A stretch of DNA of 64,000 bases from positions 1 through 64,000 of the forward strand of contig CAMAVU010000003.1 of the NCBI GenBank assembly GCA_945861935.1. Reading direction: 5' to 3'. Shown piece by piece: positions 1 through 64,000 of this stretch. A program made the translations under genes and the position numbers. Source of the stretch: Bifidobacterium breve (GTDB lineage: Bacteria; Actinomycetota; Thermoleophilia; Miltoncostaeales; Miltoncostaeaceae). Below the pieces are notes generated by a model. That model did not search any database. It was not told the origin of the DNA and worked only from the letters and a program-made list of their open reading frames with translations. Position 1 is the stretch's first letter; the number at the start of each line of letters is the position of its first letter.

Positions 1-1
1 G

Positions 2-340
2 GCGCTTTCGCACTTCACCGAAATCGGGATGAAGCCGGCCGAGGCGGTGATGACCGATAACGCGAGGAACTACCGGACGGCCAGGATCTTCCAAGACACG
101 CTTCGCGCCCATGGCGCGAAGCACATCCTCACGCCTCCCTACACACCCCGGTGGAACGGGAAGGCAGAACGCTTCATCCAGACGATGAAGCGTGAATGGG
201 CATATGCCCATGAGTGGCCAAGCTCAAGGGCCCGCACGCGGGCCCTTGGCTCGTGGCTACGTACCTACAATCGAAGGATGCTTCACCGAGGCATCGGGAA
301 CCGGCCACCCATCAGCCGTGTTCACAACGTGTGTAAGTAG
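2..340 (+). CDS. Transposase C-terminal fragment (DDE integrase core), cut by window edge
   Basis: The frame is open from the first bases of the window, so the N-terminal part lies outside. What remains carries the second acidic residue of an rve/DDE core in DNARNY and the catalytic glutamate in GKAERF, and ends in an arginine-rich tail typical of IS481/IS3-type transposases. Such enzymes cut and join insertion-sequence ends. The stop codon lies only 5 bp from the end of the opposite-strand peptidase gene, so there is no room for an intact terminal inverted repeat between them. The element is probably a remnant, or its end lies inside the peptidase gene. The exact IS family is a judgement from motifs. 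Confidence 0.8.
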   Translation, partial: ALSHFTEIGMKPAEAVMTDNARNYRTARIFQDTLRAHGAKHILTPPYTPRWNGKAERFIQTMKREWAYAHEWPSSRARTRALGSWLRTYNRRMLHRGIGNRPPISRVHNVCK

Positions 341-345
341 GACAT

Positions 346-3300
346 CTAGCGGACCCGGACGACCGAGCGCACCGGCTTTCCGCTGACTCCCGCCTTGGTG
401 GGCGTGGTCGTGATGGTCCACTGGCCCCGTCCAGTCACCCGTACCGAGCAACGGGCGGTCGTCCGACCCGCGCGGCATGTTCCCTTGGCAGCCCGCTGCC
501 CCGCGGCGGTCGCCTTCACCACCAGCGTCGTCCCGCGAGGCGCCGGAATGGTCGCCGTGAGCGTGCGATTGCCCGTGATACCAGACGTGACCGCGCGCCA
601 CGTGATGCGCTTGGGCAGCGAGGGGGCGGCGGCGGCTCGCACCTCGAACGAGACCGGCACCGCGGATGCCGACAGAAGGTTGTCACTCGCCGCGATGGAG
701 GCACCCGTGCGGCAGGTGCCGGTGCCGGCGAAGCGGAGGACGCCGGTGGCGGAGTCGACGAGGCACACGGCTGGGGGTGACGAGGTGTAGGTGATCGCGC
801 CGCCGGCGACCGACGGGGTGGCTGTGAGGGTCGGCGGTGGCGCATCGAGTGCATAGGACGCGGCCACTGCCGACGTGATCCTGATGGTGCGCACCACGGG
901 GCCGTTCGGGGTGCCGACCATGAGGTTGGACTGCGCGCCAGTCCCACCCGGTCCGATCACGCGCAGCCGCACGTCGTAGGCCGTGCCGTTGCCCAGCCCT
1001 CTGATGACGACCGGGCTGGCCGTCGATGAGGGGGTCCGGGCCGACCACGCTTTGCCGTCGTCGGTCGAGAACTCGATGGTGTTGGGGGGCGCGCCGCCGG
1101 TACCGGCGAGGGCGAAGTCGACCGACAACTCGCGGTCGGCCGGGGTGATCGCGGTAATGGTGGGTGCCGCAGGGGCGACCGCGGTCACCTGGAAGGTAAC
1201 GGGGAGTGACGTCGCGGGGAGCATGTTCGCGCTTGCGGCCACCGAGGCGGTGATCGAGCACGTACCCGCGGTGGTGAATACGATCTGGCCGGTCCCCGCC
1301 CCCACCGTGCACACGCCGGTGGTGGACGAAAGGTATGTGATGTCGCCGCCCGCCACCGACGGCGTGGTGACGATGGTTGGCGGCGTGGCGTTGAAGGCGT
1401 GGATCGCGGCCGGTGACGAGGTGATTGCGATGGAGCGAACCAGAGGCGGGGTCGGGCTGCCGGACAGGAGGTTGGATTGCCCGCCAGTCCCACCCGGTCC
1501 GAACACGCGCAGGCGCACCTGATAGGTCGTTTCATGCGTGAGCCCGGTGATGACGAGTGGGCTGGCCGTTGACGCCGGGGAGCGCACCGTCCAAGTCGTG
1601 CCGGCGTCGAGGGAGTACCCGATGTTCGTGGGGGCGGCGCCTCCGCTGCCGCCAAGGGCGAACGCCACCGACAACTGCCAGTCGCCCGCAGTGATCACGG
1701 TCACGGTCGGCGGCTCGGGCGCGGTGGCGCAGTTGTGGACGTCAACCTCGTCGATGTACCACCCGTACCCACCCCCGCCTTCATCGGTCGCCTGACGGAA
1801 CCTGAATCGCACATCCTGACCCGCCAGAGAGGAGACGTCCACCTGAGTGGTCACCGCGCCGTTGCTGACACCGATGAAGCCGGCTCTGCCCTCGAGTGGG
1901 TTGTTGCTCATGAGGTTCGCGTTGATCGTTCCCGTGTAACCATTCACCGTCGCGAGCCCCGCGACGTCGGTCCACGCGCCCCCGTTGGCCGAGTACTCCA
2001 CCACGCCCCCGTCCCATCCCTGGAACCCGGATTCCAGATATTCGGAATACTCGAACTGGTGCCAGTGGGTGAACCGCAGGTAGCCACCGGTCGGCACGGT
2101 GACGGCGTTCGTCATCGCCAGCGACGAAGCACTTCGGGCGGTCGTGTTCACAGCGCGCACATTGAAGGCGGTCGCCGTGGGCCAGGTCATCGGATTCCCA
2201 TCGGGTGAGATCGCCGTGCTCGGGTACCACTGGTTGGTGCCAGCGGTAGCGGAGGTGGTCCAGTTCGTCGCGATCCCGGAGTCGAAGCCGTCGATGAAGG
2301 CATTGATCCGGGTTGCGCCGGTTGGGCACACGGCGGGCACCGTCACGGGGGACGTACGCATCTCGGTGGCGAGGACCGCCTTTCGCACCTGCGTGCAATC
2401 GGCCGCGATAAAGCCGATCTGCCCGAGTGCTACGAAGCCGTCGCAGGTCTGCTCGAGGGCATTGGCGAGGTTGGAGTAGTCGGACGACATCTGCAGGACC
2501 AGCCCGGTCTGGTACCAGAGCGCGGTCGACTTGGTGCGGCCGATCGCGCCGACCGTCTGGCCGTTGAAGGTGCCGCCGTCGGCGATGAGGTACGCGGTCT
2601 TGTTGGCGACCCCACTGTTCCTGTGCACTCCGCCGTTATCCGAGGCCCCCATTGCGTACGAGGGGCTGGTGATGCGATCGGGGTCACCGTACGAGGGCGG
2701 ATTGGCCATGCTGCGGATAATGCCCACGGGCGAGCCCTCGCCGATTGTCCACGCGCTGGTGGGGGCGGGTACGCGCTGCAGGTCGAACAGCTCACCCATA
2801 ATGTCGGAAAGGGCCTCATTGATGGCACCTGACTGGTACCAGTAGAAGAGGTTCGATGTGCGCTCGGTGACGCCGTGGGTTAACTCGTGGGCCATAACAT
2901 CGTCGGCGCTGGCCATGCCCGGCCCGAAGACCATCTGCGTTCCGTCCCAGAAGGCGTTCAGGTAGGGGCATCCCGCCTCGCACCAGTTGACGGTGGACAC
3001 CAGACGCACGCCCGCGCCGTCGATCGAGTCCCGTCCCAGCGCGCTGTAAAAGTCGTATGTGGCGCCTGCCAGGTTGTATGCGGCGTCCACCTCGGTGATG
3101 CCCGAGGCCACCGCCGAGTCGAACCGCACATAGTCCGGTGTGGTGCAGGGGACGCGGGCTGCCGCGTTGCCTGCGTTGCAGACGGCGATGCTCTTCGCGG
3201 TCATGATGAGGTTCATCATCTGATACGGGGTTCCGGTTCGTGCGTCCACGTACACACGCACGCGCAGGTCGTGGCCCCGGGTCACCGTGATCTCCCACGC

Positions 3301-3810
3301 GGTGCGGGCGCGGGGGGGTCCGGACCCGTTCATCACTTCGGGGTCGTGAATCACCAGCCGGGCCTCCGACGCAACGAGCCCGCGGCCGGCGCCCTTCCGC
3401 ACGGTGGCGACAGCGATGGTCCGTGCCCGCCTCGCCGACACCGTGGGTGAGGCTACCGTGGGCGCGGTATCGGCCGTAGCGCCGTCCATGTAGAGCACGC
3501 GCCGCTTGGCGTCCATGGCCACAACCACCTGGCCACCGAGCACGGGGGTCCCGTCGATATCCTGATCGAGCCGCACGATCGTGGTGCCGCCCAGACCCGA
3601 CCTCGTCCTGGCGATCGAAAGGTCGTTCCCATCTGCGCCATCAACCGCTGCTGGGTGCTGGTCCACCGCAGCCCGGGCCACCACAGCGGGCGCCGTGCTC
3701 GCGCTGGTGCCGACAGGCCGCGTGGGGCCGCCCGTTGCGCCGATCGTGAGCGTGCTACCCGATCCCAGCACGACGCCGGCAACAGCAAGGGCAAGGAGGG
3801 AGGTCCTCAT
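346..3810 (-). CDS. Secreted M4 family (thermolysin-like) metallopeptidase with C-terminal beta domains
   Basis: 1154 aa. An N-terminal signal sequence (about 1-28, starting MRTSLLALAVAG) is followed by an FTP/PepSY-like propeptide to about residue 200. The zinc site is complete: HELTH at 308-312, with the third ligand Glu332 in GAINEALSD and the catalytic His396 in DNGGVH. After the catalytic domain (to about 490) there is a jelly-roll region with the GWYIDEVDVHNC ending, as in immune-inhibitor/MAM-like modules (about 505-695). Two fibronectin type III repeats with intervening Ig-like segments follow, and then a short basic tail. No sortase motif is seen. It should be an extracellular endopeptidase that matures by propeptide removal. 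At more than 1100 aa it is much longer than thermolysin because of the added binding modules. It appears monocistronic. Confidence 0.93.
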   Translation of the reverse strand: MRTSLLALAVAGVVLGSGSTLTIGATGGPTRPVGTSASTAPAVVARAAVDQHPAAVDGADGNDLSIARTRSGLGGTTIVRLDQDIDGTPVLGGQVVVAMDAKRRVLYMDGATADTAPTVASPTVSARRARTIAVATVRKGAGRGLVASEARLVIHDPEVMNGSGPPRARTAWEITVTRGHDLRVRVYVDARTGTPYQMMNLIMTAKSIAVCNAGNAAARVPCTTPDYVRFDSAVASGITEVDAAYNLAGATYDFYSALGRDSIDGAGVRLVSTVNWCEAGCPYLNAFWDGTQMVFGPGMASADDVMAHELTHGVTERTSNLFYWYQSGAINEALSDIMGELFDLQRVPAPTSAWTIGEGSPVGIIRSMANPPSYGDPDRITSPSYAMGASDNGGVHRNSGVANKTAYLIADGGTFNGQTVGAIGRTKSTALWYQTGLVLQMSSDYSNLANALEQTCDGFVALGQIGFIAADCTQVRKAVLATEMRTSPVTVPAVCPTGATRINAFIDGFDSGIATNWTTSATAGTNQWYPSTAISPDGNPMTWPTATAFNVRAVNTTARSASSLAMTNAVTVPTGGYLRFTHWHQFEYSEYLESGFQGWDGGVVEYSANGGAWTDVAGLATVNGYTGTINANLMSNNPLEGRAGFIGVSNGAVTTQVDVSSLAGQDVRFRFRQATDEGGGGYGWYIDEVDVHNCATAPEPPTVTVITAGDWQLSVAFALGGSGGAAPTNIGYSLDAGTTWTVRSPASTASPLVITGLTHETTYQVRLRVFGPGGTGGQSNLLSGSPTPPLVRSIAITSSPAAIHAFNATPPTIVTTPSVAGGDITYLSSTTGVCTVGAGTGQIVFTTAGTCSITASVAASANMLPATSLPVTFQVTAVAPAAPTITAITPADRELSVDFALAGTGGAPPNTIEFSTDDGKAWSARTPSSTASPVVIRGLGNGTAYDVRLRVIGPGGTGAQSNLMVGTPNGPVVRTIRITSAVAASYALDAPPPTLTATPSVAGGAITYTSSPPAVCLVDSATGVLRFAGTGTCRTGASIAASDNLLSASAVPVSFEVRAAAAPSLPKRITWRAVTSGITGNRTLTATIPAPRGTTLVVKATAAGQRAAKGTCRAGRTTARCSVRVTGRGQWTITTTPTKAGVSGKPVRSVVRVR

Positions 3811-4167
3811 CAGCGCCGCAGTTTAGACGCGGGCCGGTCCGGCATCCGCCCGGGTGGGTACGACGGGATTGAGCGACGGTGATGTACGGACGACGTCCGA
3901 CGGCGGCCCCGGCGGGTTCCCGGATGCGATGCCTGCAGAGGTCCCGAACGGCACGCATGACGTCGACCGGGTCTCCGGCGAGGCCGTGGAAGGGTCCACC
4001 TCCCCGGACACTCGATCCGACCGCACGATGCAGGCCCTTGTCCCGCCTGGTGGGTAGTCCGCCCTCTGGGCGGGGAGCCGACCCAGCAGTGCCCGGTCAA
4101 CAGGTCTCAGGGGCTGCCCCCGGCGTCGAGTACGGCGGCGGCGCGCCGGAGGATCATCTGTCGCATC
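3811..4167. other. Intergenic stretch, no gene recognised
   Basis: These 357 bp lie upstream of the metallopeptidase start and downstream of the sirtuin stop. Short open frames exist in several phases but have arginine/proline-rich, non-protein-like compositions. It presumably holds the peptidase promoter, but no convincing -10/-35 pair or hairpin was seen. Confidence 0.5.
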
Positions 4168-4920
4168 CTACGTCCGGTTGAGGGCCAGGAGCACCGCCTG
4201 CATGGTGGGGCCGGCCTGCTCCTGGATCCGCACGGTGCACCGCTCGTCGTAGTCGGTTTCGCTCTCGGTGAGGATTGCCAGGCGGCCCCCGCGCGCGAGC
4301 ACCACGCCCGGCAGTTGGCTGACCGGGGTGACCCGCAGCGATGAACCGATGACGAGCATCACATCGGCCCGCTCGGCAGCATCGAAGGCGGCATTGATGG
4401 CCTGCGCCGGCATCTGCTCGCCGAACAGCACCACCCCGCTCTTCATCGGGAACCCGCAGCTGCACCGGGGCACGCCGTCGGCGGCGGCGTCTGCACGTGC
4501 ACACAACTCATCCATGCTCACCGCATTTCCGCACCGCAGGCATGACCCGCGGTCGAGGGACCCGTGCACCTCGATCACGCCATCCGACCCCGCGCGTGAG
4601 TGCAACCGGTCGATGTTCTGGGTGATGAGGGTCTTCACGATGCCACGCCGCTGCAACTCGGCCACGGCCCGGTGCGCGGAGTTGGGGTCGGCCGACGTGA
4701 GCATGTCGATGCGCGGGCGGTGGAAGCGCCAGAACAGCGATGGGTCGTCCATGAACGTGGTCATGGACGCCACCGCCATGGGATCGTGGTTCTCCCACAG
4801 TCCGCCGGCCGAGCGGAAGTCGGGGATGCCGCTCTCGGTCGAAATGCCTGCGCCGGTCAGCACGACGGCGTGCTCGGCATCCGCCAGAAGGCGGGCAAGA
4901 ACCCCCGGGCGGTCGCTCAT
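4168..4920 (-). CDS. NAD-dependent protein deacylase (sirtuin, CobB-like)
   Basis: 250 aa from ATG at 4920; the frame is open further upstream but that extension runs through a palindrome and has no protein-like content. All sirtuin signatures are present: GAGIS at about 23-27, TQNID at 100-104, catalytic His119 in IEVHGS, the zinc cysteines C127/C130 and C153/C155, the VLFGE segment and GSSLRVTP. It removes acyl groups from lysines using NAD+, giving nicotinamide and O-acyl-ADP-ribose, in the cytoplasm. The second cysteine pair is CxC rather than the usual CxxC, a small variation. It is divergent from rph, with a 31-bp palindrome between the two starts. Confidence 0.92.
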   Translation of the reverse strand: MSDRPGVLARLLADAEHAVVLTGAGISTESGIPDFRSAGGLWENHDPMAVASMTTFMDDPSLFWRFHRPRIDMLTSADPNSAHRAVAELQRRGIVKTLITQNIDRLHSRAGSDGVIEVHGSLDRGSCLRCGNAVSMDELCARADAAADGVPRCSCGFPMKSGVVLFGEQMPAQAINAAFDAAERADVMLVIGSSLRVTPVSQLPGVVLARGGRLAILTESETDYDERCTVRIQEQAGPTMQAVLLALNRT

Positions 4921-4947
4921 GGGCTCATGGTGCCAGCCCGATCGACG

Positions 4948-5012
4948 ACCCCGGTGCCAGGCACTTAACAATCGGCGCTCTGCGCCGATTGTTAAGTGCC
5001 TGGCACCGGGGT
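4948..5012. repeat. Perfect 31-bp inverted repeat (REP-like, family A)
   Basis: Two 31-nt arms, 4948-4978 and 4982-5012, are exact reverse complements around a 3-nt centre. The outer half of each arm contains the core CCCCGGTGCCAGGCAC, which recurs at 53.43-53.53 kb. It lies between the divergent sirtuin and rph genes. Transcribed RNA from either side would fold into a long hairpin. Similar GGTGCC(A/T)GGCAC palindromes act as REP elements in other bacteria, where a RAYT transposase may move them; no RAYT gene is in this window. Confidence 0.9.
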
Positions 5013-5038
5013 TCTGTCGGGGCACTAGGGTTCCCCGC

Positions 5039-5755
5039 GTGCGCCACGACGGTCGACGCCCGGACGAGCTCCGGCCCATCCATATCGAGCCCGGCTTCAT
5101 CACCAGCGCCACCGGCAGCGTGCTGGTCGCCGTGGGCAACACGCGGGTGATCTGCACTGCCATGGTGGAGGAGCAGGTCCCGGGGTGGCGTCGCGGGTCC
5201 GGGAAGGGCTGGGTGACGGCGGAGTACGGGATGCTCCCGGGCAGCACCGATACCCGCAAGCAGCGGGATGCCAGCCGCGGCAGGGTGGATGGCCGCAGCA
5301 CCGAGATCCAGCGCCTCATCGGACGTTCGCTCAGGTCGGTGATGGACCTCGAGGCTCTGGGCGAGCGCAGCGTCTGGGTGGACTGCGACGTCATCCAGGC
5401 CGACGGCGGCACGCGCTGCGCGAGCATCACCGGTGGCTACGTGGCGCTGGAGATGGCACTTCAGACGCTGGTGGACCGGGGTCGCATCCCCGCGCTGCCG
5501 CTCCTCGACAGCATCGCCGCGGTGAGCGTGGGCGTGGTGGACGGCGTGTCCCTTCTCGATCTCCCCTATGTGGAGGACTCTCGCGCCGATGTGGACATGA
5601 ACGTGGTGGCGACGGGGTCGGGGCTGCTGGTGGAGGTTCAGGCGACCGCCGAGGGGCCGCCGGTGGAGCGTGCCGTCGTGGACGGCCTGCTCGACCTTGC
5701 CCTGATCGGCTGCGCCGAGCTGACGGCCGTGCAGCGTGCCGTCATCCAGGGCTAG
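5039..5755 (+). CDS. rph: Ribonuclease PH
   Basis: 238 aa from GTG at 5039, the usual family length; the open frame extends upstream through the palindrome but family homology begins at RHDGR. The start RHDGRRPDELRP, the GKGWVTAEYGMLP segment, RSTEIQRLIGRSLR and DCDVIQADGGTR are hallmark RNase PH motifs, covering the phosphate-binding arginines and the metal site. The enzyme trims the 3' ends of tRNA precursors by phosphorolysis and works as a hexamer. It leads a run in which rdgB follows after 3 bp, and rph-rdgB pairing is common in bacteria. No clear Shine-Dalgarno sequence precedes the GTG. Confidence 0.96.
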   Translation: MRHDGRRPDELRPIHIEPGFITSATGSVLVAVGNTRVICTAMVEEQVPGWRRGSGKGWVTAEYGMLPGSTDTRKQRDASRGRVDGRSTEIQRLIGRSLRSVMDLEALGERSVWVDCDVIQADGGTRCASITGGYVALEMALQTLVDRGRIPALPLLDSIAAVSVGVVDGVSLLDLPYVEDSRADVDMNVVATGSGLLVEVQATAEGPPVERAVVDGLLDLALIGCAELTAVQRAVIQG

Positions 5756-5758
5756 CCC

Positions 5759-6331
5759 GTGCGCGTGATGCTGGCCACGGGCAACCGGGACAAGGTCCGC
5801 GAACTCGAAGGGCTGCTGGCGGGGACCGATGTGACCACGGCACCCAAGGGGTTCAACCCCGACGAGACCGGCTCCACCTTGGTACAGAACGCCGGCCAGA
5901 AGGCCCGGGCCCTCAGGCCGGATGCCCCCGCCGATGCCTATGTGATGGCCGACGACTCGGGCCTCTTCGTGCATGCGCTGGATGGGCGCCCCGGCGTGTA
6001 CTCGGCGCGCTACGCCGGCGCCGGGGCCACGTATGCCGACAACAACGCCCTGCTGCTCCGGGAGCTCGGCGACGGTGACCACCGCGCTGCTGCGTTCGGC
6101 TGCGTTCTCTACTGCATCACCCCGGATGGCGATGTCCTCGTGTCGGCCGGGGTGCTCCCCGGCGAGATCACCCGGCAGGCCGCGGGCGCCCGCGGCTTCG
6201 GGTACGACCCCGTGTTCCGCCCGCTCACGGACGACCGCACCCTGGCCGAGATGACCCGCGACGAGAAGGCCGCCATCTCGCATCGGGGCCGGGCTGCGCG
6301 CGGCATGGCCCGCCTTCTCGGAATCGCATGA
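5759..6331 (+). CDS. rdgB: XTP/dITP diphosphatase (RdgB/HAM1 family)
   Basis: 190 aa, GTG start 3 bp after the rph stop. The N-terminal MLATGNRDKVREL nucleotide-binding motif, DDSGLFVHALDGRPGVYSARY around the catalytic and metal-binding acidic residues, and FGYDPVF are diagnostic. It hydrolyses non-canonical purine triphosphates (ITP, XTP, dITP) to monophosphates, keeping them out of DNA and RNA. Its stop overlaps the next start (ATGA), indicating translational coupling with the SDR gene. Confidence 0.96.
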   Translation: MRVMLATGNRDKVRELEGLLAGTDVTTAPKGFNPDETGSTLVQNAGQKARALRPDAPADAYVMADDSGLFVHALDGRPGVYSARYAGAGATYADNNALLLRELGDGDHRAAAFGCVLYCITPDGDVLVSAGVLPGEITRQAAGARGFGYDPVFRPLTDDRTLAEMTRDEKAAISHRGRAARGMARLLGIA

Positions 6332-7065
6332 TCGACCCCGCCGGCAAGCGAGCGCTGGTGACCGGCGGCGCCCGGCGCGTGGGTGCTGCGATGGTGTCGG
6401 CGCTTGCCGCCAGCGGCGTGGACGTGGCCATCCACCACCGGGCCTCACCCGACGAGGCCGAGGCCCTGGCCTCCCGGTGCCGCGAGCGTGGGGTGGCCGC
6501 GGTGGTGCTGCAGGCCGACCTGGCCGAGCCGGGCGCGGCCGAGGCTCTGGCCCATCAGGCCGAGGAGGCCCTGGGCGGTGTGGACATCCTCATCACCTCC
6601 GCCAGCACCTGGGAGTCGGCCCCGTTCGAGGAGGTGGACCGCGCCATGTGGGACCGTGCTCTGGCCGTCAATCTGACCGCGCCCATGTTCCTGTCCCAGG
6701 CTCTCGGTGCGCGGATGGCACGTCGCGGCTTCGGCCGCATCGTGGCCATCGGCGACGTGGCCGGCCTCAGGCCGTGGCCGCACCGCGCCCCGCACTCGGT
6801 GAGCAAGGCGGGCCTGATGATGCTCACGCGCATTCTGGCCCATGCCTATGCGCCCCACGTGCTGGCCAACGCCATCGTGCCGGGTCCGGTGCTGATGCCC
6901 GACGACGCCAGCGCGGAGGCGGCGATGAACGTCGCCGACGGGACCGTACTGGGCCGTCTGGGAACCCCGGGGGACGTCGTGGATGCCATGCTGTATCTCG
7001 TGAGTGCCGAGTACGTCACGGGTCAGTGTCTCGTGGTGGACGGCGGACAGGCGGAGCGCACGTGA
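6328..7065 (+). CDS. SDR-family oxidoreductase, pteridine-reductase-like, atypical active site
   Basis: 245 aa, beginning in the ATGA overlap with rdgB. The N-terminal TGGARRVG cofactor loop with a following basic region (HHRAS) suggests NADP(H) binding. The C-terminal LVVDGGQ is typical of FabG/FolM-like enzymes. The catalytic set is altered: the Tyr of YxxxK is His156 (HSVSK, Lys160 retained), the usual Ser is in IGDVAG (Asp143 at that position), and the NAG motif reads SAS. It may therefore have a different substrate or mechanism, or a non-redox role. The position within an rph-rdgB run is conserved housekeeping context but gives no substrate. Family assignment is firm; activity is not. 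Confidence 0.85.
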   Translation: MIDPAGKRALVTGGARRVGAAMVSALAASGVDVAIHHRASPDEAEALASRCRERGVAAVVLQADLAEPGAAEALAHQAEEALGGVDILITSASTWESAPFEEVDRAMWDRALAVNLTAPMFLSQALGARMARRGFGRIVAIGDVAGLRPWPHRAPHSVSKAGLMMLTRILAHAYAPHVLANAIVPGPVLMPDDASAEAAMNVADGTVLGRLGTPGDVVDAMLYLVSAEYVTGQCLVVDGGQAERT

Positions 7066-7793
7066 GCGATTCCGCGCTGCCTGACCGCGCCCGCCTGGCG
7101 CCCGGTCGCCTGCTGTCATGGGCGATCTCCGCCGTCCTCATTGGCTGGGTGGTGGTGTACAACGCCATGCGCGTCGCGGGCGGAACGCCCGCCGGCGTGG
7201 CGTGGACCTCGCTCGTCATCGGGGCGATCGCCGGGCTGGTGGTGCTCGGCCTCGGCATCTGGGTGCGCGTACGGCTCATTGGCAGCGGCCGCATCCACCC
7301 GGTGGACCCCGAGATGGACATCCCGGGCCCCGGTAGTCTGGCACCCGCGCAGGCGTCAGCCATCGGCATCACATGGCCCGTCGTGGCGGTGGCCGCGGCG
7401 GTGCAGGTGGTTCTGGCTGTGCTGCTCTTCCTCGACTGGCGCGGCACGTCCGGTGACACGCGCGCCACGGCGGAACTCATCATGGCGGTGTGGTTCATCT
7501 TCGCCGGGCCGTGGCTGGGGTGGGAGGTCGGCAACCTGCGCCATCGTGACGCGGGCGGTCTTGATTCGGTGGCGCTCGGCACCCTGCTCAGCACCGTGCT
7601 GGCGGGGGTGGCGATCTCGCGGGAGTTCTCGCCGGTCGTCTCGGCCGTCGCCGTGGTCGCCGCCGGTGCGGCATCGGTGCTGTCCTACCACGGCGTGCAC
7701 CGCCTCACCCGCGACCGCGGCCTTCCGTGGATGACCATCGCCGCCGGCCTCATCGCGGTGGCCTCGCTGCTCATCCCGCTGCTCACCCGGTGA
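7062..7793 (+). CDS. Multi-pass membrane protein, unknown function
   Basis: 243 aa from GTG at 7062, overlapping the SDR stop by 4 bp. About six hydrophobic helices are visible: around 18-36, 48-68, 105-127, 142-158, 176-196 and 222-241. There are short basic loops between the first pairs and no recognisable catalytic motif or signal peptide. The 4-bp overlaps on both sides place it firmly in the same transcript as rdgB and the zinc-ribbon gene downstream. No family was recognised. The spacing of the helices does not suggest a transporter class that I can name. Confidence 0.75.
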   Translation: MSDSALPDRARLAPGRLLSWAISAVLIGWVVVYNAMRVAGGTPAGVAWTSLVIGAIAGLVVLGLGIWVRVRLIGSGRIHPVDPEMDIPGPGSLAPAQASAIGITWPVVAVAAAVQVVLAVLLFLDWRGTSGDTRATAELIMAVWFIFAGPWLGWEVGNLRHRDAGGLDSVALGTLLSTVLAGVAISREFSPVVSAVAVVAAGAASVLSYHGVHRLTRDRGLPWMTIAAGLIAVASLLIPLLTR

Positions 7794-8131
7794 CCGTGCG
7801 TCTCCGCTGTCCGTTGTGCGAGGTGGTGGTGGCCGACGGCACCGCCGACATCTCCCCGGGCACCTGCCCCGGATGCGGCGCCCGATACGAAGGGGGCCAG
7901 GCCAGCGCACCCGACTCCGTGCGCACCGCACTGGCTGCCTTCGGCGCCGACACCCTGGATGCCATGGCCGTCACCAGTGCGCTCTTCGCCTGCACGCCGG
8001 CCGAGTCGGCTGCGCGCGGCGTGGCCATCACCTCCGACCAGCGCGACGGTTTCTACTGCTGGTGGTTGTTCGCGCGCGAGGAGGGTGACTGCGACGTGGT
8101 CGCCACGCTCGGCCTGCTCGACAGCAGGTGA
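7790..8131 (+). CDS. Small zinc-ribbon protein, unknown function
   Basis: 113 aa from GTG at 7790, again in a 4-bp overlap. The N-terminus has CPLC then CPGC about 22 residues later, a four-cysteine rubredoxin-like zinc ribbon. It is followed by a mostly helical region with further single cysteines (FACTP, FYCWW, DCD). No enzyme motif is seen. The tight coupling to the membrane protein suggests a joint function. Start choice rests on the overlap and on the zinc ribbon beginning at residue 7. Confidence 0.7.
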   Translation: MTVRLRCPLCEVVVADGTADISPGTCPGCGARYEGGQASAPDSVRTALAAFGADTLDAMAVTSALFACTPAESAARGVAITSDQRDGFYCWWLFAREEGDCDVVATLGLLDSR

Positions 8132-8363
8132 CCGAGGGGTTTCCCCCGCTCCCACCCGGCGTTCGCCCGCCCCATCGTGACTGGGCGCATCGCCAGGCAG
8201 CGGGCATCGGTCCGGAGACCACCCTGAACCCCCCCACCGCCGGTCGCCACGGGTACCAGCACCCGCCCGGTTCCCGGAATGCGGACGTTCGCCCCCGCGG
8301 GGACCCGCCGGGCAACCGGCAGAGGGATCCCCCCCATCGGCGCGAGTCGGGCATCATGCCCAT

Positions 8364-9182
8364 ATGCCACTCAGCCGTATCGTTGTCGCCATCGACGGCA
8401 CCCGTGCGGGGTACGAGGCCGCGCGTCAGGCCGGCCGCCTCGTGTCGTCCGGCGGCACCATCCGGCTGCTGGCCATCGCGGACCCCTACTTCGCCGCGAT
8501 GAACACCTGGGCCGGCCAGCGTCTGGTCGCGGCAGAGGAGGTCGTGAGGAGCGACGGTGAACATCTGGCGAAGGATCGGCTCCTCGAGCGCGCCGCCGAG
8601 GCCGCGGGGGATGCCCGCTTACACATCCCTCCGGGCATAACGGTGGAATGCGCTGTGGTGGAGGGCACCACGCACGACGTGCTCGTGGAGGCCTCACACG
8701 ATGCCAGCGTGCTGGCGCTCGGCAGCCACGGTGGCGGACGCATGACCGGTCTGGTACTTGCGGACACCGCCACCGACATGCTGCGCAACGCCGCGTGCTC
8801 CGTGCTGGTGGCGCGCCCACCGTTCGATGAGGACGACTTCCCGCGCACCATCGCCGTGGCGGTGGAGGGATCGGCGCCGTCGCTCGAGGCCCTCGAGGTG
8901 GCGCGCCAGATCGAGGTGCAATGCGGGGGCCGCCCGCGCCTGCGTGTGCTCACGGTGGGGCCGGTGCCCGGTGGTGCCGTCGCGCCCGGCCCGTTTGGCG
9001 ACATCCCGGTGGAGGCCCTTCGCGGGCGTGCCGCGGACGCGATTGCCAGGGTCGGCGAAGGCGTGGACCTGATCGTGATGGGTTCCCGCTGGCTCAAGGG
9101 TGCGCGCGCTCTGGGCAGCGTGTCGGAGAGAGTGGCCCACAAAGCGGCTTCGTCGGTGCTGGTCATCCGCTCGCGCGCGTGA
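8364..9182 (+). CDS. Tandem universal stress protein (two UspA domains)
   Basis: 272 aa with two Usp folds, about 1-150 and 158-272. Domain 1 begins RIVVAIDGT and has GSHGGGRMTG; domain 2 begins TIAVAVEGS and has GSRWLKGARALGSVSE ahead of SVLVIRS. These glycine-rich loops fit the G-x2-G-x9-G(S/T) ATP-binding pattern, clearest in domain 2. Such proteins are cytoplasmic nucleotide-binding factors linked to starvation, hypoxia or redox stress. A 232-bp gap precedes it, so it likely has its own promoter, and the next gene starts within its stop codon. Confidence 0.92.
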   Translation: MPLSRIVVAIDGTRAGYEAARQAGRLVSSGGTIRLLAIADPYFAAMNTWAGQRLVAAEEVVRSDGEHLAKDRLLERAAEAAGDARLHIPPGITVECAVVEGTTHDVLVEASHDASVLALGSHGGGRMTGLVLADTATDMLRNAACSVLVARPPFDEDDFPRTIAVAVEGSAPSLEALEVARQIEVQCGGRPRLRVLTVGPVPGGAVAPGPFGDIPVEALRGRAADAIARVGEGVDLIVMGSRWLKGARALGSVSERVAHKAASSVLVIRSRA

Positions 9183-10033
9183 TCCTGCACAACGACGCGG
9201 GGCTGGCCATCGGCGGGGCCGTATGGATGCACCTGACGGACATCCCGGGCGACATCCACCCCTGCGGTGAGGCGGCATTCCCGCTGGACGGGGACCCCTA
9301 TGCGCTGATCGACGAGATCCACGTGAACGGGACGCAGGCGCTGCCGAGCCGCGACCCACGGCCGGAGCGCACCTTCATCACCATCACACCGGAGGAACCG
9401 GGGCTACCGACCCTGGCGGTGAGTGCGAGCGGCATCGCGGCCCTGCTGCCGCGCGTGCAGGGCACGGCGCTCCCGGACGTGGATGCCGGCGAGGTCATCG
9501 GCCACCACGCCGACGCGGAGGCCATCGCCCGGGCGTGGGGGCGATGGCTGTGCCCGCGCGACGCCTGGCGGCGTGCCTTCCGTCAGGCGAGGGCCGACCC
9601 GGGTGGGACCTGCTGGGAGGTCATCGCCCCCGGATGCGCCATCGCCGTGGTGCAGGCACGCCCGGGCGGGATCGCCGTGCCCGACCTGACGCGCGGCCCC
9701 ATGGATGCCTCGGCGGCCGTGCGGGTCCACCCGTCGCGAGGCGGATGGTGGCGCGAGTGGGACTACGCCGGCGATGTGATCGACCGCGTGGTGGCGCTGA
9801 TCGCCGTGGCACCCGGCGCGTGGGACGGGATCGCGGAGGTGGCGATCCCCGACGAGGCGCCCACGCTGGCCTGGGACCAGGGCCGCCAGGCCATCGCAGG
9901 TGTGGTGGGCGGCATACCGGTGACAGTCACCGCCGAGGCCATCCTCGCCTTCGCGGCAGGCGAGGGGCTCACCCCTGCGGAAGCCGCCACGCTCATCCTG
10001 GTAGCCGACCTGCAGCGCTTCACCATCGGGTAA
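9179..10033 (+). CDS. Hypothetical protein, co-translated with the Usp gene
   Basis: 284 aa from GTG at 9179, overlapping the Usp stop (GTGA). The sequence looks like a soluble alpha/beta protein without signal peptide, membrane segment or known motif. It has an acidic N-terminal half and tryptophan-rich stretches (GGWWREW, CPRDAWRR). The 4-bp overlap makes a functional link with the stress protein likely. The stop codon TAA (10031-10033) overlaps the first unit of a three-copy repeat. I do not recognise a family. Confidence 0.7.
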   Translation: MILHNDAGLAIGGAVWMHLTDIPGDIHPCGEAAFPLDGDPYALIDEIHVNGTQALPSRDPRPERTFITITPEEPGLPTLAVSASGIAALLPRVQGTALPDVDAGEVIGHHADAEAIARAWGRWLCPRDAWRRAFRQARADPGGTCWEVIAPGCAIAVVQARPGGIAVPDLTRGPMDASAAVRVHPSRGGWWREWDYAGDVIDRVVALIAVAPGAWDGIAEVAIPDEAPTLAWDQGRQAIAGVVGGIPVTVTAEAILAFAAGEGLTPAEAATLILVADLQRFTIG

Positions 10034-10113
10034 CCGCGGGGACAGTCCCCAAACCCAACCGCGGGGACAGTCCCCAAACCCCCCCTCCCCCAACCGCGGG
10101 GACAGTCCCCCAC
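10032..10113. repeat. Three copies of an ACCGCGGGGACAGTCCCC repeat (REP-like, family B)
   Basis: Units begin at 10032, 10057 and 10092. Each carries AACCGCGGGGACAGTCCCC, whose core GGGGAC-A-GTCCCC is itself palindromic. The first two continue into AAACCC. The array starts inside the stop codon of the upstream gene and fills the gap to the convergent murI stop, so transcripts from either side would end in hairpins. The same core occurs inside the aldehyde dehydrogenase gene at 34.8 kb. Confidence 0.9.
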
Positions 10114-10118
10114 GCGGG

Positions 10119-10940
10119 CTAAGGGGTCGGGGCCGCGCCCGGGTCCACCTGCTCGACCTCACCGAACGGCATCTGCAGGAACCGGGACCCGATGGTGCGG
10201 AACGCCGTGGGGTCGCCCGAGCATGCGAACCGGTAGTTGCCCTCTCCGCCGTGTGCGAGGAGTCCCTGACGTTCCAGCGTGCCGGCGATCTCACGGGCGA
10301 TCTCCACGCCGGATGAGATAAGCGCCGCATCCGGCGGCACGTGCCGGCGGATGAGCCGCTCCACCATCGGGTAGTGCGTGCACCCGAGGATGACCGTGTC
10401 CACATCAGCGTCACGAAGCGGCTGGGTGTATTCGCGCACCATGTCCACCACCGACTGGTCGAACGGGTCGCCACTCTGGATGGCGGGGGCGAGCCGCGGG
10501 CACGGCACGGCGGTCACCCGGGCGCCTGCATCGTGCGCGGCGATCATCCGCTGGTACGACCCGCTCGCCACCGTGGCCTCGGTCGCCAGCAGGCCGATGC
10601 GGCGGGTACGGCTGCTCTGCACCGCCGCGTGGCTCTCCGCGGTCATCACACCGATCACCGGCTCGTCCACATGGGTCTGCAGGTGCGCCAGCGCGGCGGC
10701 GGTGGCCGTGTTGCAGGCCACCACGATCATCTTGACGTCCTGCGAGAGCAGCCAGGCCGCGATGGCGTCGGCCCGGGAGCGCAGGTCGTCGGCCGACCGG
10801 TCGCCATACGGAAACCAGTGGGTGTCACCGAAGTAGATGAAGTCCTCGGAGGGCAGCCGTGCCAGCAGCTCGTCGAGCACGGTGAGCCCACCCACGCCGG
10901 AGTCGAAGACCCCGATGGGCCTTGTCGCATTACGGTCCAT
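10119..10940 (-). CDS. murI: Glutamate racemase
   Basis: 273 aa from ATG at 10940 (MDRNATRPIG); a longer open frame upstream lacks homology-like sequence. The core IGVFDSGVGGLTV, YFGDT..PYG, the first catalytic cysteine in VVACNTATAAAL and the second in VILGCTHYPM are all present. The enzyme interconverts L- and D-glutamate to supply D-Glu for peptidoglycan. In many actinobacteria murI lies close to rph and rdgB; here it is about 4 kb away on the other strand. It is convergent with the hypothetical gene across the repeat array. Confidence 0.96.
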   Translation of the reverse strand: MDRNATRPIGVFDSGVGGLTVLDELLARLPSEDFIYFGDTHWFPYGDRSADDLRSRADAIAAWLLSQDVKMIVVACNTATAAALAHLQTHVDEPVIGVMTAESHAAVQSSRTRRIGLLATEATVASGSYQRMIAAHDAGARVTAVPCPRLAPAIQSGDPFDQSVVDMVREYTQPLRDADVDTVILGCTHYPMVERLIRRHVPPDAALISSGVEIAREIAGTLERQGLLAHGGEGNYRFACSGDPTAFRTIGSRFLQMPFGEVEQVDPGAAPTP

Positions 10941-11006
10941 TCCCCCACACGATAGAGGCACAAGGGGGGCGCCTCCGCATTCCGGCACCCCCTACCATCC
11001 GCCGCC

Positions 11007-12446
11007 GTGCCCGGAACCGACACCATGCCCGCTCCGCCGCGTCGCAAGAACCTCATCCTGGTGCTGGCATGCCTGGGGCAGTTCATGGTGGTGCTCGACG
11101 TCGCAGTGGTCAATGTGGCGCTGCCGGTGATGCGCGTTGACCTGACGTTCAGCCCCACCGGCCTTCAGTGGGTGGTCAACGCCTACACGCTGACCTACGC
11201 CGGGTTCCTGCTGCTTGGTGGCCGGATCGCCGACCTCTTCGGGCGCAGGCGAATGTTCCTCGTCGGCCTGTTGGTGTTCACAGTGGCCAGCCTGGTGTGC
11301 GGGCTGGCCCCGAGCGGCTGGGCGATGATCACCGCGCGTGCCGTGCAGGGCATCGGTGCGGCCATCCTCTCGCCGGTCACGCTCACCATCGTCACCACCA
11401 CGTTCACCGAGGCCCGCGAGCGATCCCGGGCACTCGGCGTGTGGAGCGCATCGCTCGCCACCGGTGGCGCGATGGGTGTGCTGGTCGGCGGCCTCCTCAC
11501 CGACCTGCTGTCGTGGCGCTGGATCTTCCTCATCAACATCCCGGTAGGCGTCGTGGGGCTCATCGTGGGCCGGTGGGTCATCCCCGAGAGCCGGGGCGCC
11601 GGCGCGGGCCAGAGGCTCGACATCGCCGGTGCCGTGGCCATCACGCTCTCGCTCACCTCTCTGGTATTCGGCATCGTGCAGACCGCGACGCACGGATGGG
11701 CGTCGCCCATGACCTGGGCGCCGATTCTCGCGGCCGTGGTGCTGCTCGTCGCCTTCGTGGTGATCGAGATCACGGTGGCGTCGTCGCCCATCGCGCCCCT
11801 CCGGCTGCTGCGCACCCGCGCGCTGGCGGGCGCGAACATCGCGGTGGCCTGCGTGGGCGGCTCGATGTTCGCCATGTGGTACTTCGTGTCGCTCTACCTT
11901 CAGGAGGTACTCGGCCTCTCACCGCTGCAGGCCGGGCTGGGCTTCATCCCCGCCGCGTTGGTCATCATCGTGGGTGCGCAAATCGCCGGACGCGTGATGC
12001 CCCGCACCGGGCCCATGCCGATCCTCGCCGTCGCCGGTTCGGTGATCGCCGTCTCGCTCTGGTGGATGTCGCACCTGTCCGCCGACGGCTCGTACTGGGC
12101 GGACATCGTCGGACCCATCTCGCTGGTGTCACTGGGTCTCGGCCTGTCGTTCCCGGCCGCGACCTATGCCGCGATGTCGGCGGTCCCGCCCGAACTGGCC
12201 GGGCTGGCATCCGGCGTGGTAAACGCCTCGCGTCAGGTGGGCGGCGCCATCGGCCTCGCCATCCTGGCCACCATCGCCGCCAATCATGCCGCCACCGCGA
12301 GCGCCACCGTGAGCATGTCGGCGGCACTGACCGACGGCTATGGCTTCGCCATTCTCGTTGGCGCCGTCATTGCCCTGGGCGTGGTGGCCGCGGCATTCCT
12401 CATCCCCCACTCACGCCCCGAACGGATGGGACCGACCGACGCCTGA
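11007..12446 (+). CDS. DHA2-family MFS drug exporter (EmrB/QacA type)
   Basis: 479 aa; GTG at 11007 or ATG at 11025 could both start it, and the first helix begins soon after. About 14 transmembrane helices are seen. The first is followed by the DHA2 signature LDVAVVNVALPVM and the loop GGRIADLFGRRR; helix 5 has the antiporter-like LAT-GGAMG-LVGG pattern. It should be a proton-coupled efflux pump for drugs or lipophilic compounds in the cytoplasmic membrane. It is divergent from murI, with 66 bp between starts. No adjacent TetR or MarR regulator is present. Confidence 0.93.
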   Translation: MPGTDTMPAPPRRKNLILVLACLGQFMVVLDVAVVNVALPVMRVDLTFSPTGLQWVVNAYTLTYAGFLLLGGRIADLFGRRRMFLVGLLVFTVASLVCGLAPSGWAMITARAVQGIGAAILSPVTLTIVTTTFTEARERSRALGVWSASLATGGAMGVLVGGLLTDLLSWRWIFLINIPVGVVGLIVGRWVIPESRGAGAGQRLDIAGAVAITLSLTSLVFGIVQTATHGWASPMTWAPILAAVVLLVAFVVIEITVASSPIAPLRLLRTRALAGANIAVACVGGSMFAMWYFVSLYLQEVLGLSPLQAGLGFIPAALVIIVGAQIAGRVMPRTGPMPILAVAGSVIAVSLWWMSHLSADGSYWADIVGPISLVSLGLGLSFPAATYAAMSAVPPELAGLASGVVNASRQVGGAIGLAILATIAANHAATASATVSMSAALTDGYGFAILVGAVIALGVVAAAFLIPHSRPERMGPTDA

Positions 12447-12471
12447 GACCCCGGTGCCCTGGCGGCGCCAG

Positions 12472-12496
12472 TGCGTCGCACGGCCCATGCGACGCA
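12472..12496. terminator. Hairpin between convergent genes
   Basis: TGCGTCGCA (12472-12480) pairs perfectly with 12488-12496 across a 7-nt loop. It is 26 bp past the exporter stop and faces the convergent flavin reductase. There is no T-run, so intrinsic termination is possible but unproven. Confidence 0.4.
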
Positions 12497-12613
12497 GGAT
12501 GGTCGGCAACATGGACGGGGTGAGTCCACCCGCCGCTCGAACGGCCGCCGACATGCCCACGCCGAACTGGTTGGTCACCGTGTCGCCGTTGATGATGAAG
12601 GCGGCGACAGCCT

Positions 12614-13117
12614 CTAGGTCAGATCAAGCCGACGGTAGCCACCCTGCCACCAGGCGAGGGGATCGCCATCGGCCACCGTTGCACCGATGACCCGGCCCAC
12701 CAGAATCGAGTGGTCGCCGCCGTCGGTGACCGCGTGGTGCTCGCACGCGAGGCGCGCCAGAGTGCCGGGGAGCAGCGGTATGCCGAGCGGCCCCTCCTCG
12801 ACCTCGAGGCCGTCGAACCGGTCCGACCGGTTGAACGCGAATGTGTTCGACAGGTCCTCCTGCGCTGCCCCGAGGATGTGCACGCCGAATCCCGGCGCCC
12901 CAACAAGGTGATCGTGGTGTGACGACGCCTGGCCGATGCACACCAAGACGAGCGGCGGGTGCAATGACAGCGACGAGAACGCAGATGCCGTGAGCCCCAC
13001 CGGGCCGTCGGGCCCCTGGGCGGTCACCACCGTGATCCCGCTGGCCCAGCGGCCGAGGGCCGCCTTGAACGCGTCGGGGTTGACGGCCGCACGGCCGGGC
13101 TCCTGATGCACGCTCAC
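12614..13117 (-). CDS. Flavin reductase-like, FMN-binding split-barrel protein
   Basis: 167 aa from GTG at 13117 (VSVHQEPG); the frame stays open to 13177 but the extra residues look non-homologous. The fold is recognised from the start FKAALGRWASGITVVTA, GLTASAFSSLSLHPPLVLVCI, SSHHD, FGVHILG and the tail GDHSILVGRVIG. Members reduce FMN or FAD with NAD(P)H to feed two-component monooxygenases, or act as stand-alone oxidoreductases. No partner monooxygenase is nearby. An F420 link cannot be decided from sequence, though F420 genes occur 40 kb away. Confidence 0.88.
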   Translation of the reverse strand: MSVHQEPGRAAVNPDAFKAALGRWASGITVVTAQGPDGPVGLTASAFSSLSLHPPLVLVCIGQASSHHDHLVGAPGFGVHILGAAQEDLSNTFAFNRSDRFDGLEVEEGPLGIPLLPGTLARLACEHHAVTDGGDHSILVGRVIGATVADGDPLAWWQGGYRRLDLT

Positions 13118-13313
13118 GCGACTGACTGTAACGGCCGACAGGGAGTCGCGATGGATCCTGCCGCAGATCGCGGCCACACACGCAATCGTCCGTGCGCGTG
13201 ACCGCAGCGCATCGCCGCGCGGCAGGGTTCAGCCGTCGGCCTGATCGTGGAGCAGAACGCCATGCCGGGTTCGTGGCGTCGCCGTGAACCGGCGGACGCC
13301 GCGAACCCGGGTA

Positions 13314-13508
13314 CTACTCGGACCCTGTGCCGGCGGTTGAGGGCTGGAGCGGCTTGACGACGAGCACCACGATGAGGGCGATCAACGGGAGGAACACGGC
13401 GAAGAGGCCAAAGCCAAGTTGGCTCCGGTTCTTGTTCCCGGCGATGCCCATGGTGACGAAGATCAGGGCAATCCAGATGATTACGGAGATGATGTAGAGG
13501 ATGATCAT
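13314..13508 (-). CDS. Small two-helix membrane protein
   Basis: 64 aa from ATG at 13508. Two hydrophobic segments (about 2-22 and 36-54) are joined by a basic loop, GNKNRSQLG. The sequence is strongly protein-like compared with the surrounding DNA, and a longer frame upstream runs through the riboswitch on the opposite strand and is spurious. Function is unknown; it resembles the many small inner-membrane proteins of actinobacteria. Its promoter region must sit back to back with that of the glycine riboswitch. Confidence 0.65.
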   Translation of the reverse strand: MIILYIISVIIWIALIFVTMGIAGNKNRSQLGFGLFAVFLPLIALIVVLVVKPLQPSTAGTGSE

Positions 13509-13555
13509 GGGTGGGACCCTACCGGGGCGTCCGGGGGACCCTGATACGGTCCGAG

Positions 13556-13742
13556 AACCGATCGCCCGCCGTGGGAGAGTCCGGCTCCGAGCCGGCGCCG
13601 AAGGAGCAACCGCCCCGGAATCTCTCAGGCACCCGGACCGTGGTGGGCGCGGTAACGCTGGAGAGAGGGTGGACCACCACCCCGCCGATGGGGAAAGCCC
13701 TTCTGGGGTGAATCTCTCAGGCAGACGGACAGCGGGGGCTCT
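13556..13742 (+). promoter_or_regulatory. Tandem glycine riboswitch upstream of gcvP
   Basis: Two aptamers in series. The first has GGGAGAG (13573-13579), GCCGAAGGAGCAA (13597-13609) and AATCTCTCAGGC (13619-13630). The second has GGAGAGAG (13660-13667), GCCGATGGGGAAAGC (13684-13698) and AATCTCTCAGGC (13711-13722). These are the conserved glycine (gcvT-type) aptamer blocks, and the pair ends 25 bp before the gcvP start. Known members turn on glycine cleavage genes when glycine is plentiful. The short distance to the Shine-Dalgarno sequence (GAGCGAGGAG) suggests translational control or an overlapping terminator; no separate terminator hairpin with a T-run was seen. Confidence 0.95.
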
Positions 13743-13766
13743 GATCGCAACCGAGCGAGGAGCAGC

Positions 13767-16649
<2,883 letters not shown>

Positions 16650-16728
16650 TCGGTTCCCGCCCGGGACACCCGTATCTCCTGCGACGGCGGGGGCCCGGCC
16701 CGGCGGAGACGGGGCGCAGGGCAGGGGG

Positions 16729-18582
16729 TCAGGTGGTCAGGCGCCGGTACAGCTGGGGAAGCTTCTGCGGCAACGTGCGGACGTCGTCGATCACCACGAA
16801 GTTGGCGTCCGAGTACATCTGCGGGAGGTAGTCCGCACCCTCCTGATCCACCGTGACGCAGAAGAGGTGGATCTTCTCGCGCCGCGCCTCGCGCAGCGCC
16901 ATCTGGGTGTCGGCCTGGGCGTAGGCGTTGTCCTGGTAGGTGTCCGAGTCGTACGGCTTGCCGTCGGTCAGCAGGATCATGATCTTGACGTTGCTGTCCA
17001 CACCCATCAGCCGCTTCGTGGTGTGGCGGATGGCCGGACCCATGCGTGTCTTGCTGCGGCCGTAGATGCCGCCGATGCGCGACCGCACGCGGTCGTCGTA
17101 GCGCTCGCCGAGTTCCTTCACCGTGTAGAACTGCGCGTCGTCGCGACCATTGCCCGAGAACCCGTAAATGGCGTACTCGTCGCGGATCGCCTCGAGGGCC
17201 TCGCACATCAGCAGCAGGCCCTCCTTCTCGATGTCGATGACCCGCTTACGGTTGTCGATCTTCCGGGCAGTGGAGGACGACATATCCACGAGGAAGGCCG
17301 TGGTGACATCGCGGTCCTTCTTGTCGCGCTTGATGTACACGCGCTCGGTGGGCGTGATACGCGCCCTCCGGTCAACCACGTGCTCGACGAGGCCGTCCAG
17401 GTCGAGGTCGTCGCCCTCGGTCTGGAAGCGCATCTTCCGCATGCGCTCGGGGCGCATCAACTGGAAGTTCCGACGGATCTGGGTGACCACGCCGCCGAAC
17501 TCGTGGAAGGTCGCCGCCACGAACGCCGGCACCTCGCGGGTCGAGCGCGTCTCGCGCAGCGTGCACCACGACGGGCGGTAGTCCTCGATGCGGTGGTCCC
17601 ACTCGTCGTACATGAAGACCTGCGTGCCCATGTCCTCCTCGACCTCGTCCTCGCCCTGGGCGACAACGGGGCCGGGGGTCTCGGGGGTCATGCCACCGGG
17701 CGAGTCGGGCGAGTCCTCGCCCTCCGCGTCGCTCCCACGGCCGGACTCGTCCATGTCGGTGTCGGTGTCGGACTTCTGGGCGAGCCCGTCCTCCTCCTCG
17801 CCGTCCGGGGCCTGCTGGGCGTGCATCACGTTGTCGGCAGCCTCCAGGGACTCCGCCTCGGCGTCCTCCCCCTTCCCGCCGTCCTTGTCCGGGTCGCCCT
17901 CGGCACCCTCGGCCTCGATCTGATCCTGCGCCAGACTCTCGGGCTGGACCAGCTCCTCCATGACCGGGGGCACGAACGGAGGCATCTCCAGAGGGCGGTA
18001 TTCGTCGAGCGCGTTGACCTCGACGTCACCTGCGTCCCGGTCGCCGTCGGGCGAGTCGTCGGGCGTGCTGGCCTGCTGCTGCATCGCCTCCTCGGAGAAC
18101 GGCTGGGTGATTCCGCGGCGCCCGGCCTGCATGACCTCATCAATCATTCCGTAGATGCGCGCAGTCACCCGGGCGGTGTCGGCCACCGTGGCGCCCTCGT
18201 CCCCGATATCGGCCAGGAGCGCGATCGCGCCCTCGCTGGCCTGACGGACGTGGGGCGCCATCTCGCTGAAGGGTGGCTCCCCGGCCATCGTTGACACCAT
18301 GAGAGCGTCGATCACCTGGCCGACCTCGGGCAGGTCGGCCGACGAGGTACCCGTTTCCGCGCGGCGGAGCAGCGTCTGCTCCTGAATCAGGTCAAGGTCA
18401 CGGCGGATGCCGGGGTAGGCCCGGCGGATGATGGCCTCGATGCGCTGACCCTCGACGATGTTGAAGATGTCGCGCGCGAGCGCCGACGCCGGGAACATGC
18501 CGTAGAACTTCGTGAGGTCACTCTCGCGGCGCCACGCAGCCTCCGCCGGGGCGGTCGGGAACGGGCTCTCCCTCGTGCTCAT
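16729..18582 (-). CDS. VWA-domain protein, NorD/CbbO-like C-terminal part
   Basis: 617 aa. An N-terminal helical region (1-190) is followed by a long, very acidic, low-complexity linker (about 175-330). A von Willebrand factor A domain occupies 420-617 with an intact MIDAS: DMSSS at 433-437, a Thr in SKTRMGPA and Asp540 in LLTDGKP. The arrangement matches the C-terminal half of NorD/CbbO proteins. These pair with CbbQ/NorQ AAA+ ATPases to remodel metalloenzymes such as NO reductase or Rubisco. It overlaps the upstream gene by 4 bp (ATGA) and is the last gene of the operon. No Nor, Nir or Rubisco gene is in the window, so the client is unknown. Confidence 0.88.
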   Translation of the reverse strand: MSTRESPFPTAPAEAAWRRESDLTKFYGMFPASALARDIFNIVEGQRIEAIIRRAYPGIRRDLDLIQEQTLLRRAETGTSSADLPEVGQVIDALMVSTMAGEPPFSEMAPHVRQASEGAIALLADIGDEGATVADTARVTARIYGMIDEVMQAGRRGITQPFSEEAMQQQASTPDDSPDGDRDAGDVEVNALDEYRPLEMPPFVPPVMEELVQPESLAQDQIEAEGAEGDPDKDGGKGEDAEAESLEAADNVMHAQQAPDGEEEDGLAQKSDTDTDMDESGRGSDAEGEDSPDSPGGMTPETPGPVVAQGEDEVEEDMGTQVFMYDEWDHRIEDYRPSWCTLRETRSTREVPAFVAATFHEFGGVVTQIRRNFQLMRPERMRKMRFQTEGDDLDLDGLVEHVVDRRARITPTERVYIKRDKKDRDVTTAFLVDMSSSTARKIDNRKRVIDIEKEGLLLMCEALEAIRDEYAIYGFSGNGRDDAQFYTVKELGERYDDRVRSRIGGIYGRSKTRMGPAIRHTTKRLMGVDSNVKIMILLTDGKPYDSDTYQDNAYAQADTQMALREARREKIHLFCVTVDQEGADYLPQMYSDANFVVIDDVRTLPQKLPQLYRRLTT

Positions 18583-19673
18583 TTCGCCCCCGGCCCGTAC
18601 TTCGCGCCCAGATCGGCGACGGTCTCGGGAATCTGCTCGAGGCTGAAGCGGTACGTGCCGAACTCGATCCGCGCAGCGCCGTGTGCGGCCGCGACCTTGT
18701 ACGCGACGAAGTTCCGGTCGTCGTCCCGGAAGAAGCGCATGTCGGCGGGAAGCATGATGTGGTCCGGTCCGAACCGGTCCACCGTGTCCATCTCGTCGAT
18801 TGCGCGCACCGCAACATCACGCCCCGAGAGCGCCGTGGCGTACAACTTGAGCACGCGGGCCACCTTGCGCAGCGCCAGCCCCTCGCGCAGTTCCTCGAGG
18901 ACCTCGAGCGAGTACTTGGACCCCATCCGGAAGTACCCGCGTCCGACCTCCTTGCTCTTCTCGAGCACGTCGAGGCCGCGGCGCACCCATGCGGAGGCCC
19001 CGTCGTGGGAAAGCCGCTCGCCGTTCAGCAGGTCGAGCAGGGTGTTCGACGCCTCAAGCGCCGCCTCGGGGTCGGCGGCGGCCACCAGCTGGACCTCCCG
19101 CAGATAGCAGTCGCGGTGCTTCGGGCGCAAGCGGGCGAGGATGGGAGGCAGGGCCGCGGCCAGTTCCTGGGCGTGCTTGCGCCGGCGCTCGTCGCGCCGG
19201 TCGCGTGCGGCGAGAAGCGACTTCAGTTCGGTCGCGCGCTGCTGCTTCGGCTCAACCTCGCGCAACTGGCGCTCAAGATCATCGAGTTCCGCGATGAAGG
19301 CCTGGGTGTCGGCGTCGTCCGGCGCCCCCGCGGTCGCCTCGCTCACGATCGCCACATACGCCTCAGCGAGGGTGGGATCGGGTGCGTGGTAGAGGTCGGG
19401 CAGTTGCTTGGCCACCTCGACGCCCGACTTCCACCCCACGTCGGCGATGGCGCGCACCTGGTCGAGATAGCGCTCGACGGCCGCGTCGTCCTGCTCCGCG
19501 AACAGGCGCGGGAGCTGGCGGGCGACCTCCACCCCCAGTTGGTACTTCAGGTCGGAGATCTCCTGGACGAGGCGCAGGTAGTCCTCGCGCCGGTCCTCGG
19601 GCACGGACGCGAGCATGTCGCGGCCCACATACATGCCGACGTTGCCCGCACCGCCTGGGCCCTGAGTGGACAC
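18579..19673 (-). CDS. Helical-repeat protein, NorD/CbbO N-terminal-like
   Basis: 364 aa from ATG at 19673, almost entirely helical, with no membrane segment. Internal repeats of about 35-40 residues are visible (EISDLKYQLGVEVARQLP versus AIADVGWKSGVEVAKQLP). A middle stretch with RHK and RPKHRDCYLREVQLVAAADPEAALEA-type helices follows, and then GYFRMGSKYSLEVLEELREGL. The last phrase and the order of helices resemble the N-terminal repeats of long NorD proteins, so this and the downstream VWA gene together look like one NorD split in two. It lies between the AAA+ gene (10 bp) and the VWA gene (4-bp overlap). Confidence 0.72.
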   Translation of the reverse strand: MSTQGPGGAGNVGMYVGRDMLASVPEDRREDYLRLVQEISDLKYQLGVEVARQLPRLFAEQDDAAVERYLDQVRAIADVGWKSGVEVAKQLPDLYHAPDPTLAEAYVAIVSEATAGAPDDADTQAFIAELDDLERQLREVEPKQQRATELKSLLAARDRRDERRRKHAQELAAALPPILARLRPKHRDCYLREVQLVAAADPEAALEASNTLLDLLNGERLSHDGASAWVRRGLDVLEKSKEVGRGYFRMGSKYSLEVLEELREGLALRKVARVLKLYATALSGRDVAVRAIDEMDTVDRFGPDHIMLPADMRFFRDDDRNFVAYKVAAAHGAARIEFGTYRFSLEQIPETVADLGAKYGPGAK

Positions 19674-19683
19674 CGGCCGGTAC

Positions 19684-20496
19684 CTAGAACTGCGTGTTGA
19701 TGAGCTCGAGGATCGAGCGCTGCATCTCGAGGTCGTCGGTGATCGGTCGGCAGATGGTGGCTGCGCACGCGGGCACGGGCTCGACGCCGCCCTGGATGAG
19801 CTGCCCGGCGTACACGAGCAGCCGCGTGGACACGCCCTCCTCCAGACCGTGGGTCCGGAGGTTCCGCACCTTCGCGGCGACCTTCACCAGGCGCTCCGCC
19901 ACATCGGCGTCCACGCCGGACTCGGCCCGGACGATCTCCTCCTCGAGGTCGGCGTTGGGGTAGTCGAACTCGAGCGCGACGAAGCGCTGCTTCGTGGAGT
20001 GCTTCAGGTCCTTCAGCACCGACTGGTAGCCCGGGTTGTACGAGATGACCAGCATGAACTCGATCGGCGCCTGGACGACCTCGCCCTTCTTCTCGATCGG
20101 AAGGATGCGCCGGTCGTCCGTGAGGGGGTGGATGACCACCGTGGTGTCCTTGCGGGCCTCCACGATTTCGTCGAGGTAGGCGATGCCGCCGGCCTTGACC
20201 GCAGTGGTGAGCGGCCCGTCCTGCCAAATGGTCTCGTCGCCGCGGAGGGTGTACTTACCCACCAGGTCCGATGCCGTGAGGTCCTCGTGGCAGCCCACCG
20301 TCACCAGCGTGCGGCCGAGCCTCCAGCTCATGTGCTCGACGAAGCGGGTCTTGCCGCATCCCGTCGGCCCCTTGAGCATCACGGGCAGGTGGGCCTCATA
20401 CGCGGCCTCGAAGAGCGCGATCTCGTTTCCGACCGGGAGGTAGTAGGGCTCCTCCACGATGCGGAAATCCGCCATCCGCTGGGTCTCAACCGCCAT
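19684..20496 (-). CDS. CbbQ/NirQ/NorQ-family MoxR AAA+ ATPase
   Basis: 270 aa. Walker A GPTGCGKT at 43-50 and Walker B AYLDE at 106-110 are followed by the family signature [18 protein letters not shown]. Then come [21 protein letters not shown] and ESGV, all typical of CbbQ/NirQ/NorQ. The C-terminal CbbQ_C part is present. These ATPases form hexamers that, with a VWA partner, activate or assemble metal enzymes. It heads the three-gene run, 10 bp before the helical-repeat gene. Genuine NorQ or CbbQ normally sit beside nor or cbb genes, which are absent here. Confidence 0.93.
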
Positions 20497-20590
20497 TGGG
20501 TCGGTGCTCCTTGCTCGAGGGATTCGTCACGAAGTGGCCGGTGATCCTACAGCCCCGCCGGGGACCGGCCCACCCCCACCGGTACGGACC

Positions 20591-20911
20591 TCACTCCTCG
20601 GGTGCTGCGTCGTCCGGGGTCGGCCACACCTGCGGCAGGTCAAGTTCCCATTCGCCGCCGTCGGGGTAGTGCTTCGCATACCACTCGGTGAAGGACGGGA
20701 TGGTGAAACCCACCACGGCGCGGCTCTGGGGCTCCACGCGCACCAGGATTCCCCGCTCCTCGTCGAGCACCGTCGCCGCGGGGACCGGCGTCCCGAATGT
20801 GGCCGAGAAGGTGTCGGCTGCCGTGTCGTAGTGGTGCAGCGACTCCGACGCGTTGCGGATGGCGTTCTCCGCGGCGTAGTCCGGGCCGTCAGTCTGGGTC
20901 TCGTCGGCCAT
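20591..20911 (-). CDS. Small DUF2283-like protein (paralogue of the gene at 30.8 kb)
   Basis: 106 aa from ATG at 20911, with GGAGG nine bases upstream. After a short polar N-terminus the pattern HHYDTAADTF, GILVRVEP, VVGFTIPSFTEWYAKH and GEWELDLP resembles DUF2283-type beta domains. It aligns by eye with the 99-aa protein at 30814-31113 (YYDKESDTY, VTVFFDPE, VLGFSITQFSTYYEAH, GEFEVVLP). It lies 94 bp upstream of the AAA+ gene on the same strand and may share its transcript. Molecular function is unknown. Confidence 0.7.
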   Translation of the reverse strand: MADETQTDGPDYAAENAIRNASESLHHYDTAADTFSATFGTPVPAATVLDEERGILVRVEPQSRAVVGFTIPSFTEWYAKHYPDGGEWELDLPQVWPTPDDAAPEE

Positions 20912-21023
20912 CTGGCGCGACCTCCGTACGCTCGTGAACACGTCCGGGAATCCCGGGCTGATGGGCTAATGTACCCCGTCAATCGAGGTCCGGTGCCGCG
21001 GTGCGGCGGGAGGTCACCACCCC

Positions 21024-22739
21024 ATGCGAGGAGTCGACGCGACCCTCGAGGTCCTGAAGCGAAACGGCGTGGATGCCATATTCGGCATCCCCGGCGGCCC
21101 GCTCATCCCGCTGTTCGACGCGCTGTTCGACCACTCGGACATCCGCCTCTTCCTCACCCGCCACGAGCAGGGCGCGGGCCACATGGCCGAGGGCTACGCC
21201 AAGGCCTCGGGACGTATCGCGGTCTGCACCGGCACGTCCGGCCCGGGCGCCACCAACCTGGTCACCCCCATCGCCGACGCCTACATGGACTCCGTCCCCA
21301 TGCTGGCCCTCACGGGACAGGTGGGCTCCGCACGCGTCGGAACCGATGCGTTCCAGGAGGCCGACATCGTCGGCATCTCCCTGCCCGTGGTCAAGCACTC
21401 GTGGCTGGTCAAGGATGCCCACGAACTGCCCACGGTCCTCGAGGAGGCCATCCACGTGGCCACCACGGGCCGCCCGGGGCCGGTGCTGGTGGATGTCTGC
21501 GTGGACCAGTGGGCCGTGGAGGTGGAGGACTACACGGGGCCCCGCCCCCCCGAGATGCCCGGCTACGCGCCGCACACCGGCGCCGGCCACCCGCGGCAGT
21601 TGCAGGCCGCGGCGCGGGCGATCGCGGCGGCGAAGAAGCCGATGCTCTATGCCGGGGGCGGCGTGATCGCCAGTAATGCGGCTGAAGAGCTCACGCGCAT
21701 GGCCGAGGTCGCGCAGATCCCGGTGGCCACCACCCTCATGGGCCTCGGCGGGTTCCCGGCGTCCAACCCGCTGTTCGTCGGCATGCCCGGCATGCACGGC
21801 ATCGCCGCCTCCACCTTCGCGTTCCAGGAGAGCGACCTGATCCTCGCCGTGGGTGTGCGATTCGACGAGCGGGTGCTCTCGACCGTCATGAACGAGTGGG
21901 CACCCAACGCGAAGATCATCCACATCGACATCGACCCGGCCGAAATCAGCAAGAACCGCGCCGCGCACATCGGTATCGCAGGAGAGGCCAAGGCCGTCCT
22001 GCACGCGCTCGCCGACACCTACGTGCAGCAGCAGGCACGCCACGATGACGAGTCGCGCGCCGCCTGGAGGCACACGATCAACGCGTGGCTCGACGAATTC
22101 CCATATCAGGTGGACGATGACGAGCCGGGCGTCATCGCCCCGCAGAACGTCATCAAGTCGGTGTACGACATCACCGGCGGCGACGCCATCATCGCCACCG
22201 AGGTCGGCCAGCACCAGATGTGGGCAGCGCAGTTCTACCGGTTCGACAGGCCGCGCCGGTGGATCACCTCGGGCGGTCTGGGCACCATGGGCTTCGGCCT
22301 GCCGGCCTCGCTCGGCGCTCAGGTGGCGTTCCCCGACGAGTTGGTGGTGGACATCGCCGGCGACGGATCGTTCGAGATGACCCTGCAGGAACTCTCCACA
22401 GCGCAGACCTACGGCCTGCCCATCAAGATCGTCATCCTGAACAACGGCTTCCTTGGCATGGTGCGCCAGTGGCAGGAATTGTTCTGGGACAAGCGGTACT
22501 CCAACACCTCGTTCGGCGACTTCCAGCCCGACTTCGCCAAGTTGGCGGGGGCCTATGGGATCCCCGGCATGCGGGTGGAGGACCCGGCCGAGCTGGACGA
22601 CGCCCTGCGTGAGACCCTCTCCACCGATGGCCCCGCCCTCATCGACATCCAGGTCAACCGCGACGCCAAGGTGTTCCCCATGGTGCCGCAGGGCAAGGGC
22701 CCCGGCGCCGTCATGGTGAGGGATCCGACCAAGAAGTAG
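21024..22739 (+). CDS. ilvB: Acetolactate synthase large subunit-like ThDP enzyme
   Basis: 571 aa; ATG with GGGAGG upstream. The three ThDP-enzyme domains are in order: the catalytic glutamate in RHEQGAGHMAEGYAKASG, a central FAD-type domain (LYAGGGVIAS), and the ThDP/Mg motif GDGSFEMTLQEL..NN at the C-terminal domain. MVRQWQELFWDKRYS is the substrate-pocket segment of biosynthetic acetohydroxyacid synthases. It condenses pyruvate with pyruvate or 2-oxobutyrate in branched-chain amino acid synthesis. No ilvN regulatory subunit or ilvC follows, so a specialised paralogue or a related carboligase is possible. Confidence 0.88.
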   Translation: MRGVDATLEVLKRNGVDAIFGIPGGPLIPLFDALFDHSDIRLFLTRHEQGAGHMAEGYAKASGRIAVCTGTSGPGATNLVTPIADAYMDSVPMLALTGQVGSARVGTDAFQEADIVGISLPVVKHSWLVKDAHELPTVLEEAIHVATTGRPGPVLVDVCVDQWAVEVEDYTGPRPPEMPGYAPHTGAGHPRQLQAAARAIAAAKKPMLYAGGGVIASNAAEELTRMAEVAQIPVATTLMGLGGFPASNPLFVGMPGMHGIAASTFAFQESDLILAVGVRFDERVLSTVMNEWAPNAKIIHIDIDPAEISKNRAAHIGIAGEAKAVLHALADTYVQQQARHDDESRAAWRHTINAWLDEFPYQVDDDEPGVIAPQNVIKSVYDITGGDAIIATEVGQHQMWAAQFYRFDRPRRWITSGGLGTMGFGLPASLGAQVAFPDELVVDIAGDGSFEMTLQELSTAQTYGLPIKIVILNNGFLGMVRQWQELFWDKRYSNTSFGDFQPDFAKLAGAYGIPGMRVEDPAELDDALRETLSTDGPALIDIQVNRDAKVFPMVPQGKGPGAVMVRDPTKK

Positions 22740-22809
22740 CGGACGGGGTCCCTCTCAGGAGGAATCGCTCGCCCTTGTCCTAGCGGACCAGGGCGAAGAG
22801 GACCGGGAG

Positions 22810-22853
22810 GTAATCGAGCGACACGCTGCTCTCTATGCCGGTGAGTCGATTAC
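22810..22853. promoter_or_regulatory. 8-bp inverted repeat upstream of the MerR-like gene, possible operator
   Basis: GTAATCGA (22810-22817) and TCGATTAC (22846-22853) are exact reverse complements with 28 nt between them, in an AT-richer patch about 140 bp before the regulator start. The rest of the 252-bp gap shows no gene. Autoregulation by the downstream protein is a guess from position. Confidence 0.35.
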
Positions 22854-22991
22854 ACCAGTTCAGACGACTTCACTCCGACCTGCACCCGTTCCCCCCGGGC
22901 GACTGCGACCGTAGTCCCTTCACCTCGCCGGAGAGCGGGGGACAATCCCGGGGATGCACCCCCGGTTTTCCCACGTGACCGCAGGCCCCCC

Positions 22992-23939
22992 GTGAGCACC
23001 CCGTCGGATCAGGATGCGGGAATGGCGATCGGGGCGCTCGCGCGCCGCACCGGCGTACCGGTGGACACCCTGCGCGCGTGGGAGCGACGGTACGGGGTGC
23101 TGCACCCCATGCGCACACATGGCCGCCAGCGCCGCTACTGCGGCGCCGACATGGAGCGCGTGCTGTGGCTGGCCGCGCGTGTGGCCGAGGGGCAGCGGAT
23201 CTCCGATGCCGTCGCCGCCCTGAACGCGCTCGAGGGTGCGTACGACACCGCTCCCGGGGTGAACGGACCCACGACCGGGTTTGCATCGCACCTTGCTGCA
23301 GCCGCCCGGCAGGGCGACGCATCACGGCTGGACGCAGATCTCGACCGGATTTTCGCCGCGCTCCCCCTCGAGCAGGCGATGGATCTGATGGTGTTCCCGG
23401 CCCTCGCCGAACTGGGACGCCGGTGGGCCGACGGCGAACAGGTCGTCGCGGCCGAACACCTGCTGAGCGGAGCGGCCGAGCGCCGGTTGGCGGCCCGCCT
23501 CTCCGCCGCGCGCCGTCCCACGGGGCCCGTCGCGATCGTGGCGTGCCCCGCGGGGGAGCGCCACGCCGTTGGGGCCCTGTGTCTGGCCGTCCTGATGGCC
23601 CAGGACGGCTGGCGGGTGGCCTTCCTCGGTGCCGACATGCCGCTGGATGAGGCCGACGCCGTGGCCCACGAGCACAGGGCGCGTGCCTGCGTGGCCGTGT
23701 GCACGAACCCCGGCTCGGCCATGGCCGCGGTTGCCGAGTTGGCCCATCTCCCGAATGCACGGGCCTGGGTACTGGCGGGGCCGGACGCCCCGGATCCCGG
23801 GCTGAATGGACTGCCGGTGTGGGGGCCCTCGCTGTCGGCTGCCCGCGCGGCCGCGGCCGGACGGGCCGCTGGCGTCGGCGATGCATGGCCACCGGCCCGG
23901 GATCAGCCCCCAGCCACCACGAACGGGACCGGCGAGTAG
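22992..23939 (+). CDS. CarH-like MerR regulator with adenosylcobalamin-binding photosensory domain
   Basis: 315 aa, GTG start. An N-terminal MerR helix-turn-helix (GALARRTGVPVDTLRAWERRYG, 13-34) is followed by a four-helix B12 cap. The cap has the light-sensor signature W145-x9-E155-H156, as in CarH. A Rossmann B12 domain follows with ExHxxG (E189, H191, G194) supplying the lower cobalt ligand. CarH-type proteins bind DNA as tetramers in the dark; light breaks the Co-C bond and releases them. They usually control carotenoid or stress genes. No carotenoid gene is adjacent, so the targets are unknown. The tail after about 290 is disordered and proline-rich. Confidence 0.87.
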   Translation: MSTPSDQDAGMAIGALARRTGVPVDTLRAWERRYGVLHPMRTHGRQRRYCGADMERVLWLAARVAEGQRISDAVAALNALEGAYDTAPGVNGPTTGFASHLAAAARQGDASRLDADLDRIFAALPLEQAMDLMVFPALAELGRRWADGEQVVAAEHLLSGAAERRLAARLSAARRPTGPVAIVACPAGERHAVGALCLAVLMAQDGWRVAFLGADMPLDEADAVAHEHRARACVAVCTNPGSAMAAVAELAHLPNARAWVLAGPDAPDPGLNGLPVWGPSLSAARAAAAGRAAGVGDAWPPARDQPPATTNGTGE

Positions 23940-23948
23940 ATCACGACG

Positions 23949-23995
23949 GCGTGGGTGCCCGCACCCACGCCGGAGGGCGCGCGCGGCGCCCTCCG
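23949..23995. terminator. Two adjacent hairpins between convergent genes
   Basis: GCGTGGGTGC (23949-23958) pairs with 23961-23970 over a 2-nt loop. Immediately after, CGGAGGGCGC (23971-23980) pairs with GCGCCCTCCG (23986-23995). They fill the gap between the CarH-like gene and the DUF35 gene, and likely end transcription from both sides. Confidence 0.6.
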
Positions 23996-23998
23996 GGA

Positions 23999-24436
23999 TT
24001 ACTTCCTACGCGCCGGAGCCTTCTGTTTCGGCGCCGGGTCGTGATCCACCACGAACTTGTACGAGTAGTAGATGTCGCCCTCGTGGCCCAGTTTGACCCG
24101 CCGCAGGGTGGCCGCCACGCGGGTGCCCACCTCCACGTCGTCGGGCTCCACGCCCATCACGGGTGCCGGCAGGGTGACGCCCTCGTCCATCCGGATGTGG
24201 CCCACCACGTAGGGCTCCTGGCCGAGGAACTCCCGCGGCGGGTAGTACACGACCGTGTAGTTGGTGATCTCGCCTGTTCCCTTGAGTGGGAACTCGGTGA
24301 GGGTATCGCCGCCGCACGCGTAGCAGTGGCTGCGCTCCCACCAGGGGCTGAGCCCGCCGCATCCCGAGCACTTCATCGCGAACAGGTGCAACTTGGGCGG
24401 GCCGAGCCGGGAGAACTCGATGGCGGAGACGGTCAT
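23999..24436 (-). CDS. DUF35 OB-fold protein with zinc ribbon (acyl-CoA enzyme partner)
   Basis: 145 aa. An N-terminal rubredoxin-like zinc ribbon (CSGCGG and CYACGG, about 23-43) is followed by the OB-fold with TGTGEI-like GTGEITNYTVVYYPP, and a lysine-rich tail. DUF35 proteins bind thiolase-fold enzymes and can carry the CoA-binding surface. Only 3 bp separate it from the upstream thiolase gene, so it probably forms a complex with that thiolase and the HMGCS-like protein, as in archaea. Confidence 0.9.
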   Translation of the reverse strand: MTVSAIEFSRLGPPKLHLFAMKCSGCGGLSPWWERSHCYACGGDTLTEFPLKGTGEITNYTVVYYPPREFLGQEPYVVGHIRMDEGVTLPAPVMGVEPDDVEVGTRVAATLRRVKLGHEGDIYYSYKFVVDHDPAPKQKAPARRK

Positions 24437-24439
24437 CGG

Positions 24440-25609
24440 CTAGTCCTCGATGCGCTGGTAGATGTGGATGGCGCCGACCGAACCCGGCCCGCCGCGGCAG
24501 GCCGAGAGGCCGATCCGGGCGTCCTTGCGCAGCGTGCCCTCGGGCGCCGTGCCGCGCAGTTGCTCGACGATGTCCACGGCCTGCGTGGACCCGGTCGCGC
24601 CCAGCGGATGCCCCTTGCACAGCAGCCCGCCGGACGGGTTCACGGCCACCTTGCCGTCGAGCCACGTGGAGCCGTCAATGGCCCCCTTCCAGCCCTCACC
24701 GCGCGGAGCGAAACCCAGGCCCTCGATGCCGAGTGGCTCCTGGATGGCGAACGAGTTGTAGATCTCGGCCACGTCAATGTCATCGGCAGTGACCCCCGCC
24801 ATGGCGTAGGCCCGGGCCGCAGGGCCGGCGAACAGGTTGTACCCGTCGTCCAGGGTGTCGGTGGCCTGGTACCAGGTGCCGGTGGCCATGGACGTGGCCG
24901 TGATGAACACCTGCGGCTTGTCCGGCTGGGCCGCGAGGATCTCGGGGCGGCACAGGACGAGGGCCGACGCGGCGTCTGTCATGGGGCACACCTCGTACAA
25001 CTTGAGGGGATCGGCAACCTTGGGGCTGTTCATCACCTCTTCGACGGTGCACTCGAAGCGCAGGTGGGCCGAGGGGTTGCGGGCCCCGTAGTAGTGGTTC
25101 TTGACCGACGTGTGCGCGAGGTCCTCCTCGCTCACACCGTAGGTCTGCATGTACTTGCGGGCGGTCAGCGCGGTACCCGACGGGAAGGTGAGCCCCGTGA
25201 AGTACTCCTCCTTGCTGTCGGCCGCCTGGGCGATGATCGAGGTGCCCTCGACCGTGGCCAGGTCGTTCATCTTCTCGCAGCCGAGCACCATGACGATGTC
25301 GTAGAGACCCGACTCGATCGCCACGCAGCCCGAGTGCACGGCCCATGCGCCCGTGCCGCAGGCCGCCTCGACCCGCACGGCGCCAGCGGGAACAAGGCCC
25401 AGGTGGTGGGCCACCATGAGGCCGGTGGAGTTCTCGTAGTTGAACCCGACCGACCCGACGTTGCCCACGTAGAGCATCTGGATGTCCCGCGGGGACACGC
25501 CCGCGTCGGCGAGCGCCTGACGCCCGGCCTCGACGGCGAGATCCTTCAGGGACTTGTGGTGCTGAATCTTGTGCGGGGTCTTGCCGATCCCCAGGACGCC
25601 GACCTTCAT
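24440..25609 (-). CDS. Thiolase (acetyl-CoA acetyltransferase / SCP-x type)
   Basis: 389 aa. All catalytic elements are present: the nucleophile Cys84 in VEAACGTG, NPSGGLLCKGHPLGATG with His334, and the second cysteine C371 in SACRGGPGS. It is of the SCP2/archaeal subgroup rather than the FadA type. It could form or cleave 3-oxoacyl-CoA. It is placed between the HMGCS-like gene (25 bp upstream) and DUF35 (3 bp downstream), the gene set of the archaeal acetoacetyl-CoA thiolase/HMG-CoA synthase complex. Confidence 0.93.
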   Translation of the reverse strand: MKVGVLGIGKTPHKIQHHKSLKDLAVEAGRQALADAGVSPRDIQMLYVGNVGSVGFNYENSTGLMVAHHLGLVPAGAVRVEAACGTGAWAVHSGCVAIESGLYDIVMVLGCEKMNDLATVEGTSIIAQAADSKEEYFTGLTFPSGTALTARKYMQTYGVSEEDLAHTSVKNHYYGARNPSAHLRFECTVEEVMNSPKVADPLKLYEVCPMTDAASALVLCRPEILAAQPDKPQVFITATSMATGTWYQATDTLDDGYNLFAGPAARAYAMAGVTADDIDVAEIYNSFAIQEPLGIEGLGFAPRGEGWKGAIDGSTWLDGKVAVNPSGGLLCKGHPLGATGSTQAVDIVEQLRGTAPEGTLRKDARIGLSACRGGPGSVGAIHIYQRIED

Positions 25610-25634
25610 GCGTATCTCCCGTGCCCTCGCGGGC

Positions 25635-26627
25635 CTAGTGAGGAACCTGCTGGCGCCCCTCGGTCCAGCGGTAGTAGGTGCCGACGGCGATCGTCTCGCC
25701 CGCGTCGATCATCGCACGGGTGCCGATGGCCGCGGGCTTCTTCGTCACCGTCACCTCCTGAGCCACGGCCTCGCCGCCGCCGTAGGCCAGCGCCAGCAGG
25801 GTGCTGCCCTTCCGCGATGCGTCCAGACCCAGGCACAGGGCGAGACCCACCGACGCCGCGCCGACGTTGCCGATGTCGGCCACGAACTGCGTGGCCTCGA
25901 GTTGCTTCGGCTGCGCTCCCAGACGGGCAAGCCCGCGCAGCACCTGGGGGTGCGGCTGGCTGGGGCAGATCGCGGTGTACCGGCCCGTGGCGCGCTCGGT
26001 CGCCTGCTCGAGTCCCTTCGCCGCCGCCGACGTTGCCTGCGCGTAGGCGTCAAACAGCACCTCCAGCCGGAACCGGGGCTCCGTTTCCCGGCCGAGCATC
26101 CAGACGTCGAAGACCTCCTCGGCGGCGCGCGCCTGAGGACCGAGGGTCGCAATGCCCTCCGCCGTCGGTGCGGGGTCAATCAGGAAGGCGGTCGCCGCCC
26201 CGGCCGACAGCACGTCCGCCACCCGGTCGCGATATGCCACCAGGTGGTCGGTTGCCACCACGAGCACCGGCCCCACATCCAGACCCTGCGCGATGCGGAA
26301 GCCGTCCAGCAGGCCCGTGGCGTTGGCACCCAGATCGATGTGCAGCGCGCCGTCATCAAGGCGCAGGGCCTGACTGAGCGTCTGAGACATCTTCCTCAGC
26401 CCGAAGGGCGGGGCCTGGGTGGCCACGATCACGGCCCCCACGCCCCGGTCGCCCTTCAGCGCCTCGCGCGCCGCCTCGTAGGCCATCGTGAGGGTGTCCT
26501 CATCCAGACCAGGAGTGGCGAGCGCACGCGACCGGGGACGTCCCGGCCGCCCGTAGAACTTCTGGATCTCACCGAGCGGGGCCCGGTACTGGGGTACATA
26601 GGCCCCGTAGCGGGTGAGCACGGCCAC
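25635..26627 (-). CDS. HMG-CoA synthase-like protein lacking the catalytic cysteine
   Basis: 330 aa with the archaeal HMGCS/KAS III fold: it starts LTRYGAYVPQYR, has VGAVIVAT, a central FVADIGNVGAASVGLAL and the late LALAYGGGEAVAQEV. Where active enzymes have a cysteine after a short hydrophobic strand, this one reads HIDLGANATGLL (96-107), so it cannot form the usual acetyl-enzyme. It may be a structural partner that channels CoA substrates, or may run a different reaction. It sits 3 bp from the CoA ligase gene and 25 bp from the thiolase gene. Confidence 0.82.
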   Translation of the reverse strand: MAVLTRYGAYVPQYRAPLGEIQKFYGRPGRPRSRALATPGLDEDTLTMAYEAAREALKGDRGVGAVIVATQAPPFGLRKMSQTLSQALRLDDGALHIDLGANATGLLDGFRIAQGLDVGPVLVVATDHLVAYRDRVADVLSAGAATAFLIDPAPTAEGIATLGPQARAAEEVFDVWMLGRETEPRFRLEVLFDAYAQATSAAAKGLEQATERATGRYTAICPSQPHPQVLRGLARLGAQPKQLEATQFVADIGNVGAASVGLALCLGLDASRKGSTLLALAYGGGEAVAQEVTVTKKPAAIGTRAMIDAGETIAVGTYYRWTEGRQQVPH

Positions 26628-26630
26628 GGC

Positions 26631-28289
26631 TTAGCGCTTCACCTTCACGCCGGCAGCCTCGCGGTCCCAGGTGTCGGCGGTGATGCCCTCGTCGCGCAGC
26701 TTGTTCTTCTGCACGCGCTCGGTGGGCGTCTTCGGGAGCGCGTCCACGAAACGGATGTAGCGCGGCACCATGAAGTACGGCATGCGCTCCGCCATGAACT
26801 CGGTGATCTCGACCATGTCGGGCACCGCACCGTCGGCGACGCAGACGATCATGATCTCGTCCTCTGACGACGCACCCTCGCCGGCCTTCACACCGATGGC
26901 GGCGGCCTCCTTGACGCCCGGGTGCTCGGACACCTGACGCTCGACCTCCATGGACGAGACGTTCTCGCCACGGCGGCGGATGTAGTCCTTCACGCGGTCC
27001 ATGAAGTAGATGTAGCCGTCCTCATCCATGCGGCCGAGGTCGCCCGTGTGCAACTTGAGGTTCTTGAAGTCCTCGGCGGTCTTCTCGGGCATGCCGTAGT
27101 AGGCGCGCATCACGATGTTCGGGATCTTCATGTCCACGACGATCTCGCCGGGCGTGTCCGCGGGCAGCGGCCGGTCGGTACCCGGCTCGACCACGAACAC
27201 CTCATAGCCGGGGTTGGCCACGCCGATCGAGCCCGGCACCGCCGGCTTGGTCGGGTCCATGTAGGTGGCCATGCCGGTCTCGGTGAGGCCGTACCCCTCG
27301 ATGAACCGGACGCCGAAGCGGTCCTGGAACTCGTAGTAGATGTCCTTCGGCGTGGGCGCGGCGAACACCGTGTGCACCTTGTGCGCCGTGTCCAGATCCG
27401 ACGGCGGGATGTTCCAGATGAAGTACGACACGGCGCCGATCGAGTTGAACACCGTCGCCTCGGCGTCGATGACCTGCTGCCAGAACTGGCTCGACGAGAA
27501 GCGCTCGACGTAGGCGATCCGGCCGCCGGCGACCAGCGCCGGGTAGCCCGAGAGCACCTGCGCGTTGCTGTGGAAGAGCGGCAGACACGAGAAGAAGGTG
27601 TCGTCGGCGAGCTCCTCCAGATTCCGGCCCGACGTGGCCGACACGACCTCCAGCAGACCGCGGGCCGAGAAGTAGTCGGCGGCGTTCTGCTTGATCACGC
27701 CCTTGCTGCGGCCGGTGGTGCCCGAGGTGAACATGATGCGGGCGTCATCCACCCACGAGTACTCGACGCCGTCCGGCTCGCCGTCGGGCGCCTCCATCAG
27801 CGCGTCGAGCGGCTCCCACCTGAGCGACGGGTCGGGACCCTCCTGCTTACCCGTCTTCATCACGATCACGTGCTCCAGCAGGGGGAGTTCCTTCGCGACG
27901 AAGTCCAGACGCTCCAGGAAGGTGTCCGAGATGAACAGCTTCTTCGCCTCGACCAGGTTGATCGTCCAGGAGAGGAAGTCACCCTTGTAGGCGGTGTTGA
28001 TGGACGACATCACGGCGCCGGCCTTGAGGATGCCGAACCAGACCGGCAGGAACTCCTCGCAGTTCGGCAGCATCACGCTGACCGACTCGCCCTTCTGCAC
28101 GCCACGGGCGAGCAGCGCGTTGGCGATGCGGTTCGCCCGGCTGTTGATCTCGCCGTAACTCACCCACGGGTTGCCCGCGAACTTCAGGAGGTCGCGGTCA
28201 GGGTGGGCCTCGGCCTTCTCGGTGAGGATCTTCGCGAGGATCCAGTTGGTGGGATCCTCCTTGCTGTACCAATCGCTCCAGTCGGCCAT
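26631..28289 (-). CDS. Acyl-CoA ligase (CaiC/FadD-type AMP-binding enzyme)
   Basis: 552 aa from ATG at 28289, preceded by GAGGAGAA; the frame is open to 28451 but that part overlaps the end of the neighbouring DUF35 gene. The AMP-binding signature FTSGTTGRSKGVIK, the motif YGLTETGMATY, the hinge TGDLGRMDEDGYIYFMDR, and the C-terminal catalytic lysine region KTPTERVQKNKLR are in place. It activates a carboxylic acid to its CoA thioester with ATP; closest in style to crotonobetaine/carnitine CoA ligases. It likely feeds the thiolase and DUF35 enzymes encoded around it. The substrate is not deducible. Confidence 0.93.
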   Translation of the reverse strand: MADWSDWYSKEDPTNWILAKILTEKAEAHPDRDLLKFAGNPWVSYGEINSRANRIANALLARGVQKGESVSVMLPNCEEFLPVWFGILKAGAVMSSINTAYKGDFLSWTINLVEAKKLFISDTFLERLDFVAKELPLLEHVIVMKTGKQEGPDPSLRWEPLDALMEAPDGEPDGVEYSWVDDARIMFTSGTTGRSKGVIKQNAADYFSARGLLEVVSATSGRNLEELADDTFFSCLPLFHSNAQVLSGYPALVAGGRIAYVERFSSSQFWQQVIDAEATVFNSIGAVSYFIWNIPPSDLDTAHKVHTVFAAPTPKDIYYEFQDRFGVRFIEGYGLTETGMATYMDPTKPAVPGSIGVANPGYEVFVVEPGTDRPLPADTPGEIVVDMKIPNIVMRAYYGMPEKTAEDFKNLKLHTGDLGRMDEDGYIYFMDRVKDYIRRRGENVSSMEVERQVSEHPGVKEAAAIGVKAGEGASSEDEIMIVCVADGAVPDMVEITEFMAERMPYFMVPRYIRFVDALPKTPTERVQKNKLRDEGITADTWDREAAGVKVKR

Positions 28290-28332
28290 GGCGCCGTCGT
28301 TCTCCTCGTGCGGTCTTGTGGGAAGCCCGCGG

Positions 28333-28767
28333 TCAGGCCGCGGGGGTGAACTTGGGCATGGTGATCTCGTCCGTGACGTCGTCGAAGACGATGCGGACCC
28401 GCATGCCGATCTGGACGTCCCCGGCGTCGAGCGACGGGAACCCATCCTCATCCTTCACGAGGATGGTCATCATCCGGGGACCCTCGTCGAGGTCGATGAG
28501 CGCCACGATGTGCGGCGGGTCGCCCTTGTACGACTTGCTGGGCCCGATGAAGTGGGTCGAGTAGGTGTAGACGGTCCCCTGACCGGACGCGTCCATCCAG
28601 GACGTCTGGCCAAGGGTGCCCGGTGCGTACTTGCGCGGGTACCAGAACGGCTTGCCGGCGTCATCGCACGGCAGGATGAAGCGGTGCTCCCTGAGCGCGT
28701 CCCAGAAGGTGGCGTCCTCGGGGCGCAGGTCGGGAAGAGGCTTGGTGTAGGCGGGCTTCTCGGACAT
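28333..28767 (-). CDS. DUF35 OB-fold protein with degenerate zinc ribbon
   Basis: 144 aa. The N-terminal helix FWDALREHRFILP leads to a zinc-ribbon region that keeps only one cysteine (PCDDAGKPFWYPR). An OB-fold follows with GTVYTYSTHF, PHIVALIDLDEGPRM and VGMRV-like GMRVRIVF. Its gene lies 39 bp after the thiolase-fold gene, the same pairing as ChsH2-type DUF35 with Ltp2 aldolase in steroid side-chain breakdown. Loss of the zinc ligands suggests the ribbon is now purely structural. Confidence 0.87.
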   Translation of the reverse strand: MSEKPAYTKPLPDLRPEDATFWDALREHRFILPCDDAGKPFWYPRKYAPGTLGQTSWMDASGQGTVYTYSTHFIGPSKSYKGDPPHIVALIDLDEGPRMMTILVKDEDGFPSLDAGDVQIGMRVRIVFDDVTDEITMPKFTPAA

Positions 28768-28806
28768 CTCTCGGTGTCTCCTCGTTCGTCTCGGTCGTGA
28801 GCGCTG

Positions 28807-30045
28807 CTACGCCGCCGACGGCGGCTCGCTGGACAGCACCAGCGCGCTCGTGGCCGCGAGAATGCCGCCCGAGCCGTTCGTGATCGCAAGTCTGGCGTCC
28901 GGCACCTGATGGTTGCCGCCGTTGAACTCGGTCCTGCCCGAGTCATCCGCTTCGCCGCGGAGTTGCAGTACGGCCTCGATGATGTGGTGCATCGCGCCGA
29001 GGTGCGCCTGGCGGATGAGACCGCCGTGGGTGTTCATCGGCAGGGTCCCGCCGAGCTTGGCGTGCCCCTCCATCACCCAGTCGCCCGCCTCGCCGACACC
29101 GCAGATGCCGAAGCCCTCGAGCGCGATGAGCGGGGTGAACGAGAACGAGTCGTAGATCTCGGCCACGTCGAGGTCCTGCGGAGTGATGCCGGCCACTTCC
29201 ATGGCACGGCGTCCGGCGCGGCCGAGCCCATCCCGTACCGATGCGACCGACTCGGCCTGCGAGATGTACTGGTGGGAGAAGCCCTCGCCGATACCGGTGA
29301 TGTACACGGGCTTCTTCTTCATGCTCTTGGCGCGGGTCTCGGTGGTGACGATGAACGCGGCTGCGCCGTCGGTCACCAGCGAGCAGTCCATCACGTGGAA
29401 CGGGGTGGCGATCCACCGGTCGGCCAGCACGTCCTCAATGGTCACGACGTTGCGGAGCATGGCATTCCACTTGAGAGCAGCATGCTCGGACTGCGTGGCC
29501 ACCACGGCGGCCAGGGCCTCCTGCGGCACGTTGTGCTCGTGCATGTAGCGCTGCGCCAGCAGGCCGTAGCCACCGATGGTGGTGAGGCCGAACGGGGCCT
29601 CGTAGGCGCCGTGGCTCATCTCGCGGGCCATCGCGATCATGCCCGACGACGAGATGCCCGAGCGGGTGTTGTCGCCGCGGACGCACAGCACGACCTCGGC
29701 CAGACCGGCGTCAATGGCCAGCGCCGCCTGAACGGCCATCAGAGGGGCGGTGGCGCCGCCCACAGCGACGGAGGCGAAATAGCCGGGCTTCATGCCCATG
29801 TAGTCGGCCAGGGTCGTGGAGTGCATCAGCGTGGACTCGACGAACGAGAACGCGGTGACGATGCCGTCGATGTCCTTCAGCTCGAGACCGGCGTCGTCGA
29901 GCGTGGTGCGGGTCACCTCGGCGAGCAACTCGAACGAGCCGCGGTCGCTGATGATGCCCTGCTCGGTCTCGCCAACACCTGCGATGCAGATGCCCTTGGC
30001 CAGCATCCGGCGTGCTTCCCTGACGTCGGGCGTTCCCTCGGCCAT
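28807..30045 (-). CDS. Thiolase-fold protein without the catalytic cysteine (lipid-transfer/aldolase type)
   Basis: 412 aa with a full thiolase fold: GICIAGVGETEQG at the start, LDVAEIYDSFSFTPL in the middle and MNTHGGLIRQAHLGAM at the GHP position. The nucleophile site reads SVAVGGATAP (92-101), with glycine instead of cysteine, and the C-terminal CxGG is NGSGG. This is the pattern of SCP-x-like/Ltp2-type proteins, which act as retro-aldolases with a DUF35 partner; one is encoded just downstream. Its natural substrate is unknown. It leads the minus-strand acyl-CoA operon that runs to 24.0 kb. Confidence 0.88.
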   Translation of the reverse strand: MAEGTPDVREARRMLAKGICIAGVGETEQGIISDRGSFELLAEVTRTTLDDAGLELKDIDGIVTAFSFVESTLMHSTTLADYMGMKPGYFASVAVGGATAPLMAVQAALAIDAGLAEVVLCVRGDNTRSGISSSGMIAMAREMSHGAYEAPFGLTTIGGYGLLAQRYMHEHNVPQEALAAVVATQSEHAALKWNAMLRNVVTIEDVLADRWIATPFHVMDCSLVTDGAAAFIVTTETRAKSMKKKPVYITGIGEGFSHQYISQAESVASVRDGLGRAGRRAMEVAGITPQDLDVAEIYDSFSFTPLIALEGFGICGVGEAGDWVMEGHAKLGGTLPMNTHGGLIRQAHLGAMHHIIEAVLQLRGEADDSGRTEFNGGNHQVPDARLAITNGSGGILAATSALVLSSEPPSAA

Positions 30046-30255
30046 TCCATGTCCTCCCAGCGGGATCGTCGCGGATCCGGGCGCACCGATGGCGGCCTCC
30101 GAACCCGGGGGTGTCGGGACCGCCTCGCCAACGACCGGAAACCTGGTCGCGCGGTCCTCGCTGTGGACCGCCGTCTTACCGGCTCGGGAACATACCCACC
30201 AGACCGCTGCTTCGCCTCGGAACGGTCGTGACGGACTCCACGCCGGGGTCAGGCG

Positions 30256-30693
30256 TCAGGGACAACCCGAGGTGAGGGGCAGACCCGCACGGAGATCGGC
30301 GATGCCCTCGGCGCACACGCCGTACCCGAGCCACGGGCAGCCGGCGCAGAGATCGGAGAGGTCATCGGGGGCCACGGCCTCCCGCACCCGCGCGCGGAGG
30401 GCGTCCCACGTCATCTCGTCACCGGACGCGACTCCGAGGACATCGGCCACGCGGGCGTCCTGATGCACCACGGACATCCCGTAGCGAGTGCATCCCCCTG
30501 CCGACAGCGACGAGCAGGCCCGGCACACCGCATCCGAGCCGACCCGTACCCGCACCCGTACGCCGGGCTCGTCCCGGAGGCGTCCGACGATCGCCGCCAG
30601 AGAGGCCACGAACCCCTCGGAGTAGCCCATCCCCCGGAAGCCGTGCACGCACAGGGCATGGTGGGCGCTCAGGTCGATGAGATCGCGATCCAC
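30256..30693 (-). CDS. DUF1284 cysteine-rich protein
   Basis: 145 aa from GTG at 30693 (VDRDLIDLSAHHALCVHG). The family pattern is clear: HALCVHGFRGMGYSEGF, then DAVCRACSS..GC, a TWDALRARV helix and a final CAGCPWLGYGVC. The paired cysteines could bind a metal or an iron-sulfur cluster, but this is not established. It is divergent from the DUF2283-like gene. A longer open frame upstream covers that gene on the other strand and is not real. Confidence 0.8.
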   Translation of the reverse strand: MDRDLIDLSAHHALCVHGFRGMGYSEGFVASLAAIVGRLRDEPGVRVRVRVGSDAVCRACSSLSAGGCTRYGMSVVHQDARVADVLGVASGDEMTWDALRARVREAVAPDDLSDLCAGCPWLGYGVCAEGIADLRAGLPLTSGCP

Positions 30694-30743
30694 ACCGGAA
30701 GCGTATCCCCGGCAGCCGGGAACACCACGCTGTTGTCCGTCCA

Positions 30744-30780
30744 ATCCTCGGGGCGACGGCGCTACGATCGCCCCGAGGAT
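30744..30780. promoter_or_regulatory. 13-bp perfect inverted repeat upstream of the DUF2283-like gene
   Basis: ATCCTCGGGGCGA (30744-30756) is the exact reverse complement of 30768-30780 with an 11-nt spacer. It lies 33 bp before the start codon at 30814, between two divergent genes. It could be an operator or an mRNA hairpin; it does not match either REP-like family. Confidence 0.55.
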
Positions 30781-30813
30781 CCGGTACCCCAGATCGGTGA
30801 CAAGGAGATTCTG

Positions 30814-31113
30814 TTGGCAGACGACCCGTACTACGACAAGGAGTCCGACACCTACCGTGTGATCCACAAGGGTCACGCGAGCGCGTCGGCAGTGACCAAC
30901 TCCGAGGGCGTGACGGTCTTCTTCGACCCCGAGAACCATGACGTCCTCGGCTTCTCGATCACGCAGTTCTCCACGTACTACGAGGCGCACGTCACGCCCG
31001 CAGGTGAGTTCGAGGTAGTCCTCCCGGCCCGTATTCCGGCCAACCTCGAGGAGGAGATGGACTTCGACGAGGAGACGATCCGCAAGGGCGTCAGGATCGC
31101 GGAGTTCTACTAG
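30814..31113 (+). CDS. Small DUF2283-like protein
   Basis: 99 aa with a rare TTG start at 30814, supported by AAGGAG 7 bases upstream. The sequence begins with an acidic YYDKESDTYRV segment. A VTVFFDPENHDVLGFSITQF beta unit follows, then an acidic helix (LEEEMDFDEET) and a basic end. It is a clear relative of the 106-aa protein encoded at 20591-20911. The end overlaps the convergent sirtuin-like gene by 4 bp. Function is unknown. Confidence 0.75.
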   Translation: MADDPYYDKESDTYRVIHKGHASASAVTNSEGVTVFFDPENHDVLGFSITQFSTYYEAHVTPAGEFEVVLPARIPANLEEEMDFDEETIRKGVRIAEFY

Positions 31114-31862
31114 GGGACCAGTAGGTCGACGACCCCGGGAAGCACCTCGGGGGCCGGCCGGGGAATGACCATCGTCGCGTAGCGGTCGTAGTGCGTGCGG
31201 GTGGTCCCGACGATGACCACGGGGATGCCCGCCTGCAGGGGCACGGAGGGCAGCATCGCCATCGGATCGGTCCGCAGTTGCGAATCGATGATGACGAACA
31301 GATCGCACGTGGCAGCCAGGTCCCACGCACGGATGATGGCGGCCTCGATCAGGGGCTCCCCCCACAGGGTGCCGGTCGGGCGGAGCGGGTAGCAACACCC
31401 CTCACGGGTGCAGCGGGGCACGCCGTCGGCCGAGTCCTCAATCAGCCCCTGGACCTCGGAGAGCGCATAGACATCGTCGCAGCGCTCGCACCGGCACGAG
31501 AGCACGTTGGCGTGCACCTCGACCACCTCGCCACCGCTCGCCTGAGCATGCAGGTGATCCACGGCCTGCGTGATGACGGCCGTGATGATCCCGGCATCGT
31601 GCAGGCGCCCGAGCGCGAGGTGCGCGGGCGTTACCGTGCGCCATGATGCCTCCACTGCACGGGGCAGCCAGTTGGCCCAAAAGCGGCCGGGCTCGATGAG
31701 GAGCACCTCCAGGCTGGCCGCCTCGCCCCACGCAGATCCCGCGGCCCGAGCCTCGGTCTCCTCGGTGGCGCCCAGACGAACGCCCGTCATGGCCACGCAG
31801 CGCTCCGATGCAGCCAGCATCCCGGCCAGGCGCTGGATGCCGTCGGCGAGGTCGTCCGGCAT
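31110..31862 (-). CDS. Degenerate sirtuin-like protein
   Basis: 250 aa, the same length as the true sirtuin at 4.2 kb. Retained: the TQAVDHLHAQASG segment aligned with TQNIDxLHxxAG, the catalytic-position His117 in VEVHAN, zinc cysteines around 123-128 and 151-157, and TGTLWGE at the VLFGE position. Lost: GAGIS (now TGVRLGA), the Asn of TQN (Ala100), and GSSL (now DSQL). NAD binding and deacylation are therefore doubtful. It may be a binding or ADP-ribose-related relative. It is co-directional with the MFS gene upstream (9 bp). Confidence 0.75.
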   Translation of the reverse strand: MPDDLADGIQRLAGMLAASERCVAMTGVRLGATEETEARAAGSAWGEAASLEVLLIEPGRFWANWLPRAVEASWRTVTPAHLALGRLHDAGIITAVITQAVDHLHAQASGGEVVEVHANVLSCRCERCDDVYALSEVQGLIEDSADGVPRCTREGCCYPLRPTGTLWGEPLIEAAIIRAWDLAATCDLFVIIDSQLRTDPMAMLPSVPLQAGIPVVIVGTTRTHYDRYATMVIPRPAPEVLPGVVDLLVP

Positions 31863-31871
31863 GGGGGGAGC

Positions 31872-33062
31872 CTACGAGATGGTCACGGGGGGCTGCTCGG
31901 ACAACCCGCGGAGGGCACGCAACCCCACCGTGCCCACCCACAGCGCCGCGCACGCGCTGGTGATCGCCAGCACCAGCAGGGCGGTGGTGAGCCCGACCGC
32001 ATCGGCGATGAGCCCGACGAGCAGAAGCGGGATGGAGAAGCCGCCGAGGTAGCAGGCCACGTAGTAGGCCGACAGCAACTTGCCCCGGTGCTCGGGCGGG
32101 GCGATCTCGGTGGTCAGGTCAATGCCGCCCTTCATCATCAGGCCGCATGCGGCGCCCGTGATGGCCACGCTCACGAGCAACAGGGTGACCGAGGCGAGGG
32201 GCGCAGCGATGACCACGCCGAAGAACGACACCGAACTGACGGCGAGGCCGATGATCAGGGCGCGGCGCGGCGGCATGTTGGGCACGATGGCCTGGCTGAG
32301 GGCACCGCTCGCCAGCACGAGGAAGCCCGATGCGCCCACGAGCGCGTAGTTGGTCACTCCGATCACCCGCACGATGAACACGGGCACGAGGGAGAGGGCC
32401 ACCCCGTCGAACAGGCTGAGGATCATCCCCGAGGGCACGAGCACCCGCCAGAAGACCGCCCGCTCACGCGCAGGCACCTCGAGGCTGAGCCGCAGGGGCT
32501 GGCGACGGCGCTCGATGACCGTCTCGGGCAGGAACCACACGATGGCCGCGCCGATGGCGAGCAGCATCAGGTGCGCGGCGAACGGCAGGCGGAACGGGTC
32601 GGGCGCGAACTGGATGAGAACACCGCAGATGCCAGGGCCCAGCCCCAGGCCGAGCCGCACCGAGATCGACGCCAGCGCGGACGAGAAGCGCCGCCGTCCG
32701 GCCGGGCTGGCGTCCACCAGGAAAGCGGTGCAGGTGCCGAAGAAAGCCCCGGTCGCGGCACCCTGCATGCCACGCGCCAGGAGCAGCCCCACCAGACCGG
32801 GCTCGGTGAGGATGATGATCTGGGCCACGGCAAGCGTGCCGATCGCCCCGAACAGCACAGGACGGCGGCCCACCTGATCCGAGAACTGCCCGAATGCGAG
32901 CATCGAGGGGACGAGCGTGACCACGTAGCAGAGCAGGAAAAGGGTGACGACGGTGTCGCCGAATCCAAGATCCTGCTGGTAAAGCGGGATGAGGGGGGTG
33001 ATGAGGCTGGTGCCCATCGCGAAGAAGAGCAGGACCACCCATGTACGCCAGACACGACCCAT
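31872..33062 (-). CDS. MFS transporter, 12 helices
   Basis: 396 aa from ATG at 33062 (MGRVWRTW); the open frame continues upstream through another gene. Twelve transmembrane helices are seen, with the MFS loop GQFSDQVGRRPV after helix 2 and the related EIAPPEHRGKLLSAY after helix 8. SLITPLIPLYQQDLG at helix 1 is typical of drug/metabolite exporters. Substrate unknown. The methyltransferase gene ends 11 bp before its start, so both likely share a transcript. Confidence 0.9.
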   Translation of the reverse strand: MGRVWRTWVVLLFFAMGTSLITPLIPLYQQDLGFGDTVVTLFLLCYVVTLVPSMLAFGQFSDQVGRRPVLFGAIGTLAVAQIIILTEPGLVGLLLARGMQGAATGAFFGTCTAFLVDASPAGRRRFSSALASISVRLGLGLGPGICGVLIQFAPDPFRLPFAAHLMLLAIGAAIVWFLPETVIERRRQPLRLSLEVPARERAVFWRVLVPSGMILSLFDGVALSLVPVFIVRVIGVTNYALVGASGFLVLASGALSQAIVPNMPPRRALIIGLAVSSVSFFGVVIAAPLASVTLLLVSVAITGAACGLMMKGGIDLTTEIAPPEHRGKLLSAYYVACYLGGFSIPLLLVGLIADAVGLTTALLVLAITSACAALWVGTVGLRALRGLSEQPPVTIS

Positions 33063-33073
33063 GGCCGGGGAAC

Positions 33074-33886
33074 CTATGCGGCGCGAAGCACGGCCGCCTG
33101 CCATCGGCCGACCGAATCGCGACGAATGACATGCAGGCCGCGGCGCTCCCACTCCCCGATCACCGCATCCATCGGCTCAGGTTGCAACCCCGAGAGCAGG
33201 ACGGCTGTGGGGACGGGCGTGCGCCCGACGCCCAGTAATGCGTCGTGAGCCATGTGGGGCACGTTCGCGAGCACCACGCGGTCGTGGACATCCTCGTGCG
33301 TCAGGGTATCCAGCGGAGCCCGGCGCACCGCCACCAGGCCATCGAGGCCGCTCGCCCGGACGGACTCCCGGGCCTGCGTGACCGCCCGCGGATCCAGGTC
33401 CACCGCATCCACCCGCCCTCGGCCGAGCCCGGCCCACACGAGGGCGAGGGTTCCGCACCCGCACCCGGCATCGAGCACACGGCCGTCGGGCAGGTCCGCC
33501 AGCATCTCGAGGCACATCGCCGTGGTCGGGTGCTCCGCCAGACCGAATCCCTCACCCGGCGCCAGCACGATCTCGGGAAGCCCCGGGGGAGCGGGCGCAT
33601 GACCGGATGAGCGGCGGTAGACGCCACCTCCCACAGCGGCCGGAAACGGAAGCGGGGGTGTCGGACCCGGTGCCGGCTCCCAATCGAGCGGCAACGCCGC
33701 CACACGCACGGCCTGCTCACGCGGGTCCCGCCCGCCCGCAAGCGGGGCAAGGACGATCCCCCCGTCCTCCCACGAGATGGGTTCCAAGTCCGCCAGCGCG
33801 CCAAACGCATCGGCGATCTGTGCACGGCTGCCGCGCACAAGGATGCGCGGCAGCAGTGCACTCGTAAACTCACCCGCGGTGACCAT
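33074..33886 (-). CDS. PrmA-like SAM-dependent methyltransferase
   Basis: 270 aa from ATG at 33886 (an ATG at 33898 adds four residues). The N-terminal third is divergent; the C-terminal methyltransferase has AEHPTTAMCLEML, as in ribosomal protein L11 methyltransferase. SAM motif I is VLDAGCGCGTLAL, the acidic end of strand 2 is VDAVDLDP, and the NPP-like motif reads LANVPHM. PrmA trimethylates L11; this version is shorter and may act on another protein. Its start lies within a few bases of the divergent aldehyde dehydrogenase start, so there is no room for a normal promoter between them. Confidence 0.8.
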   Translation of the reverse strand: MVTAGEFTSALLPRILVRGSRAQIADAFGALADLEPISWEDGGIVLAPLAGGRDPREQAVRVAALPLDWEPAPGPTPPLPFPAAVGGGVYRRSSGHAPAPPGLPEIVLAPGEGFGLAEHPTTAMCLEMLADLPDGRVLDAGCGCGTLALVWAGLGRGRVDAVDLDPRAVTQARESVRASGLDGLVAVRRAPLDTLTHEDVHDRVVLANVPHMAHDALLGVGRTPVPTAVLLSGLQPEPMDAVIGEWERRGLHVIRRDSVGRWQAAVLRAA

Positions 33887-33896
33887 CGTGACCGAC

Positions 33897-35213
33897 ATGA
33901 TCGCCGCCGCGCGCTACGCGGTGCAGGAGATCGGGCGCCTCGACCTCGATGCGCGGCTGGAGATGATCGCGGCAGGCGCCAGCGCGATCGCCGCCGAGGC
34001 CAGGGCCATCGAGGATGTGGCGGTCGCTGAGGCAGGCCAGCCACGGAAGTTCGCCCGCCGGGAGATCGCCAGCGCCCTGGACCTGCTGGATGCGCTGCCC
34101 GCCCTGACCGAGGCCATCCGCCCGCGCGAGGTCCCGTCGCGGTCCGGAACAACACTCCTGGAGTTCGCGCCCTACGGGGTGGTGTTCGGATGGCACTCCT
34201 CGAACTCCCCCATCTGGGTTCCCACGCTTCTCGCGGCATCCGCCTTCGCCGGGGGCAACGCACTCCTCTCCCGGCCGTCGCGCCGGGTCGGCACCGCAAC
34301 CGCCCGCGTGCTTGAGGCCCTGACCTATCGCTGGCCGCTGGGCGCGGTGCAGGTGGTGACGACCCCGCCGGACGAGGCCGAGGCCATGATCGCCGCCCCG
34401 GGCGTGGATGCCGTGGTCGCCCACGCCTCCACCGCCACGTGCCGACGGCACATCACGCGCCTCGCCGCGGCATACGAGAGCGGCGCCACCATGCGCCCGT
34501 ACATCCCCGAGGCATCGGGAAACGATGCGCTGATCGTGTTGGCCGGGGCGGACATGGAGCGCGCAGCCGACGCCGCCGCGCTTTCCGGGTTCGCGAACTC
34601 CGGCCAGTTGTGCATGGCGGCCAAGCGACTGATCGTGGAGAGATCGGCCCGGGATGAGTTCGTTCCCCTCCTGCTGGAGGCCGTGGGACGCCTGGTCACG
34701 GGGCCGGCCGATGATGACCGCACCGACGTCGCCCCCCTCGCAGGCGCCGCGCTGGCCCGGGCCGCGGAGGATCTGGACGAAGCCCTCGCGGTGGGCGGAA
34801 AGGTACTCACCCAAACCGCGGGGACAGCCCCCGGGGAGGGACTGTCCCCGCGGTTCGGGGGGTTCCCCACCGTCGTGCTCCTTCCCGGATCCGCGCTGCA
34901 TGTGCGGCTGTGGCGCGATGAGTCGTTCGCACCGCTTCGCGGCCTCGCCGTGGCCGACGACGCGCGGCATGCCGTGGCACTTGCGAACGACTCCCCGTAC
35001 GGGCTCGGCGCCTCGGTGTTCGGACCGCACGACAAGGCCATGGCCGTGGCGGCGGCGCTGAAGGGGGGGCGCATCACCGTGAACGAGGGTCCGCTCTATC
35101 AGGACCCTCACCTCGTGGTGGGCGGTATCGGCGACTCGGGGCTGGCGGGGGCGCGGCCCAAGGTGGAGCAACTTGTGCACGCGCGGCGCGTGCACGTGGC
35201 CGCCGGGGGGTGA
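33897..35213 (+). CDS. Aldehyde dehydrogenase superfamily protein, with an embedded palindrome
   Basis: 438 aa from ATG at 33897; GTG codons at 33879 and 33888 are in frame. The fold is shown by GVVFGWHSSNSPIW, the general-base region PEASGNDALIVL (Glu205) and the nucleophile Cys239 in ANSGQLCMAAKRL. NDSPYGLGASVFG and ITVNEGPL follow. It oxidises aldehydes with NAD(P)+, perhaps forming acyl-CoA; a shortened N-terminus and altered substrate loops make the substrate uncertain. Codons 306-320 contain a 42-bp inverted repeat of family B, adding a glycine/proline-rich loop. A second aldehyde dehydrogenase gene is convergent, 4 bp away. Confidence 0.88.
   Translation: MIAAARYAVQEIGRLDLDARLEMIAAGASAIAAEARAIEDVAVAEAGQPRKFARREIASALDLLDALPALTEAIRPREVPSRSGTTLLEFAPYGVVFGWHSSNSPIWVPTLLAASAFAGGNALLSRPSRRVGTATARVLEALTYRWPLGAVQVVTTPPDEAEAMIAAPGVDAVVAHASTATCRRHITRLAAAYESGATMRPYIPEASGNDALIVLAGADMERAADAAALSGFANSGQLCMAAKRLIVERSARDEFVPLLLEAVGRLVTGPADDDRTDVAPLAGAALARAAEDLDEALAVGGKVLTQTAGTAPGEGLSPRFGGFPTVVLLPGSALHVRLWRDESFAPLRGLAVADDARHAVALANDSPYGLGASVFGPHDKAMAVAAALKGGRITVNEGPLYQDPHLVVGGIGDSGLAGARPKVEQLVHARRVHVAAGG
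34814..34855. repeat. REP-like family B inverted repeat inside a coding region
   Basis: AACCGCGGGGACAG (34814-34827) and its exact reverse complement (34842-34855) flank a 14-nt loop. The arm is identical to the start of the units at 10.03-10.11 kb. The frame is kept, so the host gene tolerates it. Confidence 0.9.
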
Positions 35214-35217
35214 GGCG

Positions 35218-36606
35218 TTACGCGTGTACCCGCAGGTGCTGCCACCGGATGAACGCCTCGAGACCGGGCCGACCCAGTTCGGCCCCGATCCCCGATCCCT
35301 TCCATCCGGCGTACGGGGCGTATGGCACGACGACCCGCCAGCCGTTCACCGCCACGGTGCCGCACTCGATGCGCTCCGCCACCTCCAGAGTGCGACGCGA
35401 GCCCCCGCCGCAGACATACGACACCAGCCCGTAGTCGGGACGGTTGACCTCGGCGATCGCCTCCTCCAGGTCGTCGTAGGGCATCACGGCGACGATCGGG
35501 GTGAAGGGCTCCTCGTCCACCAGCAGCACGCCGGGGCCCGCGCCGGTGACGAGCGCCGGCTCCACGCGGTTCCCCCCGAGGAGCGCCCCACCCTCAACGG
35601 TCGCGCCCTTCGCGCGTGCGTCCCCGACGAGCATCGCGTGACGCTCTGGACCCCGGTCCGTCGCCATGGGCCCCAGATCCAGCGCCGCGATGCCCGGCCG
35701 GAGACGATCGAGGAATGCGGCCTCCAGATGCCGGGGGACGAGCACCCGGTTCACCGAATAGCAGGCCTGCCCGCAGTTGGCAAAACCCTGCACGAGGGCG
35801 ACCTCGGCGGCGGTGTCCAGATCGGCGTCGTCCAGCACGAGCAGTGCCCCATGCCCACCGAGTTCGAGCGAGATGGCCTTGAGCCGGGGGGACGCCCAGG
35901 CGGCAACCTGCTCGGCCACGCGGCGCGATCCGGTGAACGCCACCTTGTCCACGCCGGGGTGGGTGCACAGTGCCTCGCCCAGAGCCGGGCCGTCGCCCGT
36001 GAGGCACGACACCACCCCATCGGGCAGCCCGGCCACGGTCGCCAGATCGCACACCATGCGTGCCGCCAGCGGCGCCTCCCCGGCGGGCTTCACGATCATG
36101 GAGCAGCCCGCCGCCAGCGCAGGCCCAAGTTTCCACAGGACGAGGGCCACGGGGAAATTCCACGGCGTGATGGCGGCCACGACGCCGATCGGGGCCGGTC
36201 GCACGGTGGACCCGGTGGAGAGGTTGGCGCCCGGCAGATGCATCGTCCACAGGCGCTCGGCCTCGCCCGCGAAGTGGTGCACCACCTCGCACGCACGCGC
36301 CACCTCGGCCTGGGCCTCGCCGAGCGGCTTGCCCTCCTCCCGGTGGATCATCAGGGCGAGCGCGGGCTGGTGCTCGTCGAGCACCTGGGCGTACCGGCGC
36401 ATCGCACCGGCGCGGCCAACCGGGCCCAGAGCCCCCCACGCGGGCAGCGCCGCCCGCGCCCGTGCCACCGCGGCATCCACATCCTCCGGACGGGCCGCCG
36501 CGACCTCGCCGATCACCTCCCCGGTGGCGCGATCGTCCACCGGCAGCCACTCGGGCGTCTCGACCCGCGTATCGCCGATGACCAGCGGATACCGGGGAGT
36601 GGACAC
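35218..36606 (-). CDS. NAD(P)-dependent aldehyde dehydrogenase (semialdehyde dehydrogenase-like)
   Basis: 462 aa from GTG at 36606 (VSTPRYPL); further upstream the frame overlaps the next gene. Complete active site: Asn150 in TPWNFPVALV, Glu249 in SLELGGHGALLV, Cys282 in GFANCGQACYSV. EEPFTPIVAVM and the C-terminal GWKGSGIGAELG are typical. It oxidises an aldehyde to the acid with NAD(P)+, in the style of succinate-semialdehyde dehydrogenases. The 135-aa gene upstream ends 5 bp before it, so they are probably co-transcribed. Confidence 0.93.
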   Translation of the reverse strand: MSTPRYPLVIGDTRVETPEWLPVDDRATGEVIGEVAAARPEDVDAAVARARAALPAWGALGPVGRAGAMRRYAQVLDEHQPALALMIHREEGKPLGEAQAEVARACEVVHHFAGEAERLWTMHLPGANLSTGSTVRPAPIGVVAAITPWNFPVALVLWKLGPALAAGCSMIVKPAGEAPLAARMVCDLATVAGLPDGVVSCLTGDGPALGEALCTHPGVDKVAFTGSRRVAEQVAAWASPRLKAISLELGGHGALLVLDDADLDTAAEVALVQGFANCGQACYSVNRVLVPRHLEAAFLDRLRPGIAALDLGPMATDRGPERHAMLVGDARAKGATVEGGALLGGNRVEPALVTGAGPGVLLVDEEPFTPIVAVMPYDDLEEAIAEVNRPDYGLVSYVCGGGSRRTLEVAERIECGTVAVNGWRVVVPYAPYAGWKGSGIGAELGRPGLEAFIRWQHLRVHA

Positions 36607-36611
36607 CGGAC

Positions 36612-37019
36612 TCAGGCGGGGTCGGACGCCTGCGCCACGTGACGCACGCGCCAGACGGGCTGGTAGCCCTCGACGTCCTGGATCTCGGCGTGGGACAGAC
36701 GGCGGGCGTCCTGGGCGTCGGCGGCCCACACCTCGATGGCATGGACATCGCGGCGCTCGAAGAAGTCGTCCACCGGCTCCCACACGGCATACACCACGCG
36801 GTACCGATGAGTGCCAGGGGCCTGCGGGGTGAGAGGCTTCAGCACACCGAGCGACCATGAGCCCCCACCGGACTCCCGCGTCTCCAGATGGCGTCTGGCC
36901 GCAGTGCGTGCGCCAGCCAGATCCGGCGCCTCGAACACCACGCGACCCGCGACGCGCGGGCGCCGCGCACCGGGTGGCCGGCGCAGCAGGGTGATCTCCC
37001 AAGAGGGGGCGGTACCCAT
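36612..37019 (-). CDS. Hypothetical protein upstream of aldehyde dehydrogenase
   Basis: 135 aa from ATG at 37019. The sequence is soluble alpha/beta with basic N-terminal stretches (LLRRPPGARRPR) and two short motifs, RVVYAVWEPVDDFF and VHAIEVWAADAQDARR, suggesting a small barrel or ferredoxin-like fold. No family was recognised. It lies 5 bp before the aldehyde dehydrogenase start and is the first gene of that short operon. Confidence 0.6.
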   Translation of the reverse strand: MGTAPSWEITLLRRPPGARRPRVAGRVVFEAPDLAGARTAARRHLETRESGGGSWSLGVLKPLTPQAPGTHRYRVVYAVWEPVDDFFERRDVHAIEVWAADAQDARRLSHAEIQDVEGYQPVWRVRHVAQASDPA

Positions 37020-37358
37020 GGACGCGGGACCATACCCATACCCCGATGCAATTGGCCTGACTTGACGAATATAGTTCTTATGTTCGTGGTGATCCCGCAC
37101 CGCGGCAGCGGGGCACGCGCCCAACCTGCCCGGCTAGGGTCGCCGCGCCCCGACTCAGGAGTGAGCATGGCGCGGCGTCCCACCACATTTGTCCACAGGG
37201 CTCAGTCCTCCCCGACCGGGACCACGGTGGTGGCCGCAATCGGCCCCGGTGCGGACGCCACGCCCCGATCAGGACGGAGCCCGGCGCGTCGTCCCACGGC
37301 ATCTCTCCACAGGCCTCAGCCCTGTGGATAAATGCGGTGGCGTACCCCGGGTGAGCAC
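37020..37358. other. Intergenic region with direct repeats and DnaA-box sequences
   Basis: 339 bp between divergent genes. A relatively AT-rich patch (37040-37085) contains TTGACG (37062-37067). Two 36-nt direct repeats (37170-37205 and 37284-37319) match at 30 positions. Within the first is TTGTCCACA (37189-37197) and just after the second is TGTGGATAA (37323-37331), i.e. TTATCCACA on the minus strand. Both match DnaA-box consensus forms. No dnaA, dnaN or gyrase gene is nearby, so a true origin is unlikely. The sites may titrate or recruit DnaA, or be chance. Confidence 0.5.
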
Positions 37359-38348
37359 ATGCCTCTGATCGGATCGGATGCGGTGGCGGTGGCGGCGGCC
37401 TCGGATGCGCTCGCGGCGGGCCGCCTCGTGGCGTTCCCCACCGAGACCGTTTACGGGCTCGCTGCAAGCGTTCTGGACATCGCTGCGGTCGGCCGCGTGT
37501 TCGAGGCCAAGGGCCGGCCCTCCGACCATCCCCTGATCTGCCACATCGCATCCGCCGACGGGCTCGCAGCGCTCGTGGACGAGGTGACTCCCGCCGCACG
37601 GGCCCTGGCAGCCGCGTTCTGGCCCGGGCCCCTTACGCTGGTCATGCACCGGTCCCCGTCGGTGCCCGACGCGGTGACGGGCGGTCTCGACACCGTGGCC
37701 GTGCGCGTGCCGGCCCACCCCCTGGCCCTCGCTCTGCTCAGGCGGTTCGGCGGGCCCGTGGCGGCGCCGTCGGCCAACCGGTTCGGGCGCCCCTCCCCCA
37801 CGTGCGCTGCCGATGTCGTGGACGAACTCGGTGACGCCGTGGCCGTGCTACTCGACGGCGGCCCGTGCGCGATCGGCATCGAGTCCACCGTGCTCGACCT
37901 CACGTCGGACCCCGTGCAGGTGCTGCGGCCCGGGCGGATTTCGGCCGAACAGGTGGCCCAGGTGATCGGGCGCGCCGTCAGCGCCACCGCGACCGGCCCG
38001 GCACGGGCACCGGGCATGCTCGATGCGCACTATGCGCCGGGGGCCCGGGTGGAGGTGGTCGCCGCATCCGATGTGCCCACGCGGGCCGATGCGCTGGCAG
38101 GGCAGGGCATCCGCATCGCCGTACTCGCGCCCGGTGAGGTCTCCCCCCTCCCTGCGGGTGCCCTCGTGCTCGGCCCCCTCGGGTCCCCGGACGACTACGC
38201 CGCGCGGCTGTATGGCGCGTTCCGGCAGGCCGACGCAGCGGGAGTCGCGGTGATCCTGGCGGTGCCCCCACCGGCCGAGGGAATCGGCGTCGCAGTGCGC
38301 GACCGCCTGGCGCGCGCGGCGGCGGGGTCGTCGCGGCGCACCGGATAG
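37359..38348 (+). CDS. sua5: L-threonylcarbamoyladenylate synthase (Sua5/YwlC type)
   Basis: 329 aa from ATG at 37359; an in-frame ATG at 37332 would overlap the DnaA-box-like site and add nine residues. The YrdC domain shows GRLVAFPTETVYGL, KGRPSDHPL, AFWPGPLTLV, VAVRVPAHPLALALL, APSANRFGRPSPT and the STVLDLT motif. The linker GARAPGMLDAHYAP-like phrase (ARAPGMLDAHYAPGA) and a C-terminal Sua5 domain make it the long form. It makes threonylcarbamoyl-AMP from threonine, bicarbonate and ATP for t6A37 of tRNA. Partner tsaB/D/E genes are not here. Confidence 0.93.
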   Translation: MPLIGSDAVAVAAASDALAAGRLVAFPTETVYGLAASVLDIAAVGRVFEAKGRPSDHPLICHIASADGLAALVDEVTPAARALAAAFWPGPLTLVMHRSPSVPDAVTGGLDTVAVRVPAHPLALALLRRFGGPVAAPSANRFGRPSPTCAADVVDELGDAVAVLLDGGPCAIGIESTVLDLTSDPVQVLRPGRISAEQVAQVIGRAVSATATGPARAPGMLDAHYAPGARVEVVAASDVPTRADALAGQGIRIAVLAPGEVSPLPAGALVLGPLGSPDDYAARLYGAFRQADAAGVAVILAVPPPAEGIGVAVRDRLARAAAGSSRRTG

Positions 38349-38360
38349 GGCCGGCGCGGC

Positions 38361-39878
38361 CTAGTCGGGTGACACCGCCGCGGCACCGTGCCCGGTGCCT
38401 GTGAGGAAGGCCGCACCCAGCTTCTCCGACAGGGCGATGACCGCCAGGTGGGTGTTGGCCGATGGCACCCGCGGGATGACCGAGGCGTCCATGCACCACA
38501 CGCCACCCAGCCCGCGGATGCGGCCGTCGCCGTCGGTGACCGCCATGGGGTCTGTGTCGAGCCCCATGCGAAGCGACGCCACCGGGTGATGGAAGGTCTC
38601 CACCGTGCGTAACACGTGGTCGGGGTCGTCCAGGTTCGGCCACGGGTCCAGCACATCCGCCAGCGGGGCGGTGCGGGCCACGGCAAGCAGTTCGCGACCG
38701 GCGGCCACCGCCAGTTCCCGGTCGCCCGCATCCTCCATCCACCCCATCCGGAGGACGGGCTGGTCCATGGGGTCGGTGGACTGGATGTCCACACGCCCGG
38801 TGCGCCCGCGCGCGTCGGACACCTGCACGTTGAACTCGCTGATGCGATGTCCGCCGTCCACGAAGCCCACGTAGGGCATCACCTGGAAGAGGCGATCCTC
38901 GCCACCCACCTCGGCCTTCGATGTGAGGAGAGCCTGAATCCACGGGTACGGCCACTGCGGAATGGCACTGCCGATCCAGAACCGGTACGAGATCTTGGGG
39001 TGGTCCTGCATGCCGCGGCCCACGCCCGGGAGTTCGTGCACCACCCTGATGCCGTGCGGGGTGATCGCGTCGGCCGGCCCTACCCCTGAGCGCAGCAGCA
39101 CCGCCGGGCTCTGGTACGTGCCGAGGCACAGGATGACGTGATCGGCGTCGTAGGTGACGCGCTCGCCGGTGTCCTCGCGGATGGCCTCGAGCCCTGTGGC
39201 GCGGGTGCCGTCGAGCACCAGACGGTCAACGCGCACCCCCACCTCGAGGGTGAGGTTGTCGCGCGAGAGCGCCGGGTCGAGATAGTGGTCGGCCGGCGTC
39301 TGGCGCTTGCCGTCGCGCATGTTGAACGGGGTCGGCCCGATCCCGATGGCACCGGGCGCGTTGTGATCGTCCACCCAGTCGTGGCCCCGCGAGAGCGCCG
39401 CCTCGGCGAAGCGCTCGATGAGCGGGTACCAGGTGTCGCGCGGGTGGCGTGCGATGGGGATGGGCCCGTGGTCGCCGTGGTACGACGTGTCACCGAACTG
39501 CGTGTCGGTCTCGATGAACCGGAACCAGGGGAGCATGGTGGCCCAGTCGAGCCCCGGGGCAAATGCCGCCCAGTCGTCGTAGTGCTCGGGCAGGCCGCGG
39601 AGTGCGATGGCGCCGTTGGTGATGGACGACCCGCCCACCACCTGGCCGCGGGGCACGTGCACGCTGCGCGGCGACGCGCCGGCCTGCGCCTGAAAGCCCC
39701 AGTCGTGGGTCTCCTTGATGATGCGGTAGGCGTGCGACAGCGCATCGGGCCACTGCCCACGGTGGTAGTGGGGGCCACTCTCCAGCAGGACCACCTCAAT
39801 CCCCGGATCGGCCGACAGGCGCGCTGCCAGCACGCAGCCAGCGGTTCCCGCCCCTGCAATGACGACCCGCATGTGCAT
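38361..39878 (-). CDS. GMC-family FAD oxidoreductase (choline dehydrogenase-like)
   Basis: 505 aa. The N-terminal dinucleotide fold VVIAGAGTAGCVLAARLS, the GMC signature HVPRGQVVGGSSITNGAIALRG-type region and the second motif region with GTYQSPAVLLRSGVGP are clear. The C-terminal catalytic part has HHPVASLRMG and VPSANTHLAVIALSEKLG. It oxidises an alcohol with FAD, using an electron acceptor or O2. No signal peptide was found, so it is cytoplasmic. The upstream SDR gene ends 11 bp before it, on the same strand; together they suggest oxidation of an alcohol and a ketone/alcohol pair in one route. Confidence 0.92.
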   Translation of the reverse strand: MHMRVVIAGAGTAGCVLAARLSADPGIEVVLLESGPHYHRGQWPDALSHAYRIIKETHDWGFQAQAGASPRSVHVPRGQVVGGSSITNGAIALRGLPEHYDDWAAFAPGLDWATMLPWFRFIETDTQFGDTSYHGDHGPIPIARHPRDTWYPLIERFAEAALSRGHDWVDDHNAPGAIGIGPTPFNMRDGKRQTPADHYLDPALSRDNLTLEVGVRVDRLVLDGTRATGLEAIREDTGERVTYDADHVILCLGTYQSPAVLLRSGVGPADAITPHGIRVVHELPGVGRGMQDHPKISYRFWIGSAIPQWPYPWIQALLTSKAEVGGEDRLFQVMPYVGFVDGGHRISEFNVQVSDARGRTGRVDIQSTDPMDQPVLRMGWMEDAGDRELAVAAGRELLAVARTAPLADVLDPWPNLDDPDHVLRTVETFHHPVASLRMGLDTDPMAVTDGDGRIRGLGGVWCMDASVIPRVPSANTHLAVIALSEKLGAAFLTGTGHGAAAVSPD

Positions 39879-39888
39879 CCCCCCGGCG

Positions 39889-40650
39889 CTAGGCGGCGGC
39901 CAGTCGCCCGCCGTCGATGAGCATGACCTGCCCCGTCATGAACCCCGCGGCATCCGACAGCAGGAACACAATCGGCCACGCCGTCTCGTCCACCGTGCCG
40001 ACCCGGCCGATGGCCGTCTTCGCCACGAACTTCTCGGCCAGCACGGGATTGGTGTCCATCAGCTGCTGCACCATCTCGGTCGTGATCGTCCCCGGGGCGA
40101 TGGAGTTGACGCAGACGCCCTGACGCCCGTACTCCACCGCCATGGTGCGCGTCATGGCATCGAGCCCGGCCTTGGTGGCGTTGTAGGCCACCAGGTTGGG
40201 CAGGCCGGCGAATGCCGCGATGGATGAGAGGTTCACCACACGTCCGCCCTTCCCGGCGGCGATCATCGCCGGGATCGCGGCGCGCGCGAAGGCAGCCGCG
40301 GCGCGGAGGTTCACCCGCAGGATCTCATCCCACTGTTCGTCGGTCGTGTCGACGGTCGGCGAATACGCAGGCGAGATCCCGGCGTTGTTCACAAGGCCCC
40401 AGATGTCGCCCAGCTCGGCCGCAGCCGCGACCGCCCGGGCCGGCACCTCGGGGTCCTCGACCGCACCCACCACCACGCGACTCGGGCCCGGCAGCGACGC
40501 GGCGACCGCGGCGAGGTCGTCGGCGGAGCGAGCGACCAGCACCACGCTGCCCCCCGACTCCGACACGGCGATGGCCGTGCCCTTGCCGATGCCCCGGGAG
40601 GCGCCCGTCACGATGACCACACGACCGTCGAGCCTGAATGGGTTCGCCAT
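39889..40650 (-). CDS. SDR-family oxidoreductase (FabG-like)
   Basis: 253 aa from ATG at 40650. The cofactor loop TGASRGIG (15-22), NNAG (88-91), the catalytic Ser143 in LSSIAAF, and Tyr156-x3-Lys160 in AYNATKAG are intact. The C-terminus MTGQVMLIDGG is typical. It interconverts a hydroxyl and a keto group with NAD(P)(H). It is the first gene before the GMC oxidoreductase. A 145-bp gap separates it from the divergent acyl-CoA dehydrogenase. Confidence 0.94.
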   Translation of the reverse strand: MANPFRLDGRVVIVTGASRGIGKGTAIAVSESGGSVVLVARSADDLAAVAASLPGPSRVVVGAVEDPEVPARAVAAAAELGDIWGLVNNAGISPAYSPTVDTTDEQWDEILRVNLRAAAAFARAAIPAMIAAGKGGRVVNLSSIAAFAGLPNLVAYNATKAGLDAMTRTMAVEYGRQGVCVNSIAPGTITTEMVQQLMDTNPVLAEKFVAKTAIGRVGTVDETAWPIVFLLSDAAGFMTGQVMLIDGGRLAAA

Positions 40651-40795
40651 GGGACAAGGGTACCCAGCGCCGGGGGCGCAGCGGTCACCCACGCGGCCGG
40701 GGGCACCTGTCCCTGTCGTTCCGCCCCCGCAGGACCTCACAAACCGTTCTACGATGCCGCAGGCCTGAGGACCCGACCCCGGAGGCAGGAGCACG

Positions 40796-41938
40796 ATGCT
40801 GAGTTACGCGTTCACCGAGGAGCAGGAGGACATCCGCGCGATGGTGCGCGAGTTCGCCGAGGCGGAGATCGCACCGCTCGTCGAAGCCGCCGAGCGCGAG
40901 GAGAAGTTCCCCGTTGAGATCATGCCGAAGCTCGGGGAGCTGGGGCTGCTCGGCATCGTTTTCCCCGAGGAGTACGGCGGGATCGGCGAGAACAAGATCA
41001 CCGAGTGCATCTTCGTCGAGGAGATGACCAAGGTCTGCGCCGGCATCACCGCGTCGGTGAACGCCCACGCCGACCTGGCGTCGTTCCCGATCCTCAAGTT
41101 CGGCACCGAGGAACAGAGGGTCCGCTACCTGCCCCGGGCCATCGCCGGCGAGATCATCGGTGCATACGCCATCACCGAGCCCAACACCGGCTCCGACGCC
41201 GCAGGCCTGCTCAGCCGTGCCGAGAAGAAGGGCGACCGCTACGTCATCAACGGCCGCAAGAACTTCATCACCAACGGCACCATCTGCGACTTCTGCCTGG
41301 TGGCCGCGTACACCGACAAGGACAAGCGGGGCGAGGGCATCTCGGTCTTCATCGTCGACCGCGACACGCCCGGCTTCGAGGTGACCCGCAAACTCGAGAA
41401 GATGGGGCACCGCTCATCCGACACCGCCGAGTTGGTGTTCGAGGACTGCGAGGTCCCCGAGGATGCACTCCTCGGCGGCAAGGAGGGTTCCTTCGGTGCC
41501 CTCATGGAGGCGCTCATCACCGGCCGGGTCTCTCACGGGGTGAAGTCGGCAGCCATCGCCGAGGCCGCGCTGGACCACGCCATCAAGTACGCCAAGGAGC
41601 GCGAGGCGTTCGGCCGGCCGCTCACCAAGTTCCAGGCCCTGAGCTTCAAGTTGGCAACCATGGCCACGAAGGTGGAGGCCGCGAAGGCACTGGCCTACAA
41701 GGCGGCATGGCTCTACGCGGAGGGGAAGCCGTGCGTCAAGGAGGCCTCGATGGCCAAGTACTTCTCGGCCGAGGTCGCCGACGAGGTCACCCGTGACGCC
41801 GTGCAGATCCACGGTGGCTACGGCTACATCGTGGAGTACCCGGTCGAGCGCCTGTACCGCGACGCAAAGCTGGCCTCCATCACCGAGGGCACGTCCGAGA
41901 TCCAGCAGTTGATCATCAGCCGGCAACTCGGCCTGTAG
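40796..41938 (+). CDS. Acyl-CoA dehydrogenase
   Basis: 380 aa with GGAGG before the ATG. The family order is complete: an N-terminal helical domain, the AYAITEPNTGSDAA FAD segment, the middle beta domain and the C-terminal IHGGYGYIVEYPVERLYRDAK motif. The catalytic glutamate is E364 in ITEGTSEIQ. It removes two hydrogens from an acyl-CoA to form the 2,3-enoyl-CoA, passing electrons to ETF. It is monocistronic, followed by a strong hairpin. Confidence 0.95.
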   Translation: MLSYAFTEEQEDIRAMVREFAEAEIAPLVEAAEREEKFPVEIMPKLGELGLLGIVFPEEYGGIGENKITECIFVEEMTKVCAGITASVNAHADLASFPILKFGTEEQRVRYLPRAIAGEIIGAYAITEPNTGSDAAGLLSRAEKKGDRYVINGRKNFITNGTICDFCLVAAYTDKDKRGEGISVFIVDRDTPGFEVTRKLEKMGHRSSDTAELVFEDCEVPEDALLGGKEGSFGALMEALITGRVSHGVKSAAIAEAALDHAIKYAKEREAFGRPLTKFQALSFKLATMATKVEAAKALAYKAAWLYAEGKPCVKEASMAKYFSAEVADEVTRDAVQIHGGYGYIVEYPVERLYRDAKLASITEGTSEIQQLIISRQLGL

Positions 41939-41962
41939 CACCCACGGGGAATCAGGAGATCT

Positions 41963-41997
41963 GGCGAAGGGCCCGGACCTCGTCCGGGCCCTTCGCC
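41963..41997. terminator. Perfect 16-bp stem-loop terminator between convergent genes
   Basis: The left arm 41963-41978 (GGCGAAGGGCCCGGAC) pairs exactly with 41982-41997 over a 3-nt loop. It lies 25 bp after the acyl-CoA dehydrogenase stop and 8 bp before the end of the convergent DUF4239 gene, so it can serve both. There is no long T-run. Its arm CGAAGGGCCCGG is shared with the hairpin at 45.94 kb. Confidence 0.75.
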
Positions 41998-42004
41998 GAT
42001 CAGG

Positions 42005-42826
42005 TCACGGGCACGGGCGGTCCACCGCCGGGTCGGGTGCCGAGGCGATGACGCCGGCAAGGGCTCGTTCCATGGCCACCGGCTGAATCACCGGCAAGGG
42101 CGGGTCGCTGGAGAACGGACGGTCGAGCGCGCCGATCAGGATGAGCGTGAACGCGATGAGCAGGGCCGTGCCACCCGTGATGAGCATCTGCAGGTACCAG
42201 TTCTCATCCGCCAGCAGGATCGCACTCAGCGCGATGAAGATGGCGCCGCCGATCACCAGCATCACCCAGAAGAGCAGGGGCAACTGCTGTGCCTGGTCAA
42301 GCCGATCGGCCCGGGCCTGGCTCAGCGCCTCGGACTCCTCGATCAACGCACCCAGCGTGGCATCGCGCACCTCCACACCGGGAGAGGCGATGCGCTGGAT
42401 CGTCTGCGGAATGCGATTTGCGGAGGCATCCACGTAGGGGCTGCCGCCGAGGACGCCGCCCCCGGACCCGTCGGTGGCTGCCGTCCAGTCGTAGCGGATG
42501 ACATCACGGGCGTAACAGACCAGTTGGTGATCGAGGTCATCGCGCAACACGGCCGGGACCTGCAGGGCGGTGCGCGACAGCGCCGTCACGGCCTGGGCCT
42601 CGGTGGTGGCCGCCACCTTGGCGTCCTGATAGGTGCCGAGCGCAGCCACGAGCACGAACCCGATGATGATCGAGTAGCCGAACGAGAGATCGTTGGGACG
42701 CTCGCTGGTATGCCCGGGGTGTCGCACCAGGGGCCGGTTGACGGCCTGCTGGCGCGCGAAGATGCACGCGCCCGCGGCGAAACCCACCGTGGACACGAGG
42801 ATCACGACAGCGGTGAGGATGTTCAC
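42005..42826 (-). CDS. DUF4239 membrane protein
   Basis: 273 aa. Helices are seen at about 3-24 and 50-66, then a cytoplasmic or periplasmic helical segment (70-180), then two closely spaced helices (about 185-208 and 216-238) and a proline-rich tail. The pattern matches DUF4239, membrane proteins related in outline to bestrophin-like channels, with no established reaction. Its start overlaps the stop of the binding-lipoprotein gene (ATGA). A paired role is likely but unidentified. Confidence 0.8.
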   Translation of the reverse strand: MNILTAVVILVSTVGFAAGACIFARQQAVNRPLVRHPGHTSERPNDLSFGYSIIIGFVLVAALGTYQDAKVAATTEAQAVTALSRTALQVPAVLRDDLDHQLVCYARDVIRYDWTAATDGSGGGVLGGSPYVDASANRIPQTIQRIASPGVEVRDATLGALIEESEALSQARADRLDQAQQLPLLFWVMLVIGGAIFIALSAILLADENWYLQMLITGGTALLIAFTLILIGALDRPFSSDPPLPVIQPVAMERALAGVIASAPDPAVDRPCP

Positions 42827-44133
42827 CCAACAGCCTCCGTGTCGATGACCTGACCGCGGACCAGTTCACGGTTCTCCACGCGGTAGGCGCCGTACAGCGA
42901 GTTCTGAGTGTCTCCATGCACGTCAATGGAATAGGTGCCCACCACCGATCCGCGATCGTGGGTGTGAAGCAGGGCCCTCGTCACCGCCGCCCGCTGCTGC
43001 GTCACGGTCTGGCGGCTCAGCGAGGCGTCGTCGGGCAGCGCCTCCGCGATCGACGACAGCAACAGGGCCATTGCCTCGTAGCCGTACAACGCGGTGGGCG
43101 TGGGCCTGCGGCCGAGTCTCACGCGCAGCCGCTCGAATACCTCCACGCCCATCGGCCCGTAGTACGCGATCGGCAGGAGGTAACTGGTGATGTAGACGCG
43201 GCGTTCCACGGTCGGCAGGAGATTGGCGTACACACCGCGCAGGGCCATGCTGTCGGGGCCGAAGATGAGGAGGCGGTCATTCGCGAGGGCGGCCGCCTCC
43301 GTGACTGCCACCGATGCCGTGGTGCTGTTCGCGGCAATCAGGATCGCCGGAGTGCGGCGGGTGTCCGACAGGGCCAGAGCCGCCGCGCGCCCCACCCGCC
43401 GGGCATCCCCATCGCCCGTGATCGTCATCGTGCCCCGCACCCTGATCCCTGCGCGGGTGGCATCGTGCGCCACCCCCGCCGTCAGGCCCGCTCCGTAGAG
43501 CTGGGTGTCGTGGATGAGGATGATCTCGCCGACCCCCTCCTTCTTCAGATAGGCCGTAAGCGCCACCGCCTGGCGGGCATCGTTCGGGACGATGCGCACC
43601 ATGGTGGGGTTGCCCGTCGGAGCCGCGTCCGGTGGCATGCCCGGCTGGCCGTCGGCACGGCGCGTGAGACCCACAGCGGTTGCCGCGATAGCCAGAACCG
43701 GCAGTGACGCGCGGTTTGTGATGGGCGCCATCGCCATGGATCCCGACGACGTCATGGTGCCGATGATGCCGATGGACGCCGGGTCGGCCACCACCTCCGT
43801 CGCCACCGCCTTGGTGCGAGCGGGGTCGGCGTCGCCGTCGGCGCCGGAGTCGTCATCGACGGCGAGGTTCACGCGCACCGCGCCCTGATCCTGACCGTGC
43901 TCCTCGAGTGCGAGACGCATGGCAGCGACGACGTCCTTCGTGTCGTCACCATCCATGCCCATCGGAAGGATCGAATGCACCACGCGCACCGGACGATCGC
44001 CCGCGGCGGCGTCACCGGGGCCGGGGGCCGTCGTGGGCTGTCGCAGATCGGAGCCGCCACAGCCCACGACGGCAACGGCAGTCAGAACCAGCACTGCGGT
44101 TGCCCGGACGGCGGTGCGCAGGGAAGCGCTCAT
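42823..44133 (-). CDS. Lipoprotein, type I periplasmic binding protein (branched-chain amino acid-like)
   Basis: 436 aa from ATG at 44133. A lipoprotein signal peptide ends at the lipobox VVGC (about residue 25). The two-lobe fold of type I binding proteins follows: SILPMGMDGDDTKDVVAAMRLAL, IGIIGTMTSSGSMAMAPI, VRIVPNDARQAVALTAYL and YGYEAMALLLSSI. Such proteins capture ligands for ABC importers or sensors. No ABC permease or ATPase is adjacent; instead it is coupled to the DUF4239 gene. The ligand is unknown. Confidence 0.87.
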   Translation of the reverse strand: MSASLRTAVRATAVLVLTAVAVVGCGGSDLRQPTTAPGPGDAAAGDRPVRVVHSILPMGMDGDDTKDVVAAMRLALEEHGQDQGAVRVNLAVDDDSGADGDADPARTKAVATEVVADPASIGIIGTMTSSGSMAMAPITNRASLPVLAIAATAVGLTRRADGQPGMPPDAAPTGNPTMVRIVPNDARQAVALTAYLKKEGVGEIILIHDTQLYGAGLTAGVAHDATRAGIRVRGTMTITGDGDARRVGRAAALALSDTRRTPAILIAANSTTASVAVTEAAALANDRLLIFGPDSMALRGVYANLLPTVERRVYITSYLLPIAYYGPMGVEVFERLRVRLGRRPTPTALYGYEAMALLLSSIAEALPDDASLSRQTVTQQRAAVTRALLHTHDRGSVVGTYSIDVHGDTQNSLYGAYRVENRELVRGQVIDTEAVG

Positions 44134-44202
44134 CGCTCTCCGAACGCGCGGGGGATCAGCCGGCATCGGCCCGCGGGGCGGCGGGCCGATGCCACGCCGC
44201 GA

Positions 44203-44655
44203 TCATCCGTTGCGCTGGATCAGCATGTTCCAGACGCCGCGCTGCACGACCTTGTCCTCCTGATTGAGGACCTCGATCTCGTACTTGCACCAGCCGGCCT
44301 TCGGGTTCTTCTCGTTCTCGGCCTTCTCGCCGATGGTCCGCTTGACGCGGAGAGTGTCACCGATGAACACCGGGGCGCGGAACTGCCAGGAGTCCAGACC
44401 CACGAAGGCGGCCGTGGCGATCTTCGGCTCCATCTTCTCGACCTGCAGGCCCGTTGCGATGGACGTGACCAGCATGCCGTGCGCAACGCGCTGACCGAAA
44501 ACGGAGTCCTTCGCACCGACATCGTCGATGTGGAACCAGTTGAAGTCGCCCGACACGCCGCAGAAGTTGACGATGTCGGCCTCCGTCACCGTACGGCGCA
44601 GCGACTCGGCGGTGTCGCCGGGGTTCAACTGCTCCCAGAAAAGACGCTCAGCCAC
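44203..44655 (-). CDS. MaoC-like dehydratase ((R)-enoyl-CoA hydratase family)
   Basis: 150 aa from GTG at 44655 with GAGGAG five bases upstream. The frame is open much further, but that region holds the promoter and the divergent gene. The hot-dog hydratase motif GDFNWFHIDDVGAKDSVFGQRVAHG supplies the Asp and His of the active site. It hydrates enoyl-CoA (or dehydrates 3-hydroxyacyl-CoA). It is divergent from the alcohol dehydrogenase gene across 162 bp. Confidence 0.9.
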   Translation of the reverse strand: MAERLFWEQLNPGDTAESLRRTVTEADIVNFCGVSGDFNWFHIDDVGAKDSVFGQRVAHGMLVTSIATGLQVEKMEPKIATAAFVGLDSWQFRAPVFIGDTLRVKRTIGEKAENEKNPKAGWCKYEIEVLNQEDKVVQRGVWNMLIQRNG

Positions 44656-44817
44656 AGAAACTCCTCGGAAATCGTTGGGGCGCCCGATGTCACGGGCGCC
44701 AAAGACGCGCGGGAGCATAACGGGGGAACGCCACCGACAGGCGGCTCTTCCGGGGACCGCCCGGGGGTAAAGTCGAACCACTCCCCGTTCACCGGGACCT
44801 GCGGAAGGGCGGCATGC

Positions 44818-45900
44818 ATGAAGGGAATCGTCTTCGAGGGCAACGGCACGATGACGGTTGCGACCGTCCCCGACCCCACCATCATGGGCCCGGGCGATGC
44901 CATCGTCCGGGTCACCAAGGCCGGGATCTGTGGATCCGACCTGCACATCCTCAACCATGGCGAGGCCTTCGGCTTCGAGCACGGATGCCGGATCGGGCAT
45001 GAGTTCGTGGGCGTCGTGGAAGAGGTGGGTGCCGCCGTCCGCACCATCACGGTAGGCGACAAGGTGTGCGCGCCCTTCTGGATCTCGTGCGGTGAATGCC
45101 ACTTCTGCACGAAGGGCCTTCACACCTCATGCCTCATCGGCGGCTCCTTCGGGTTCCAGACGTTCTGGCCCGTCGAGGGTCCCGTGCAGGGCGGCCAGTC
45201 AGAGTTCGTGCGCGTCCCCATGGCCGACGGAACGCTTGACAGGGTCCCCGAGTCGCTGGCAGCCGACTCGCACGATCACACGGTGCTCCCGATGACCGAC
45301 GTCCTGCCCACCGCGTACCACGCAGTGCGGTGCGCCGACGTGCGGCCCGGCGACAACGTGGTCGTCGTCGGTGACGGCGCGGTGGGCCTGCTGGCCGCCC
45401 ACGCCTGCACCCTCTTCGACCCGAACTCGGTGATCCTGTGCGGCCACCACCCCGACCGCCTGAAGATCGGCGCGCATCTGGGCGCCACGCACACCGTGGA
45501 CACCCGTGCCGACGGGGCGGAGCACACCATTGCCACGCTCTCGGACGGCTTCGGTGCCGACCGCATCATCCTCGCTATTGCGAGCCCCGAGACGATGAGC
45601 TTCGCCATGGAGCAGATCCAGCCCGGTGGCACCATCTCATGGGTCGGGATGGAGGTCTTCCTTGGGGCCCCGGTCATTCCGTGGGACCAGGCTTTCCTGA
45701 AGAACATCACCATCAGCGGAGGCGTGGCTCCGGTCAAGCACTACCTGCCCGAACTGTGGCCGCTGCTCGAGTCCGGCCGCCTCGACCCCTCCCCGGTCCT
45801 CACCCACGACCTCCCGCTGTCAGAGGGCACCGAGGGCTATGCGGTCATGTCGTCCCGCCAGGAGGGGTCCGTGAAGGTGGCGCTCAGCCCCGGCGCGTAG
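44818..45900 (+). CDS. Zinc-dependent alcohol dehydrogenase (MDR family)
   Basis: 360 aa from ATG at 44818. Catalytic zinc residues C38 and H61-E62 (GHEFVG) are present, and the structural zinc cysteines are C91, C94, C97 and C105. A Rossmann fold follows with VVGDGAVGLLA. It oxidises alcohols or reduces ketones with NAD(P)(H). The His/Glu-rich HDHTVLPMTDVLPTAYHAV segment is the usual substrate-side helix. It is followed by a strong hairpin. Confidence 0.93.
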   Translation: MKGIVFEGNGTMTVATVPDPTIMGPGDAIVRVTKAGICGSDLHILNHGEAFGFEHGCRIGHEFVGVVEEVGAAVRTITVGDKVCAPFWISCGECHFCTKGLHTSCLIGGSFGFQTFWPVEGPVQGGQSEFVRVPMADGTLDRVPESLAADSHDHTVLPMTDVLPTAYHAVRCADVRPGDNVVVVGDGAVGLLAAHACTLFDPNSVILCGHHPDRLKIGAHLGATHTVDTRADGAEHTIATLSDGFGADRIILAIASPETMSFAMEQIQPGGTISWVGMEVFLGAPVIPWDQAFLKNITISGGVAPVKHYLPELWPLLESGRLDPSPVLTHDLPLSEGTEGYAVMSSRQEGSVKVALSPGA

Positions 45901-45932
45901 ACGCGACGGGAGGACTGGGGCCCATCACACGA

Positions 45933-45967
45933 CGAAGGGCCCGGTGGCATTGCCACCGGGCCCTTCG
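45933..45967. terminator. Perfect 16-bp stem-loop terminator between convergent genes
   Basis: CGAAGGGCCCGGTGGC (45933-45948) pairs exactly with 45952-45967 over a 3-nt loop. It is 33 bp after the alcohol dehydrogenase stop and 27 bp before the end of the convergent aminotransferase gene. The same CGAAGGGCCCGG arm occurs at 41.96 kb. Confidence 0.75.
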
Positions 45968-45993
45968 GGTGCTCGCGTGACTGGGTGGAGGTC

Positions 45994-47190
45994 CTAGAGG
46001 GCTTCCACGGCCGTCTTGATGCGGGCCAGACCCTCTTCGAGCTGCTCGTCGGGAGAGGCGTAGGTGAAGCGGATGTGGCCCTCACCGCGGTCGCCGAAGG
46101 CGTTACCGGCGACGACGCCGACGCCGTAGTCCTCGACGAGGTAGTCGGCGAACTGCTGGGCGGTCATGCCCGTGCCCCGGATGCTCGGGAACACGTAAAA
46201 CGAGCCGTCAGGCGTCGGGCAGTCAATGCCCTCGATCTCGTTGAACCTGCTCACGACCAGATCGCGCTTGGCCTTCAGGCGCGCGGTCTGCTGCAGCACG
46301 TGGTCCTGCGGGCCCGTGAGGGCGGCGAGGCCGGCGAACTGCACGAACGCGGGCACGTTGGTGACCGAGTTCTGCTGGAAGATGTCCATCGCGGTGATGA
46401 GATCCGCGTCGGCGACGCACCAACCGATGCGGAAGCCGGTCATGATGTAGGTCTTCGAGAAGGTGTCCACCACGATGGACTGGTCCTTCATGCCCTCGAT
46501 GTACGAGATGCTCTCGTGCTTGCTGGGGTCATAGACCATGTGCGAGAAGATCTCGTCGGTCAGCACCACCACCCCGTGGCGCTTGCAGATCTCGGCGATC
46601 TCGGGCAACTGACCGACGACCATGCCGTTCGGGCGCTGCGGTGTGTTGATGACGAGCATCTTCGTACGCGGCGTGATCAGCGACTCGAGCGACTCGAGGT
46701 CGAAGTGGAAGTCGGGCTCCACGAGCGGGGCGTAGACGATCTTGCCGCCGGCGTAGGTGATCCAGAACTCGTCCGGGGGGTACCCGGGGTTCGGGAAGAT
46801 GACCTCGTCGCCCTGATCCACGAGTGTCAGCAGCGCCTGCGTGAGCGCGTGCTTGGCGCCCATGGTCACCAGCACCTCTTCACGCTTGGTGGGACGGCCG
46901 CGCGAGGTCATCTCCTCGGCGATGGCGTCACGGAGCTCGGGAAGGCCCGGGCCCGGCACGTAGCGCACGTGACCGTCGTGGATGGCCTTTGCACACGCCT
47001 CATAGATGTGCGGGGCGGGGAAGAACTCGTCGCCCTGGAAGTCACCCTTCTCGAAGTGGAGGATCTTCGTGCCGGTCTCGCGCTCGATGGCCTCGGCCTT
47101 GCGCATGGCGGCCCACTGCTTCGGAAGGACGAAGTGCTGGGTGCGGCTGGACAGCGCATCGCGGATGTCCGTGAGAGCGTCGCTGCTCAT
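45994..47190 (-). CDS. PLP-dependent aminotransferase, class I/II
   Basis: 398 aa from ATG at 47190 with AGGAG upstream. Fold-type I features are present: YVPGPGLPELRDAIAE, the GAKHALTQAL cofactor-phosphate segment, PNPGYPPDE, Asn188 in NTPQRPNG, Asp212 in LTDEIFSHMVY, and the PLP lysine K246 in DTFSKTYIMTGFRIGW. The C-terminal arginine is in GHIRFTYAS. It transfers amino groups between an amino acid and a 2-oxo acid; aspartate- or alanine-type substrates are likely but not certain. It lies 37 bp after the IclR regulator on the same strand. Confidence 0.93.
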   Translation of the reverse strand: MSSDALTDIRDALSSRTQHFVLPKQWAAMRKAEAIERETGTKILHFEKGDFQGDEFFPAPHIYEACAKAIHDGHVRYVPGPGLPELRDAIAEEMTSRGRPTKREEVLVTMGAKHALTQALLTLVDQGDEVIFPNPGYPPDEFWITYAGGKIVYAPLVEPDFHFDLESLESLITPRTKMLVINTPQRPNGMVVGQLPEIAEICKRHGVVVLTDEIFSHMVYDPSKHESISYIEGMKDQSIVVDTFSKTYIMTGFRIGWCVADADLITAMDIFQQNSVTNVPAFVQFAGLAALTGPQDHVLQQTARLKAKRDLVVSRFNEIEGIDCPTPDGSFYVFPSIRGTGMTAQQFADYLVEDYGVGVVAGNAFGDRGEGHIRFTYASPDEQLEEGLARIKTAVEAL

Positions 47191-47227
47191 AGGGGTCCTG
47201 CTCCTTTCTGGATATGAGCGCGCCCGA

Positions 47228-48115
47228 CTACCGGGTCGCGCGGAGAGCGGCGCTCGGCCGCGGGGTTGAACTGGTGGTGGCCCGCACGCGACTGGCGGCG
47301 CGCGCGTAGGCCCCGGACTGGGACGTGCCGAGGCGACGGGACAACCCGTTCCCGGCGGCGATGACCAAGCGCGCGAGATCGTCCACGCGCGCGGGGGTGA
47401 CCCGGGTGACGGGGCCGCCGATCCCGAGGGCGGCAACGACCCGACCGGTGTGGTCCCGGATGGGGGCCCCGACGCAGCGCAGGCCCTCGTCATATTCCTC
47501 GTCGTCCACGGCGTACCCCCGGTCGCGGATGACCGCGAGCTCGACGAGCAGCCGCTCGACGTCGGTAATCGTCGTACGTGTGTACGAGACCATGCCGTGG
47601 GCGTCCATGGTCTCACGCACCTCGGCGTCCGGCAGATCGGAGAGGAGGACCTTGCCCAGACTCGTGGCGTGCGCGGGGTATCCCCGGCCCATGGCCGAGG
47701 GGATTCTGAGTGCGCGTCGTGCCTCGACCTTCTCGATGTAGATCGCCTCGCCGCGCTCGAGCACCGCGAGATGACCGGTCTCCCCCGACTCCACGACCAG
47801 CCGCTCGAGGAACGGCAGGGCCTCATCCCACAGGCTCATCTGCTCGAGGACGATGCCGCCCATCTCGAACATCCTCAGGCCGAGCCGGTAGCGCTGGGAG
47901 CGCGCGTCCCGCTCGAGGAACCCGACGGCCTCGAGATTGACCAGGAACCGGTGCACCGTGCTCTTGTGCAGGCCCGTCCGCTCGGCGATGTCGGTGACCC
48001 CCAGTTCCGGCTCCTCGGGGGTGAACACGTCGAGAATGACGCCCACGCGTTCGACGGCCTGGATGCGGTAGCGGCCCGGCGCAACTGCGGTGTCGGTGTG
48101 GGCGATCGTTGCCAT
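47228..48115 (-). CDS. IclR-family transcriptional regulator
   Basis: 295 aa from ATG at 48115. An N-terminal winged helix-turn-helix (RVGVILDVFTPEEPELGVTDIAERTGLHKSTVHRFL, about 23-58) precedes the IclR effector domain. That domain has GETGHLAVLERGEAIYIEK, GYPAHATSLGKVLLSDLP and APIRDHTGRVVAALGIGGP. The last 30 residues are a basic, serine/arginine-rich tail. IclR regulators sense small organic acids. It precedes the aminotransferase and is divergent from the crotonase/F420 run, so either could be its target. Confidence 0.93.
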   Translation of the reverse strand: MATIAHTDTAVAPGRYRIQAVERVGVILDVFTPEEPELGVTDIAERTGLHKSTVHRFLVNLEAVGFLERDARSQRYRLGLRMFEMGGIVLEQMSLWDEALPFLERLVVESGETGHLAVLERGEAIYIEKVEARRALRIPSAMGRGYPAHATSLGKVLLSDLPDAEVRETMDAHGMVSYTRTTITDVERLLVELAVIRDRGYAVDDEEYDEGLRCVGAPIRDHTGRVVAALGIGGPVTRVTPARVDDLARLVIAAGNGLSRRLGTSQSGAYARAASRVRATTSSTPRPSAALRATR

Positions 48116-48327
48116 GTCTCGTATCGCGAAACGCCGTCTTGTGACGGTTGCGACGAAGGCGGCATATGTAGCAGTGCGGTTCCCCACGGGCAAGGCCCCA
48201 CCGGCACGAACCCCTGCCGGTATCGCATCATGAAACTCCGGATACAGGAGTCGCACGGAACCGGCTTGCCGCGTGCGGGCGCCCCGGTACGCTTGACGGA
48301 CCAAGGCGACCGGAGGGGAACCGAGCC
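48116..48327. promoter_or_regulatory. Divergent promoter region between IclR and crotonase genes
   Basis: 212 bp hold no gene. An A/T-richer stretch (48155-48175) and scattered short palindromes occur, and CGGAGGGGA just precedes the crotonase start as its ribosome-binding site. Likely operator for the IclR protein, inferred only from position. Confidence 0.4.
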
Positions 48328-49323
48328 GTGCCCTACGAGGACATCATCTACGAGGTCGGCGACGGGCGGGCCACCGTCACGATCAACCGGCCCGAGCGCC
48401 TGAACGCCTTCCGGATGCAGACCATCATCGAGATGGGCGAGGCGCTGGAGCGCGCCGCCGATGATGAGTCGGTCGGGGTGGTCGTCCTCACCGGCGCGGG
48501 TGACCGGGCCTTCTGCGTGGGCGGTGACGTGGCCGACCCCACCCGCACCGCTGCCGAGAAGCGCCATCTGCACACGCTGTCGCATCGCGTGGCCAACGCC
48601 ATCCGCAACAACGGGAAGCCGGTCATCGCCAGAGTGCGCGGCTACTGCATCGGCGGTGGCAACGAGCTCAACGTGATGTGCGACCTCACGCTGTCGGGCG
48701 AGTCCGGCAGGTTCGGACAGGCCGGGCCCAAGATCGGCTCGGCGCCCCTGTGGTGGGGCTGCCAGTTGATGCCCTCCGTCGTCGGCGAGAAGAAGGCGCG
48801 CGAGTTGCTGTACCTCACCCGCCAGTACACGGCGCAGGAGGCACTCGCGATGGGCCTGGTCAACAAGGTGGTGCCCGACGACGAGTTGGACGCGCTCGTG
48901 GACGAGTGGTGTGACGAGATCCTCCGCCGCTCGCCCCAGGGCCTGCGGCTCGCGAAGATCGCGATGAACACCTCAACCGACGCCCTGTACTCGTCGGTGC
49001 AGCACGGCCTCGAACTGGTGGCGCTGAACCACGTCTACGGCCCGGAGCCCAAGGAGGGCATCGCGTCGTTCCAGGAGAAGCGCGCCGCGGACTGGCGCAA
49101 GTTCCGGGCGGGGCAGGGTCCCGACCCGGCCACCCCGGCGCTGTCGGCGGGAGCGAAGCCGGCAGCGACGACGACCGCGCCTGCCAAGGCGAAGACGCCG
49201 GCCGCGCCCACGGCCTCCGCGCCCAAGAAGGCTCCTGCGGCGAAGGCCGCGGCCCAGCCGGCGACCTCGGCGAAGGGGACCACCGGCAGGCGCACGGCGA
49301 CCACCCGGCGGACCCCGGGGTGA
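48328..49323 (+). CDS. Crotonase-family protein (MenB/BadI-like) with basic C-terminal tail
   Basis: 331 aa, GTG start. The crotonase core (1-265) has INRPERLNAFR, GAGDRAFCVGGDV and the oxyanion hole GYCIGGGNELNVMCDL. FGQAGPKIGSAPLWWG and VGEKKARELLYLTRQYTAQEALAMGLVNKVVP follow; these last phrases are closest to naphthoyl-CoA synthase and 2-ketocyclohexanecarboxyl-CoA hydrolase. A tail of about 60 residues rich in Ala, Lys, Pro and Thr follows and resembles histone H1-like tails. cofG starts in its stop codon (4-bp overlap), linking it to the F420 genes. Confidence 0.87.
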   Translation: MPYEDIIYEVGDGRATVTINRPERLNAFRMQTIIEMGEALERAADDESVGVVVLTGAGDRAFCVGGDVADPTRTAAEKRHLHTLSHRVANAIRNNGKPVIARVRGYCIGGGNELNVMCDLTLSGESGRFGQAGPKIGSAPLWWGCQLMPSVVGEKKARELLYLTRQYTAQEALAMGLVNKVVPDDELDALVDEWCDEILRRSPQGLRLAKIAMNTSTDALYSSVQHGLELVALNHVYGPEPKEGIASFQEKRAADWRKFRAGQGPDPATPALSAGAKPAATTTAPAKAKTPAAPTASAPKKAPAAKAAAQPATSAKGTTGRRTATTRRTPG

Positions 49324-50528
49324 ACGAGGCCCTGCTCACCGGTCTGGCGCCCGCGCGGCGCGGGGCCGTGGAGAAGGCCCTCTCCGGCGAGCGCCTGTCG
49401 CGCGCCGATTCCCTGGCGCTGGCCGGGGCCTCGGGCGCCGAGCACCCGGCGCTCTGGGCTGCAGCGGCGCACCTGCGGGACCTCACGCGACCGACCACCA
49501 TCACGTACTCGCGCAAGGTCTTCATCCCCCTCACCAACCTCTGCCGTGACATCTGCTCCTACTGCACCTTCGCCGTGGACGAGAACAGCCCGCGCGCGAA
49601 GACCATGTCGCCCGACGAGGTCCGGGCCATGGCCGGTGAGGCGCGCGATCTGGGCTGCAAGGAGGCGCTGTTCTGCATCGGGGACCGGCCCGAGGTGCGG
49701 TGGCCCGGGTACCGGGAGGTGCTCCGCGGGTTCGGCCACGACAGCACCCAGTCGTACCTCGTCGCGATGTGCCGGATGGTGATGGAGGAGTTCGACCTGC
49801 TTCCGCACCCCAACGCCGGAATCATGAGCGAGCGCGAACTGCGGGAGTTGCGCGAGGTGTCGCCGAGCCAGGGGATCATGCTCGAGAGCACGTCGGAGCG
49901 GCTCTGCGCGCCGGGAGGACCGCATGAGCATGCACCGGACAAGAAGCCGCGTACGCGCTTGGCGATGATCCGCCGTGCGGGCCGGCTGCGCATCCCGTTC
50001 ACCACGGGGATCCTCATCGGCCTCGGCGAGACCGAGCACGAGCGCGTTGACGCACTGCTCGCGATCCGGGACCTGCACGACGAGTACGGGCACATCCAGG
50101 AGGTCATCGTCCAGAACTTCCGGGCGAAGCCCGAGACGCCCATGGCCGATTCAGACGAACCCGGCCTCATCGACCTGATGACCGCCTGCGCCACCGCCCG
50201 TCTGGTGCTGGGGGCGGACATGAACCTGCAGGCGCCGCCCAACCTGTCGGCCGATTACGGACCGCTGCTGCTCACGGGCATCAACGACTGGGGCGGCGTG
50301 TCGCCCGTGACACCCGACTTCATCAACCCCGAGCGGCCCTGGCCTGATCTGGACCTCATGGCGGGCATGTGCCAGGAGGCGGGCTACCCGCTGCGCGAGC
50401 GGCTGACGGTGTACCCCGAGTACGCCCTCGATCCCGAGTGGATGGACCCCGGCGTCCTGCCCCATGTGAGGGCGCTCGCCGACGACGCGGGGTACCCGCG
50501 TGAGCAGGCAATCGAGGTGGCCGCATGA
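49320..50528 (+). CDS. cofG: FO synthase subunit 1 (7,8-didemethyl-8-hydroxy-5-deazariboflavin synthase)
   Basis: 402 aa, GTG start overlapping the crotonase stop. The radical SAM cluster is C75-x3-C79-x2-C82 (CRDICSYC) following KVFIPLTNLC. KEALFCIGDRPE, the LESTSERL segment and VQNFRAKPETPM are typical of CofG. With CofH it joins a tyrosine-derived radical to the ribityl-diaminouracil to make FO. In mycobacteria the two are fused as FbiC; here they are separate but overlapping genes. Confidence 0.96.
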   Translation: MNEALLTGLAPARRGAVEKALSGERLSRADSLALAGASGAEHPALWAAAAHLRDLTRPTTITYSRKVFIPLTNLCRDICSYCTFAVDENSPRAKTMSPDEVRAMAGEARDLGCKEALFCIGDRPEVRWPGYREVLRGFGHDSTQSYLVAMCRMVMEEFDLLPHPNAGIMSERELRELREVSPSQGIMLESTSERLCAPGGPHEHAPDKKPRTRLAMIRRAGRLRIPFTTGILIGLGETEHERVDALLAIRDLHDEYGHIQEVIVQNFRAKPETPMADSDEPGLIDLMTACATARLVLGADMNLQAPPNLSADYGPLLLTGINDWGGVSPVTPDFINPERPWPDLDLMAGMCQEAGYPLRERLTVYPEYALDPEWMDPGVLPHVRALADDAGYPREQAIEVAA

Positions 50529-52369
50529 TGGACGTCGTCACACTCCTCCGGCTGGGTGACGCCCGCGAGGACGGTGGCACCGCACGCGAGCGCGCGATCT
50601 GGGACGAGGCCGCGATCGCCGGGGCCACGGGCGCACGAATCCTGCCGGTCTCAGCGGGCGGGGACGCCGTGCACCGGGGATGTGCCGCCTTCGTCACGGG
50701 TTGGGCAGAGGCCATCGCGCTGCACGACGACGGCGTGGACAGCCTGCGCCTCACCGTGCTGCACGACACCGCGCGGGCCGACGTCCTCGACGGCCTCGTC
50801 CGGTCGGGCGCTGCGTTTCTCCGCACAACCCCCGACCGCCTGGCGGAGGCCGTGGACATCGCCAGCCTGCCAGCGTGCGACGCGCGGGTCTCGGTGGTGG
50901 CCCATGACCTCGACGACGCGGTCGCCGCCGTGCGTGGGGGGGCACGCGACATCGTTGCCGATGGGTGGGATCACAACGAGGTAGCCGCCCTCCGGGACGC
51001 CATCCTCCCCGAGGTACTCGTGGAGCGCACGGCGTTCCCCCTGGACACGCCCATCGAGGCAGTACGCGACCGGATTGCCATGCCCCTGTTCACGTGCTGG
51101 CTCCAGCAGGTGGACTGCCGCGGCGCCGCGCGGCCCCGCCACCCGTGGGCGCCCGGAAGGGACATGCACCCGCCCGTCCCCGCAGGCCGCATGAGCGCGG
51201 AGTGGCCCGACCCGGCCTGGATGGATGCCGGGTGGGTGCGGGATCTTGACCGCGTCCCGCCCGATCTGGCCGGCATCCTCGACCGCTCGCTGGCGGGCAC
51301 CGCCCCGGGCGTCGCCGAGATGGAGCGCATGTTCCGGGCCCGCGGCGTGGAGGTGGACGTCATCGCGCACGTGGCCGATCACCTGCGCGAGCGCACCAAT
51401 GGCGACCAGGTCACCTACGTCGTGAACCGGAACATCAACTACACCAACCAGTGCTACTTCCGGTGCGGATTCTGCGGCTTCTCGCGCGGACCCAAGAGCT
51501 ACAACGCGCGCGAGACCCCGTACCGCATGGGCCTGGATGAGGTCGTCAGCCGCTCGCAGGAGGCCTGGGACCGGGGGGCCACCGAGGTGTGTCTGGTGGG
51601 CGGGATCCACCCGGACTTCACCGGTGACTTCTACGCCTCCGTGCTCGACAGCATCAAGGAAGCGCTGCCCGAAATGCACGTGCACGCCTTCACCCCGCTC
51701 GAGGTGTGGCAGGGCGCCCACACGCTCGGTGTGCCGGTGCGCGACTACCTGGAGCGGCTCAAGGCCTCGGGTCTGGGGTCACTCCCGGGAACCGCCGCAG
51801 AGATCCTGGACGACGGCGTGCGTGAGCACCTCTGCCCGGACAAGATCCGCACGGCCGAGTGGGCCGAGGTGATGATCGCCGCGCACGAGGTGGGCATCCG
51901 CGCCACCAGCACGATCATGTGCGGCCATATCGACGGGCCGTCATCGTGGGCCAACCACTACGAGGTGCTACGCCAGATCCAGCGGCGCACGGGTGGCTTC
52001 ACCGAGTTCATCCCGCTGCCGTTCGTGCACATGGCCTCCCCCATCTTCATCCAGGGCCGGTCACGGCCCGGACCCACCTGGGACGAGGTCGTGCTGGTGC
52101 ACGCCGTCGCACGCATCGCCTTCGACGGCCTCATCCCCAACATCCAGGCCTCATGGGTGAAGCTGGGGCTCGACGGCGGAGCCCATCTGCTCCACGCCGG
52201 CTGCAACGACATGGGTGGCACGCTGATGAACGAGAGCATCAGCCGCTCGTCCGGCGCCTCCCATGGCGAGGAGGTCACCGCCGACGAACTCGAGGCCGCC
52301 ATCCGTGCGCATGGGCGCGTGCCGGCCCGGCGGAACACCCTCTACGAGATCATCGAAGCACCGGTTTAG
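50525..52369 (+). CDS. cofH: FO synthase subunit 2 (CofH) with extra N-terminal domain
   Basis: 614 aa. Residues 240-614 are a standard CofH: the radical SAM cluster C310-x3-C314-x2-C317 (CYFRCGFC) after NRNINYTNQ, GGIHPDFTGDFY, LPGTAAEILDDGVR and GCNDMGGTLMNESISRSSG. It forms the 5-amino-5-(4-hydroxybenzyl) uracil intermediate. The first 230 residues are not part of usual CofH; they look like an alpha/beta domain with few conserved motifs (about 1-197) joined by a linker. The domain may be a degenerate enzyme or a partner fused by translation read-on. The ATGA overlap with cofG shows tight coupling. Confidence 0.93.
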   Translation: MMDVVTLLRLGDAREDGGTARERAIWDEAAIAGATGARILPVSAGGDAVHRGCAAFVTGWAEAIALHDDGVDSLRLTVLHDTARADVLDGLVRSGAAFLRTTPDRLAEAVDIASLPACDARVSVVAHDLDDAVAAVRGGARDIVADGWDHNEVAALRDAILPEVLVERTAFPLDTPIEAVRDRIAMPLFTCWLQQVDCRGAARPRHPWAPGRDMHPPVPAGRMSAEWPDPAWMDAGWVRDLDRVPPDLAGILDRSLAGTAPGVAEMERMFRARGVEVDVIAHVADHLRERTNGDQVTYVVNRNINYTNQCYFRCGFCGFSRGPKSYNARETPYRMGLDEVVSRSQEAWDRGATEVCLVGGIHPDFTGDFYASVLDSIKEALPEMHVHAFTPLEVWQGAHTLGVPVRDYLERLKASGLGSLPGTAAEILDDGVREHLCPDKIRTAEWAEVMIAAHEVGIRATSTIMCGHIDGPSSWANHYEVLRQIQRRTGGFTEFIPLPFVHMASPIFIQGRSRPGPTWDEVVLVHAVARIAFDGLIPNIQASWVKLGLDGGAHLLHAGCNDMGGTLMNESISRSSGASHGEEVTADELEAAIRAHGRVPARRNTLYEIIEAPV

Positions 52370-53420
52370 GCTCAGCGGCGTCCTGCTCCCCCGCCTCGCC
52401 ATCCCCACGCTCGTGGCAGGTGCCTGCGTGCTGCTGCCCGGAGTCGCCCCGGCCACACATCCGTGCCTGCAGCCCGGCCCCGGGGACCAGTGCCGTGGGG
52501 CCGGGCTACAGGGCGCCGATCTGCGCGGTGCTGATCTCCGGCGCGCCGACCTGCGTGGTGCCCGGCTGCGGGGAGCGCGCCTGTCGCGCGCCGACCTCCG
52601 CGGGGCCCGGCTCGCGGGGGCCGACATGAGGGGGGTGACCCTGCACGGGGCCGACATGAGGGGCGCCCACATGCACGGAGTGCAGCTGGCCGGGGCCCGG
52701 ATCGGGTCCGCTGCGCGCCCCGGGCGGACCACGACCGCACAACGGGCCACGGCAATCTGCGTGCCGGGCCCTGGCGGATGGTGCCCCTACCCGCAGATGG
52801 CGGGCGCCGACCTCACGGATGCCGACATGGCGGGCGTCCGGGTGTTCGGGGCCAACCTCACGGGTGCGAACCTGCAGGGCGCGACACTCGCCGGGGCCTT
52901 CTTCCAGACGAGCAATCTGGCCGGCGCGGACCTGTCGGAGACGACCGCGACGGGGCCGCTGCCGGTGACCGGCGGCGTGCGCATGCTGGTGGGGGCGGCG
53001 TTCATACGCACGACGCTCGCCGGAACGGACTTCACCAACGCCAACCTCACCGGGGTCACCTTCCTGTCGTCGAACACGGGGACGGCGACCATGACCGGAG
53101 CCTTCACCCAGGCAACATGGTCCCTGGACGGCGTCAACGACTTCCATGGCGCCACGTGGCCGGCGGCGTCATGCAGTTACGCGCCAACCCCGTATGGCAC
53201 CACACCGCCCATACCGGACGCCCCGTGCACCGCCCCACTGGCAGGCGGGGGGACGGTCACTTTCGGACCGTCCTCCCTGGGCTGGATTGCAACGCTGCAG
53301 TGGCCCACGCCGGTTCCATCGTGGTGGCGGCGGCCGGGTGGCCCGGGCCCGACCTCGATCTCCGTCATGACACCGCTCGGCCCCTCAGGACTGGGCGTCG
53401 CGATGACCGGCGGACCCTGA
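52311..53420 (+). CDS. Secreted pentapeptide-repeat protein
   Basis: 369 aa if ATG at 52311, inside the cofH 3' end, is the start (52263 is also possible). A basic n-region and the hydrophobic LAIPTLVAGACVLLPGVAPA suggest a signal peptide. Then come two blocks of A(D/N)LxG pentapeptide repeats (about 60-110 and 145-185), which form a square beta-helix, and a third looser block with TNANLTGVTF. The C-terminal part has GGTVTFGPSSLGW and is proline-rich. Surface or periplasmic role; function unknown. The stop overlaps the first unit of the repeat array. Confidence 0.75.
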   Translation: MGACRPGGTPSTRSSKHRFRLSGVLLPRLAIPTLVAGACVLLPGVAPATHPCLQPGPGDQCRGAGLQGADLRGADLRRADLRGARLRGARLSRADLRGARLAGADMRGVTLHGADMRGAHMHGVQLAGARIGSAARPGRTTTAQRATAICVPGPGGWCPYPQMAGADLTDADMAGVRVFGANLTGANLQGATLAGAFFQTSNLAGADLSETTATGPLPVTGGVRMLVGAAFIRTTLAGTDFTNANLTGVTFLSSNTGTATMTGAFTQATWSLDGVNDFHGATWPAASCSYAPTPYGTTPPIPDAPCTAPLAGGGTVTFGPSSLGWIATLQWPTPVPSWWRRPGGPGPTSISVMTPLGPSGLGVAMTGGP

Positions 53421-53526
53421 CCCGAACCCCGGTGCCAGGCACGTAACCGAACCGGTGACCCGAACCCCGGTGCCAGGCACGTAACCGAACCGGTGACCCG
53501 AACCCCGGTGCCTGGCACCGGGGTTC
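53419..53526. repeat. REP-like family A array
   Basis: A 38-bp unit (GACCCGAACCCCGGTGCCAGGC...) begins at 53419 and again at 53457. A third, changed copy begins at 53495 and carries a perfect 27-bp palindrome (arms 53500-53512 and 53514-53526, centre T at 53513). The core equals that of the palindrome at 4.95 kb. It begins inside the stop codon of the pentapeptide gene. Confidence 0.9.
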
Positions 53527-53589
53527 CCGGGGTTCCCGGGGTTCCCGGGGTTCCCGGGGTTCCCGGGGTTCCCGGGGTTCCCGGGGTTC
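53518..53589. repeat. Eight copies of the 9-bp tandem repeat CCGGGGTTC
   Basis: Perfect tandem copies run from 53518 to 53589, beginning within the palindrome arm of the family A array and ending on the first base of the fprA stop codon (minus strand). The unit equals the outer part of the palindrome arm, so it probably grew from it by slippage. No protein of its own is likely. Confidence 0.92.
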
Positions 53590-54995
53590 TAGATACCGCC
53601 CTCGTCCCGTTCGCGCAGGAAGCGCATCATCGTCTCAACACGTGCGACCTTGATGCGGGGGGCGCCGACCTCCTCGCCCATCTGTTGCTCGATGCCGTCG
53701 AGGTAGCGCCAGTCCTCCCATGAGGTCAGTTCGCCCTGCCGCTCGCGCACCAGCCGGGCCAGCACGCGACGGGCGGGGACATCCCGCTCGAGGTGGCCGG
53801 CGCGGAGATCCTGGAGCAGCGTCTCCACCGTCTCCTGGGCGTCCGGCTTGTTGGTGCCGATGATCCCCGTCGGGCCGCGCTTGATCCAGCCCGTGGCGTA
53901 CTCGCCGTACATGGGGCTGCCATCGAGCGGGTTTATCGCGCGGCCGGCCTCGGTGGGAATCGTGGACGTGACCGGGTTGAAGGGCACCCCCGGGATCGGC
54001 ACCCCCTGGTAGCCGATCGCGCGGAACACCAATCCCGTCGGAACCATTTCGCGCTCGTCCGTCATCCGCGCGCGCAGCGTGCCCCTGTCGCCGCGGTACA
54101 GCTCGTTGCGCGCCACCTCGATGCCGTCCACGTGGTCGGTGCCCTGCAGGGCCACGGGTGAGGTGAGGAAGCGCATGATGATGCGCCGGTCGCGCCCTCG
54201 GTCACCGCGGGCGGCGAGCTCACCCAGAATCGCCAGGTTCTTGTCGCGATTGCGATCGGGATGCTGCTCGGCGTCGTGCAACGAGTGGGGATCGAGCACC
54301 AGATCCTCCGGGCGGACGATCACGTCGATGTCGTCGCGCTCGGCCACCTCGCGGAGTTCCTTGGGCGTGAACGCCGCCTGCGCCGGGCCGCGGCGCCCCA
54401 GCATCACGACCTCGCGCAGGTTCCCGTTCCGGAGGGCAGCGACAGCGTGGCGGGCCATGTCAGTGCGCGCCAACTCCTCCGGGGGCAGCACCAGCATGCG
54501 CGCGATGTCCATCGCCACGTTGCCGTTCCCCACCACCACGGCGCGGGACCCGCTGAAGTCGTAGGTGCGGCTGCGATCGAGGGGGCTCGCGTTGTACCAC
54601 GCCACGAACTCCGGCCCGGAATGGCTGCCCGGGAGGTATTCGTGCGGGATGCCCAGACGCCGGTCGGCAGACGCCCCCACCGCGTAGATGACGGCATGGA
54701 AGTACTCCATGAGGTCCTGGTGGCTGATGTGGCGCCCGACCTCGACGTGACCGCGGAAGCGGAATCGCTCGTTGGCCGCGGTCGCCTCGTACACCCGTGC
54801 GACGGACTTGATCTTCTGGTGGTCCGGGGCCACACCCGCGCGCACCAGCCCGAAGGGGGTGGGGACGCGGTCGAACATGTCCACTTGCACGTTGACGCCT
54901 TCATGTGACAGCAGGTGCTCGGCGGCGTAGAAGCCGGCCGGGCCCGAGCCGACGATGGCGACGCGCAGGGGGGAAAGCGGGCTTCCCACCGGCAT
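53589..54995 (-). CDS. fprA: NADPH-ferredoxin reductase (FprA/adrenodoxin reductase type)
   Basis: 468 aa. The FAD fold RVAIVGSGPAGFYAAEHL and the adrenodoxin-reductase phrase PTPFGLVRAGVAPDHQKIK are followed by the NADPH site AVVVGNGNVAMDIARML and VMLGRRGPAQAAFT. The C-terminal FAD motif is GWIKRGPTGIIGTNKPDA. It transfers electrons between NADPH and ferredoxin. No ferredoxin or cytochrome P450 is adjacent. Its stop ends the nine-base repeat array; cofE begins immediately upstream (0-bp gap), so it is probably part of the cofD-cofC-cofE transcript. Confidence 0.94.
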   Translation of the reverse strand: MPVGSPLSPLRVAIVGSGPAGFYAAEHLLSHEGVNVQVDMFDRVPTPFGLVRAGVAPDHQKIKSVARVYEATAANERFRFRGHVEVGRHISHQDLMEYFHAVIYAVGASADRRLGIPHEYLPGSHSGPEFVAWYNASPLDRSRTYDFSGSRAVVVGNGNVAMDIARMLVLPPEELARTDMARHAVAALRNGNLREVVMLGRRGPAQAAFTPKELREVAERDDIDVIVRPEDLVLDPHSLHDAEQHPDRNRDKNLAILGELAARGDRGRDRRIIMRFLTSPVALQGTDHVDGIEVARNELYRGDRGTLRARMTDEREMVPTGLVFRAIGYQGVPIPGVPFNPVTSTIPTEAGRAINPLDGSPMYGEYATGWIKRGPTGIIGTNKPDAQETVETLLQDLRAGHLERDVPARRVLARLVRERQGELTSWEDWRYLDGIEQQMGEEVGAPRIKVARVETMMRFLRERDEGGI

Positions 54996-55796
54996 CTAGA
55001 TCACCACTCCGTCGTCACCGACGCGTGCCCGGAAGACATCCTGATCCTCGCGGCGCACCAGATCGCCCACGCAGCCCGGGGCCGGAGCCGTGTGCAGCCC
55101 GCGCACGAGCACAGCCGGCCGCCCCGACGCCTTGCCGATCAGCATCCCCGCCGCAGCGGCGATCTCGTCGCCGAGCGCCTGATCCGTGGCCACCAAGACT
55201 CTCCCCTCCCTGTCGCGTCCACCACGATGATCGAGTACCGGGTCGAATCCCGCCACCCCAACCGCCACATTCACGAGTCCGCGGCGGAACGCCCGGCCGT
55301 GGGTGTCGGTGATGACGACCCCCACACTGCCAGCCGCGGCACGGGAGACGGCGTGCTGAATCCGCCGCGCCGAGGCATCCGGGTCGACCGGAAGCAGTAC
55401 CACGGTGCCATCGGCCGTGTTCGAGGCATCCACGCCGGCATTCGCGCAGATGAACCCGTGATGCGTCTCGCAGATCACCAGCGACCTGCGGCGGCGCACG
55501 ACTGCGCGGCTCTCATTCAGGATCACCTGGCACAGCGCCGCGTCCTTCCCGGTCTCCCCGGCCAACCGACGGGCAGCGTCGCCCGGGCGCACATCGGCCA
55601 GACGCACCACGCGCCCCTCGGCTTTGCTCACCACCTTCTGCGCTACCACCAGCACGTCACCCGGCAGCACGCCGGCGTCGAGAGCCAGAGAGGCGAGCAT
55701 CATGGCGATGTCGTCGCCGGGCATCACCTCGGGGAGCACCCCCAGCACCACGATGTGCACCTCGTCCGCGGGAGCCGCGCCGCGCAGCGGGCTCAC
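54996..55796 (-). CDS. cofE: Coenzyme F420-0:L-glutamate ligase (single-domain CofE)
   Basis: 266 aa from GTG at 55796, overlapping the cofC stop (GTGA). Characteristic segments: DVLVVAQKVVSKAEGR, LICETHHGFICANAGVDASN and GVVITDTHGRAFRRGLVNVAVGVAGFDP. It adds gamma-linked glutamates to F420-0 using GTP. Unlike mycobacterial FbiB there is no C-terminal nitroreductase-like domain, so reduction of dehydro-F420-0, if used, must be done by another protein. It lies between cofC and fprA. Confidence 0.95.
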   Translation of the reverse strand: MSPLRGAAPADEVHIVVLGVLPEVMPGDDIAMMLASLALDAGVLPGDVLVVAQKVVSKAEGRVVRLADVRPGDAARRLAGETGKDAALCQVILNESRAVVRRRRSLVICETHHGFICANAGVDASNTADGTVVLLPVDPDASARRIQHAVSRAAAGSVGVVITDTHGRAFRRGLVNVAVGVAGFDPVLDHRGGRDREGRVLVATDQALGDEIAAAAGMLIGKASGRPAVLVRGLHTAPAPGCVGDLVRREDQDVFRARVGDDGVVI

Positions 55797-56461
55797 CCGG
55801 TCGCCTCCGGCACGCCATGCCACAACCCCAACCGCACGAGCGCACGTCCCGTTGCGCCGTCGGGCTCCCGCCGGACCAGTTCCAGAAGGTCCTCCGGCGT
55901 ATCCACGTCGAGGGCCATACCGGGGTGGTACACGACATCCGCGGTGATCCCGGCGGCGGCGGCGCGCGCCAGGTGCTCCCCGAGCGACCCGGGACCCAGC
56001 GCAGGCACAATCACCGAGGACGGCGTGAGCAGCATCGCGTTGGTGCCCGTGGCGTCCTCCGAGCGGGCCAGCACCACGGCGTCACCATCGGGGGCCGCCC
56101 CGATCAGGTGGTCCACATCGGCCGCAGTCATCAGCGGCAGGTCACTCACCACCACCAGCGCACTGTGGGAATCGAGGGAGGCGATGCCGCGCGAGACCGC
56201 GGCGTTGATACCCCTGGGCGGGTCGTGGTCAGGAACCGTCCGCGCACCGACGCTCTCGGCCACCGCCCGCGCCCGGTGGTCGGAGGTCACCACCACGATC
56301 TCGCCCAAACGGGTGCTGCCGGCGAGCGCCGCCAGCACGTCCCCCAGCATCGCCGACTGGAACACGCGGCGCTCGGCGCGATCGAGCACCCCCGAAAGCC
56401 GCCCGAGCGCATAGCCCAGACGCTTGACGGGTACCACCGCGCCCACATCGTGCGCCGCCAT
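55793..56461 (-). CDS. cofC: 2-phospho-L-lactate/phosphoenolpyruvate guanylyltransferase
   Basis: 222 aa. The start VVPVKRLGYALGRLSGVLDRAER, EIVVVTSDHRA, ALVVVSDLPLMTAADVDHLI and the late GMALDVDTPEDLLELV are those of CofC/FbiD nucleotidyltransferases. It activates 2-phospholactate or phosphoenolpyruvate with GTP for CofD. Its start overlaps the cofD stop by one base and its end overlaps cofE by 4 bp, so the three are translated together. Confidence 0.94.
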   Translation of the reverse strand: MAAHDVGAVVPVKRLGYALGRLSGVLDRAERRVFQSAMLGDVLAALAGSTRLGEIVVVTSDHRARAVAESVGARTVPDHDPPRGINAAVSRGIASLDSHSALVVVSDLPLMTAADVDHLIGAAPDGDAVVLARSEDATGTNAMLLTPSSVIVPALGPGSLGEHLARAAAAGITADVVYHPGMALDVDTPEDLLELVRREPDGATGRALVRLGLWHGVPEATG

Positions 56462-57384
56462 CAGCCCACCGCCCCGATGACGACCCGCGCAAGCCGCTCA
56501 CGGGCCGCCCGGTCCGGCATGAGGATGTCCGTGAGCACGGGCCGCACCCCGAGGGCCTCGATGCCCGCCGCCTCGGCTTCATCCGACTCGTGGATGACGA
56601 AGGTCGAGCAGACGTCCGCATAGATCTCCGCCATCTGCCGGGCAGAGCACTCGGTGTACCCGGCGCCGCGCAGGAACTTCTCGGCAGGCCCCTCCACCGC
56701 CGCCCCACCCACGATGGGGCTCACGCCGACCACGCGATCGCGGCGCGCAGCCACGGCATCACGGACGCCCGGCACGCCCAGGATGGTCCCAATGGAGACG
56801 ATGGGGCTGGACGGCGCGATCACGATGAGGTCGGCGGCTGCGATGGCCTCGAGCACCCCGGGCGCGGGCGCGGCGTCAGCCAGGCCCTCAGCCCGGATGG
56901 ACGTGATCTCCTCCCGCGCCCCGTCGCGCACCAGATACTCCTGGAACCGCCGTTCCCCCGTCGCCGTGGCGATGATCGTGCGCACCGGGTCGTCGCTCAT
57001 GGGCAGGACCCGGGCCTCCACACCCAGATGGACGCGCAGGTCGTCCACCACCTCCGATAGCCGTGCACCGCCCTGGATCATGAGCGTGCGGTGGATGTGC
57101 GTCGCCAGGTCCCGGTCGCCCAGCCCGAACCAGGCGTCGCGGCCGTAGGTGGCGAGCCCCTCGAGGCAGCGGAACGTGTCGTCCGCATATCCCCACCCCC
57201 GTTCGGCCACCACGCCAGCAAGGCAGTAGAGGTTGATGTCGAGGTCGGGACAGACCAACAGGCCGAAGAGATCCCCGTCGTCGCCCGTGTTGACGATCGC
57301 CACGAGGTCGCGCTGCCCGTGGGCGAGCGCGATTCCGTGCACCATCTTCGAACCGCCGGTGCCCCCGGCAAGCGCCACGATCAC
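56461..57384 (-). CDS. cofD: 2-phospho-L-lactate transferase (CofD/FbiA)
   Basis: 307 aa, GTG start. The N-terminal IVALAGGTGGSKMVHGIAL, VNTGDDGDLFGLLVCPDLD (metal and FO binding) and LGDRDLATHIHRT are diagnostic. The later AAADLIVIAPSSPIVSIG and VGVSPIVGGAAVEGPA complete the family pattern. It transfers the phospholactyl (or phosphoenolpyruvyl) group to FO, giving F420-0 or its dehydro form. It is the first gene of the minus-strand cof operon, 9 bp after the DMT transporter. Confidence 0.96.
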   Translation of the reverse strand: MIVALAGGTGGSKMVHGIALAHGQRDLVAIVNTGDDGDLFGLLVCPDLDINLYCLAGVVAERGWGYADDTFRCLEGLATYGRDAWFGLGDRDLATHIHRTLMIQGGARLSEVVDDLRVHLGVEARVLPMSDDPVRTIIATATGERRFQEYLVRDGAREEITSIRAEGLADAAPAPGVLEAIAAADLIVIAPSSPIVSIGTILGVPGVRDAVAARRDRVVGVSPIVGGAAVEGPAEKFLRGAGYTECSARQMAEIYADVCSTFVIHESDEAEAAGIEALGVRPVLTDILMPDRAARERLARVVIGAVG

Positions 57385-57393
57385 GGGGCGAGG

Positions 57394-58275
57394 CTACCAG
57401 CGCAGGCGCGGCGCCAGCACCATCCACAGCCCCGCGCACACGAGCAGCAGGCCCGCCCACAGGCGTGGGCCGGGAACGTCCCCGAGCAGCGGCCATGCCG
57501 TGAGCACCCCGATCACCGGGACGAGGAAGAACCATGCCGACACGCGGCCGGCATCGCCACGGCCCAGAGCCATGTAGAAGAGCGCGAAGGGAACCGCGTT
57601 CCCGACGAGGGCGATGAGCACGATGAGACCGATCTCCCGCGGGCCCGTGGTGCCCGGGGCGCCCCCCGCCGCAAGGCCGATGACGGCGAGCATGGCCGCA
57701 CCGATGAGCATCTGCCAACCGGCGATGGCGACCGGGCGGGCGCCGGCACGCAGGCGGCCGGATACCGCCACGGTGCCGATGGCCCATGCGATGGCGCCGA
57801 CCACCACGAGCACCGACACCCACGAGACGCTGAGCGGCCAGAGCGGCCCCTGCCAGACAGCGGCCGCGGCACCCACCAGACCCACGGCCAGACCGGCCCA
57901 CTGGCGCCCGGTGAGGCGCTCGCCGAGGAACATGACCGCCAGGGCCGCGACGAAGAGCGGGTCGGTATTCGAGAGCACCGCCGCGGTTCCCGCGCCCTCC
58001 TCGGCGATCCCGACGAACGTGGCGCCGTAGAAGATTGCGGACTGGGTGACCGCGAGGATGAGCACCACCCGCCATTCGGCACCAGGGAGGACCGGGCGGC
58101 CCAGGAGGGCGAGGGCACCGATGATGATGGCGCCCCCCAGCCCGATGCGCGCTGCTGCCGCCAGCAGAGGGGGCCACGACTCCACCAGCAGCGCCGAGGG
58201 CACGTAGGCCAGCCCCCATGCCGCCATCGCGAGAACGGCCAGCATCGACGCCGGCGCCGGGCGCCGGGGGGTCAT
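57394..58275 (-). CDS. DMT-superfamily transporter (two EamA domains)
   Basis: 293 aa from ATG at 58275 (MTPRRPAPAS); the frame is open to 58419 but the added residues are basic and proline-rich. Ten transmembrane helices in two EamA repeats are visible, each ending in a GE-containing loop (FLGERLTGRQWAG and LLGDVPGPRLWAG). Probably a metabolite exporter. It is directly upstream of cofD (9 bp) and may be in the same transcript, but a role in F420 metabolism is not established. Confidence 0.87.
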   Translation of the reverse strand: MTPRRPAPASMLAVLAMAAWGLAYVPSALLVESWPPLLAAAARIGLGGAIIIGALALLGRPVLPGAEWRVVLILAVTQSAIFYGATFVGIAEEGAGTAAVLSNTDPLFVAALAVMFLGERLTGRQWAGLAVGLVGAAAAVWQGPLWPLSVSWVSVLVVVGAIAWAIGTVAVSGRLRAGARPVAIAGWQMLIGAAMLAVIGLAAGGAPGTTGPREIGLIVLIALVGNAVPFALFYMALGRGDAGRVSAWFFLVPVIGVLTAWPLLGDVPGPRLWAGLLLVCAGLWMVLAPRLRW

Positions 58276-58659
58276 CGGTGCGCTGTCGCGGCGCAGGGGC
58301 GCATCCGGAGGTGGTTCTCCGTGGGCCGCCGGGATCCTGCTTGCCGGCCGACACGGGTGGGCGACGTGACCGCCCGTTGCCTTACGTTGTAGCCTTACGC
58401 TGTAGCAGTGCACCATCACACTTTGTAAACATTGTCACGAGTGTAGGCGACCCCCGTAAACGCGCATGGTGTCTGGTGTTTCGCACTCGTTACACGCCTT
58501 GCAACTGGCCATGCAGGGCCTTGTCGGGCCGTTCGTTCGTGACATATGCTGCCTGCATCACCTGGGGGCAGGCTTCAATCCCGGCTCGACCGGGGCGGGG
58601 CACGAACTCAGGCTCACTAATGCAACACCCTATGACTCTTCAAGGGGGGGACGCCACTA
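58276..58659. promoter_or_regulatory. Divergent control region upstream of the decarboxylase-like pair
   Basis: 384 bp without a gene, AT-richer than the rest. Two 13-bp direct repeats GCCTTACG(T/C)TGTA lie at 58379-58391 and 58392-58404. A candidate promoter is TTGTCG (58521-58526) and TATGCT (58545-58550) with an 18-bp spacer, about 110 bp before the first start. AGGGGGG precedes the ATG at 58660. The direct repeats could be an operator. Confidence 0.5.
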
Positions 58660-59685
58660 ATGGCCGACCAGTTTGCTGTTACCTACATCCCTGGTGCCGA
58701 GACCGGGGAAATCCCGCCGTCGCCCGTCGATCGTGACGAGAAGACTGCGTTCATCTACAGCCTCGTCGACCCCGTCTGGGACATCGACACGCTGCCGCTG
58801 ACCTACACCAACTCGCGCTGGTCAGCGTTCTTCTACCGTGCCGACGAGAAGCGCCTGCGCCGCGTGGTGCCGGACTGCCTCGACGTCGAGGACGACGTTA
58901 TTGAGCACTGGTACGTGGACCACCGCAACACCATGCTTGGCCCGTACCTGGAGTGGGGCCTCACGGTCGCCGCTTCGCACAAGGCTGGCGATGGTAAGAC
59001 CTACTACGCCGGTTACTACCCGTACATGTACCTCACGCAGGACGCCGCGATCGACGCCGGTCGCGTGCTGGGTTTCCCGAAGAAGGAAGCCTTCATCCGC
59101 ATCAACGAGCACGGTGGCGCACCGGACGACGGTTACGGCGTCTACGACGGCCACAACTGGAAGTGGAACCACTTCTCGTTCATGATGATCCGTAACGGTT
59201 ACGTGATCCACAGCGTCATTGGTAAGTACGACGACGCTGAGCTCTCGGCCAAGCCGGCTTTCTACGGCAACACCGAGTACGGCCGCATGAACATGAAGGT
59301 TGTTACCGCTCCGGACGTCTCGAGCTCCGAGTGGCAGCTGGTGTACCTGCCTTCGCTGGTCACCAAGGGCCTCGCAGACCTCATTGGTCGTCCCGAGACC
59401 GAAGGTGCCCACCGCTTCCAGGTGAAGCCGGAGAGCATCCGTACCACGTCGCCGGACAACATCGAGTGGTTCCAGCAGGCGACTCCGTTCGACAACCTCG
59501 GCGCGGAGCTGCCGGTGGGCGAGATGATCGGTCTCATGACCTTCTCGTTCGACCTCATCATCCCGGCGGGCATGACCCTCTGGACCGAGACCTACACGCG
59601 CGACGCGACGTGGGCCGGCGCGGCTAAGCCTTACCGTTACGGTCTCCGTCACCGCTTCCCGAAGCCCATCGGCCTCGGCGCGTAA
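58660..59685 (+). CDS. Acetoacetate-decarboxylase superfamily protein 1
   Basis: 341 aa with AGGGGGG before the ATG. The middle of the protein matches the acetoacetate decarboxylase fold, with the Schiff-base lysine pair in LGFPKKEAF (K141/K142) after YYAGYYPYMYLTQDAA. GLMTFSFDLIIPAG lies near the end. It is longer than classical enzymes (about 245 aa). Codons ending in T (GGT, CGT, GTT) are more frequent than in neighbouring genes, usual for highly expressed genes in GC-rich genomes. The paralogue follows 28 bp later. Substrate not known; a small 3-oxo acid is possible. Confidence 0.85.
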   Translation: MADQFAVTYIPGAETGEIPPSPVDRDEKTAFIYSLVDPVWDIDTLPLTYTNSRWSAFFYRADEKRLRRVVPDCLDVEDDVIEHWYVDHRNTMLGPYLEWGLTVAASHKAGDGKTYYAGYYPYMYLTQDAAIDAGRVLGFPKKEAFIRINEHGGAPDDGYGVYDGHNWKWNHFSFMMIRNGYVIHSVIGKYDDAELSAKPAFYGNTEYGRMNMKVVTAPDVSSSEWQLVYLPSLVTKGLADLIGRPETEGAHRFQVKPESIRTTSPDNIEWFQQATPFDNLGAELPVGEMIGLMTFSFDLIIPAGMTLWTETYTRDATWAGAAKPYRYGLRHRFPKPIGLGA

Positions 59686-59713
59686 ACCAGAGCCCAGAGA
59701 GAGGAAATTCACA

Positions 59714-60733
59714 ATGGGACAGATTGTTGACGTTACGTCGACCCCGTGGATCGACTCGGGCGACGCGCCACCGCTGGCGCTCGACCGTGACAAGCGCGAC
59801 ATCATCAGTCAGGGTATCGCTGACCCGCTCGTCGACTACGACATCGTGCCGCTCACGTACACGAACTCGCGCTGGAGCGCGTTCTTCTACCGGTGCACCG
59901 AGGCAGACCTGAAGCACGTTCTGCCGAAGTGCCTCGACCTTGAGGACGACGTCATCGAGTTCTGGTACGTCGACCACCTTCACACCGGACTTGGCCCGTA
60001 CGGCGAGTTCGGCTTGACGGTGGCCGCATCCCACAAGGGTGGGGACGGCATCACGTACTACGCCGGGTACTACCCGTACATGTACCTCACGCAGGACGCC
60101 GCTGTGTTCGCCGGCCGTGAGCCCTTCGGATTCCCGAAGAAGATCGCCTACATCGTCTCGCAGGAGCACGGTGGCAAGGAGGACGATGGCTACGGTGGGT
60201 TCGGCAACGACTACTTCAACTTCACGATGGAGCGTCGCGGCTACCTGATTCACACCGCAACAGGCCGTTACGACGACGCAGCGCTGCCGGCGAAGCCGGC
60301 GTTCTACGGCGACCCGAGCTACGGCCGCATGAACCTCCGTCTCATCACGGATCCGTCGCTCAAGACCACCAAGTGGGACTTGACGTACCTTCCGTCGACC
60401 GTCACGCCGGGGCTTGCCGCGGCAATGGGCCGGCCGGAGACCGAGGGCCAGCACCGCTTCCAGTTGAAGCCCGAGTCGATCCGTACCGCTTCGGCGGGGG
60501 CGATCCGCTCGTGGGCGCTTCAGGCGACCCCGTGGGACAACATGGGTGCGATGCTGCCGGTGAGCGAGATGATCGGGCTGATGACTTTCAGCTTCGACCT
60601 GATCATTCCGGGAGCCGACACCCTCTGGACCCAGACCATCGAGCGCACGGACGAGGACCTGATGGACCTGCTGTTCTCGACCCCGTACAAGTACACGATG
60701 CGTCACCGCTTCCCGCAGCCTCCTGGCGTCTGA
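59714..60733 (+). CDS. Acetoacetate-decarboxylase superfamily protein 2
   Basis: 339 aa with AGAGAGGA nine bases before the ATG. It is a close paralogue of the preceding protein, sharing LPLTYTNSRWSAFFYR, the TYYAGYYPYMYLTQDAA block, and the lysines in FGFPKKIAYI (K142/K143). The two may form a mixed complex, or one may have taken a new substrate. The codon pattern again suggests high expression. It is followed by a classic terminator. Confidence 0.85.
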   Translation: MGQIVDVTSTPWIDSGDAPPLALDRDKRDIISQGIADPLVDYDIVPLTYTNSRWSAFFYRCTEADLKHVLPKCLDLEDDVIEFWYVDHLHTGLGPYGEFGLTVAASHKGGDGITYYAGYYPYMYLTQDAAVFAGREPFGFPKKIAYIVSQEHGGKEDDGYGGFGNDYFNFTMERRGYLIHTATGRYDDAALPAKPAFYGDPSYGRMNLRLITDPSLKTTKWDLTYLPSTVTPGLAAAMGRPETEGQHRFQLKPESIRTASAGAIRSWALQATPWDNMGAMLPVSEMIGLMTFSFDLIIPGADTLWTQTIERTDEDLMDLLFSTPYKYTMRHRFPQPPGV

Positions 60734-60766
60734 GTTCACCTCAGATACGGAAGCAGCAGCACCCTT

Positions 60767-60800
60767 GGGGGTGGGCCTTCGGGCCCACCCCCTACTTTTT
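60767..60800 (+). terminator. Intrinsic terminator with UUCG tetraloop
   Basis: GGGGGTGGGCC (60767-60777) pairs exactly with 60782-60792 around a TTCG loop, followed by TACTTTTT. This is the clearest rho-independent terminator in the window and lies 33 bp after the second decarboxylase-like gene. Confidence 0.92.
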
Positions 60801-60893
60801 GCCCCCACGATCCCGGCCGTCAGCGACGGCACCGCAACCGGGGTCGCCGCCACGGTCGCGCTCATCACGCGGCGCTGACCCTCCGACACCCTC

Positions 60894-62264
60894 CTAGTAC
60901 ATGTGCACCGGGGTTCCCTGCGTCGCGAACTCGTACACCAACGGCGCGAACGGCGACGCGATCCGCACGCATCCATGCGATGCCGGGTACCCGGGCACAT
61001 ACGGGTACTCATGGAAGGCGTAGCCGCCGGTGAAGTACGACGCGTACGGCATCCAACTGCTGAACGGCCGTGACCAGCTCATGACCTCCTTGCGGATGAT
61101 CGAGTAGTCCCCGCGCGGCGTGTTGTCGGCCGCCCCGCTCGAAATGTGGATCGCGTGGGTGACCTTGCCGCCATCCACGAGCAGCAGCACCTGGCGGTCG
61201 ATGTCGCCCTCCAACCACCTCCCCCGGCCCGTGAAACGCGGCTCCGGGCGGCCCGCGGTCGCCATGCGCTCCTGAGTGCCGGCATCCGCGCTGCCGGTGC
61301 GCTCGAGGCCATTCCAGCCCTGAACGGCCATGAGGGCCTGGGACAGCGCGTAGTCCGAGGTGTTCGCCGGTGTTGACTTCGCCGGGAGATACCCCTGGGC
61401 GGCGAGGCGCTTCACCTGCCCGGTCGGGACATCCAGTTCGAGCGTGTGCCGGAGGAGGTCACGCAGCGCGGGAGTGATGCGCTGGGGCGCGGCGAGCAGC
61501 GCCGATGCGTGCGGGGCCCTCGGCACGGTGATGAGCCTGATGTCGTCGTTGGTCCAGCCGGCCCTGACCAGCCGATCACGCAGTTGCATGGTCAGCCGGG
61601 GGGCGACGGCGGCGTCGGCGGAACCACGTACCAGCGTGATGTGCTGCCCCTGGTTCCGGTGCCCGATCGTCGAGTTGCCCCGCAACTGCAGGGGGAGGAC
61701 CACCTGCCGGGTGGACGGGTCGAGCACGACGGACCGGGAGGGATCAAACGCCGACACACCGAGGGCGCCGTCCACACGGCTCGGCAGGCTGGTCGTCATC
61801 CTGACGGCGAACGCCGCGCCACTCGACTCGCCCAGCGTCACCAGCCGCGTGCTGTCCATGTCTGTGCGCCGGTCGAGCACGTTCAGCAGTTCGGCAACCG
61901 CTGTGGCGTCCACAGCACGACGATCAGCCTGCAGCGGGTACCAGCACGGCTGATCCCCCAGCGCCGCGCATGGCAGGGCGTCGAGCGCCACAGCCACCGC
62001 ACCGGCAGAGTGCACCGAGTAGCCGAAGCGGTCGAGCGCGTCCTCTGCCGTGGTCCCCTCGCCCGCGAAGATGACGACGACGGGCGGGCTGGTGCCCTTC
62101 GGGGGCGCAGGGGGCAGGCTGATGACCGCATGGCGCATCAGCCCGGCCGAGGTGAACACCACGTCCTCGGCATCCGCCAGCCCGGTGGCCGGCGCCACGA
62201 GGACCGCCGCGCACGACGCGGCCACGCCAATCGTGACGATCCGCACCGACCTCCTGCGCCTCAT
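60894..62264 (-). CDS. Exported alpha/beta-hydrolase fused to an L,D-transpeptidase
   Basis: 456 aa from ATG at 62264. An N-terminal basic/hydrophobic signal (MRRRRSVRIVTIGVAASC) is followed by an alpha/beta-hydrolase domain with the nucleophile elbow GESSGA (Ser147) and a late histidine PRAPHA. A short peptidoglycan-binding-like helical region (about 305-345) follows, and then a YkuD domain. The YkuD site is SHGCVRI with His430 and Cys432 after HEYPYVPGYPA. The second half would make 3,3-crosslinks or attach proteins to peptidoglycan; the first could cleave an ester or amide at the wall. The fusion is unusual. The next gene is divergent, 78 bp away. Confidence 0.82.
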   Translation of the reverse strand: MRRRRSVRIVTIGVAASCAAVLVAPATGLADAEDVVFTSAGLMRHAVISLPPAPPKGTSPPVVVIFAGEGTTAEDALDRFGYSVHSAGAVAVALDALPCAALGDQPCWYPLQADRRAVDATAVAELLNVLDRRTDMDSTRLVTLGESSGAAFAVRMTTSLPSRVDGALGVSAFDPSRSVVLDPSTRQVVLPLQLRGNSTIGHRNQGQHITLVRGSADAAVAPRLTMQLRDRLVRAGWTNDDIRLITVPRAPHASALLAAPQRITPALRDLLRHTLELDVPTGQVKRLAAQGYLPAKSTPANTSDYALSQALMAVQGWNGLERTGSADAGTQERMATAGRPEPRFTGRGRWLEGDIDRQVLLLVDGGKVTHAIHISSGAADNTPRGDYSIIRKEVMSWSRPFSSWMPYASYFTGGYAFHEYPYVPGYPASHGCVRIASPFAPLVYEFATQGTPVHMY

Positions 62265-62342
62265 CGCGTGCTCCTGATCGGGAGTCGTCCGACCGTATTC
62301 TGCGCCGCCGGGGACCGCCCCTCCCCATGTATCTTCCGCGCC

Positions 62343-63479
62343 ATGAGCCAACAGACTGACGTCGCGGATATCCGCATCCCCCTCGACCACCTTCCCGCCG
62401 ACGGGAGGTTCGGCAGCGGACCGTCGAAGGTGCGTATCGAGGCCCTCCATGCCCTGGCGCAGACGGGTTCCTCATACATGGGCACCTCGCACCGGCAGCC
62501 CGCGGTGAAGGACATGGTGGGCCGGGCGCGCAGGGGGCTTGCCGATCTCCTTGGCCTGCCGGATGGCTACGAGGTGCTGCTCGGCAACGGCGGGGCCACG
62601 GCTTTCTGGGACGTCGCCGGCTTCCGTCTCGTGCAGGAGCACAGCCACCACGCGGTGTTCGGCGAGTTCTCGTCGAAGTTCGCGCAGGCGATGGCGGGAG
62701 CACCGCACGTGGCCACGACGACCACCGTCGAGTCCGCACCGGGTACGCACCCCGTGCTGGCGGCCATGTCCGGGGCCGATACCTATGCGCTCACCCAGAA
62801 CGAAACCTCCACCGGGGTGTGCATGCCCGTCGCCCGGCCCGCCGGGGCCGACGACGATGCGCTGGTGCTGGTGGACGCGACCTCGGCGGCCGGCGGCATG
62901 CAGGTGGACCCCGCGGGGTTCGACGTCTACTACCTGTCCCCTCAGAAAGCGCTTGCGAGCGACGGCGGTCTGTGGCTGGCCGCGTGCTCCCCGAGGGCGC
63001 TCGCGCGCATTGACGACCTTGGCGACCGGTGGTGCCCGGCGTCGCTCGACCTGACGATCGCCCGTGACAATTCCCGCCAGAACCAGACCTACAACACGCC
63101 CGCGCTCGCGACGATTTTCCTGCTCGTGGAGCAGATCGAGTGGATCCTCGGTCAGGGCGGGCTCGACTGGGCAGGGCGCCGCACCGCCGAGTCGTCGGGG
63201 GTGCTGTACGCGTGGGCCGACACCCACGATCTGGCCACGCCATTCGTGGCCGACCCCGCCATGCGCAGCCCGGTCGTGGTGACCATCGACCTCGACGAGC
63301 GCGTGGACTCAGGGGCCGTGTCGGCCGTGCTCCGTGCCAACGGCGTGGTGGACACCGATTCCTACCGCAAACTCGGTCGCAACCAGATCCGGATCGCCAC
63401 GTTCCCTGCCGTGACCCCGGATGATGCGCGTCAGCTGACCATGTGCCTCGACCACGTGATGGCCGCGCTGGCGCAGTAG
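62343..63479 (+). CDS. serC: Phosphoserine aminotransferase (actinobacterial type)
   Basis: 378 aa, ATG start. The phrases PADGRFGSGPSKVR, SSYMGTSHRQPAVK, LLGNGGATAFWDVAGF, FGEFSSKFAQAM, NETSTGVCMPV, DATSAAGG and the PLP lysine in YYLSPQKALASDGGLWLA are those of the actinobacterial SerC group. YNTPALATIFLL and YRKLGRNQIRIATFPAVTPDD also fit. It converts 3-phosphohydroxypyruvate to phosphoserine. No other serine gene is adjacent. Confidence 0.95.
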   Translation: MSQQTDVADIRIPLDHLPADGRFGSGPSKVRIEALHALAQTGSSYMGTSHRQPAVKDMVGRARRGLADLLGLPDGYEVLLGNGGATAFWDVAGFRLVQEHSHHAVFGEFSSKFAQAMAGAPHVATTTTVESAPGTHPVLAAMSGADTYALTQNETSTGVCMPVARPAGADDDALVLVDATSAAGGMQVDPAGFDVYYLSPQKALASDGGLWLAACSPRALARIDDLGDRWCPASLDLTIARDNSRQNQTYNTPALATIFLLVEQIEWILGQGGLDWAGRRTAESSGVLYAWADTHDLATPFVADPAMRSPVVVTIDLDERVDSGAVSAVLRANGVVDTDSYRKLGRNQIRIATFPAVTPDDARQLTMCLDHVMAALAQ

Positions 63480-63536
63480 GTTCCCGTGATCGTCGGCCGC
63501 CCGACCCGGGTCATGGGGGAGGAGGGGTGGCCGCCC

Positions 63537-64000
63537 CTACGGTGACTGGATCGTCAACTGGGTGATCAGGAGGGCGGTCGCCACAAGCGCCAAGGCAGCG
63601 GTTTTCCGACCGCGTCCCGGGCCGCCCTCGCCCAGCCACTGGGCCATCGGCCACACGAGCGGGAAGGCCAGCAGCCCGAGCCGGGCGAACGAGGTGACCG
63701 ATCCGCTCGACAGCGGAACAATGAGCACCACGAAGGCGTACATCACCCACGGCGAGCGCAGGCCGCCCTCGCTGCGCCAGAGCCGGATCAGCAGGAAGAC
63801 GTAGGCGCTCCCGAACAGCACATCCCGGGCGACGGCTGACCAATCGCCGACCCCGAGCCCGGAGAGCTGGGAGATGCTCTCCTTTCCGAGGAGGTCGCGC
63901 GAGCCGATGAGATCGCCCCCGAAGAGGCCACCGAGGGCCTGTCCCACGTCGGTGGGGAGCAGGGACAGGAGCCCCACGCCGAGTTGCCCCCGGCCCCACG
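63537..64000 (-). CDS. C-terminal part of a multi-pass membrane protein (possible GT-C mannosyltransferase), cut by window edge
   Basis: The frame is open to the last base of the window, so only the C-terminal part (about 154 residues) is seen. Three or more hydrophobic segments are present, including DVLFGSAYVFLLIRLW, WVMYAFVVLIVPLSSGSVTSFARLGLLAFPLVWPMA (in two helices) and the final ALALVATALLITQL. The LSSGSVTSFARLGLLAFP phrase is reminiscent of PIG-V-like glycosyltransferases (membrane GT-C enzymes), but that is a guess. It is convergent with serC, 57 bp apart. Confidence 0.65.
   Translation of the reverse strand, partial: WGRGQLGVGLLSLLPTDVGQALGGLFGGDLIGSRDLLGKESISQLSGLGVGDWSAVARDVLFGSAYVFLLIRLWRSEGGLRSPWVMYAFVVLIVPLSSGSVTSFARLGLLAFPLVWPMAQWLGEGGPGRGRKTAALALVATALLITQLTIQSP

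Follow-up and report, generated by a model that had tools for sequence, protein, structure and literature searches.

A conserved six-gene operon of Miltoncostaeales and the probable scaffold role of its cysteine-less HMGCS-like subunit

Gene layout and distribution of the operon

The window analyzed here is a stretch of 64,000 nucleotides, and three of its genes, all on the minus strand, form a trio of thiolase-superfamily and DUF35 components. They encode an HMGCS-like subunit (25635-26627; GTG start; PRK04262 match), a thiolase subunit (24440-25609; PF22691, 8e-36), and DUF35a, a zinc-ribbon/OB-fold DUF35 protein (23999-24436; PF01796, 2.6e-17); the family assignments from Pfam and NCBIfam are consistent. 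A preliminary description had reported these genes as adjacent, with gaps of 3-25 bp and a CoA ligase as the next gene, and its order and coordinates were correct. The HMGCS-like and thiolase genes are separated by 25 bp and the thiolase and DUF35a genes by 3 bp, while the ligase gene ends at 26631, 3 bp from the HMGCS-like gene. The ligase itself (26631-28289, minus strand; PF00501, 3.1e-64) is an AMP-forming acyl-CoA ligase whose best NCBIfam match, PRK06155, scores under the cut-off of that family. Its start was set from homologs as the ATG at 28289, where the match begins in most of them.

The preliminary description stopped at the ligase and overlooked a second DUF35 gene and a second cysteine-less thiolase-like gene (28333-30045), both also on the minus strand. 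These encode DUF35b, an OB-fold DUF35 protein (28333-28767; PF01796, 6.6e-18), and an Ltp2-like protein with the SCP2-thiolase fold (28807-30045; PF22691, 1.1e-38), whose gene is the first of the operon. The trio makes up the 3′ half of a six-gene operon, in the order Ltp2-like protein, DUF35b, CoA ligase, HMGCS-like subunit, thiolase, and DUF35a. A genome search recovered exactly two DUF35 genes, both within this operon.

Other features of the window deserve mention in their own right. An acetolactate synthase large-subunit gene occupies 21024-22739, with no obvious small-subunit gene alongside; in other genera (loci L027, L028, L030, and L107), an acetolactate synthase gene immediately precedes the operon and has the same orientation. 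A Sir2-family protein encoded at 31110-31862 diverges fast between relatives, most of which have it close to the operon, and a second Sir2-looking protein is encoded at 4168-4920. Two tandem, similar-looking proteins are encoded at 58660-60733, the first of which has a match to PF06314 (acetoacetate decarboxylase) and no strong one in NCBIfam.

The relatives carrying this locus are metagenome-assembled genomes of Miltoncostaeales/Thermoleophilia (Actinomycetota). Across the GTDB family, the six-gene order is repeated on contigs of sufficient length, and this conservation argues that the arrangement of the trio is not due to chance. The sole exception is L030 (genome G025, contig 57, 91-1683), the only case seen in which no CoA ligase separates the HMGCS-like gene from DUF35b. 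Exactly the same 24 of the family's 42 genomes carry the HMGCS-like gene as carry the thiolase gene, a count that weighs less than it appears to because some absences reflect contig breaks. Three genomes (G012, G004, and G016) have the Ltp2-like gene and no trio; their contigs end within the ligase gene and therefore give no evidence of trio loss.

The HMGCS-like subunit and its lost catalytic residues

The HMGCS-like protein matches the NCBIfam models for hydroxymethylglutaryl-CoA synthase below their cut-offs: PRK04262 at 7.4e-29 and 100.9 bits (cut-off 244), and TIGR00748 at 59.3 bits (cut-off 353). Catalytic positions were located by alignment with chain 6esq_I, the HMGCS of the archaeal complex from Methanothermococcus. 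The preliminary description had noted GANATG where the active-site cysteine was expected and considered the protein unable to make HMG-CoA. Both points are borne out: the catalytic cysteine aligns with Ala103 of that motif, and the rest of the triad is lost as well, with Gln71 at the glutamate position and Ser223 at the histidine position. Among the Miltoncostaeales relatives examined, all have Gln, Met, His, or Leu at the glutamate site, Ala, Pro, Gln, or Ser at the cysteine site, and Ser at the histidine site.

A relocated nucleophile can be ruled out. The protein has two cysteines, at 221 and 265, neither conserved nor at the active site, and no cysteine column is invariant across 18 relatives. 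A normal KAS III (FabH) enzyme is likewise ruled out, since the Cys-His-Asn triad has become Ala103 and Ser223 and only Asn254, the asparagine of the KAS III GN motif, is kept. The same holds for a true HMGCS of the mevalonate pathway. In addition to the scores below family cut-offs, neither an HMG-CoA reductase nor a PF01154 HMGCS was found in the genome (about 96% complete) when mevalonate genes were sought, as the preliminary description had proposed. The genome does have IspG, of the MEP pathway, and mevalonate synthesis is therefore excluded within the limits of 96% genome completeness. Family models nonetheless label such proteins "hydroxymethylglutaryl-CoA synthase", wrongly suggesting a mevalonate pathway.

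The idea that the loss of the cysteine is peculiar to this bacterium finds no support. The triad positions are likewise without Cys, Glu, and His in PhlA, MucA, and all scorable actinobacterial HMGCS-like proteins. In the scored alignment, from which loci L122 and L124 are absent, all three triad residues occur only in the archaeal protein, and the two FabH controls retain Cys and His.

Despite the missing triad, the gene bears the marks of selection. Its reading frames are open and free of stops in 24 genomes, and its dN/dS of 0.14-0.22 within the genus indicates purifying selection, in the same range as the operon's other genes. At the family level, it changes faster than any other gene of the operon, with identities of 51-61% versus 80-85% for the thiolase (52-61% versus 81-85% among the pairs from which dN/dS was calculated). 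Conservation is unevenly distributed along the protein: residues 24-33 score 0.95 and the C-terminal tail (317-330) 0.89, against 0.74 overall and 0.60 for residues 99-105, the former cysteine loop. The low conservation of this loop, together with faster change than in the thiolase, is the pattern of a subunit held by its contacts rather than by chemistry.

The fold is retained. An AlphaFold2 model (pLDDT 77.8, pTM 0.82) gave as best Foldseek matches the HMGCS of the archaeal trio, followed by PhlA of CsATase and PpATase, with MucA of MucABC in the top 15. In phylogenetic trees, from which locus L121 was left out, the Miltoncostaeales proteins form their own deep branch with 100/100 support, outside the PhlA, MucA, and archaeal proteins. 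The branches are long and the deeper placement shifts depending on whether FabH is included, so the claim is limited to that of a separate clade. The cysteine-bearing archaeal HMGCS falls among cysteine-less relatives in the tree, and the triad may consequently have been lost more than once.

Partner proteins, proposed mechanism, and alternative readings

The thiolase had been described as having all its catalytic residues. This stands for Cys84, His334, and Cys371, which are invariant in the relatives, and fails for the motif that reads HDCF in the archaeal thiolase and YNSF here. Its nearest solved relatives are acetyl-CoA acetyltransferases; its AlphaFold2 model (pLDDT 34) was not used. In DUF35a, the zinc-ribbon cysteines (C23xxC26...C38xxC41) are all invariant.

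In the upstream pair, the Ltp2-like protein, 83-96% identical across the family, lacks a nucleophilic cysteine and conserves a YDSF motif, with Y298 and H348 invariant in eight alignment rows; its nearest solved chains are 4u4e and 6ok1 (Ltp2). DUF35b, which lacks the CxxC...CxxC pattern and has therefore lost its zinc-ribbon cysteines according to the alignment, is the probable partner of this protein. Most likely, the two carry out a separate retro-aldol-type carbon-carbon step in the same pathway. At one locus (L038, genome G006), the Ltp2-like gene at about 6591-7826 shows an apparent in-frame TAG or frame disruption, which may reflect a sequencing error, a pseudogene, or an artefact of pairwise comparison.

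The best explanation, which we consider probable, is that the HMGCS-like protein serves as a non-catalytic scaffold of the PhlA type in a thiolase-DUF35 complex acting through Cys84 of the thiolase; the scaffold role had already been suggested in the preliminary description. We infer that the three products would assemble into one hetero-oligomeric complex of the archaeal thiolase/HMGCS/DUF35 and PhlACB type. The HMGCS-like subunit would be a pseudoenzyme that has kept its fold and probably its contacts with the thiolase and DUF35a, closing or shaping a shared cavity while performing no covalent chemistry itself. Acyl-CoA would be supplied by the operon's CoA ligase, Cys84 of the thiolase would form the acyl-enzyme, and acid-base work would fall to His334 and Cys371, with Tyr284. 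As for direction, degradative cleavage of acyl-CoA seems somewhat more likely than C-acylation. Overall, the pathway most likely belongs to acyl-CoA metabolism: the ligase would activate an acid, and carbon-carbon bonds would be formed or, more probably, broken by the two thiolase-fold modules.

The opposite direction is the substance of one alternative, in which the HMGCS-like protein is still a scaffold and the trio is an acyltransferase of the PhlACB/MucABC type that builds a C-acylated natural product. PhlA and MucA are similarly dead subunits, and the spacing of 50 between Tyr284 and His334 of the thiolase is close to the 49 between Tyr298 and His347 of PhlC. We nevertheless judge this reading rather unlikely: Cys371, the CxG cysteine, is retained in the thiolase, which is much nearer to 7yvy (2.6e-80) and the archaeal acetoacetyl-CoA thiolase (2.9e-66) than to PhlC (2.8e-27). 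The operon also carries a CoA ligase and the Ltp2-like/DUF35 pair, and no polyketide or peptide synthase was seen among the annotated genes nearby.

Other alternatives concern the HMGCS-like subunit itself. The segment Ser223-Gln-Pro-His226-Pro (SQPHP), Asp98, and Asn254 are invariant in 18 relatives despite the changed catalytic positions, and the old pocket may have some binding or catalytic role. A repurposed enzyme, in which Ser223, His226, Asp98, and Asn254 form a cysteine-independent site that handles the thiolase product, would account for these residues. It is improbable, however, given that, of the segments examined, conservation is lowest in the loop beside the former nucleophile, that four different residues occur at the cysteine site, and that PhlA, the structurally close analogue whose triad is also missing, is non-catalytic. 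A bolder version is quite improbable: a neofunctionalized enzyme using Ser223-Gln-Pro-His226 and Asn254 for a cysteine-independent step on the product of the thiolase, within an operon that works as a two-module carbon-carbon cleaving machine of an undescribed pathway, one module being the thiolase trio and the other an aldolase made of the Ltp2-like protein and DUF35b. Decay into a gene without function is hardly credible; it would fit the fastest rate of change among the six genes, but not the intact frames, the purifying selection, the invariant C-terminal motif, or the exact co-occurrence with the thiolase.

Comparison with known systems

The scaffold reading draws on PhlACB, a monoacetylphloroglucinol acyltransferase known from PpATase of Pseudomonas protegens and from CsATase. 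In that complex, PhlA lacks Cys and Glu, catalysis relies on PhlC residues only, and all three subunits are required (PMC6392133); the function of the PhlC cysteine is confirmed by the CsATase variant C88S (PMC12955522). The Miltoncostaeales trio shares with it a thiolase-like subunit with a nucleophilic cysteine and histidine (here Cys84 and His334), a DUF35 subunit with a Cys4 zinc ribbon (C23, C26, C38, and C41), and an HMGCS-like subunit without the catalytic Cys and Glu whose fold places PhlA among its best PDB matches. The differences are also clear: identity between the HMGCS-like protein and PhlA is about 22% and the two do not group together, the thiolase is nearest to acetyl-CoA acetyltransferases and has a CxG cysteine (Cys371) that is not among the reported PhlC active-site residues, and the operon adds a CoA ligase and the Ltp2-like/DUF35 pair.

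The archaeal thiolase/HMGCS/DUF35 complex comprises the same three families encoded by adjacent genes, and it provides the best sequence and fold match to the HMGCS-like subunit and the best sequence match to DUF35a. Its HMGCS, however, keeps Glu82, Cys114, and the histidine and serves the mevalonate pathway (PMC6392133 and PMC12329534), whereas the protein studied here has lost the triad and its genome yielded no HMG-CoA reductase. MucABC, a tetramate acyltransferase of Streptococcus (9VBO), likewise has a KAS III/HMGCS-like chain without Cys, Glu, and His at the aligned positions, but identity is 14%, and its genes belong to a natural-product cluster that includes a hybrid peptide/polyketide synthase.

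HMGCS-like reading frames of other Actinomycetota (for example, L067, L068, and L109) also lack all three residues, and a thiolase gene adjoins them in most loci checked. They differ in being usually longer, at about 470-560 aa, and in forming a separate clade in the tree; in L035, for example, a DUF35 match lies within the same frame as the HMGCS-like sequence. The second pair of the operon finds its counterparts in the steroid aldolases Ltp2-ChsH2(DUF35) and Sal-Shy, which share a thiolase fold without a nucleophilic cysteine, the tyrosine of the YDxF motif, and an adjoining DUF35 gene. Unlike these systems, His348 here aligns with the second catalytic tyrosine of Ltp2, Tyr344 (PMC12329534), DUF35b has no zinc ribbon, and the operon has no MaoC hydratase gene.

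A cysteine-less HMGCS-like subunit is already an established feature of related bacterial complexes such as PhlACB. What is new is the lineage, the operon, and the survey of how general the loss of the triad is. The non-catalytic subunit is not a curiosity of PhlACB, as cysteine-less versions occur throughout the Actinomycetota sampled, and the conserved six-gene operon may encode a new acyl-CoA pathway of uncultured Miltoncostaeales, a proposal that can be tested.
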